This document shows positions 1-36,927 of a stretch of 36,927 bases of DNA, in pieces (the first letter of the stretch is position 1; each line of letters starts with the position of its first letter). The position numbers and the translations under genes were made by a program. Origin of the DNA: an uncultured Actinomycetes bacterium (GTDB taxonomy: Bacteria; Actinomycetota; Acidimicrobiia; Acidimicrobiales; SZUA-35); assembly GCA_902826025.1 (NCBI GenBank), contig CADEDH010000013.1, positions 18,975 through 55,901 on the forward strand, read 5' to 3'. The notes beneath the pieces were generated by a model. The model did not search any database. It worked only from the letters and a program-made list of their open reading frames with translations, and was not told the DNA's origin.

Positions 1-264
1 CACCGAGTAGTTCGTGCTGCAGAACTCCACGATCTCCTCCGGCGTGCCCGGCTCCTGGCCGGCGAAGTCGTTGGAAGGGAAGCCGAGCACGGTGAACCCG
101 CTGTCGGCGAACCGCTGCTGCACCGCCTCCAGCGCCTCGTACTGCGGGGTGAGCCCGCACTTGGAGGCCACGTTGACCACCAGGCGCACCTGGCCGTGAT
201 GGTCGCCCAGGGTGGCGGGGGTGCCGTCGATCCGGTTCACCGGGATCGTCTCGATGTCGCTCAT
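1..264 (-). CDS. Glutathione peroxidase family protein (N-terminal part, cut by window edge)
   Basis: The first 88 residues are present and the frame runs off the left edge of the window. The family reduces peroxides with thiols, usually thioredoxin in bacteria, in the cytoplasm. Visible family marks are NVASKCGLTPQY, with the peroxidatic Cys at residue 36 (not selenocysteine), and LGFPSNDFAGQEPG, with the catalytic Gln at residue 70. The ATG at 264 is preceded by AGGAG (complement of 271-275) with a 6-nt spacer, so this gene has a conventional leader, unlike its divergent neighbour. It is divergent from the acyl-CoA synthetase with a 145-bp gap. The family call is firm; substrate preference cannot be judged from the fragment. 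Confidence 0.9.
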   Translation of the reverse strand, partial: MSDIETIPVNRIDGTPATLGDHHGQVRLVVNVASKCGLTPQYEALEAVQQRFADSGFTVLGFPSNDFAGQEPGTPEEIVEFCSTNYSV

Positions 265-396
265 GCTGCGCTCCTGTCTGGCGGCCCGCCGGAACGGCCC
301 GTTGCGTCGATGCCCGAGTCTTTCACGACAGGTGGCCGGCAACGCCAGCCCGGCGACGGCGCCGCCCCGGCCTGGGACCGCACCGGCGGCCGGACG

Positions 397-402
397 TACA
401 AT
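397..402 (+). promoter_or_regulatory. -10 hexamer TACAAT, leaderless start for acyl-CoA synthetase
   Basis: TACAAT lies 7 nt before the GTG at 410. Transcription would start at or next to the start codon, so the mRNA should lack a leader. No Shine-Dalgarno sequence is present. This decides for GTG 410 over the in-frame ATG at 212, which would lie upstream of the promoter. Confidence 0.65.
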
Positions 403-409
403 CGCCGGC

Positions 410-2077
410 GTGACCAGCACCGTGATCGACATCCCCCGTTCGCAGTGGACCCTGGTGGAGGTGGTCCGCCGCCAGGCCGAGCGCCTGGGCGACGCCGAGC
501 TGATGGACGTGGAGGGCGACCGCCTCACCTTCGCCGAGCTCGACCGCCGCTCCAGCCAGGCTGCCACCGCCCTGGCCCGCCTCGGCGTGAACCCCGGCGA
601 CCGGGTGCTGGCGCTGGCCACGAACTCCGTCGAGTTCCTGGTGGCCATGATCGCCACCCACAAGCGCCGGGCCGTGTTCACCCCGATCAACACCGAGCTG
701 AAGGGCTCGTTCCTGGAGCACCAGGTTCGCAACAGCGACCCGGTGGTGGTGCTGTGCGACGTCGAGCTCCTCCCCGCGTTCCAGCACGTCGACACGTCCG
801 GCCTCGACGCCGTGACCCACACCGTGCTCATCGGGTCCGGCGACGACGCCAACGAGGCGTACGCCAGCGTCCCGCCGTCCCTCGACAGCATCTCCACCGT
901 CACCAGCTGGGAGGCCATGCTCGACGGGGTCGACATCGACCCGGCGCTGGTGCTCAGCCCCGAGCCGAGCGACGTCTGCACGATCATGTACACCTCGGGC
1001 ACCACCGGCCCCAGCAAGGGCGTGCTGCTGCCCCAGGCCCACTGCGTGCTGTTCGCCAAGGGCTCGGCCGACGCCCTCGACCTGCGGGAGGGCGAAGACC
1101 GCTGGTTCACCTGCATGCCGTTCTTCCACGCCAACGGCCTGTTCATGCAGGTCTATGCCGGCCTGATCGCCGGGGTGCCGATCACCGCCGTCAAGCGGTT
1201 CAGCGTCAACGCCTGGCTCGACCAGGTGATCGACTGTGGCGCCACCGTCACCAACGCCTTGGGCGTGATGCCCGAGTTCATCTTCCGCCGCCCGCCCGAC
1301 CCCCGGGACCAGGACCACAAGGTCACCCGGATGATGGCGGTGCCGGTGGCGGCCGAGTGGGGCGAGGCGTTCGAGAAGCGGTTCGGCATCCGCCTGGTAC
1401 AGGGCTTCGGCATGACCGAGATCAACATGGTTTCGTACTCCGACCCGGCCGACCCCGTGATCCCGGGCTGCGCCGGCCGGGTGCTCGACGAGTTCTTCGA
1501 GGTCATCGTGGCCGACCCCGAAACCGACGAGCCCCTCCCCACCGGCCAGGCGGGCGAGATCCTGGTGCGGCCCCGCCAGCCCTTCTGCTTCAACGTCGGC
1601 TACTTCCGCATGCCCGACAAGACCGTGGAGGCCTACCGGAACCTGTGGTTCCACACCGGCGACGCCGGCCGGTTCGACGCTGAGGGCCGCCTCCACTTCA
1701 TCGACCGGCTGAAGGACCGCATCCGGCGCCGGGGCGAGAACATCTCCTCCTACGAGATCGAGCAGGTGCTGAACGAGCACCCGGCGGTGGTGGAGAGCGC
1801 GGCGCTGGGCATCCGGGTGGAGGGCGCCGGGGGCGAGGAGGAGATCAAGGCCATCCTGGTGCTGGAGGGCGGCCCCGACACCGAGTTCGACCCTGTCGCC
1901 TTCCTCGACTACTGCGCCGAGCACATGCCCCGCTACGCCGTGCCCCGCTTCATCGAGGTGGTGGCCGAGCTCGACAAGACCCCGTCGGGCAAGATCCGCA
2001 AGCAGGCCCTCCGGGACCTCGGCGTCACCGACAGCACCTGGGACCGGGAGTCGGTCGGCTACCAGCTCCGCCGCTGA
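410..2077 (+). CDS. Acyl-CoA synthetase (AMP-dependent ligase, ANL superfamily)
   Basis: A 555-residue adenylate-forming enzyme expected to activate a carboxylic acid as acyl-AMP and then acyl-CoA. The P-loop-like A3 motif TSGTTGPSKG is at about residues 195-204. The A5 motif GFGMTEINMVSY follows in the middle. The hinge/A8 region reads LHFIDRLKDRIRRRGENIS. The catalytic lysine is in KTPSGKIRK (about K528). The length is normal for the family. The acid substrate (fatty, crotonobetaine-like or aromatic) cannot be told from sequence; the layout resembles CaiC/FadD-like ligases. The reading frame extends upstream to 212, but the promoter and the lack of family sequence there favour GTG 410. The gene is followed by a palindrome and then the alcohol dehydrogenase on the same strand. 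Confidence 0.93.
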   Translation: MTSTVIDIPRSQWTLVEVVRRQAERLGDAELMDVEGDRLTFAELDRRSSQAATALARLGVNPGDRVLALATNSVEFLVAMIATHKRRAVFTPINTELKGSFLEHQVRNSDPVVVLCDVELLPAFQHVDTSGLDAVTHTVLIGSGDDANEAYASVPPSLDSISTVTSWEAMLDGVDIDPALVLSPEPSDVCTIMYTSGTTGPSKGVLLPQAHCVLFAKGSADALDLREGEDRWFTCMPFFHANGLFMQVYAGLIAGVPITAVKRFSVNAWLDQVIDCGATVTNALGVMPEFIFRRPPDPRDQDHKVTRMMAVPVAAEWGEAFEKRFGIRLVQGFGMTEINMVSYSDPADPVIPGCAGRVLDEFFEVIVADPETDEPLPTGQAGEILVRPRQPFCFNVGYFRMPDKTVEAYRNLWFHTGDAGRFDAEGRLHFIDRLKDRIRRRGENISSYEIEQVLNEHPAVVESAALGIRVEGAGGEEEIKAILVLEGGPDTEFDPVAFLDYCAEHMPRYAVPRFIEVVAELDKTPSGKIRKQALRDLGVTDSTWDRESVGYQLRR

Positions 2078-2091
2078 CCGCCATCTGCGGA

Positions 2092-2137
2092 TTCTGGGGA
2101 TCAGACGCGTCATTTCTGACGCCCTCGATCCCCAGAA
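2092..2137. terminator. 46-bp imperfect palindrome between acyl-CoA synthetase and alcohol dehydrogenase
   Basis: The outer arms TTCTGGGGATC (2092-2102) and GATCCCCAGAA (2127-2137) are perfect complements. The inner arms GCGTCA (2107-2112) and TGACGC (2117-2122) share the same centre, with TTTC in the loop. It begins 15 bp after the upstream stop and ends 10 bp before the next gene's -10. It could terminate the first gene, act as an operator over the -35 of the second, or both. There is no T-tract. Confidence 0.55.
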
Positions 2138-2147
2138 CCGGGTGGGC

Positions 2148-2153
2148 TAGCGT
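2148..2153 (+). promoter_or_regulatory. -10 hexamer TAGCGT, leaderless start for alcohol dehydrogenase
   Basis: TAGCGT ends 7 nt before the ATG at 2161, and no ribosome binding site intervenes. This is the same geometry as at 397-402. Confidence 0.6.
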
Positions 2154-2160
2154 CCGCCTC

Positions 2161-3366
2161 ATGAGCACTGACAACGGGGGAACGCTGGCGGGGCGGCTGG
2201 TGCATCCGGCCGGCGAGGGGATCGTGTGGGGGCCGGGCACGGTGGCCCGTGACCTGCCGGGGCTGCTGGAGCGCACCGGCATCCAGCGGCCGTTCATCGT
2301 GACGACGGCGTCGGTGGAACGCAGCGGGCTGGCCGAGCGGGTGGGGGCCCTGCTGGGCGACCGCCTGGCCGGCACGTGGGCCGGGTCGAAGGAGCACACC
2401 CCGGAGCCGGCGGTGCTGGCCGGGGCCGAGGCCGCTCGGGCGGCCGGGGCCGACGGGCTGATCGCCCTGGGCGGCTCGTCGGTGGTCGACCTGGTGAAAG
2501 GCATGGCCATGGTGCTGGCCGAGGGCGACGACTTCGCCCACCTGCGGGGCCACCAACCCGGCACCGGCGGAGAGGGCGGGCGCCGCCGCCGACCCCGTCT
2601 CGCCGAGCCCAAGCTGCCCCAGATCTCGCTGCCCACCACCCTGTCGGGCGCCGAGTTCACCGGCGCCGCCGGCATCACCGACCCCGCCACCGGGGCCAAG
2701 GAGATCTACGCCGACCCCAAGCTCGCCCCCCGTTGGGTGATCCTCGACCCCGAGATCACCATCGACACGCCCGACAGCCTGTGGGCCGCCACCGGGATGA
2801 AGGCCCTGGCCGACACGATCGAGACCCAGTGCTCCCGCCGGGCCACCCCCCTGTCGGACGCCGTCACCCGGGCCGCCATGACCATGCTTCTGGCCGACCT
2901 CGGCCCCGGCCTGACCGGCCCGCCTCCCATGGACGAGGCCCAGCTGGCGGCCCGGGGCCGGTGCCAGTACGCCGTGGGCATGGCTCTACCCCAGCTGGCC
3001 ATGGTGGGGGTGGGCCTGGTGGCCGGGCTCCGCCACCAGCTCGGCGGCGCCCTGGGGGTGGGCCACGGCGTGGCGTCCACCATCGTGTTGCCGCACGTGC
3101 TGCGGTGGAACGCCCCGGCCTGCCCCGATCAGCTGGCCGCCGCCGCCCGGGCCGCCGGGCTGGCCTCGGCCGACGAGCTGATCGCGGCGGTGGAGGCGCT
3201 CACCGTCCAACTCGGCCTGCCCACCCGGCTGAGCGAGGTGGGCGTGACCGAGGCCGACTTCCCGGCCGTGGCCGACCACGTGCTGGGCGACCCGGCCATC
3301 AACACCAACCCCCGACCGGTCACCGGCCCCGACGACGTGCTGGCCGTGCTCCGGGCAGCGCTGTAG
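2161..3366 (+). CDS. Iron-containing alcohol dehydrogenase family protein (maleylacetate reductase-like)
   Basis: A 401-residue member of the type III dehydrogenase fold. The dinucleotide-binding region GADGLIALGGSSVVDLVKG is near residues 96-114, the TLSGAEFTGAAGIT segment near 160-172, and the C-terminal metal-site helix reads RHQLGGALGVGHG (His292, His302). The family usually carries Asp and His ligands in a GMxALxHxxE segment. Here that segment reads GMKALADTIE, so Lys214 and Asp218 stand at those two places by eye alignment. Metal use may therefore be altered or absent. The natural substrate is unknown. A glycine/arginine-rich insert at about 134-147 (TGGEGGRRRRPR) is unusual. It has its own promoter and is followed by a hairpin before the LLM oxidoreductase gene. 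Confidence 0.85.
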   Translation: MSTDNGGTLAGRLVHPAGEGIVWGPGTVARDLPGLLERTGIQRPFIVTTASVERSGLAERVGALLGDRLAGTWAGSKEHTPEPAVLAGAEAARAAGADGLIALGGSSVVDLVKGMAMVLAEGDDFAHLRGHQPGTGGEGGRRRRPRLAEPKLPQISLPTTLSGAEFTGAAGITDPATGAKEIYADPKLAPRWVILDPEITIDTPDSLWAATGMKALADTIETQCSRRATPLSDAVTRAAMTMLLADLGPGLTGPPPMDEAQLAARGRCQYAVGMALPQLAMVGVGLVAGLRHQLGGALGVGHGVASTIVLPHVLRWNAPACPDQLAAAARAAGLASADELIAAVEALTVQLGLPTRLSEVGVTEADFPAVADHVLGDPAINTNPRPVTGPDDVLAVLRAAL

Positions 3367-3386
3367 GCGGTCCCGCCCCCTCGGAG

Positions 3387-3418
3387 TCAGCCGCCGGGTG
3401 CCGTTACCGGGCGGCTGA
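3387..3418 (+). terminator. Hairpin after alcohol dehydrogenase
   Basis: Arms TCAGCCGCC (3387-3395) and GGCGGCTGA (3410-3418) are perfect 9-bp complements, with a possible inner GGT/ACC extension. It lies 21 bp after the stop and 17 bp before the next -10. There is no T-run, as is common in GC-rich actinobacteria. Confidence 0.55.
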
Positions 3419-3434
3419 TGTCACAGGCTGCCTC

Positions 3435-3440
3435 TAGTCT
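3435..3440 (+). promoter_or_regulatory. -10 hexamer TAGTCT, leaderless start for LLM oxidoreductase
   Basis: TAGTCT ends 8 nt before the ATG at 3449, with no Shine-Dalgarno between. A leaderless start is inferred. Confidence 0.6.
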
Positions 3441-3448
3441 CGATCGCC

Positions 3449-4381
3449 ATGAGCCGACCCTTCCGTTTCGGAGTCCAGACCCGCACCGCCGCCAACCGGG
3501 CCGAGTGGGTGGAGCTGGCCCGCCGCATCGAAGGCCTGGGCTACGCCACGATCACCATGCCCGATCACCTCGACGAGCAGCTCGCCCCCACCGCCGCCCT
3601 CATGGCGGCGGCCGATGCCACCGAGTCGCTGCGCATCGGCACCCTGGTGTGGTGCAACGACTACCGCCACCCGGCGGTGCTGGCCAAGGAGGCCGCCACC
3701 CTCGACCTGTTGTCCGACGGCCGCCTGGAGCTGGGCCTGGGCGCCGGCTGGATGACCAGCGACTACGTGCAGGCGTCGATCCCGCTCGACCCACCGGGCG
3801 TCCGCATCGAGCGCATGACCGAGACCGCCTCGATCCTGCGGGGCCTGTTCGCCCCCGGCCCGTTCCACCACCAGGGCCGCCACTACACGATCGACGGGCT
3901 CGACGGCACCCCCAAGCCAGCCACCCCCGGCGGCCCCCCGCTGCTCATCGGGGGCGGCGGGCCCCACATGCTGCGCACCGCCGGCCGCCTGGCCGACATC
4001 GTGGGCGTCAACCCCAACCTGGCCCCCGGCGCCATCACGGCCGAAACGGCCCAGGACGCCACGGCCGAGCGCTACGACCAGAAGCTGGCCTGGGTGCGGG
4101 AGGGAGCGGGCAGCCGCTTCGACGACATCGAGCTCCAGGTCCGCACGTTCATCGTGTCGGTCACCGACGACCGCCAGGGGGTGGCCGAGATGCTGGCCGC
4201 CGGGCTGGGCATGACCCCCGAGCAGGGGCTGGCGTCGCCCCTGGCCTTGGTGGGCACCCCGGCCGAGATCGCCGACGACCTGCGGCAACGGCGGGAACGC
4301 TGGGGTTTCAGCTACGTGGTGGTGGCGGTGGAGGAGTACGAGGCCTTCGCCCCCGTGGTGGCCGAACTCGCCGGTACTTGA
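3449..4381 (+). CDS. F420-dependent LLM-class oxidoreductase
   Basis: A 310-residue luciferase-like TIM-barrel flavin/deazaflavin oxidoreductase. Family marks are the N-terminal RFGVQTRTA strand, the YATITMPDHLDEQLAPTAAL segment, DGRLELGLGAGWM, and the PLLIGGGGPHMLRTAGRLADIVGV loop that usually lines the cofactor phosphate site. The closest recognisable subgroup is the actinobacterial F420-dependent type with an N-terminal FRFGVQ. F420 rather than FMN use is inferred from lineage. The reaction and substrate are unknown. The gene ends 28 bp from the convergent sensor gene; the gap holds a small GCGGG/CCCGC inverted repeat (4390-4394 and 4403-4407) that might serve as a shared terminator. Confidence 0.88.
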   Translation: MSRPFRFGVQTRTAANRAEWVELARRIEGLGYATITMPDHLDEQLAPTAALMAAADATESLRIGTLVWCNDYRHPAVLAKEAATLDLLSDGRLELGLGAGWMTSDYVQASIPLDPPGVRIERMTETASILRGLFAPGPFHHQGRHYTIDGLDGTPKPATPGGPPLLIGGGGPHMLRTAGRLADIVGVNPNLAPGAITAETAQDATAERYDQKLAWVREGAGSRFDDIELQVRTFIVSVTDDRQGVAEMLAAGLGMTPEQGLASPLALVGTPAEIADDLRQRRERWGFSYVVVAVEEYEAFAPVVAELAGT

Positions 4382-4409
4382 GCCCGTGGGCGGGGGCGCC
4401 AGCCCGCGC

Positions 4410-5444
4410 TCACACCTGCAGGTGGTTGCTGAGCTGCGCCATCGACTCGGCCGTGGCCCGCAGCTCCTCGGTGGAGGTCTCCACCCCGCTCACCGAGGCC
4501 GAGGCCCGCTCCACCGACACCTGCATGACCGATACCAGCTCCTCGATCCGGGCCAGCGACTGGTGGGTGGAATGGGCCAGGTTCTTCACCTCGGAAGCCA
4601 CCACCGCGAACCCCTTGCCCTCCTGCCCCGCCCGAGCCGCCTCGATCGTGGCGTTCAGCGCCAGGAGGTTCGTCTGCGACGCGATCGAGCGGATCAGCTC
4701 CACGATCCCCCCGATGTCGGCCGCGCTCGACGCCACGTGTCCCAGCGACGACAGCGCCGCCGCCACCCGACCGGCCAAGGCCTCCGGCCCCTCGGCGTAG
4801 GCCAACGCCTCCAGGTTCCGGGACAGCCCGGCTAGCTCCACCGACGCGTCGTGCACCCGCTCCAGGGCCACCACCCGCTCGGTCGACATGTCGGTCAGGG
4901 CACCCAGGCTCTCGGTCACGAACACGCTGGCCGTGCGGGTGACGGTGGCGGCCAGTTCACGGGCAAGCTGCTCACCCTCGCCCTTCGCCACCACCAGGTC
5001 GTACAGGGCCGGACCGACCACCGCCAGGTAGGTGAAGCTGAGCCTGGCCGATGCCCCCTCCGCGCCCACAAGCTGGAGAGCCCGGGCCCGGAGGCGGTCC
5101 TTGACTTCGCCGTCGAGCCGTCCGCTCAGCAGCCGCTCGGCCGTGCGCCGGTGGAAGTCGGCCGGGGTGGCGTCGAGCGCGATCCGGGCCGGATGGCTGG
5201 CCGGCAACGACCGGAGATGGGTGGTGGTCGCCGCCGCCAACCCCGAGGCGGTGTCGGGGTGTATCTGGCAGTACCGGGCCAACCGGCCCAGGTCGCGCTG
5301 GTCGAGCCCGTAGGCGCTGGCCACCTCGGCCATCTCGGGGCCGATTACACCGAGCGGTGCTCCGGCCAGGGGGTCGAGGGTCGCGCCCTTGTCGTCGTTC
5401 GGCGCGGCGGCACGGCGGCTACGGGTCGTCCTGAGCAGGCCCAT
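4410..5444 (-). CDS. Soluble globin-coupled methyl-accepting sensor (protoglobin-like + MCP signalling domain)
   Basis: 344 residues with no membrane segment. Residues about 36-155 look like a protoglobin/globin-coupled sensor domain ([20 protein letters not shown], then [19 protein letters not shown], then [17 protein letters not shown]). Residues about 175-344 are a coiled MCP signalling module with the conserved hairpin [23 protein letters not shown] (read in two parts, 251-260 and 261-273), followed by [15 protein letters not shown]. The proximal heme His expected before the WYL-like segment is not seen; the nearest place by eye is Glu129. Heme binding is therefore doubtful. ATG 5444 has AGGA upstream in the leader. 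No chemotaxis or flagellar gene is in the window, so the output partner is unknown. It lies downstream of helD on the same strand, separated by a 27-bp tandem repeat. Confidence 0.75.
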
Positions 5445-5490
5445 CCCGGGTCCTGTCGGCCCGAGCGCCCGGAAGTTGAACCACCGGTGT

Positions 5491-5557
5491 TCGCCGGAGG
5501 CGAAACCGAGGCGATAGTCGCCGGAGGCGAAACCGAGGCGATAGTCGCCGGAGGCGA
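5491..5557. repeat. 27-bp tandem repeat of small hairpins between helD and the sensor gene
   Basis: Two full 27-bp units (5491-5517, 5518-5544) and a 13-bp partial unit (5545-5557) begin with the palindrome TCGCCGGAGGCGA. The unit also contains GGCGATAGTCGCC across the junction, so alternative hairpins can form. It lies in the 128 bp between the helD stop (5573) and the sensor start (5444). Read on the minus strand, the frame stays open and gives a 9-residue repeat, but no start or family supports coding. It may act as terminator, attenuator or mobile repeat. Confidence 0.75.
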
Positions 5558-5572
5558 CCCAAAGGGCGTACT

Positions 5573-7678
5573 TCAGCTGGTGAGCACCGCCGGCAGGGGC
5601 CGGGAGTGGACGAGCGACAGGCGCTTGGTGGCCCGGGTGCAGGCCACGTAGAGGGAGCGGGCCCCCTGGGGTTCCTCGCTCATGATCAGGGCCGGCTCCA
5701 CCACCACGGCGGCGTCGACCTCGAGGCCCTTCACCAGGTTCACCGGCACCGCCGTGATCTGGCGGTCGAGCCCGTCGCGCGGTGCCCGGCCGATCACCAC
5801 GCCGGCCCGATCGAACCCCTCGACCACCGGGTCGTACAGCGACTGGGGGCAGATCACAGCCACGTTGCCCGCCCCGCCCTGCTCGACCTCGGCCAGGGCA
5901 ACCTCCACCACCCGCTCGATCAAGCGCCGGTCGCCGTCTTCGGCGGTGGGAGCGACGCTGACGAACTGGGGCTCGTCGCCGTCGGTGCGCACGGCCACCG
6001 GCGGCCGCAGCCCCGGCGCCGCCTCCCGCAGGATCCGAGCCGCCAGAGCCATCGACGGGCCCGGGATGCGGTAGCCAACGGTCAGCTCGGTCATGCGGGG
6101 CGGTCGCCGGTCGGGCAGGTGCTCCAGGATCTCGTCCCATCCGGCGTGGGCCCAGGCCCCGGTGCTCTGGGCGATGTCGCCGACGATCGTCATCGATCCG
6201 TTGAGCGAGCGCCGGGTCAGCATCCGCAGCTGCATTGGCGACAGATCCTGCGCCTCGTCCACCACGATGTGGCCGTAGGTGCGGAACTCGTCGTCAACCG
6301 AGCGGCCGGGCTTGGGGCCGAGCAGCTCACGGGCCTCGTCGAGCACGGGAACGTCGTCGACCGTCCACACCACCCGGTCGGCGTCCATGTCTTCCCGCCA
6401 GGGCCGGAACAGCGAGCCCTTCTCCTCGTCGTTCAGCCGGTTGCCGGCAGCCGAGGCGATCAGGGCCTTCGATCCGAACAGGTCGTGGAGCAGTTGGCCC
6501 GGGCTGAGCACGGGCCACATCCAGTTCAGGGCCTCCACCACCAGCGGGTTCCGCCGCAGCTGGTCTTCCACCGCATCGGCCGACACGTCCTCGGGATGGC
6601 TGGCGGCCAGGGCGGCGAACACCTGGGCCTGCACATACTTGCGGCCGGCGTTGTGGTGGCGGTACCGGCGTCGGGCCTCGGCCACGATGTCGGCCGATTC
6701 CCCCGCCAGCAGCCGCAGCCGGCGGGCCCCCATGCCCACCACCAGGTCCTTGCGCAGGGGCCGCTGCCGGTCCCGCACGGCCCGGCGCACCATGGTGACC
6801 ATCCGCAGGTCGCCCTTGGCCCGCCCCGCCACCAGCTCGTCGCGCCCGGTCACCCGGACACCGGGCACCAGGTCGGCCAGCACCGCCAGCTCCACCCCGG
6901 CCTCGCCCAGCGATGGCAGCACCTGCTCGATGTAGCCCAGGAACAGCCGGTTGGGCCCCACCACCAGCACCCCCTGGCCATCCAGGGGGAAGCGGTGGGC
7001 GTAGAGCAGGTAGGCGGCTCGGTGGAGGGCCACCACGGTCTTACCGGTGCCGGGGCCGCCCTGGGCCACCAGCACACCCGGCAGCGGGGCCCGGATGATC
7101 TCGTCCTGCTCGGCCTGGATGGTGCCGATGATGTCGCCCAGGCGGCCCGTGCGGTTCTCCTCCAGGGCCGTGATCAGGGCCCCCTCACCCCGCAGCTCCC
7201 GGCCGTTGACCACGGCCCGGGCCGAGCCGGCGGCCTCGCCGAAGAACTCGTCGTCGAGGCCGAGGAGGATCCGACCCCGGGAGGCGAAGTGGCGGCGGCG
7301 CACCAGGCCCTGGGGGTCGCGCCCGGTGGCCCGGTAGAAGGCCTCGGCCACGGGGGCCCGCCAGTCGACCACCAGCGGCTCCTGGGTCTCGCTCGACACC
7401 CCGATCCGGCCGATGTGGTAGCTGCCGCCTCCGGCCTCCTCCGACTGATCGATCCGTCCGAAGCACAGCGACCGCTCGCCCAGGTCGAGCTGGCGGAGCC
7501 GGGCGGCGATGTTCTCGTTGATGACCTCGCGCTCCCAGCGGGCCTGGTTGGTGCCGCCCTGACCCACCTCCACCATGTCCTTGAGGCGCAGCGCGTCTTC
7601 CCGGGCCTGATCCAGGCGTCGATGAGCCCGGTCAACATGGGCCTGCTCGGCTGCCAGCTCGGGATGGGCGTCAGTCAC
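5573..7678 (-). CDS. helD: HelD-like superfamily 1 helicase / RNA polymerase recycling ATPase
   Basis: A UvrD/Rep-superfamily ATPase of the HelD type, which in Firmicutes and Actinobacteria binds stalled RNA polymerase and clears it from DNA. It has 701 residues from GTG 7678. An N-terminal coiled coil ([20 protein letters not shown]) is followed by the typical [21 protein letters not shown] and FYRATG segments. Walker A is GGPGTGKT (about 207-214), the DEAQ motif sits in [12 protein letters not shown], and the C-terminal motifs [14 protein letters not shown] and [11 protein letters not shown] are present. An in-frame ATG at 7723 gives 716 residues but lies upstream of a TAGAAT -10. GTG 7678 has AGGAG just upstream (complement of 7683-7687, 4-nt spacer), so it is preferred. 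The gene is divergent from hemE. Confidence 0.88.
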
Positions 7679-7710
7679 CGCGCTCCTGACCGTTTCCTGG
7701 GGAGTGAAAT

Positions 7711-7716
7711 ATTCTA
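7711..7716 (-). promoter_or_regulatory. -10 hexamer TAGAAT for helD
   Basis: TAGAAT on the minus strand is a near-ideal actinobacterial -10. Transcription would begin around 7703-7705, leaving about 25 nt of leader containing AGGAG before GTG 7678. The upstream ATG at 7723 would not be transcribed from it. The -35 is weak. Confidence 0.55.
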
Positions 7717-7778
7717 TCGCCATCTGACGGCCGCCTGTCTCGGGACCTTCGTCCGGCCGATCGGCCGTTCCCAGGCGT

Positions 7779-7784
7779 TACCGT
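7779..7784 (+). promoter_or_regulatory. -10 hexamer TACCGT, leaderless start for hemE
   Basis: TACCGT ends 8 nt before ATG 7793. It would drive the hemE-hemG unit and possibly lnt. Confidence 0.55.
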
Positions 7785-7792
7785 TGGTCGCC

Positions 7793-8866
7793 ATGACAAC
7801 GGCTGCCCCCCTCACGGCCTCACCTCTGCTGCGGGCCCTGCGCCAGGAGCCGGGCGACCGGGTGCCGGTGTGGTTCATGCGCCAGGCCGGGCGGTCGTTG
7901 CCCGAGTACTTCGCCGTCCGGGGCGAGGGCTCGATCCTGGACGCCATCTCCGATCCCGACCGGGCCACCGAGATCACGCTCCAGCCGGTACGGCGCTACG
8001 GGGTCGACGCCGCCATCCTGTTCAGCGACATCATGACGCCGGTGTGGGTCTCGGGATTCGGGGTCGACATCACCCCCGGCGTGGGCCCCGAGTGCGCTCA
8101 GCCCTTCCGCTCGGCCGACGACCTGGCCCGCCTCCGCCCCATCGACCCCGACCGCGACCTCCGGTTCCAGACCGAGACGGTTCGCAACCTGGTCAACGAG
8201 CTGACCGTGCCCCTCATCGGGTTCGCCGGCGCCCCCTTCACCCTGGCCGCGTACCTGGTGGAAGGCCGCCCCAGCCGGGAGTACGTGCACGTCAAGTCGC
8301 TGATGATGGGCGACCCCGACCTGTGGCACCGCCTGTGCGACCGCCTGGCCGATCTGGCCATCGCCACCCTCACCGCCCAGGTGGAGGCGGGGGCGTCCGC
8401 CGTGCAGCTGTTCGACTCCTGGGTGGGGGCGCTCCACCCCGAGCACTACCGGCGCTTCGTCGCCCCCCACTCGGCCCGGATCCTGGCCACCATGGCCGAC
8501 CAGGGCGTGCCCTGCATCCACTTCGGCATCAACTCGGGCGAGCTGCTCGACCAGATGGCGGCCCCCGGTGTGTCGTGCGTAGGGGTCGACTGGCGGACCC
8601 CGCTGGCCGCCGCCCGGGCCCGCACCGGTGGCCGGGTGGCGCTCCAGGGCAATCTCGACCCCGCTCTGCTGCTGGCCCCGTGGCCGGCGGTGGAGGCCGA
8701 GGTGCGGCGGGTGCTGGCCGACAACGCCGGCCACCCCGGCCACATCTTCAACCTGGGACACGGCGTGCTCCCCGCGACCGACCCCGACACCCTCAACGAG
8801 GTGGTCCGCCTCGTGCACGCCGAAGGGCGGGCCGACGGCGGGGCCCCGGAGCATCGGGAGACGTAG
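7793..8866 (+). CDS. hemE: Uroporphyrinogen III decarboxylase
   Basis: A 357-residue, full-length HemE. It decarboxylates the four acetate side chains of uroporphyrinogen III to give coproporphyrinogen III, in the cytosol. The signature PVWFMRQAGR is at residues 25-34, the catalytic Asp lies in LFSDIM (D79), and GFAGAPFTLAAYLVEG and the late HFGINSGELLDQMA and LQGNLDPALL segments match the family. The stop TAG (8864-8866) directly abuts the next ATG (8867), so hemE and hemG are co-transcribed. Codon use is ordinary for the window. The start is fixed by a -10 hexamer 8 nt upstream. Confidence 0.97.
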   Translation: MTTAAPLTASPLLRALRQEPGDRVPVWFMRQAGRSLPEYFAVRGEGSILDAISDPDRATEITLQPVRRYGVDAAILFSDIMTPVWVSGFGVDITPGVGPECAQPFRSADDLARLRPIDPDRDLRFQTETVRNLVNELTVPLIGFAGAPFTLAAYLVEGRPSREYVHVKSLMMGDPDLWHRLCDRLADLAIATLTAQVEAGASAVQLFDSWVGALHPEHYRRFVAPHSARILATMADQGVPCIHFGINSGELLDQMAAPGVSCVGVDWRTPLAAARARTGGRVALQGNLDPALLLAPWPAVEAEVRRVLADNAGHPGHIFNLGHGVLPATDPDTLNEVVRLVHAEGRADGGAPEHRET

Positions 8867-10252
8867 ATGAGCACGAGTTCAGCCCCAACCCGGTCAGCCA
8901 TCGTCATCGGGGGAGGGATCGCCGGCCTCAGCGCCGCCTTCGACCTCCACCGGGCCGGCTGGCGGGTGGACATCCACGAGGCGGCGGGCCTGTGGGGGGG
9001 CAAGGTGCAGTCGAGCCCGGTGGGCGACCGCCTGGTCGACGCCGGCCCCGACACCTTCCTGGCCCGAGCCACCGCCGGCTACCAGATGTGCCAGGACCTG
9101 GGCCTGGAAGGCGAGCTGACCAGCCCCGTGGCCCCGGTGCCGGCCTACATCGCCCGGGCCGGGCGCCTGTATCCCCTGCCCACCGGCTCCATGCTCGGCG
9201 TGCCGACAGACCTCGACGCCCTGGCCAACAACGGCCTGATCAGCGCCGAGGGGGTGGAGCGGGCCAAGGTGGACCTGTCGGCCGACGCCACCCCGCTGGT
9301 CGACGGTGACATCTCGATCGGGGCCCTGTGCCGGGCCCGACTGGGCGACGAGATCACCGACTGGCTGGTCGACCCCCTGATCGGCGGCATCAACGCCTCC
9401 GACATCGACCTGCTGTCGCTGCGGGCCGGGGCCCCCATCCTGGCCGCCGCCTACGACCTGGGGCCGTCGCTGGTCAAGAGCCTGGGCGAGATGATGCCGT
9501 CCACCGGGCCCACCCTGGGGTCGGCCAAGCCGGCCCAGCCCGTGTTCTACGGCCTGCCGGGCGGGATCGCCCGCATCGTCGACGGGATCATCGCCGCCCT
9601 CACCGCCGGCGGGGCCGGGCTCCACCTGAACAGCCCGATTGCCTCCCTGGCCGACGCCATGGCCCGGGCCGACGCCGTTGTGGTTGCCACCCCCACGGCC
9701 GCCGCCGCCCACCTGCTGGAGCCCGTCAGCCCGTCGGCAGCGGCCGAGCTGGCCGCCATCCCCTACTCCTCGGTGGCCCAGGCCGTGGTGGAGATCCCCC
9801 GGAGCGGGGTGGAGCGGGAGCTCGACGCCTCGGGGATCATGTTCCCCCGGGGTGAAGGTCGCCTGATCACGGCCTGCACCTGGCTGTCGTCGAAGTGGGC
9901 CCACTACCACCGGCCCGACAGCGTGCTGCTGCGCCTGTCGAGCGGCCGCTACGGCGACGAGCGCAACGCCGCCCTGACCGACGACGAGCTGGTCGATGCC
10001 CTGCTGGCCGACCTCCGCTCGGTGGAGGCGGTCACGGCCGAGCCCATCGCCCGCCGGGTGAAGCGGTGGACGCCGGCCTTCCCCCAGTACGCCCCCGGCC
10101 ATCTGGCCCGGGTGGAGCGGATCCTGGGGGCGGTGGCGGCCGACGCCCCCGCCCTGCGCCTGGTGGGCGCCGCTTACCGCGGCATCGGCGTGCCGGCCTG
10201 CATCGACGACGGCCGCTCGGCCGCCGCCTCCCTCGTCGACGCCCTGGGCTGA
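8867..10252 (+). CDS. hemG: Protoporphyrinogen/coproporphyrinogen oxidase, HemY type
   Basis: A 461-residue FAD enzyme of the oxygen-dependent HemY/HemG type. In Actinobacteria this type normally oxidises coproporphyrinogen III to coproporphyrin III in the coproporphyrin-dependent heme route. The FAD Rossmann motif GGGIAG is at 15-20, with the ribose-binding Glu near residue 38. The substrate-domain marks DAGPDTFLA, FYGLPGGIARIVDG and the C-terminal GAAYRGIGVPACIDDG are present. Translation should be coupled to hemE: GGGAG (8856-8860) lies inside the hemE end, 6 nt before the ATG. HemQ and ferrochelatase, the other steps of that route, are not in the window, so which porphyrinogen is the true substrate is inferred from lineage. 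Confidence 0.93.
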   Translation: MSTSSAPTRSAIVIGGGIAGLSAAFDLHRAGWRVDIHEAAGLWGGKVQSSPVGDRLVDAGPDTFLARATAGYQMCQDLGLEGELTSPVAPVPAYIARAGRLYPLPTGSMLGVPTDLDALANNGLISAEGVERAKVDLSADATPLVDGDISIGALCRARLGDEITDWLVDPLIGGINASDIDLLSLRAGAPILAAAYDLGPSLVKSLGEMMPSTGPTLGSAKPAQPVFYGLPGGIARIVDGIIAALTAGGAGLHLNSPIASLADAMARADAVVVATPTAAAAHLLEPVSPSAAAELAAIPYSSVAQAVVEIPRSGVERELDASGIMFPRGEGRLITACTWLSSKWAHYHRPDSVLLRLSSGRYGDERNAALTDDELVDALLADLRSVEAVTAEPIARRVKRWTPAFPQYAPGHLARVERILGAVAADAPALRLVGAAYRGIGVPACIDDGRSAAASLVDALG

Positions 10253-10268
10253 GGGAACTCAACCGGCG

Positions 10269-11873
10269 GTGGGACCCGACGACGGCGCCGTGCCCCCCGC
10301 CGATCCGCCGAACTCCGTCGCGGTATCGCGCCCAGGAGTCGACACCGCGACGGAGAATGCCGACGGGGCGCGTTCTCGCGTCGAGCCTGAGGCGGCCGGG
10401 GCGCCCCGACCCCGGCGCTGGGAGCGGCGGCCGGCGGTGGCCGGGCGGTGCGTGCTGGCCGGGTTGGGTCTGGCCGCCTCGGTGCCCCCCTGGGGTTGGT
10501 GGCCCCTGGCCTTCGTGGGCGTCGCCCTGCTCGACGGGCTCCTGGCCGACCAGCCGTGGCGCCGCCGACTGGGCCGCACCTGGCTGGTGGCGGCGGCCTG
10601 GCTGTACCCGGCCATGCTGTGGATGTACGACCTGACGGCCCCCGGCTACGTGGTGGCGGGCGGCTTCTTCGCCGGTTACTTCGCCCTGGCCGCCGTGCTC
10701 ACCCCGGCCACCCGGCCAGGCCGCCTGGTGGTGCTGCCGGGGGCCTTCGCCCTGGCCGAGCTGGCCCGGTGGTCCTGGCCCTTCGGCGGCGTGCCCCTGG
10801 CCCACCTGGCCCTGGGCCAGGCCTCGGCTCCCCTGGCCGTGCTGGCCCGGCTCGGCGGGTCCCTGCTGGTGGTGATGGGGGTGGTGGCCGTGGGCCAGGC
10901 CCTCGCCTCGGCCGCCCGGCGTGACCTGCGGGCCGCCGCCGCCGGCCTGGCGGCGGTGCTGACCCTCGGCATCACGGCCGCCGCCTGGCCCCGTTCCCAG
11001 GCCGTCCGGGAGGCCACCGTGGCCCTGGTGCAGGGGGGCGGCCGCCAGCGGACCCGGGCCTCATCGGACCAGGAACCAGTGGTGCTGGCCCGCCAGGTAG
11101 AGGCCAGCCGCCTCGTCGATGGCCCGGTCGACCTCGTGATCTGGCCCGAGAACGTGGTCAACCCCAACGGCGTCACCCTCACCCGGGCCCGGGCCGACGA
11201 GCTGGTGCGACGGGTGGCGGCCGAGGTGGGGGCACCGGTGCTGGCTGGCTGGTTCTACGCCGTGTCGAGCACCGACACGGTGAACTACCAGTCGACGATC
11301 CTGCCCGACGGGGAGGAGATCGACCGCTACGACAAGCGCAACATCGTCCCGTTCGGCGAGTACGTGCCGCTGCGGGGTCTGATCGAGCGGTTCAGCCGCG
11401 AGCTGCCGGCCCACGACGTGCGGCGGGGCACCAACGATCCCGTGCTCGAGACCCCGGTGGGCCCGGTGGGGGTGGCTATCTCGTGGGAAGGGTTCTTCGA
11501 GACCCGGGCCCGGGCGTCGACCCGGGACGGAGCCGAGCTGCTCGCCAACCCCACCAACGGCGCGTCCTACTGGCTGACGCAGATCCACACCCAGCAGGTG
11601 GCGTCGAACCAGCTGCGGGCGATCGAAAACGATCGCTGGGTGCTGCAGGTGGCGCCCACTGGCATGTCGGCCGTGATCGACCCCGACGGCAACGTGGTCC
11701 AGCGAACCGGGGTCTCGGAGCGGGCGGTGCTGATCGACACGGTGGAGCTGCGCCGGGGCCGGACTCCGGCCAGCCGCCTCGGTTTCTGGCCGGTGGCCCT
11801 GTACGGGATGGGGGCGATCGCGGTGTTCAGAGCTCGGCCGCTGGCCCGCCTACGCCCACGTCCCAGCCGTTGA
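10269..11873 (+). CDS. lnt: Apolipoprotein N-acyltransferase-like membrane protein with Ser in place of the catalytic Cys
   Basis: 534 residues from GTG 10269. Several hydrophobic segments from about residue 57 to 240 are followed by a carbon-nitrogen hydrolase domain. The family moves an acyl chain from phospholipid to the N-terminal Cys of lipoproteins, on the outer face of the membrane. The triad Glu (WPEN, E294) and Lys (YDKRNIVPFGEYVP, K356) are present. The third position, Cys in the E. coli ICYE motif, reads ISWE here (Ser405, codon 11481-11483). The first 56 residues are low-complexity and are encoded over a palindromic repeat (10300-10355). A later start such as GTG 10437 is therefore plausible. 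The gap to hemG is 16 bp. Lipoproteins are encoded in the window (24227, 25525), so a working Lnt would make sense, but activity is uncertain. Confidence 0.85.
   Translation: MGPDDGAVPPADPPNSVAVSRPGVDTATENADGARSRVEPEAAGAPRPRRWERRPAVAGRCVLAGLGLAASVPPWGWWPLAFVGVALLDGLLADQPWRRRLGRTWLVAAAWLYPAMLWMYDLTAPGYVVAGGFFAGYFALAAVLTPATRPGRLVVLPGAFALAELARWSWPFGGVPLAHLALGQASAPLAVLARLGGSLLVVMGVVAVGQALASAARRDLRAAAAGLAAVLTLGITAAAWPRSQAVREATVALVQGGGRQRTRASSDQEPVVLARQVEASRLVDGPVDLVIWPENVVNPNGVTLTRARADELVRRVAAEVGAPVLAGWFYAVSSTDTVNYQSTILPDGEEIDRYDKRNIVPFGEYVPLRGLIERFSRELPAHDVRRGTNDPVLETPVGPVGVAISWEGFFETRARASTRDGAELLANPTNGASYWLTQIHTQQVASNQLRAIENDRWVLQVAPTGMSAVIDPDGNVVQRTGVSERAVLIDTVELRRGRTPASRLGFWPVALYGMGAIAVFRARPLARLRPRPSR
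10300..10355. repeat. Palindromic repeat at the hemG/lnt junction, related to 19876-20002
   Basis: CTCCGTCGCGGT (10313-10324) and ACCGCGACGGAG (10344-10355) are perfect 12-bp inverted arms. The left flank CCGATCCGCCGAACT (10300-10314) is identical, in opposite orientation, to 19988-20002; the match continues to 22 of 24 bases. This suggests a dispersed REP-like element sitting between hemG and the conserved part of lnt. Confidence 0.65.
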
Positions 11874-11967
11874 GCGGCACGTCGCCGGTCACGCCGTCGA
11901 CGGCCGGGATGCCTCCCCGGCCGGGGTCGGCAGGGCGACGCCAGGCCCGGGTCGAGCGGCCGCGAAG

Positions 11968-11998
11968 TTGCATCGGGCCCGGTACCGGGCGGTAAGGT
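11968..11998 (+). promoter_or_regulatory. TetR-gene promoter with palindromic operator in the spacer
   Basis: TTGCAT (11968-11973) and TAAGGT (11993-11998) form -35 and -10 elements 19 bp apart. The -10 ends 6 nt before ATG 12005. The spacer contains GCCCGGTACCGGGC (11977-11990), a perfect 14-bp palindrome. That position suits autorepression by the encoded TetR protein. Confidence 0.6.
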
Positions 11999-12004
11999 CG
12001 GCCG

Positions 12005-12625
12005 ATGCCCAAGCCGACGGGGGATGCGGCGAGAGGCCGCGAAGCAGTAGAGGCAGCCCTGTTGGAGGCGGCCGGCGATCTGCTGGCCGAGGTCGGTCCC
12101 CGGGCGGCCACGGTGCGGGACATCGCGGCCCGGGCCGGCGTCAACCACGCCCAGGTCCACCACTACTTCGGTGGCAAGCGGGCCCTGCTGATGGCGGCCA
12201 TGGAACGGATGGCGGCCCAGCACTTCGAGGCCATGCGGGCCCTGTCGTCGGGTCCGGTGCCCCCACCCCTCACCCTGCCCGACGACCAGCGCTACTGGTG
12301 GGCCATCGTGCGAGCCACGATCGAGGGCGACCTGGAGCTGGCCGGCGTCGAGGTCGAGGCCGGCACGTCGGTGATCCGCAACGTCATGGATCACGTGGTC
12401 CGCCGGTTCGGGCTGGCCGAGCCCACGGTGGAGATGAAAGCGGCCTCGGCCGAGCTGGCGGCGGTGCAGCTGGGGTGGCTCACCATGGAGCGGTTCATCC
12501 TCATGGCGTTGGGCGTCGAACCCGAGGAGGAGGAGCTGGTGCGCGAGCGGCTGCGACGCTCGCTCGCCCAGCGCCGCCTCCAGCCGCCCGACGGCGTCCC
12601 CTTCTACAGCCGCCGCCGGGCGTAG
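12005..12625 (+). CDS. TetR/AcrR family transcriptional regulator
   Basis: A 206-residue repressor-type protein. The N-terminal helix-turn-helix reads TVRDIAARAGVNHAQVHHYF (about 37-56), with the usual GGKRALLMAAM following. The C-terminal ligand domain is helical and not assignable to a subfamily with a known ligand. The start is a leaderless ATG 6 nt after a -10 that brackets a perfect palindrome, so autorepression is likely. The gene is alone on its strand here, preceded by lnt and convergent with dtd after 8 bp. Possible targets by proximity are its own promoter and the divergent dtd/glycosyltransferase region, but no second copy of the palindrome was spotted there. Confidence 0.9.
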   Translation: MPKPTGDAARGREAVEAALLEAAGDLLAEVGPRAATVRDIAARAGVNHAQVHHYFGGKRALLMAAMERMAAQHFEAMRALSSGPVPPPLTLPDDQRYWWAIVRATIEGDLELAGVEVEAGTSVIRNVMDHVVRRFGLAEPTVEMKAASAELAAVQLGWLTMERFILMALGVEPEEEELVRERLRRSLAQRRLQPPDGVPFYSRRRA

Positions 12626-12633
12626 GTCCGCCG

Positions 12634-13071
12634 CTACAGATCCAGCACGATCGTGACCGGGCCCTGGTTGAGGAGGCGGACGTCCATGTCGGCCCCGAAC
12701 CGTCCGGTGGCCACCCGGACCCCCTGGGCTGCGATCCGCTCGGCCACCCGGGCCACCAGCGGTTCGGCCTGCTCAGGGCGGGCGGCGTCGGAGTAGCTCG
12801 GCCGGTTACCCCGGACCGCCTCCCCATACAGGGTGAACTGGCTGATCACGAGGACCTCACCGCCGGTGTCGAGCACCGAGCGGTTCATCTTGCCCTCCTC
12901 GTCGTTGAAGATCCGCAGCTTGGGCAACCGCAGGGCCAGCTTGTCGGCCTCGGCCTCCCCGTCGGCGTGGGTCACGCCCACCAGCACGCACAGGCCGGGC
13001 CCGATGGCGCCCACCACCTCGCCCTCCACCGTCACCGACGCCTCGCTGACCCGCTGCACCACTGCTCGCAT
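12634..13071 (-). CDS. dtd: D-aminoacyl-tRNA deacylase
   Basis: 145 residues, full length. Dtd removes D-amino acids (and glycine) mischarged onto tRNAs, in the cytosol. The family core is clear: the N-terminal [15 protein letters not shown], the SQFTLYG motif with Thr80, and NQGPVT near residues 134-139 carrying the cross-subunit Gly-Pro motif. It is transcribed divergently from the glycosyltransferase operon, and a -10 (TAACCT, complement of 13078-13083) ends 6 nt before the ATG. The 3' end faces the TetR gene with an 8-bp gap. Confidence 0.96.
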
Positions 13072-13077
13072 GGGAGC

Positions 13078-13083
13078 AGGTTA
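13078..13083 (-). promoter_or_regulatory. -10 hexamer TAACCT, leaderless start for dtd
   Basis: On the minus strand TAACCT ends 6 nt before ATG 13071. An identical TAACCT stands on the plus strand at 13097-13102, and TAACTT at 13113-13118. The short divergent region thus has mirror-image promoters, the plus-strand ones serving the glycosyltransferase operon. Confidence 0.55.
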
Positions 13084-13195
13084 GAGAAACGAGCCGTAAC
13101 CTTACGCCGTAGTAACTTGTGCCGCGGGGTGGATGGTGGATCGGGGAGGGCCGGCCGGCATGTCGCTCCGTCGACCCGGCGATAGGAAGTACCCC

Positions 13196-14476
13196 ATGCC
13201 ATCCCCGACCCCGCCGTCCGAGGGCCGCCCGCTCCGGCTCGCCTACCTGTCGTACCGGTCGAAACCGACGGTGGGCGGCCAGGGCATCTACACCCGCCAC
13301 CTCACCAAGGCCCTGGCCGATCTGGGCCACGAGGTGGAGGTGCTGTCGGGCCAGCCCTATCCGGTGCTCGACCCCCGGGTGCGTCTCACCCAGCTGCCCA
13401 GCCTCGATATCTTCAACGACCTGTATCCCGGTCGGATGCCGGCCTTCTGGGAGCTCAAGAGCCTGTCCGACCTGATCGAGGTCACCCAGTACTCGGCCGG
13501 CACGTTCTCCGAGCCGCTGGCCTTCAGCCACCGGGCCTACCGGGCCCTCAAGGCCCGCACCGCCGAGTTCGACCTGGTGCACGACAACCAGTGCCTGGGC
13601 TACGGGGTGCTGGCCATCAACAAGATCCTGCCCACGGTGGTCACCCTCCACCACCCGATCACGGTCGACCGGCGCCTGGAGATGGCGGCCGCCCCCAACT
13701 GGCACAAGCGGATCAGCATCGCCCGCTGGTACGGCTTCGTGAAGATGCAGGGCCGGGTGGCCCGCCGCATGCCCCGCATCGTGGTGGTGTCGGAGAACTC
13801 GATCGACGACATCAGCCGCGACATGGGGGTGGACCGCGACCGGATGCGCCTGGTCCACGTGGGTGTCGACACCGATCTGTTCCAGCCCCAGCCCGGAGTG
13901 ACCCGGATCCCCGGCCGGTTGATCACCACGGCCAGCGCCGACGTTGAGCTGAAGGGTCTCCGGTTCCTGCTGGAAGCGATCGCCAAGCTGCGCACCGAGC
14001 GTGAGGTGTCGCTCACCGTGATCGGGCGGGCCAAGCCGGGGGGCCGGTCGGCCGAGCTGATCGACCGGTTGGGCCTGACCGACGCCATCGAGTTCGTCAC
14101 CGGTGTGCCCGACGAGCGGATCGTGGAGCTGTACGCCCAGTCCGAGCTGGCTGTCGTGCCGTCGCTGTACGAGGGGTTCTCGCTCCCGGCGGTGGAGGCC
14201 ATGGCCACCGGCACCCCGCTGGTGGCCACCACCGGGGGCGCCCTGCCCGAAGTGACGGGCGCCGACGGCGACACCGTGCTCCAGTGCCGCCCGGGCGATC
14301 CCGACTCGCTGGCCGCCGCCCTGCGGCGGGGCCTGGAGGATCCCGAGCTGCGGGCCCGGGTGGGGGCCGCCGGGCGGGCCCGGGTGACCGAGCGCTACAC
14401 CTGGCGCCTCACCGCCCAGCGCACCGTCGAGCAGTACCGCGAGGTGCTGGCCATGCGGGCAGCGGCCGGGTGCTGA
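13196..14476 (+). CDS. GT4-family glycosyltransferase
   Basis: 426 residues from ATG 13196, which has AGGAAG upstream with a 6-nt spacer; an in-frame ATG at 13133 would add 21 unconserved residues. It is a retaining GT-B fold enzyme. The N-terminal acceptor domain has the glycine-rich VGGQGIYTRHL loop. The C-terminal nucleotide-sugar domain has KGLRFLLEAIAKL, VIGRAK, VPDERIVELYAQSELAVVPS and the E-x7-E-type EGFSLPAVE motif. The sugar and acceptor are unknown. It overlaps the next gene by 7 bp and heads a three-gene operon with a methyltransferase and a toroid-fold protein, suggesting that it helps to build a methylated glycoconjugate. Confidence 0.92.
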   Translation: MPSPTPPSEGRPLRLAYLSYRSKPTVGGQGIYTRHLTKALADLGHEVEVLSGQPYPVLDPRVRLTQLPSLDIFNDLYPGRMPAFWELKSLSDLIEVTQYSAGTFSEPLAFSHRAYRALKARTAEFDLVHDNQCLGYGVLAINKILPTVVTLHHPITVDRRLEMAAAPNWHKRISIARWYGFVKMQGRVARRMPRIVVVSENSIDDISRDMGVDRDRMRLVHVGVDTDLFQPQPGVTRIPGRLITTASADVELKGLRFLLEAIAKLRTEREVSLTVIGRAKPGGRSAELIDRLGLTDAIEFVTGVPDERIVELYAQSELAVVPSLYEGFSLPAVEAMATGTPLVATTGGALPEVTGADGDTVLQCRPGDPDSLAAALRRGLEDPELRARVGAAGRARVTERYTWRLTAQRTVEQYREVLAMRAAAGC

Positions 14477-15252
14477 CCGTCGACTACGACCGCCTGGGCC
14501 TCACCCCGGGGATGCGGGTGCTCGACCTGGGCTCGGGCTTCGGCCGGCACGCCTTCGAGACGGCCCGGCGGGGGGCCCACGTGGTGGCCGTCGATCTGGC
14601 GTTGGACGAGCTGGTGGCCACCCGGGCCACGTTCCAGGCCATGGCCGAGGCCAGGGAACTGGGGGACGATGTGAGCTGCACCGTCGCCCGGGCCGACGGG
14701 GCCCGCCTGCCGTTCGCCAGCGGCACGTTCGACCGGATCATCGCCAGCGAGGTGCTGGAGCACGTGCCCGACGACCTGGCGGTGATGGCCGAGCTCCACC
14801 GGGTGCTCCGCCCCGGCGGGCGCCTGGCGGCCACCGTGCCGGCCGCCGTGCCCGAGCAGATCTGCTGGTGGCTGAACGAGGCCTACCACGCCCCGATCAG
14901 CGCTGGCGGCCACGTGCGGATCTACGGCCGGCCCGAGCTGCGCACCAAGTTGGCGGCCAGTGGGTTCGTGCCGGTGGGCGACCACCGGGCCCACGCCTTG
15001 CACAGCCCGTACTGGTGGCTGAAATGCGCCGTGGGGCTCGACAACGACGCCAACCCGCTGGTGAAGGCGTACCACAAGCTGCTGGTGTGGGACATCACCG
15101 ACGCCCCCCGCCTCACCCGCACCACCGAGCGGTGGCTCAACCCGGTGCTGGGCAAGAGCCTGGTCGTCTACGCCGACAAACCGGAGGCGGTCGACGTCCG
15201 GGTGCCCACCCTGGTGGGCGCGGCCCGCCAACCGGGGCGCCAGCCAGGGTGA
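14470..15252 (+). CDS. Class I SAM-dependent methyltransferase
   Basis: 260 residues from GTG 14470, whose start overlaps the end of the glycosyltransferase gene (GTGCTGA). Translation is probably coupled. SAM motif I is VLDLGSGFGRH (about 17-27), an acidic residue follows in VVAVDLALDEL, and the typical FDRIIASEVLEHVPDD and LRPGGRLAATVP segments place it in the Methyltransf_11 group. The C-terminal half carries YHAPISAGGHVRIYG and HSPYWWLKCAVGLDND, which look lineage-specific. The substrate is unknown; the operon suggests a sugar or lipid-linked sugar. The gene ends 4 bp before the next GTG. Confidence 0.92.
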   Translation: MLTVDYDRLGLTPGMRVLDLGSGFGRHAFETARRGAHVVAVDLALDELVATRATFQAMAEARELGDDVSCTVARADGARLPFASGTFDRIIASEVLEHVPDDLAVMAELHRVLRPGGRLAATVPAAVPEQICWWLNEAYHAPISAGGHVRIYGRPELRTKLAASGFVPVGDHRAHALHSPYWWLKCAVGLDNDANPLVKAYHKLLVWDITDAPRLTRTTERWLNPVLGKSLVVYADKPEAVDVRVPTLVGAARQPGRQPG

Positions 15253-15256
15253 CCGT

Positions 15257-16285
15257 GTGACCTCCACCCCGACCGATCGGCTGCCGGCCGATCCCGTGTC
15301 GCCGGCCCAGCTCGCCGCCACGGCGGCCGCCATCGCCGAGGTGCAGCTCCCGTCGGGCCTGATCCCCTGGTTCCCCGGCGGCCACGCCGACCCGTGGAAC
15401 CACACCGAGGCGGCCATGGGGCTGCTCACCGCCGGCCACCGGCCCGAGGCCGAACGGGCCTACGAGTGGCTGTGCCGCACCCAGCGACCCGACGGTTCGT
15501 GGCACGCCTACTACCTCCCCTACGGGGTGGCCGACCCCAAGCTCGACGCCAACGGCGTGGCCTACGTGGCCACCGGGGTGTGGCACCACTGGCTGGCCAC
15601 GGCCGACCCCGGGTTCGCCAACACCCTGTTCCCGGTGGTGGACCGGGCCATCGAGTTCGTGCTCGACCTCCAGACCGGGCGGGGCGAGATCCTGTGGGCC
15701 CGCCGGGCCGACGGCTGGCCCTGGAGCTACGCCCTGCTCACGGGGTCGTCGTCGATCAGCCACAGCCTGGGCTGCGCCCTGGCCCTGGCCGCCGTGGTGG
15801 GGGTCGAGCGGCCGGGATGGGCCGAGGCCCGGCAGCGTCTGATCCACACCGTCGCCCACCGGCCCGAGGCTTTCGCTCCCAAGGACCGGTGGGCCATGGA
15901 CTGGTACTACCCCGTGCTGGCCGGGGCCGTCACCGGGGCCGCCGCCACCGCCCGGCTCGGCGCCGGATGGGACACGTTCGTGCTCGAAGGCCGGGGCGTG
16001 CGGTGCGTGTCGGACGAGCCATGGGTGACGGCGGCCGAGACCTGCGAGTGCGCCATGGCCTACCTGCGCACGGGAGACGCGGCGACGTCCCGGCAGCTGC
16101 TGGGCTGGGCCCAGCGCCACCGGGACGAGGCCGGGAGCTACCACACGGGGATCGTCTACCCCGAGCAGGTGCACTTCCCGGCCGCCGAGACCAGCACCTA
16201 CACGGCGGCGGCCGTGATCCTGGCCGCCGACGCCCTGGCCGGGGTCTCCTCCACCAGCCGGTTGTTCCTCACCGACCAGCGGTGA
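15257..16285 (+). CDS. Prenyltransferase / squalene-cyclase-fold (alpha/alpha toroid) protein of unknown activity
   Basis: 342 residues. Repeated motifs such as YEWLCRTQRPDGSWHAYYLPYG, AIEFVLDLQTGRGEILWA and CECAMAYLRTGDAATS read like the QW-type helical repeats of terpene cyclases and protein prenyltransferases. The DxDD catalytic motif of squalene-hopene cyclase is not seen, so cyclase activity should not be assumed. A glycan-processing role for the toroid fold is possible, given the many Trp, Tyr and acidic residues and the operon partners. It starts 4 bp after the methyltransferase gene, with AGGG upstream. Its last 17 bp overlap the convergent MMPL gene. Confidence 0.75.
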   Translation: MTSTPTDRLPADPVSPAQLAATAAAIAEVQLPSGLIPWFPGGHADPWNHTEAAMGLLTAGHRPEAERAYEWLCRTQRPDGSWHAYYLPYGVADPKLDANGVAYVATGVWHHWLATADPGFANTLFPVVDRAIEFVLDLQTGRGEILWARRADGWPWSYALLTGSSSISHSLGCALALAAVVGVERPGWAEARQRLIHTVAHRPEAFAPKDRWAMDWYYPVLAGAVTGAAATARLGAGWDTFVLEGRGVRCVSDEPWVTAAETCECAMAYLRTGDAATSRQLLGWAQRHRDEAGSYHTGIVYPEQVHFPAAETSTYTAAAVILAADALAGVSSTSRLFLTDQR

Positions 16286-18500
16286 CGGGTACCTCCGGCT
16301 TGGAGGCGAGGGAGGAGCCGCCCTCCACGTCGACGTGGGGAAGGATCCGGTCGAGCCAGCCGGGGAGCCACCAGTTGGCGTTGCCCAGCAGGGCCATGGT
16401 CGCCGGCACCAGGACCATCCGCACGATGGTGGCGTCCACCAGCACCGCCGCCGACAGGCCCAGGCCGAACATCTTGAGCTGCACATCGGGGGCGAACACG
16501 AAGGCCCCGAACACGCTGATCATGATGAGGGCGGCCGACGTGATCACCCGGGCCGTACCGGCCAGGCCGTCCACCACCGAGCGATGGGAGTCGCCGGTGC
16601 GGTCGAACTCCTCCCGCACCCGGCTGAGCAGGAACACCTCGTAGTCCATGGACAGGCCGAACAGGATGGCGAACATGATCATGGGGACGAAGGGGTAGAT
16701 CGGCACGGTCTCGTCGAGCCCGATCAGCTGCTTGCCCCAGCCCCACTGGAACACCGCCACCAGCAGGCCGTAGCTGGCCCCCACCGAGAGCAGGTTCATC
16801 AGCGCCGCCTTGAGCGGCACCAGCACCGAGCGGAACAGGATGGTCAGCAGCACGAAGCTGAGGGCCACCACGGCGGCGATGAACAGCGGGGTGCGGGAGG
16901 CCAGCTGGTCGGCGATGTCGATCGACGTCGGCACCCAGCCGGCAACGTAGGTGGCGGCCCCGGTGCGGCTGTCGACCGCCGGGATCACATCGTCGCGCAG
17001 CCGGTGGACCAGGTCGGTTGTGGCCTCGTCCTGGGGGGAGGTGGTGGGGTAGGCCCGGAGCACGGCGGTGGTGCCGTCGGGGCTGAGGGCCGGCGGGGCC
17101 ACGAAGGCGATCCCGCTCTCGGCCTGCAGGGCGGCGGCCACCCCGGCTGCGGCTTCCACCGTGGCGTCGGCACCAGCGCCGGCGTCGACCGACGAGGCGT
17201 CGACGACGATGGTGAACGGTCCGTTGAAGCCGGGGCCGAAGCCCTCGGCCAGCAGGTCGTAGGCCCGGCGCTCGGTGTGGTCGGTTCCGGCGTTGCCGTC
17301 GTCGGGGAACGCGATCCGCATGGCGGCCAGGGGCGAGGCCAGGGCCAGCAGGGCCAGGGCTCCGGCGATGGCGTAGGGCCAGGGCCGCTTGCCCACCCGA
17401 TGGGCCCAGCGGCCGGCGATGGTCTCCTCGGCGGTCGGCTCCACCGCCCGGTGGCGGCCGATGCGGAGCCGGTCGATCCACGGCCCGGCCAGGCCGAGGA
17501 AGGCGGGGAGCAGGGTGACGGCAGCCACCATCGCCACCGCCACCACCAGCCCCGAAGCCAGGCCCATCATGCCCACCGACGGGATGCCCGACACGAACAG
17601 CCCGCAGATGGCCACCACCACGGTCATGCCGGCGAACAGGACGGCCTGGCCGGCGGTGGCGTTGGCCCGGCCGGCGGCGTCGGCCACCGACCACCCCTCG
17701 TGGAGGAACTGGCGGTGCCGGGTGATGATGAACAGGGCGTAGTCGATGCCCACCCCGAGGCCGATCATCGTGGCCAGCATGGGACTGACCGTGGGCACGT
17801 CGGCGAAGCCGGCCAGCACCGACACGCCGGTGAGGCCGATGAAGATGCCGAACAGGGCGGTGCCGATGGGCAGGCCCATGGCGATCACCGACCCGAACGC
17901 CACCAGCAGCACGATCACGGCCACGGCCAGGCCGAAGGCCTCCTTGCCCTCGATCTCCTGGGCCGCCTGGGTGATGGTGCCGCCGATCTCGATCTGGACG
18001 GCATCGTCGGCCCCGGCCCGGCTGGCCTCCACCGCTGCCTCCACCCGCTCGGCGTCGGCCGCCTGCAGGGTCTCGGCGGCGAACACCACCGTGGTGAAGG
18101 CCGTGCGGCCGTCGGGCGACACCGACGGCGAGGTGGGGTCGAACGGGTCGCTGGCCGCCACCACTCCCTCGGTGCGGCGCAGCTCGGCCACGGTGGCATC
18201 GACCGCGGCCCGGGCCGGGCCGGTGGCCAGGCCGCCGGCCTCGTCCCCACTGCTGTCGCTGTCGTCGGTGGCGTGGAACACCACCTGGCCGGCCGCTCCG
18301 GCCTGGGCCGGGAACCTCGTGTCGAGCAGGTCGATGGCCTGCTGGGATTCGGTGCCGGGCAGGCGGAAGTCGTCGGTGGTCTCCCCGCCGACGCTGAGGT
18401 TCAGGCCCACCACGCCCACGGCCAGCACCACCCAGACGGCGATCACCCGCCACGGATGTAGGGCCGCCCCCCGGCCCAGTCGATACAACGCTCGTGTCAT
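16269..18500 (-). CDS. MMPL/RND-family membrane transporter
   Basis: 743 residues in a two-fold RND layout. One N-terminal membrane span (ALHPWRVIAVWVVLAVGVVG) is followed by a large extracytoplasmic loop, a bundle with GLGVGIDYALFIITRHRQFL, a second loop, and a second bundle with FGLSMDYEVFLLSRVREEF. The two G-x-x-x-D-Y motifs carry the proton-relay Asp residues typical of MMPL proteins, which export lipids or drugs. ATG 18500 has AGGGAG 7 nt upstream; the in-frame ATG at 18539 lacks support. The 3' end overlaps the glycosyltransferase-operon end by 17 bp. Neighbourhood suggests export of a glycolipid, but the opposite strand argues against simple co-expression. The cargo is unknown. Confidence 0.93.
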   Translation of the reverse strand: MTRALYRLGRGAALHPWRVIAVWVVLAVGVVGLNLSVGGETTDDFRLPGTESQQAIDLLDTRFPAQAGAAGQVVFHATDDSDSSGDEAGGLATGPARAAVDATVAELRRTEGVVAASDPFDPTSPSVSPDGRTAFTTVVFAAETLQAADAERVEAAVEASRAGADDAVQIEIGGTITQAAQEIEGKEAFGLAVAVIVLLVAFGSVIAMGLPIGTALFGIFIGLTGVSVLAGFADVPTVSPMLATMIGLGVGIDYALFIITRHRQFLHEGWSVADAAGRANATAGQAVLFAGMTVVVAICGLFVSGIPSVGMMGLASGLVVAVAMVAAVTLLPAFLGLAGPWIDRLRIGRHRAVEPTAEETIAGRWAHRVGKRPWPYAIAGALALLALASPLAAMRIAFPDDGNAGTDHTERRAYDLLAEGFGPGFNGPFTIVVDASSVDAGAGADATVEAAAGVAAALQAESGIAFVAPPALSPDGTTAVLRAYPTTSPQDEATTDLVHRLRDDVIPAVDSRTGAATYVAGWVPTSIDIADQLASRTPLFIAAVVALSFVLLTILFRSVLVPLKAALMNLLSVGASYGLLVAVFQWGWGKQLIGLDETVPIYPFVPMIMFAILFGLSMDYEVFLLSRVREEFDRTGDSHRSVVDGLAGTARVITSAALIMISVFGAFVFAPDVQLKMFGLGLSAAVLVDATIVRMVLVPATMALLGNANWWLPGWLDRILPHVDVEGGSSLASKPEVPVTAGR

Positions 18501-18573
18501 CTCGGATCTCCCTCTCGTAGCGAATCCTGGGGATGACACTGAACGGGTGCCCTTGCCGGGCGCTGCGCCTCCG

Positions 18574-18602
18574 CTGTCAGCGCACTGACCGGTCCCTGAC
18601 AG
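18574..18602. promoter_or_regulatory. Inverted repeat CTGTCAG-N15-CTGACAG in the divergent MMPL/CoA-transferase region
   Basis: Seven-base inverted arms (18574-18580 and 18596-18602) flank GACCGGTC (18587-18594). The element lies about 20 bp upstream of the CoA-transferase -10. It is a candidate operator for one or both divergent genes. The arms are short, so chance is possible. Confidence 0.3.
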
Positions 18603-18621
18603 GCCCGCCCGTCCGGTGATC

Positions 18622-18627
18622 TAGGCT
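18622..18627 (+). promoter_or_regulatory. -10 hexamer TAGGCT, leaderless start for CoA-transferase
   Basis: TAGGCT ends 6 nt before ATG 18634, with no ribosome binding site between. Confidence 0.6.
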
Positions 18628-18633
18628 GCCGCC

Positions 18634-19821
18634 ATGGGTGCGCTCGACGGGGTGACGGTTCTCGATCTCTCGATCATCGTGCAGGGGCCGCAGGCGGCGG
18701 CCATGCTGCACGACCTGGGGGCCGAGGTGGTGAAGGTGGAGCTGCCAGGGGTGGGTGACCTGGCCCGCTGGATCCACCTGGCTGACGATGATCCCCGTTC
18801 CGGGTTCTTCGAGGCCTGCAACCGGGGCAAGCGGTCGGTCACCCTCGACCTGCGGACCCCCGGTGGGCGGGAGGCGTGCCTGCGGCTGGCCGCCCGGTCC
18901 GACGTGCTGATCGCCAACTTCGTGCCCGGCACGCTCGAGAGCTGGGGCCTGTCGTACGAGGAGGTGGCAGCGGTCAACCCCGGCATCGTCTACGCCACGG
19001 GGTCCACCTTCGGGCCGGTGGGGCCGATGGCCCAGCGGGAGGGGGCCGACACCTCGGGCCAGGCCAGCGGGGGCCTGATGGCCGGCACCGGGGTCGACGG
19101 CTCGGTGCCCACGCCGGTGGCGGCGGTGGTGGCCGACGTGGCCGGCAGCCAGAACATGGCGGTCGGCATCCTGGCCGCCCTGTTCCACCGGAACCAGAGC
19201 GGGCAGGGTCAGCGGGTCGACGTGTCGCTGTTGGGGGGCCAGATCTGGTCCCAGGCGTCGGAGTACACGGCCCATCTGCTCACCGGCCGACCCCAGCAAC
19301 GATCGAACCGGGGCCACCCCATGATCCGGGGCGTGCTGCGCCAGTTCGCCACCGCCGACGGGCACCTGGTGCTGGTGGGGGTGCCAGGACCGCTGTGGCC
19401 GGGGTTCGCCCGGGCCCTGGGCCGGCCCGAACTGGCCCAGGACGAGCGGTTCAACACCTTGTTCCTCACCCCGGAGAACCTGGCGACGCTGTTCGGGATC
19501 CTGGATGAGATCTTCGTCACCCGCACCTCGGCCGACTGGGACGAACGGCTGACGGCCGAGGGCCAGCGCCACGCCATCGTCCGCACCCACGAGCAGGTGG
19601 CTGCCGACCCCCACACGTGGGAGAACGGCTACCTGGCCGAAGGCGACCACCCCGAGTGGGGCCGGATCAAGGTGGTCGGCTGCCCCATCCGGTTCTCGGC
19701 CACCCCGGCAGAGCCCGGCATCGCCGCCCCCGAGCTGGGCCAGCACACCGAGGAGGTCCTCCTCGAGCTCGGCTACACCTGGGACGACATCAGCCAGCTA
19801 CGCGCAGCCGGCGCCTGCTGA
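18634..19821 (+). CDS. CaiB/BaiF family (class III) CoA-transferase
   Basis: 395 residues, full length for the family, which moves CoA between carboxylic acids without a thioester of Glu. The N-terminal VTVLDLSIIVQGPQAAAMLHDLGAEVVKVE (read in two parts, 7-20 and 21-36) is typical. The NRGKRSVTLDLRTPGGR segment is conserved. The likely catalytic Asp is D168 in VVADVAGS, close to Asp169 of formyl-CoA transferase. The late GHPMIRGVLRQFATADGHLVL and EDLAT-like ENLATLF segments also fit. The substrate acid is unknown. With the window's acyl-CoA synthetase and amidohydrolase it suggests catabolism of unusual acids. It stands alone on a leaderless promoter. Confidence 0.92.
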   Translation: MGALDGVTVLDLSIIVQGPQAAAMLHDLGAEVVKVELPGVGDLARWIHLADDDPRSGFFEACNRGKRSVTLDLRTPGGREACLRLAARSDVLIANFVPGTLESWGLSYEEVAAVNPGIVYATGSTFGPVGPMAQREGADTSGQASGGLMAGTGVDGSVPTPVAAVVADVAGSQNMAVGILAALFHRNQSGQGQRVDVSLLGGQIWSQASEYTAHLLTGRPQQRSNRGHPMIRGVLRQFATADGHLVLVGVPGPLWPGFARALGRPELAQDERFNTLFLTPENLATLFGILDEIFVTRTSADWDERLTAEGQRHAIVRTHEQVAADPHTWENGYLAEGDHPEWGRIKVVGCPIRFSATPAEPGIAAPELGQHTEEVLLELGYTWDDISQLRAAGAC

Positions 19822-19875
19822 CCCGCCGACCGCCCCGCCACCCCCGGCCGGGGCCGCCGAGTCGGGCCGCCCCCG

Positions 19876-20002
19876 CTGGCGAACTGCGTAACGAAACCGC
19901 GCCTTCCTGGCGATCTGCGTCGCGAAACCCACGAAACTCGCAGAAAACGTGACGCAGTTCGGTGGTAGGACGCGGTTTTCGTGACGCAGTTCGGCGGATC
20001 GG
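19876..20002. repeat. Four-copy inverted repeat between convergent genes (REP/BIME-like)
   Basis: A motif close to CTGGCGAACTGCGTCACGAAAACC occurs, in pieces, four times: forward at 19876-19901 and 19907-19929, reversed at 19944-19965 and 19971-19997. The outermost copies pair almost perfectly, so a long stem with a nested inner stem is possible. It fills most of the gap between the CoA-transferase stop (19821) and the convergent small membrane-protein stop (20047). It could be a shared terminator. Its right edge (19988-20002) shares a 15-mer with the palindrome at 10300. Confidence 0.75.
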
Positions 20003-20046
20003 AACGGGCTCCGAGAGCCAGCCGCCCGTCTGCCCAGACCCGACGA

Positions 20047-20469
20047 TCAGCTGTCGCCCAGGCGGCGAGCGATCAGGGCGGCCGACCGGGCCGAATACCC
20101 CAGGTTCGTCCGGAGCTGGGCGGCGGCCGACTCCAGCTGGCGGACCTCGTCGGCCAGGCGGTCATCCCGCAGCTGACCCCGGAGGCGGCGCAGTGCGACC
20201 TCGATGGCCCGGGCCACCTCATGGTCGCCGGCCAGCCCCTGCTGGAGGTCGAGCGCCTGGCCCCAGATGCCCTCCACCTCCCGGGCCGCGGCCCGGGGGC
20301 TGTCGTCGAGGAAGCGGGGCCGGCGGAACCGTCGCCGCCCCGAGAGGACCAGAACCAGCACCGCCACCGCCGCCACCACACCGATGATCAGCCCGTAGTC
20401 GGCCCCGCCCGACCCGGGAACGATCAGATCGGGCGCTCCGGCGATCGACGTGGTCGTCTGCGACAGCAT
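20047..20469 (-). CDS. Small single-span membrane protein, unknown function
   Basis: 140 residues. A short polar N-terminus is followed by one membrane span (about 25-43, YGLIIGVVAAVAVLVLVL), a basic SGRRRFRRPR stop-transfer, then about 90 soluble residues that look helical and charged (VARAIEVALRRLRGQLRDDRLADEVRQL). Topology is probably N-out, C-in. The start is ATG 20469 because AAGGAGGG lies just upstream (complement of 20475-20482) with good spacing. The upstream frame stays open to 20634 but is low complexity. No family is recognised. It is divergent from the next unknown gene and convergent with the CoA-transferase across the inverted-repeat region. Confidence 0.7.
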   Translation of the reverse strand: MLSQTTTSIAGAPDLIVPGSGGADYGLIIGVVAAVAVLVLVLSGRRRFRRPRFLDDSPRAAAREVEGIWGQALDLQQGLAGDHEVARAIEVALRRLRGQLRDDRLADEVRQLESAAAQLRTNLGYSARSAALIARRLGDS

Positions 20470-20634
20470 GCGAGCCCTCCTTGTCCCCAGGCCCTGCGGA
20501 CACCAGTCTCCCGCCCCCGGCCCTCTCCGCCCAACCGAGCAGGGAATCGCTACCGACCCAGGTGACGGCGGGCGGTGCGGGGCGGCCGGCGAGGAAACGG
20601 GGACAAACCCCGGGCATGACGTACCGAAGTGCAA

Positions 20635-20640
20635 TAGGGT
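20635..20640 (+). promoter_or_regulatory. -10 hexamer TAGGGT, leaderless start for the unknown 198-residue protein
   Basis: TAGGGT ends 8 nt before ATG 20649. It excludes the longer in-frame start at 20481. Confidence 0.55.
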
Positions 20641-20648
20641 CGCGTCTC

Positions 20649-21245
20649 ATGGCGGATGACGGCCGTGCAACAACGCACTACGTGTTCCTCGACGACCTCG
20701 ACCACCTCACCGGTTTCATCTGGCAACTGCATGGGCTGATCGACGCCGCCGTCGATGACGGCCGGTTCATCGCCGAGGCGATGAGAGCCGAGATACGAGA
20801 AGCGTGGACGCAGGCTTCCGACGATCTCAGGGCATTGGCGGCCCATCTTGCGGCGGCAGCAGGGGACCTGCGGAACCCGGCCAACCCGCCAGCTGCTGGT
20901 ACGGCGACCGTCGCCAGCACCTGGGAATACGCGGCCGTTGGCGGCAAGGTCGCAGCGCCGCCTCCTGGCCTCCCCGGCGAAGGTGATCTGCAGACGCTCT
21001 GGACGAAGCTCCGCGACCATGGGCTGCTCGGGCCTTCGGGACACATGAAGCTCAAGGGGTGGCGGCGGAGGCTCTTCCCCTTCGCTCGCCGGATGAAGCG
21101 CAGCTGGCTCAGCAGTGCTCTGAGCTACGGGGGAATCGTCGCCGGCTCCGTATTCCAGGCCGCAGAGGACAGCGTCCCCGGCAAGGCGGCCCTCGAGTTC
21201 ATCGACATCCTGGCGGATCTGGTCGGCAAGGCTGAAGACGCCTGA
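20649..21245 (+). CDS. Unknown 198-residue protein with unusual codon use
   Basis: No family is recognised. Residues about 10-75 are predicted helical and amphipathic (DDLDHLTGFIWQLHGLIDAA onward). A Gly/Pro-rich linker follows (ANPPAAGTA, PPPGLPGEG), then a basic patch KGWRRRLFPFARRMKRSW at about 140-157. The C-terminal helical segment SALSYGGIVAGSVFQAAEDS could be weakly membrane-associated. Codons such as ATA, AGA and CGA, and a visibly lower GC at third positions, set it apart from its neighbours and hint at recent acquisition. It is divergent from the small membrane protein gene. The coding call rests on the promoter, a clean stop and the open frame rather than on homology. Confidence 0.6.
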   Translation: MADDGRATTHYVFLDDLDHLTGFIWQLHGLIDAAVDDGRFIAEAMRAEIREAWTQASDDLRALAAHLAAAAGDLRNPANPPAAGTATVASTWEYAAVGGKVAAPPPGLPGEGDLQTLWTKLRDHGLLGPSGHMKLKGWRRRLFPFARRMKRSWLSSALSYGGIVAGSVFQAAEDSVPGKAALEFIDILADLVGKAEDA

Positions 21246-21377
21246 ACGCATCGGAGGACGGTCCACCGCCTCCCCCGCCCCGAGACACTGGCGATCAGCG
21301 ACGGGCGGCCTCGGTGCCGAGCCACCGGTAGGGGCCGAGCAACAAGGGTTTGCCCGGCTGGCCGGCCCACCGGCACC

Positions 21378-22568
21378 ATGGCTGGCATGACCTACGCCGG
21401 AGACCGGATCGTCCACGACGCCGATGCCCACATCATGGAGACGCCCGACTGGCTCGACCCCTTCCTCGATCCGGGGCTGGCCGACCGGATGGCGACCCGG
21501 CGGTTCGTGGGCGGCGTCGGCGGCACCGGCGGCTCCAAGGAGGCCGAGTTCTTCGCCCGCATCCGGGCTCAGCAGTCCGATCCCACCTTCCGGGCCCAGG
21601 ACGCCGAGTTGCTGATGATCCGCAAGAACTGGGATGCCCCCGGCTCGTTCATCGCCGAAGACCGTCCCGCCGTGCTCGACGGGCTCGGCTTCCGCAGCCA
21701 GCTCCTGTTCAACACGTTCGACTCGGGCTACATCAACGCGCTGGAGCACGGCGACGACGTTGATCTGGCCTACGGGGTGGCCCGGGCCCACAACCGGGCC
21801 ATGGTCGCCTTCACCTCGGTCGACCCCCGTCTGCTGGCCACCTGCTACGTCCCCCTGGCCGACTTCGCCCAGGCCCGGACGATGGCCGCCGAAGCGGTGG
21901 AGGCCGGCGCCGCCGCCCTGCTGGTGCCGTCGAACTGCCCCAAGGGCCATTCACCCAGCCACGTGGACCTCGACCCGGTGTGGGCCATCGCCGCCGAGGC
22001 CGGCATCCCGGTGGTGTTCCACGTGGGCGGCGGGGGCACGCTCATCAACCCCGACTACTTCCGCAACGGCCTGCCGGTGCCGCCCGACTTCCACGGCGGG
22101 GCCGAGAACTTCCGCTCGGTCGACTACATGTCGATCCCCGGACCGCCCATGCAGACCCTGGCCACCCTCATCATCGACGGCGTGCTGGAGCGGTTCCCCC
22201 ACCTGAAGATCGGGGTGATCGAGCAGGGGGCGATCTGGGTGCCGGGCTGGATGCGGCAGATGGAGTCGGCCTTCGACGCCTTCAGCCGCCACGAGGAACG
22301 GCTCCAGCGCCTGAGCCTGCGCCCCAGCGAGTACGTGCAGCGCCAGATCCGGGTCACCCCCTACCCCACCGAGGACGTGGGCTGGATCATCAGCCAGGGC
22401 GGCGAGGACGTGGTGATGTTCTCCTCCGACTACCCCCACGTCGAGGGCGGACGGCGCCCCATCGAGCGCTTCGAGCGGTCGCTGGAGGGTGTGTCCGACG
22501 ACGCCCGCCACAAGTTCTACGCCGCCAACATGGAAGACCTGATGGGGACGACCCTGGCGTCGAACTGA
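21378..22568 (+). CDS. Amidohydrolase family protein (amidohydrolase_2 type)
   Basis: 396 residues of the metal-dependent TIM-barrel group that includes ACMSD-type decarboxylases and hydrolases. The N-terminal metal motif reads DADAHIMETPDW, a variant of the D-x-H form. The VPVVFH-like strand is IPVVFHVGGGG. The C-terminal VMFSSDYPHVEGGRRPIERF carries the conserved Asp and His. The substrate is unknown. ATG 21387 is an alternative start; neither has a Shine-Dalgarno or a clear TAnnnT. The last bases (from 22559), including the stop, lie inside a long palindrome shared with the convergent gene. Confidence 0.9.
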   Translation: MAGMTYAGDRIVHDADAHIMETPDWLDPFLDPGLADRMATRRFVGGVGGTGGSKEAEFFARIRAQQSDPTFRAQDAELLMIRKNWDAPGSFIAEDRPAVLDGLGFRSQLLFNTFDSGYINALEHGDDVDLAYGVARAHNRAMVAFTSVDPRLLATCYVPLADFAQARTMAAEAVEAGAAALLVPSNCPKGHSPSHVDLDPVWAIAAEAGIPVVFHVGGGGTLINPDYFRNGLPVPPDFHGGAENFRSVDYMSIPGPPMQTLATLIIDGVLERFPHLKIGVIEQGAIWVPGWMRQMESAFDAFSRHEERLQRLSLRPSEYVQRQIRVTPYPTEDVGWIISQGGEDVVMFSSDYPHVEGGRRPIERFERSLEGVSDDARHKFYAANMEDLMGTTLASN

Positions 22569-22645
22569 GTGTCCCCTTCGGGGACCTGGAGTTCCGCCTG
22601 CGGCGGAACATCCCGAGTGTCCCCTTCGGGGACACTCAGTTCGAC
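22559..22645. repeat. 87-bp palindromic element carrying the stop codons of both convergent genes
   Basis: Perfect 18-bp inverted arms, 22559-22576 and 22628-22645, enclose three small hairpins: GTCCCC/GGGGAC (22571-22585), GTTCCGCC/GGCGGAAC (22591-22609) and GAGTGTCCCC/GGGGACACTC (22615-22637), each with a 3-nt loop. Each arm, read outward-in, is AAC TGA preceded by a Ser codon, so both the amidohydrolase and the secreted protein end in Ser-Asn-stop encoded by the element. It is probably a bidirectional terminator of mobile-repeat origin. Confidence 0.85.
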
Positions 22646-23508
22646 TGGCCCACGGGGCGGGCCTCGGCCACGGCCAGGGTGTCGGTGTGGTCGGTCTGGA
22701 GCACCCGGGGCGGCAGCGGCGCCCCCACGTTGCTGTCGAACGTGACGTCCCAGGTGAGCACGAAGGTGTAGGTGAACCGGCCCCCGGCCGAGGCCGAGGA
22801 GTTCAGGTAGGTGTAGGAGCAGTCGCCGGGGGCGACCGGGCTGTAGACGGCCACCGGACCCCCGGCGCCGCAGGTGGCTCCGTCGCCGGGGCGGGCGGGA
22901 TCGCCGGGCTGGAAAGCCAGCACCCGGGGCGTGGCGGTGGCCGAGGCCCAGAACGGCCCGGCCCGCACGACCACCGTCACGGGGTCCCAGGCCGGAAGGC
23001 GGAAATCCGTCGCCACCTGCACGTAGGCCCAGCCGTTGGCGGCATCGAGCGGCTGGAAGGTACCGATCGGTTCGGGCACGAACTTGAGAAGATGGTCGTA
23101 GGCTCCCAGCGCCATGTTGACCGGGTCGGCGATCAGGGCCCACACCAGCTGGCCGGTGCCGTCGTCGCAGTGTTGCCACATGTAGCGGTACTTCATCGCC
23201 CCCGAGGTGGTGCTCCACGACAGCGTGCCGTCGGGCAGCCGCTCGCTCTGAACGTCGTGGGGCGAGGTGGCCACGGCCTTGTCGGCCTGGTACTGCACCC
23301 GGTCGGCGGCGCCGAACTCGCTCGGGTCGACGGTGGCGTAGGTGCAGCTGGGCCCGCCGCTGCCCCGGCCGCTGGCGGCGTGGTACCACACGGCGGCCTC
23401 GATCGAGGGCGAGCCCCTGTTCTGTCCCGGGGTGGCGGCACTGACGGGATCGGCCACGGCGGCCAGCACGGCGGCCGCCCCGGCCAGGACGGACAACAAT
23501 CGCCTCAT
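22636..23508 (-). CDS. Secreted protein of unknown function
   Basis: 290 residues with a clear signal peptide (MRRLLSVLAGAAAVLAAVA, likely cleavage near residue 24 after VSA). The mature part has several Trp and four Cys residues that could form disulfides (SCTYATV, WQHCDDG, ATCGAG, DCSYTYL). The C-terminal stretch YTFVLTWDVTFDSNVGAPLPPRVLQT looks like a beta-sandwich. A similar strand pattern occurs in secreted proteins encoded near actinobacterial tad-pilus loci, but no pilus gene is here, so this is only a resemblance. Its ATG overlaps the stop of the upstream lipoprotein gene (ATGA), implying a functional pair. Its stop is provided by the 87-bp palindrome. Confidence 0.8.
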   Translation of the reverse strand: MRRLLSVLAGAAAVLAAVADPVSAATPGQNRGSPSIEAAVWYHAASGRGSGGPSCTYATVDPSEFGAADRVQYQADKAVATSPHDVQSERLPDGTLSWSTTSGAMKYRYMWQHCDDGTGQLVWALIADPVNMALGAYDHLLKFVPEPIGTFQPLDAANGWAYVQVATDFRLPAWDPVTVVVRAGPFWASATATPRVLAFQPGDPARPGDGATCGAGGPVAVYSPVAPGDCSYTYLNSSASAGGRFTYTFVLTWDVTFDSNVGAPLPPRVLQTDHTDTLAVAEARPVGQSN

Positions 23509-24227
23509 CGTCGGCACAACACCTTCCCCTCCGGCAGCAGAGATTCCTCGAGGATCTTGAAACCGTCGATCTTCCACCCCGCCCCGTCGTGCACCAGGTA
23601 GTTCTCGGACCGGTAGTACCCCTGGGCGTCGCTCCCGGCCACCAGCGCCAGCGCGCCCCCGGCGGCCGGCTCGTAGCGGGCCCGGCCGTCGCCGGTGCAG
23701 ATGACGGCGGTGGCCGCCGACCCGTCGGGGGCGACCACGACCGATTCGGTGATCACGAAGTTGTTGTCGGGTAGCCCGTCGGGTTGGCGCACCACCACAC
23801 CCCGGGCTGCCCACTGGCGGAGCTGGGCCACGTTGTCGGTGTAGTAGGCGCCGGTGGTGGTTCGGACCTCGGCCAGGCGGGCGGCGGGATCACAGCCGGC
23901 GGGATCTGTGGAGCACTCGATCCAGGTCTCCCAGTCCTTGTGGACGACGGCCCGGATCTGCTCCTCGGCCGTCTCCAACCCCAGCTTGTCGAGTGTGGAC
24001 GACGAGCCGGCGACGGTGGCCGATGCCCCCGTGGGTGCCGCCGTCGTGCTCACGGTCGATGCCGACGCGGAGGAACTGGTGGAGGTGGCCGACGATCCGG
24101 CGGCGTCGATCGACCCGCCGGCTCCGAAGCCCACCGTCGGCTCATCGCTGCTCTGGCACGCCGCCAACAGAGCGACGGCCACGAGACCGACCATCCCCCG
24201 ACCTCCCATCGCCCGCAGAGACCTCAC
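23505..24227 (-). CDS. Lipoprotein of unknown function
   Basis: 240 residues from GTG 24227; ATG 24209 is an alternative. The signal ends in the lipobox LLAAC (Cys24), so the protein should be lipid-anchored outside the membrane. A Ser/Thr/Ala-rich linker (about 45-75) precedes a compact domain with AEEQIRAVVHKDWETWIECS, RQWAARGVVVRQ and YYRSENYLVHDGAGWKIDGF. The last reads like a SnoaL/NTF2-type or nuclear-transport-factor-like fold, used here only as a shape guess. It is followed by the secreted-protein gene with an ATGA overlap. A TAGGAT hexamer at the complement of 24280-24285 could be its -10, giving a leader of about 46 nt. Confidence 0.8.
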   Translation of the reverse strand: MRSLRAMGGRGMVGLVAVALLAACQSSDEPTVGFGAGGSIDAAGSSATSTSSSASASTVSTTAAPTGASATVAGSSSTLDKLGLETAEEQIRAVVHKDWETWIECSTDPAGCDPAARLAEVRTTTGAYYTDNVAQLRQWAARGVVVRQPDGLPDNNFVITESVVVAPDGSAATAVICTGDGRARYEPAAGGALALVAGSDAQGYYRSENYLVHDGAGWKIDGFKILEESLLPEGKVLCRR

Positions 24228-24300
24228 CGCCGACCCCCGAAACCTTTCCGCTTGCGTACCGAGCCCCGAGTTCGCCCCGATCCTAGCCGAAGCCGCCGGT

Positions 24301-24969
24301 CTATCGACCAGCAGCTAGCTGCAGGGCCCGGCGGAGGACCCGGAGCGACCCGCAGGCGTCGATCTCGGTGAACCGGCCCGACTCCACCGCCGGGCGGTAG
24401 ATCTGATCGTAGGGGGCCTGGCCTCCCAGGGCCGGGTCGGTGAAGACGTCGTGGATCACGAGCAGGCCGCCGGGGGCGACGTTCGGGGTCCAGCCGTCGT
24501 GGTCGGCCCGGGCCACCTCGGCCCCGTGGCCACCGTCGATGAACAGCAACGACAGCGGCGTGGCCCAGTGCCGGGCCACCACCGGCGACGGGCCGACCAG
24601 GGCCACCACCACCTCCTCCAGACCGGCGTCGTGGATGGTGCGCCGGAACCGGGGCAGGGTGTCGATCCGGCCCACCTCCGGGTCGACCAGGTCGGGCTCG
24701 TGCCACTCCCAGCCCGGCTGGTTCTCCTCCGAGCCCCGGTGGTGGTCGAGGCTGTAGAGCACGGTGCCGGCCCGGGCCGCCACCGGCCCCAGATAGCAGG
24801 CCGACTTGCCGCAGTAGCTGCCGACCTCGAGGAACGGGCCGAGCGCAGGGTCGGCCCCAGCCGCCGCCCGGGCCAGCGCCTCCCCCTCGTCGTCGGGCAT
24901 GAACCCCCGGGCGGCCCGGGCCCGTGCCAGCTCGTCCGGGGTGAGCCCGGCCGGGGCCGGCAGGCTCAC
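24301..24969 (-). CDS. Class I SAM-dependent methyltransferase (Methyltransf_24 type)
   Basis: 222 residues from GTG 24969, which overlaps the GtrA stop (GTGA) and is therefore probably translationally coupled. SAM motif I is FLEVGSYCGKSACYL (about 46-60). The LYSLDHHRGSEENQPGWEWH, LLFIDGGHGAEVARADHDGW and GGLLVIHDVF segments are typical of the O-methyltransferase-like group that includes cephalosporin-hydroxylase-like and glycan-modifying enzymes. The substrate is unknown. Pairing with GtrA suggests a role in cell-envelope glycan or polyprenyl-linked sugar modification. A reading frame upstream to 25293 exists but is GtrA antiphase shadow. Confidence 0.85.
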   Translation of the reverse strand: MSLPAPAGLTPDELARARAARGFMPDDEGEALARAAAGADPALGPFLEVGSYCGKSACYLGPVAARAGTVLYSLDHHRGSEENQPGWEWHEPDLVDPEVGRIDTLPRFRRTIHDAGLEEVVVALVGPSPVVARHWATPLSLLFIDGGHGAEVARADHDGWTPNVAPGGLLVIHDVFTDPALGGQAPYDQIYRPAVESGRFTEIDACGSLRVLRRALQLAAGR

Positions 24970-25424
24970 CGGACGGAGACCTTCTCCCAGTGGGACCCGG
25001 CCCGTTCGAACAGCTTCTCCAGCACGAGGAACTTCAGCACCCAGACCACGAGGTAGCCGGCGATCGAGCCCAGTGCCACCGGCAGACCAGAGCCGAACGT
25101 GCGGTCGGCCAGCTCGGCCGTCAGGCTCGACACCACCAACCCGAACAGGGCGATGACCCAGAACGGCAGGATCTCCCGCCGGAAGCTGTGGGCCCCCCGT
25201 GTCTGCCACACCCAGCGCCGGCTCAGCAGGTAGGCGGGGATGGCGGCCAGCGCGGCGGCGAACACGTTGGCCCGGCCGCCGCTCCAACCCCACACGGTGT
25301 TGGCCAGGAACAGCAGGGCCTGGTGGTTCACCACGTTCAGACCCGACACGACCAGGTACCGGAAGGCGGTGGAGCGGCGGGCCATGATGGCGTCGACCGG
25401 AGCGCTGAGGACGCCGAGGTTCAC
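24966..25424 (-). CDS. GtrA-family membrane protein
   Basis: 152 residues with four hydrophobic segments (FRYLVVSGLNVVNHQALLFL; NVFAAALAAIPAYLLSRRWVW; ILPFWVIALFGLVVSSLTAE; LGSIAGYLVVWVLKFLVLEK). The YLLSRRWVW after span two is the family hallmark. GtrA proteins are thought to flip polyprenyl-phosphate sugars. GTG 25424 is chosen because TACCCT (complement of 25431-25436) ends 6 nt upstream; the much longer frame to 26072 is antisense to the next gene. It is divergent from the PQQ-type dehydrogenase gene and coupled to the methyltransferase gene downstream. Confidence 0.88.
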   Translation of the reverse strand: MNLGVLSAPVDAIMARRSTAFRYLVVSGLNVVNHQALLFLANTVWGWSGGRANVFAAALAAIPAYLLSRRWVWQTRGAHSFRREILPFWVIALFGLVVSSLTAELADRTFGSGLPVALGSIAGYLVVWVLKFLVLEKLFERAGSHWEKVSVR

Positions 25425-25430
25425 CGGGTC

Positions 25431-25436
25431 AGGGTA
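25431..25436 (-). promoter_or_regulatory. -10 hexamer TACCCT, leaderless start for gtrA-like gene
   Basis: On the minus strand TACCCT ends 6 nt before GTG 25424. It fixes the start in a frame that stays open for another 650 bp. Confidence 0.6.
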
Positions 25437-25524
25437 GCGCCGGCTTCCTGGCCAATCGGTCGCGGCGATGGGTTCCGGGGCGGGCGAGGTCGGATTGGCG
25501 GCCCGATCCACCACACTGAACCAG

Positions 25525-26961
25525 ATGCGCGTTCCGCTCCAGCTCCGGCCCCCGCTCTCCCCCTCCGCCATCCCCGCCTCCGCCGGCGGCCGGGCCCCGG
25601 GCCCCCGCCGGGCCCGGTTCACCCTGGTGGCAGCCGGTCTGCTGCTGGCCGCCTGTGGCGACGGCGGCGGGACCGCTCCTTCCGTCGTCACCACCCCCAC
25701 CACCGTTGCCGGCACCACCGCGGCCGGCGAGGCGCCCGCCGGCACCGGCGCAGCGGCCGGCCCGGGCACCCCTGCCGCTCCGGCCACCACGGCAGGCGCC
25801 GCCGTGCCGCTGAACGAGATCGGGCTCCGCCTCGACCTGGTGGCGTCGCTCGACCAGCCCCTGGCCCTCACCCCGCGGGCCGGCAGCGACGACCTGTACG
25901 TGGCCGAGCGGGTGGGTCGGGTGCGGCGCATCGAGCGCACGATCCGCGCCGGGGCCGACGGGGACACCGAGACGGTGAAGCTGATCACCCGGCCCGTGCT
26001 CGACATCTCCGACCTGACCACCACCGACGGTGAGCGGGGCCTGCTCGGCCTGGCCTTTTCCCCCGATGGCACCGAGCTGTTCGTCCACTACACCGACTCC
26101 AACGGCGACACCGTGGTTGCCGGCTATCCCATGGATGACAGCGGCCCGTCGCCGGTGGCGGTGGAGGACCAGGGGCGGATCCTGCTGACCCAGGAGCAGC
26201 CGTTCTCCAACCACAACGGCGGCGGTCTTCTGTTCGGCCCCGACGGCATGCTGTACATCACCCTGGGCGACGGAGGCAGCGGCGGCGATCCCACGGAGAC
26301 AGGGCAGGATCCGACCGACCTGCTGGGCTCGATCCTGCGGATAGACCCGGCCCCGGCCGAGGCCGCCCCCTACACGATCCCGACCGACAATCCCTTCGCC
26401 CAGGCGGCGGGCGGCCGGCCCGAGGTCTGGGTGTGGGGCGTGCGCAACCCGTGGCGGGTGTCGTTCGACCAGGCCACGGGCGATCTGTGGGTGGCCGACG
26501 TTGGCCAGGGCGAGGTGGAGGAGATCGACTGGCTGCCCGCCGCCGACGGGGCGGGCCGGGGGGCCAACCTGGGTTGGAACCGGATGGAGGGCGACCGGGG
26601 CTTCGAGGGCGGGACCCCGCCCGAGGGCTACACCGGCCCGGTGGCCACCTACGGCCACGACGGCGGGCGGTGCTCGGTCTCGGGCGGCTACGTGTACCGG
26701 GGGGCGACCATCCCCGCCCTCGACGGCGTCTACCTCTACGCCGACTACTGCAGCGGCGAGGTGTTCGGCCTGCGTCTGGGGACAGGGGGCGGCGAGGCGG
26801 CGACGGCCCCCCTCGACGTGGGCCGCAAGGGGGAGAGCATCGTCGCCTTCGGCCAGAGCGCCGACGGCGAGGTGTACATGCTGGAGCAGAGCGGCGCCGT
26901 GTCCCGCATCAGCCCCACCACAGGCGGCGTCGCCATCACCCGGGCCAGCGACAACGGGTAG
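25525..26961 (+). CDS. PQQ-dependent sugar dehydrogenase-like lipoprotein
   Basis: 478 residues. A long Arg/Pro-rich N-region precedes a signal ending in LLLAAC (lipobox Cys44), then a Thr/Ala/Pro-rich linker. From about 95 on is a six-blade beta-propeller of the soluble glucose/sorbosone dehydrogenase family (Asd/YliI type). Family marks are FSNHNGGGLLFGPDGMLYIT with the likely catalytic His230, GDGGSGGDPTETGQDPTDLLGSILRID (given in two parts), VWGVRNPWRVSFD and ADVGQGEVEEIDW. It probably oxidises aldose sugars outside the membrane with PQQ as cofactor. No PQQ biosynthesis gene is in the window. ATG 25525 follows a weak CACACT -10-like hexamer by 7 nt. It converges on ppdK with 19 bp between. 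Confidence 0.9.
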   Translation: MRVPLQLRPPLSPSAIPASAGGRAPGPRRARFTLVAAGLLLAACGDGGGTAPSVVTTPTTVAGTTAAGEAPAGTGAAAGPGTPAAPATTAGAAVPLNEIGLRLDLVASLDQPLALTPRAGSDDLYVAERVGRVRRIERTIRAGADGDTETVKLITRPVLDISDLTTTDGERGLLGLAFSPDGTELFVHYTDSNGDTVVAGYPMDDSGPSPVAVEDQGRILLTQEQPFSNHNGGGLLFGPDGMLYITLGDGGSGGDPTETGQDPTDLLGSILRIDPAPAEAAPYTIPTDNPFAQAAGGRPEVWVWGVRNPWRVSFDQATGDLWVADVGQGEVEEIDWLPAADGAGRGANLGWNRMEGDRGFEGGTPPEGYTGPVATYGHDGGRCSVSGGYVYRGATIPALDGVYLYADYCSGEVFGLRLGTGGGEAATAPLDVGRKGESIVAFGQSADGEVYMLEQSGAVSRISPTTGGVAITRASDNG

Positions 26962-26980
26962 ATCTCGATGGGGTGAAGGC

Positions 26981-29701
<2,721 letters not shown>

Positions 29702-29933
29702 GGTGGATGTCCCTTTCCGGCGGGGTCGTGGACCGGGCGCGCCGGACAAGCGCGTCGTCCCACCGATGTTCAGTACCCAGCGTGCCTGCGAACGACGCCA
29801 CAGGCCAAGGGTCGAACGTCATCTGCCTGCGGTTACCGGCCGACCGCCATGCGCATCGGGGCTGAACGTCATCACCGGCGGACATGGCTGCGCCTTCGGC
29901 GTGAGCTGACGGTGGCCGACCCGGCAGCGGGGC

Positions 29934-29939
29934 TACGGT
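29934..29939 (+). promoter_or_regulatory. -10 hexamer TACGGT, leaderless start for SanA/ElyC-like gene
   Basis: TACGGT ends 7 nt before GTG 29947. The slightly longer frame from GTG 29938 would start inside the -10, so 29947 is preferred. Confidence 0.5.
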
Positions 29940-29946
29940 GAGCCGG

Positions 29947-30651
29947 GTGAAGGGCCACCTGCGGGTCCGGGCCCGGGACGCCGCCCGGGCGGCGTCGAGG
30001 CGGGTCTGGCGCCGCCGACGGGTGCTGGTGCTGACCGGCGTCCTGCTGTCGGCGCTGGTGTTCGGGCCGCCGGTGGCGGTGCGGGCGGCCACCGCCGATG
30101 GGCGCTTCGACAACGGTGGCGATGTACCACCGGCCCCCGTCGCCCTGGTGCTGGGGGCCGGGCTCACCCCGTCGGGCGAGCTGTCGCCGTTTCTGGCCGA
30201 GCGGGTGGCCACGGCGGTGGACCTCTACCGCGACGGCCGGGTGCAAGCCCTGCTGATGAGCGGCGACCATTCCCGGGTCGACCACGACGAGGTGGCGGCC
30301 ATGGCGGCGGCGGCCGAGGCGGCCGGAGTGCCGGCGTCGGCCATCGTGGCCGACCATGCCGGCTTCGACACCTACTCCAGTTGCTACCGGGCCCGGTCGG
30401 TGTGGGGGCTGGACCGGGTGATCGTGGTGAGCCAGGCCTTCCACCTGCCCCGGGCCGTGTGGCTGTGCCGGCGGCTCGGGGTTGACGCCGACGGGGTGGC
30501 CGCCAGCGACGCCGGCCACTCCTCCACCGCCTTCTACGGCGTGCTGCGCGAGGTGCTGGCGGTCGACAAGGCCGTGCTCGACGTGGCCCGCCGCCGCTCC
30601 CCTCGCTTCCCCGGCCCGCCCGAGCCCGCATTCGACCGCCTCGACGGCTGA
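29947..30651 (+). CDS. SanA/YdcF-like DUF218 membrane protein
   Basis: 234 residues. One N-terminal membrane anchor (about 26-45) is followed by an extracytoplasmic DUF218 domain. Marks are VALVLGAGLTPSGELSPFLAERV, ALLMSGDHSRVDHDE, AGFDTYSSCYRARSVWG and VIVVSQAFHLPRAVWLCRRLGV, which match the SanA/vancomycin-sensitivity branch. Relatives influence envelope integrity and peptidoglycan or lipid-carrier use; the biochemical reaction is not settled. It is divergent from ppdK and convergent with the GNAT gene over a hairpin. Confidence 0.9.
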   Translation: MKGHLRVRARDAARAASRRVWRRRRVLVLTGVLLSALVFGPPVAVRAATADGRFDNGGDVPPAPVALVLGAGLTPSGELSPFLAERVATAVDLYRDGRVQALLMSGDHSRVDHDEVAAMAAAAEAAGVPASAIVADHAGFDTYSSCYRARSVWGLDRVIVVSQAFHLPRAVWLCRRLGVDADGVAASDAGHSSTAFYGVLREVLAVDKAVLDVARRRSPRFPGPPEPAFDRLDG

Positions 30652-30664
30652 CGATCGGGCCCGG

Positions 30665-30691
30665 GACGCCGCCCGGAGAGCGGGCGCCGTC
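30665..30691. terminator. Hairpin between convergent SanA-like and GNAT genes
   Basis: GACGCCGCCC (30665-30674) and GGGCGCCGTC (30682-30691) form a 10-bp stem with one mismatch and a 7-nt loop. It lies in the 63-bp convergent gap and could serve both directions. There is no T-tract. Confidence 0.5.
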
Positions 30692-30714
30692 ACCAGAACA
30701 CCCCCGGGGCCGGC

Positions 30715-31140
30715 TCAGAGGTTGTAGCGGTACACGTTGGTCTCCCGGCGCTCGAACCCGAGCTCCTGGTACAGGCGGTTGGCCGCCTCCCGGCTGGGGC
30801 GGGACGTCAGGTCCACCGTGGTGGCGCCGAGCTCGGCCGCCACGGTTAGGGCGTGCTTGTTGAGCGCGCCGCCCACTCCCTTGCCCCGGGCCGACGAATC
30901 GACCACCACATCCTCGATCCAGGCCCGGATTCCGGTGGGGATGGGGAACACCACCAACGTGAGGCTGCCGACAACGACACCTTCGTCCTCGGCGGCCAAC
31001 AGGATGGAGGCGTCGGAGCCGACGATCCGACCGAGGAACTCACGGTCGGGCGGCGGGTTCGACGACGAAAGCTGCGGGATGAGGCGGGCGAACGCTTCGA
31101 CGAGCTCGTCCGTCACCTCGGTCACCTCGTAAATCTTCAC
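30715..31140 (-). CDS. GNAT-family N-acetyltransferase
   Basis: 141 residues from GTG 31140. The acetyl-CoA pyrophosphate loop is RGKGVG in VVVDSSARGKGVGGALNKHA, preceded by the IEDVVVDS strand. The C-terminal SREAANRLYQELGFERRETNVYRY is the usual beta-bulge and end of the fold. The acceptor amine is unknown. CATACT, 6 nt upstream (complement of 31147-31152), may be a non-consensus -10; no Shine-Dalgarno is seen. An upstream in-frame ATG at 31182 is less likely. It is divergent from the PAC2 gene, 100 bp away. Confidence 0.88.
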   Translation of the reverse strand: MKIYEVTEVTDELVEAFARLIPQLSSSNPPPDREFLGRIVGSDASILLAAEDEGVVVGSLTLVVFPIPTGIRAWIEDVVVDSSARGKGVGGALNKHALTVAAELGATTVDLTSRPSREAANRLYQELGFERRETNVYRYNL

Positions 31141-31228
31141 GGGGCCAGTATGGAGCGCGATCACCGTGCTTCCCGTGGGCACAGTGCTTCCGTTTCCAGC
31201 CGACCGGGCCCGTGGGAAGCCGCGGCGC

Positions 31229-31234
31229 TAACGT
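31229..31234 (+). promoter_or_regulatory. -10 hexamer TAACGT, leaderless start for PAC2-family gene
   Basis: TAACGT ends 6 nt before GTG 31241. Confidence 0.55.
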
Positions 31235-31240
31235 AGGTAC

Positions 31241-32077
31241 GTGGACCACATCCAATGGACTGCCCAACGACCCGAGCTGCGCAGCCCCATTCTGATCGCC
31301 GCGTTCGAGGGCTGGGGAGACGCTGGCGACGCCGCCACCACCGCTGCCCGCCACGTGCGGGATCGGCTGGGCGGTGAGGTCATCGCCGGTATCGACTCCG
31401 AGCCGTTCTACGACTTCACCTCCACCCGCCCCTACGTCCGCCTCGAAGGCAGCGACCGCCAGATCGACTGGCCGGCCAACGAGATCGCCGCCGTCCAGAT
31501 CCCGACGTCCACCCACGACCTCCTGGTACTGGTGGGCATCGAGCCCCAGCTCCAGTGGCGCACCTTCACCAAGCAGATCCTGTCGTTGATCGACGAGTAC
31601 AAGGTGGAGCTGGTGATCTCCCTCGGGGCCCTCATCGCCGACGTGGTCCACTCCCGGCCGGCCCGGGTCTACAGCTCGGGCTACGACCCCGAGCTCAACG
31701 AGAAGCTCGACCTCGAGCCCTCCACCTACGAGGGCCCCACCGGCATCATCGGCGTCCTGCACGATGCGCTGCGCACCCACGGCACCCCGTCGCTGTCGCT
31801 GTGGGGCACCGTGCCCCAGTACGTCCCCCACGCCACGTCACCCAAGGCGGCGCTGGCCCTGGTGGAGCGGGTGAGCCAGCTGCTGGAGCTGACGATCCCC
31901 ACCACGGCGCTGGAGATCGGGGCCGCCGCCTACGAGCGCCAGATCTCCGAGCTGGTGGAAGACAACGACGAGACCCGGGACTACGTGGCCCAGCTCGAAG
32001 CGGCGTACGACAGCCTCATGCCCGAAGACGGCGCCTCCCTCATCGAAGAGCTGGAGCAGTACCTGCGCGACCGCTGA
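31241..32077 (+). CDS. PAC2-family protein
   Basis: 278 residues related in fold to the archaeal/eukaryotic proteasome-assembly chaperone PAC2, a family kept in most Actinobacteria with no settled function. Family marks are LRSPILIAAFEGWGDAGDAA, ELVISLGALIADVVHSRPARV, STYEGPTGIIGVLHDAL and SLWGTVPQYVPHATSPKAALAL. The C-terminal 60 residues are acidic and helical (ISELVEDNDETRDYVAQLEA). No proteasome, Pup or ARC gene is in the window. It converges on the NUDIX gene with a strong hairpin in the 27-bp gap. Confidence 0.92.
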   Translation: MDHIQWTAQRPELRSPILIAAFEGWGDAGDAATTAARHVRDRLGGEVIAGIDSEPFYDFTSTRPYVRLEGSDRQIDWPANEIAAVQIPTSTHDLLVLVGIEPQLQWRTFTKQILSLIDEYKVELVISLGALIADVVHSRPARVYSSGYDPELNEKLDLEPSTYEGPTGIIGVLHDALRTHGTPSLSLWGTVPQYVPHATSPKAALALVERVSQLLELTIPTTALEIGAAAYERQISELVEDNDETRDYVAQLEAAYDSLMPEDGASLIEELEQYLRDR

Positions 32078-32082
32078 CGGCC

Positions 32083-32101
32083 GGCCGCCCGTCGGGCGGC
32101 C
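32083..32101. terminator. Hairpin between convergent PAC2 and NUDIX genes
   Basis: GGCCGCCC (32083-32090), loop GTC and GGGCGGCC (32094-32101) form a perfect 8-bp stem. It fills the gap between the two stops (32077 and 32105), so it probably acts in both directions. There is no T-run. Confidence 0.65.
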
Positions 32102-32104
32102 GCT

Positions 32105-32836
32105 CTACTCTGCGCCCTGACGCCAGACCGGCGACCGGGGGATGTCGTACATCACGCTGGTGTCGTTGCCGGCGAGGGCGGCGAAGGCGTGGTCGATCCA
32201 CTGGTCGCCGCTGGCCAGCGGCGACGGCAGCTCGTGCTGGGCGAACCAGCCGGCGTCGAGGCACTCCTGGGGATGGGGGGCCAGCTCGCCCCCGACGGCC
32301 CGGCAGTGGAACACCAGGCTGTACAACGGGATGCGGCTGTAGCCCCGGCGTAGCCCGTCGATGATGGCCAGCGGCCGCACGATCTCGCACCGGATGCCGG
32401 TCTCCTCCAACACCTCCTTCACCGCCACCTCGGCCGGCGAGTAGCCGACGTCGGCCCACCCCGTCGGGTACAACCAGGTGGCGGAGTCGGACCGCTGGAT
32501 CAGCAGCAGGCGGCCCTTGTCGTCGCCCACCACGGCCCCGATCGCCACCTTGGGCGTCACGTAGCCGGGCACCCCCGAGCCCACAGCCCGCAACCACTCG
32601 GCCCTGATCTCCTCGGGCGAGCGGTGCTCCCCGTCGGGACCGTGGGCCTCGTCGGCTGCGGCCCGGATGTCGGCGGCGATGTGGAGGATCTCGTCGAACC
32701 GCTCCATCTCGTAGGGGTTGGTGGTGAACCCGAGCCCGGTGCGGGCCACGCCGGCCAGGGACTCGGCCCAGCGCAGGAGGTCGTCGGGCGAGGCGGTGGG
32801 TCGTGGTGGTCGATCGTCGTCGGCATTGGCGCTCAC
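32105..32836 (-). CDS. NUDIX hydrolase with N-terminal Nudix_N-like domain
   Basis: 243 residues. Residues about 18-60 (LLRWAESLAGVARTGLGFTT, NPYEMERFDEILHIAADI) resemble the helical domain found before some NUDIX folds. The catalytic box is GWADVGYSPAEVAVKEVLEETGI (about 125-147, in two parts GWADVGYSPAEV and AVKEVLEETGI). It keeps the metal-binding KE-x2-EE core but has Tyr at the first conserved Glu position and Lys for Arg. It cleaves a nucleoside diphosphate derivative; the substrate is unknown. GTG 32836 has GAGGAG 6 nt upstream. It lies 17 bp downstream of glnD on the same strand, so it is probably co-transcribed. Confidence 0.9.
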   Translation of the reverse strand: MSANADDDRPPRPTASPDDLLRWAESLAGVARTGLGFTTNPYEMERFDEILHIAADIRAAADEAHGPDGEHRSPEEIRAEWLRAVGSGVPGYVTPKVAIGAVVGDDKGRLLLIQRSDSATWLYPTGWADVGYSPAEVAVKEVLEETGIRCEIVRPLAIIDGLRRGYSRIPLYSLVFHCRAVGGELAPHPQECLDAGWFAQHELPSPLASGDQWIDHAFAALAGNDTSVMYDIPRSPVWRQGAE

Positions 32837-32853
32837 GGGCTGCTCCTCAACTC

Positions 32854-35178
32854 TCAGGGGGAATCCTGGCCGACGGCGGAGCGGATGGCCAGAGCCAGCT
32901 CGTTCAGCAGGTCGGGGTCCGACAGCTTCCGCCCGTCGGCGTCGAGCAGGTAGAAGCTGTCGACGGCCTGGGGCCCGAAGGTCTGGATCTTGGCCCGTCG
33001 GATGTCGAGGTGGAGCTCAGCCAGGGCCTGGGTGATCCAGAAGAGCAACCCCACGGTGTCGCCGGCGTGGACCTCCACCACCGTGGCCGCCTCCGACACC
33101 TGGTTGTCGATCACCACGTCCCGGCGGGGCGGGGCGGCGGCCAGCCGGCGCTGGTAGCGGGCGTAGGCCTGGGCCCGCTGTCGCACCCGGGCCGTGAGGG
33201 CCAGGCGACCCTCGACGGCCCGCTCGGCCAGCGACACCACCTTGTCCCAGTCGACCACGCCGGTGGCCGGCGGCTGCATCGTGAACCGGCAGGTGGCCAT
33301 CCCGTCGGCCGAGAAGGCCACGGCATCGAGCACGTCGAGCCCGTTCATGGCCAGCACGCCGGCGATGTTGGAGAACAGGGCCTGGCGATCGGGGGCCACC
33401 ACGACGAGGGTCGACCCCTCGCCCCGCAGCACCGTCTCGCCCCGGGCCATCAGGTCGAGGATCTCCTGGGGCGGGAACTCGGGGATGGCGGCCTCGGTGG
33501 GGGCGCCGCCTTCGAGCACGAACGTGGTGCGCTTCACCAGTTCGGCCAGCAGGCCCGCCTTCCACGAGCCCCAGGTGGCGGGGCCGGTGGCGATCGAGTC
33601 GGCCTCGGTGAGGGCGGCCAGGAGATCGAGGAACTCGACGGAGTCGACGGCGGCGGCCACGGCGCCGATCGTGCCCGGATCGGACAGATCCCGCCGGGTG
33701 GCGTAGTCGGGCAGCAGCAGGTGGTGGCGGCACAGATCCACCAGCACCCCCACCTCGTCGTCGGGATAGCCCATGCGGGAGGCGATGGCGGGGATCACCT
33801 CCATGCCCACCTCGGTGTGGTCGCCCCCGGGGTAGCCCTTGCCGATGTCGTGGAGGAGGGCCCCCACCACGAGCAGGTCGGGACGGGCCACCCGGTGGGC
33901 CAGCCGGGAGGCGTTGGCCGCCGCCTCGCACAGGTGCCGGTCCACCGTGTAGGTGTGCATCACGTTGCGCTGGGGACGGCACCGCACCTGCTCCCATTCG
34001 GGCACGAGACGGGCCATGAGGCCGAACTGGTCGAGGTCCTCGATGACCGAGATGGCGTTGCGCCCGGCCAGCAGCATCCCGGCGAACAGCTGGCGGGCCT
34101 CGGCCGGCCAGGGCTCGGGCAGCGGGGGGCCCTGGTCCCGCAGGCGGGCCAGACTGGCCCGCCCGATCGTGCGCTTGGTGCGGGCCGACGTGGCAGCCAG
34201 GCGGAGCAGCACCATCGGGTCGTTGGCCACGTCGACCCTCCGGCTCAGCTCGAGGTAGCCGTTGACCAGGCCGAACTCGGTGGAGATGGGCTCGGCGGTG
34301 AGGGGGCTGTAAACGATCCGGCCCTTGGCCCGCTCCCAGCGCGACCATGCCTCATCGCTGCGCCAGGCGATGCGGCGGCCGGCCAGCGCCACCCGGGTCA
34401 GCAGGTCGTTCCCGTTTCGGTCGCCCAGGGCCTTGGCCACGTCCTCCTGGGCCTCCAGGCTGAGCATGTCGCCGGCCCGCCCGGCCAAGCGGTGCAGCTC
34501 CACCCGGGCGGTGAGCAGGATCTCGGCCTCGGCGTCGATGCCGCCCCCGATCACGTCGCCCATGCCCTCCATCACGTCGTCGGCGAACCCCGGGCGCACC
34601 TGGTTGGCCCAGCCCAGGGCGTGGACGTCGCGCAGGCCGCCCCGGCCCTCCTTGAGGTTGGGCTCGATGTGGAAGGCCACGTCGCCGTACTGCTCGTGGC
34701 GGACCTGGACCGAATCGGCCAGCTCGCCCAGGAGGCGCTCGCCGTGCTCGGCCCACACGTCGGTGGTGAGGCGCCGGAACCGCACCGACTGCTCCGGGTC
34801 GCCGGCCAGGTGGCGGCCGGCCAGGAAGGCGGTGGCCCAGTTCAACTCGGTGGCGGCCAGCACCCGGGCCTGTTCCTCGGTGACCACGGCGTAGCCCATC
34901 TTCAGGCCGCGGTCCCACACCGGGTACCAGAGGGCCTCGGCCACCTCGGCGTAGTTGTCGAGCTCGTCGTGGATGAGGATGACGTCGATGTCGCTGTAGG
35001 GGCACAACTCCCGGCGGCCGTAGCCGCCCACGGCCATCAGGGCCAGACCGGCGGGCTCACCCAGGGCCTGGTGGAACACATCGCGGAACCAGCGGTCGGT
35101 GGCGTCGCTGTGGGCTCGGGTGTAGTCGGTTCCCCTGAGGTCGGGGGCGACGAGGAGGGGACCGGTCGTACGGGCCAT
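32854..35178 (-). CDS. glnD: [Protein-PII] uridylyltransferase / uridylyl-removing enzyme
   Basis: 774 residues. GlnD adds or removes UMP (AMP in some actinobacteria) on the PII protein according to glutamine level. The nucleotidyltransferase motif is GGYGRRELCPYSDIDV (about 51-66) with the metal-binding D-x-D. The HD phosphohydrolase centre is LLHDIGKGYPGGDH (H443 D444). Two C-terminal ACT domains sit at about 588-660 and 696-765. It is shorter than the E. coli enzyme but in the actinobacterial range. ATG 35178 has AAGGAG 7 nt upstream. glnB/glnK and amtB, usual actinobacterial neighbours, are not in the window. The order is unknown 175-residue protein, glnD, NUDIX. Confidence 0.95.
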   Translation of the reverse strand: MARTTGPLLVAPDLRGTDYTRAHSDATDRWFRDVFHQALGEPAGLALMAVGGYGRRELCPYSDIDVILIHDELDNYAEVAEALWYPVWDRGLKMGYAVVTEEQARVLAATELNWATAFLAGRHLAGDPEQSVRFRRLTTDVWAEHGERLLGELADSVQVRHEQYGDVAFHIEPNLKEGRGGLRDVHALGWANQVRPGFADDVMEGMGDVIGGGIDAEAEILLTARVELHRLAGRAGDMLSLEAQEDVAKALGDRNGNDLLTRVALAGRRIAWRSDEAWSRWERAKGRIVYSPLTAEPISTEFGLVNGYLELSRRVDVANDPMVLLRLAATSARTKRTIGRASLARLRDQGPPLPEPWPAEARQLFAGMLLAGRNAISVIEDLDQFGLMARLVPEWEQVRCRPQRNVMHTYTVDRHLCEAAANASRLAHRVARPDLLVVGALLHDIGKGYPGGDHTEVGMEVIPAIASRMGYPDDEVGVLVDLCRHHLLLPDYATRRDLSDPGTIGAVAAAVDSVEFLDLLAALTEADSIATGPATWGSWKAGLLAELVKRTTFVLEGGAPTEAAIPEFPPQEILDLMARGETVLRGEGSTLVVVAPDRQALFSNIAGVLAMNGLDVLDAVAFSADGMATCRFTMQPPATGVVDWDKVVSLAERAVEGRLALTARVRQRAQAYARYQRRLAAAPPRRDVVIDNQVSEAATVVEVHAGDTVGLLFWITQALAELHLDIRRAKIQTFGPQAVDSFYLLDADGRKLSDPDLLNELALAIRSAVGQDSP

Positions 35179-35199
35179 GGCGGCGCTCCTTCTCCCCGT

Positions 35200-35727
35200 C
35201 TACCGGCTCGCCCCGCCGGGGGCCCCGGCGATCCGGCGGCGGGTCAGGTGGACGTGGGCCTTGGCCGCACCCCACTCCAGGCCCCGCTCGTGGACCTCGG
35301 GGCCCAGGTCGGCGAAGGCCAGGGGCACGAGCCCGTAGACGTCGTCGGGGTGGAGGGCGGCGTCGGTGCCGTCCCGCTCCACCGGTGGGGCGCCGGCGGC
35401 GGCCAACACCGCAGTGGGATAGGCGATGGCCTGGCGAATGATCGACAACGGGTTGGTCCACTGGTCATCGAGGTCGAGGGCGAGCAGTTGGCGGAGCCGG
35501 CCCCCGACGTCGGCCACGGCCCGAGGGGTCGCTTCGGCCAGCTGGCGGTCGGCCTCGGCCCGGGCTCCGGGGTCGGTGCCGGCTGGCAGCCGGGCCTCGA
35601 CGGCGGCTGTCATCCACGGGCCGAGGGCGGCCTCCACCGCCCCGGTCAGCGCCTCGCCGTAACGGGCCAGCGCCTCAGCTCCCGGGTCGGCCGGAAGCGG
35701 TGGGGTTTCGTCGGGGGAGCCGTCCAC
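35200..35727 (-). CDS. Unknown 175-residue protein in the glnD operon
   Basis: No family is recognised. The N-terminal 80 residues are helical and Ala/Glu-rich (EALARYGEALTGAVEAALGP, ARAEADRQLAEATPRAVADV). The middle GGRLRQLLALDLDDQWTNPLSIIRQAI and the late VYGLVPLAFADLGPEVHERGLEWGAAKAHVHLTRRR look like a conserved globular part, given in shorter pieces: DDQWTNPLSIIRQ and LVPLAFADLGPEVHERGLEW. It starts at GTG 35727 and ends 21 bp before glnD. A CAGGCT hexamer 6 nt upstream may be a weak -10. It may work with GlnD, but that rests only on position. Confidence 0.75.
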   Translation of the reverse strand: MDGSPDETPPLPADPGAEALARYGEALTGAVEAALGPWMTAAVEARLPAGTDPGARAEADRQLAEATPRAVADVGGRLRQLLALDLDDQWTNPLSIIRQAIAYPTAVLAAAGAPPVERDGTDAALHPDDVYGLVPLAFADLGPEVHERGLEWGAAKAHVHLTRRRIAGAPGGASR

Positions 35728-35774
35728 CGCTACAGCCTGCCATCACAGCCGGCCGATCACGAGGTCGGGCCTGC

Positions 35775-36927
35775 TCAGCCGCCGAATTCGGCGGCCTGGC
35801 GAATCGAGAGCTCGATCCGACGGCGCCGGGTGTCGACCGAGAGGATCTTCACCCCCACCTCGTCACCCGGGGCCACAACCTCGTCGGGGGTGGACACCCG
35901 GTACTCGGCCAGCTCCGACAGGTGCACCAGGCCCTCGACGTCGCCCAGTGCCACGAAGGCCCCGAAATCGACGAGCCGGGTCACCGGGCCCCGGCGGATC
36001 TCGCCCACCTGCAGCTCCGACAGCGGATCGGGGCGGGTCTGGCGCATCGACAGGCTGATCCGGCGCTTCTTGGCCTTGACGTCGAGCACAACCACCTCGA
36101 CCTCGTCGCCCAGGGCGACGACGTCGGCCGCCCGCCGCACCCGCTGCCACGACAGCTCCGACAGATGCACCAGGCCGTTCACCCCGCCGATGTCGACGAA
36201 GGCGCCGTAGTCGGTGATCGACGTGACCTTGCCCGTGGCCCGGTCTCCGGGGCGGAGCGTGGTGAGCATGTCCTGCGCCTTGCGCCGGCTCTCCTTGAGC
36301 AGGAGCGAGCGGCGGCTGAGCACGAGCCGTTCCCGCATCGGGTCGGCCTCCAGCACCTTCAGCTCCAGCGACTGGCCGACGAAGGGCGACAGATCCCGCA
36401 CCGCTTCCAGGGCCAGGTGCGACGTGGGCACAAAACCGCGTACGCCGCCGGCGTCGACCACCACGCCCTTGGCCCCGGCCGACACCACCTTGGCCGTGAC
36501 CGTGCGGCTCTCGGCGGCAGCTTCCGTGATCCCGTCCCAGGCCTTCAGCTTGAGGGCCCACGCCCGGGACAGCACCACCCGCTTCTTGGGGTCCTCCCGG
36601 GTGAGCTTGGCTCCGAAGGCCCGATCGCCAACCGACAGCACCGTGGTTGGATCTTCGTTGTCGGGGCCGAAGTTGCGGCGGCTGATCACGGCCGGTCGGC
36701 CGTCATCGAGGGTGAGCTCGACCTCCTCGGCCGACACCGAGATGACCACGCCCTCCACGATCTTCACCGCCGGCGCCAGCGGCTTGGCCCCTGGCGTGGG
36801 AGGCGCTCCCGCCTCACCGTCGGGTGCCCCCTCCGGCCCGGTGCCGCCGTCATCGGCGGCGACCGGCTCGCCCTCGGCGACGGCCTCCGCCGCCGCGGGC
36901 TCGGTCTCGGCCTGCACCGCCTCCGGC
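35775..36927 (-). CDS. Ribosomal protein S1-like protein with four S1 RNA-binding domains (5' end cut by window edge)
   Basis: 384 residues are visible and the frame continues past the right edge. Counting from GTG 36917, four S1 (OB-fold) domains lie at about 53-119, 137-203, 224-292 and 306-374. The last two have classic ITDYGAFVDIGGVNGLVHLSEL-type cores, given as DYGAFVDIGGVNGLVHLSEL and DFGAFVALGDVEGLVHLSEL. The first two are more divergent (DDGRPAVISRRNF; DAGGVRGFVPTSHL). An acidic Ala/Gly/Pro-rich tail precedes domain one. It may be the organism's S1 or a paralogous RNA-binding regulator; the divergent first domain leaves this open. The gap to the downstream unknown gene is 47 bp. Confidence 0.88.
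   Translation of the reverse strand, partial: PEAVQAETEPAAAEAVAEGEPVAADDGGTGPEGAPDGEAGAPPTPGAKPLAPAVKIVEGVVISVSAEEVELTLDDGRPAVISRRNFGPDNEDPTTVLSVGDRAFGAKLTREDPKKRVVLSRAWALKLKAWDGITEAAAESRTVTAKVVSAGAKGVVVDAGGVRGFVPTSHLALEAVRDLSPFVGQSLELKVLEADPMRERLVLSRRSLLLKESRRKAQDMLTTLRPGDRATGKVTSITDYGAFVDIGGVNGLVHLSELSWQRVRRAADVVALGDEVEVVVLDVKAKKRRISLSMRQTRPDPLSELQVGEIRRGPVTRLVDFGAFVALGDVEGLVHLSELAEYRVSTPDEVVAPGDEVGVKILSVDTRRRRIELSIRQAAEFGG

Follow-up and report, generated by a model that had tools for sequence, protein, structure and literature searches.

A lipoprotein N-acyltransferase homologue with serine at the nucleophile position is the sole Lnt in most of the Acidimicrobiales

The gene at positions 10269-11873 (+ strand) of the window, the 36,927-nucleotide stretch of Acidimicrobiales DNA that was analysed, probably encodes a catalytically active apolipoprotein N-acyltransferase (Lnt) that has Ser405 in place of the catalytic cysteine and would form an oxygen-ester acyl-enzyme. 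Lnt normally adds the third fatty acid to bacterial lipoproteins via a cysteine, and the textbook enzyme is defined by this residue. In the mechanism that we propose, Glu294, with Lys356 and Glu364, would activate the hydroxyl of Ser405, which would carry the acyl group as an oxygen ester, with a lipoprotein as the acceptor. We infer the catalytic activity, the ester intermediate and the acceptor from sequence and structural comparison. It is about an even call whether a wider reading also holds, namely that the gene belongs to a natural, working branch of the nitrilase superfamily with a Ser nucleophile, in which an oxygen-ester Lnt would be a whole order's only lipoprotein N-acyltransferase, the change from Cys to Ser would be convergent in at least four lineages and apparently reversed once, and a coupled change would have taken place at position 431, after a conserved Asn.

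The gene product is a full-length Lnt homologue

Counted from a GTG at 10269, the gene encodes 534 amino acids; translation may in fact begin further downstream, as residues 1-51 lack confident modelling. The original prediction that the product is a homologue of Lnt was borne out by a match to the curated equivalog model TIGR00546 (lnt) with a score of 197.8 bits (cut-off 132.9), by Pfam matches to PF20154 (LNT_N) and PF00795 (CN_hydrolase), and by its fold. The AlphaFold (AF2) model (mean pLDDT 86.6, pTM 0.86) aligns with E. coli Lnt (8b0p_A) over 473 residues (Z 40.0, 2.8 A), and its structural matches include the E. coli C387S entries 5vrh and 8b0m; soluble nitrilases come next in the ranking (Z 26), with the nitrilase domain alone aligned. 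The Pfam matches and the model together show that the N-terminal membrane domain, the nitrilase domain and the C-terminal helix are all present, and a family profile of 23 relatives, used for a sequence search of the PDB, matches the solved E. coli and P. aeruginosa Lnts across almost their entire length.

By its domain content, the product of 10269-11873 is a full-length, colinear Lnt with a membrane domain and a nitrilase domain, and the match of its fold to E. coli Lnt argues for a working enzyme. The same layout, together with the score above the equivalog cut-off, speaks against a rather unlikely alternative, in which the protein would be active through its Ser, as an acyltransferase or acylhydrolase, but on a different acceptor, such as a glycolipid, an amino lipid or water, and the exchange to Ser would mark a change of substrate.

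Serine occupies the nucleophile position

The nucleophile position, equivalent to C387 of E. coli Lnt, is occupied by Ser405, which is encoded by TCG at 11481-11483 (+). Both the codon and the profile alignment agree on this point with the original prediction: the best PDB sequence match of the profile is the E. coli C387S mutant 5vrh, and Ser405 is aligned on Ser387 (iSwEvFFadRaregv of the window protein on iSYEIILGEQVRDNF of 5vrh). Placing the family profile on E. coli Lnt also upheld the claim that the triad alignment is unambiguous and that its Glu and Lys are present. Glu294 (11148-11150, +; E. coli E267), the triad general base, is invariant in the Ser and Cys homologues that cover the position, and the triad lysine, Lys356 (11334-11336, +; E. 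coli K335), is invariant as well. The second Glu, Glu364 (11358-11360, +; E. coli E343), is invariant in the Ser clades, and Glu407 (11487-11489, +; E. coli E389) is invariant in all Ser homologues. Because Glu294 and Lys356 are present and Ser405 replaces the Cys of the Glu-Lys-Cys triad, we class the protein as a Ser-type Lnt homologue and not as a classical Lnt.

No alternative catalytic Cys that could take over was found, the nucleophile position being in register across the 313 sequences of the survey described below. A sequencing or assembly artefact, or a misalignment, is a vanishingly improbable cause of Ser405 and was rejected: the gene is present in 39 of the 39 genomes of the window's family, and every same-type copy read in the order and family, from independent assemblies, has Ser, so the TCG at 11481-11483 is not an error. 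E. coli W237 and H425 are not conserved in the window protein, which counts against a working enzyme. The position of H425 is variable in Cys-type Lnts too, and H425 was discarded as a candidate for a residue coupled to Ser because the Ser clades are inconsistent there.

Only cysteine and serine are found among the homologues

The survey covered 313 distinct homologues, drawn from the class, from the rest of the phylum and from outside it, and the residue at the nucleophile could be read in 312. Cys was found in 167 of these sequences (including L002 and L232, which are nitrilases without a membrane domain) and Ser in 145, with no other residue present. The Acidimicrobiales-type clade had Ser in 108 of 108 sequences, encoded by TCN codons in 99 cases and by AGY codons in 8, a count that excludes the window's own TCG. 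The use of both codon blocks indicates that Ser itself has been kept and not one codon; this and the restriction to Cys or Ser across the 312 sequences argue for a working Ser-type Lnt. A second Ser clade contains 28 sequences, mostly from other families of the class (f12, f15, f17, f20, f23, f28, f31 and f32) and with L304, L318 and L337 from outside it. The remaining Ser forms are seven sequences from f88 and two second copies from f110.

The survey bears on the proposal, also made in the original prediction, that the enzyme is dead. Such a pseudoenzyme would have been retained as a structural or chaperone factor for lipoproteins, and we regard this as quite improbable. Dead sites drift, yet Ala, Gly, Thr or any other residue took the place of Ser in 0 of 145 sequences, and the Glu, Lys and Glu of the active site are invariant; in addition, there were several gains of Ser, and one Ser clade encloses a Cys form, as described in the next section. 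Loss of activity would fit the natural Ser paralogue BCG_2279c, which gives no N-acylation alone (PMC3850990), and the dispensability of Lnt in part of the order, both of which are taken up below.

Several individual cases were noted in the survey. A genome from another order (G028, f22) contains a Ser-type lnt (L006) with 51% identity to that of the window, and its genus mate G076 has a Cys-type gene (L180); L006 reflects either horizontal transfer or a misbinned contig. One genome from outside the class (G507, f111; L251 and L303) holds both a Ser-type copy that is basal to the Acidimicrobiales-type clade and a Cys-type copy, and the former is a possible case of transfer between classes. Two adjacent Ser-type lnt genes in G026 (f12; L212 and L212b) represent a tandem duplication.

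Repeated changes between cysteine and serine

When the nucleophile columns were excluded from tree building, the Cys/Ser trait needed five changes on the resulting tree, four of which were forced by well supported branches. The window protein was placed in a separate Ser clade of 26 rows with a support of 100, and a single clade of all Ser forms was rejected (AU p about 1e-59). A common origin of all Ser forms was dismissed on the basis of this test and the forced switches, and identity with the mycobacterial (BCG_2279c) type of Ser paralogue was dismissed because the window protein does not group with the Streptomyces-type second copies. On this tree, Ser arose independently several times in Actinomycetota.

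The f26 Cys forms L343 and L344 are nested among the Ser forms of the second clade, and holding these Ser rows together was rejected (AU p 0.003). This nesting suggests a return to Cys or repeated gains of Ser, and it appears to be a return from Ser to Cys. The four or more forced switches and the Cys forms inside a Ser clade argue for a working Ser-type enzyme, and the nesting suggests that the two forms have the same task, contrary to what a change of acceptor would predict.

Conservation of the active site and a candidate coupled change

An average column has undergone 20.1 changes on the tree within the Acidimicrobiales-type clade, against none at Ser. If the Ser column changed at the mean rate, such constancy would have a probability of 1.8e-9; at a fifth of that rate, the probability would be 0.018. 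Glu294, Lys356, Glu364 and Glu407 are invariant alongside Ser in this clade, and the lack of change at all five positions speaks against a dead site.

Besides the nucleophile, Ser and Cys forms are told apart best by position 431, which is Gly in the window protein (11559-11561, +) and corresponds to D413 of E. coli Lnt. This position is Asn or Asp in 150 of 164 Cys forms versus 4 of 144 Ser forms. A pair test corrected for kinship gave a p of 0.25 at best, and with only 4-5 independent pairs the coupling cannot be called significant; the distribution is suggestive of a change at 431 coupled with that to Ser.

The Ser form is the sole Lnt in most of the order

The only LNT_N (PF20154) match in the window genome is the Ser-type lnt itself. 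A second Lnt with Cys had been suggested elsewhere in this genome, and the search did not find one: the second TIGR00546 match is weak and belongs to L002, a soluble nitrilase that has its own Cys. The genome carries one copy each of lgt and lspA, and Lit as a replacement enzyme is absent from it, a gene set that argues for a working Lnt at 10269-11873.

Across the order, LNT_N is present in 96 of 118 genomes, nearly always as a single copy, and lgt was found in 18 of the 18 genomes checked. The Ser form is thus the sole Lnt in most of the order; this, with the presence of lgt, speaks against an acceptor other than lipoproteins. The co-occurrence of Ser and Cys forms within one genome in f51 (where the Cys form is of the second-copy type), f110 and f111 is what would be expected if the two forms had different tasks. 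In f15, a relative within the class that has genomes of 0.7-1.1 Mb, 31 of 34 genomes retain lnt, and all three copies read have Ser; this retention again favors a working enzyme.

Two families of the order, f3 and f5, include near-complete genomes (G014, G047, G055 and others) in which Lgt is present and Lnt is absent. Lnt can therefore be lost, and N-acylation is not strictly needed in these cells, which counts against a working Ser-type Lnt. The absence in f3 and f5 could reflect a natural loss of lipoprotein N-acylation or the presence of a replacement enzyme. A virus-borne origin of the gene was also considered, and no relative was encoded on any viral contig searched.

Comparison with known Lnt proteins

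The E. coli and P. aeruginosa enzymes (5n6h, 8b0p and 5n6m) share with the window protein the whole fold, the triad Glu and Lys, the second Glu, E389, the conserved Asn strand region and the C-terminal helix. Apart from the loss of W237 and H425, the window protein differs from E. coli Lnt in having Ser for Cys387, Trp for Tyr388 and Gly for Asp413. The second Glu, E343, is essential in E. coli Lnt (PMC3850990).

The nucleophile of the window protein is the same as that of E. coli C387S (5vrh and 8b0m), the customary inactive control for this enzyme. C387S forms an oxygen-ester acyl-enzyme and fails in the transfer to apolipoprotein (PMC6828757), and it has been described as having "low activity" (PMC10313180). 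Formation of the oxygen ester and the residual activity are points in favor of a working Ser-type Lnt, and the ester intermediate put forward in the original prediction is judged to be the most likely chemistry of the window protein. That the mutant transfers little or nothing is a point against it, and a protein that performs the first half-reaction and hardly the second could instead serve another acceptor. C387S is, however, a laboratory mutant, whereas in the natural Ser family the remainder of the site has had ample evolutionary time to adapt.

In slow-growing mycobacteria, Ser has naturally replaced Cys at the nucleophile position of one Lnt homologue (BCG_2279c; Rv2262c-Rv2261c; PMC3850990). 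BCG_2279c, the second Lnt homologue of M. bovis BCG, does not N-acylate alone and cannot replace BCG_2070c, and a contributory role was left open by the authors (PMC3850990). The inability of this Ser form to replace a Cys enzyme counts against a working Ser-type Lnt. However, BCG_2279c is a second paralogue in organisms that also have a functional Cys enzyme, whereas the window protein is the only Lnt, order-wide, and has a separate Ser origin. The likely counterparts of BCG_2279c in our survey are L311 and L315 of f110, a presumably mycobacterial family, in the Streptomyces-type second-copy clade.

In the open-access literature, we found no report of a Ser-type Lnt in Acidimicrobiia/Actinobacteria or of Ser nucleophiles in the nitrilase superfamily, and the BCG paper (PMC3850990) was the sole case found of a natural Ser-type Lnt; no description of such a protein as the sole, order-wide enzyme was found there. 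If an order does rely on a Ser-type Lnt, it would reveal what else must change for a Ser nucleophile to work. A working enzyme of this type would also matter for the interpretation of BCG_2279c and other natural Ser paralogues and would caution against annotating Ser forms as dead, and thiol-directed Lnt inhibitors should not affect it. The repeated switches, with a Cys lineage among Ser forms, provide a comparative series for dissecting the Lnt mechanism.

Gene neighbourhood

The lnt gene lies downstream of hemE (URO-D, PF01208; 7820-8866, +, with an approximate start) and a hemG/hemY-like FAD oxidoreductase gene (PF01593; 8867-10252, +). Downstream of lnt are dtd, for a D-aminoacyl-tRNA deacylase (PF02580; 12634-13071, -), a GT4 glycosyltransferase gene (PF00534/PF13439; 13133-14476, +) and a SAM methyltransferase gene (PF08241; open reading frame 14284-15252, +, with a real start probably near 14477). 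This neighbourhood of six genes (7820-15252) is conserved across Acidimicrobiales relatives, and those that were examined lacked the TetR gene seen at 12005-12625 of the window. The conserved clustering of lnt with the glycosyltransferase and methyltransferase genes would suit an acceptor other than a lipoprotein; the neighbourhood as a whole does not discriminate between a working Lnt, an enzyme with another acceptor and a pseudoenzyme. An Acidimicrobiales-like Ser-type lnt (L107) with hemE, hemG, GT4 and methyltransferase neighbours is present in a record titled Acidobacteria bacterium REEB451, which is probably a misclassified or misbinned assembly.
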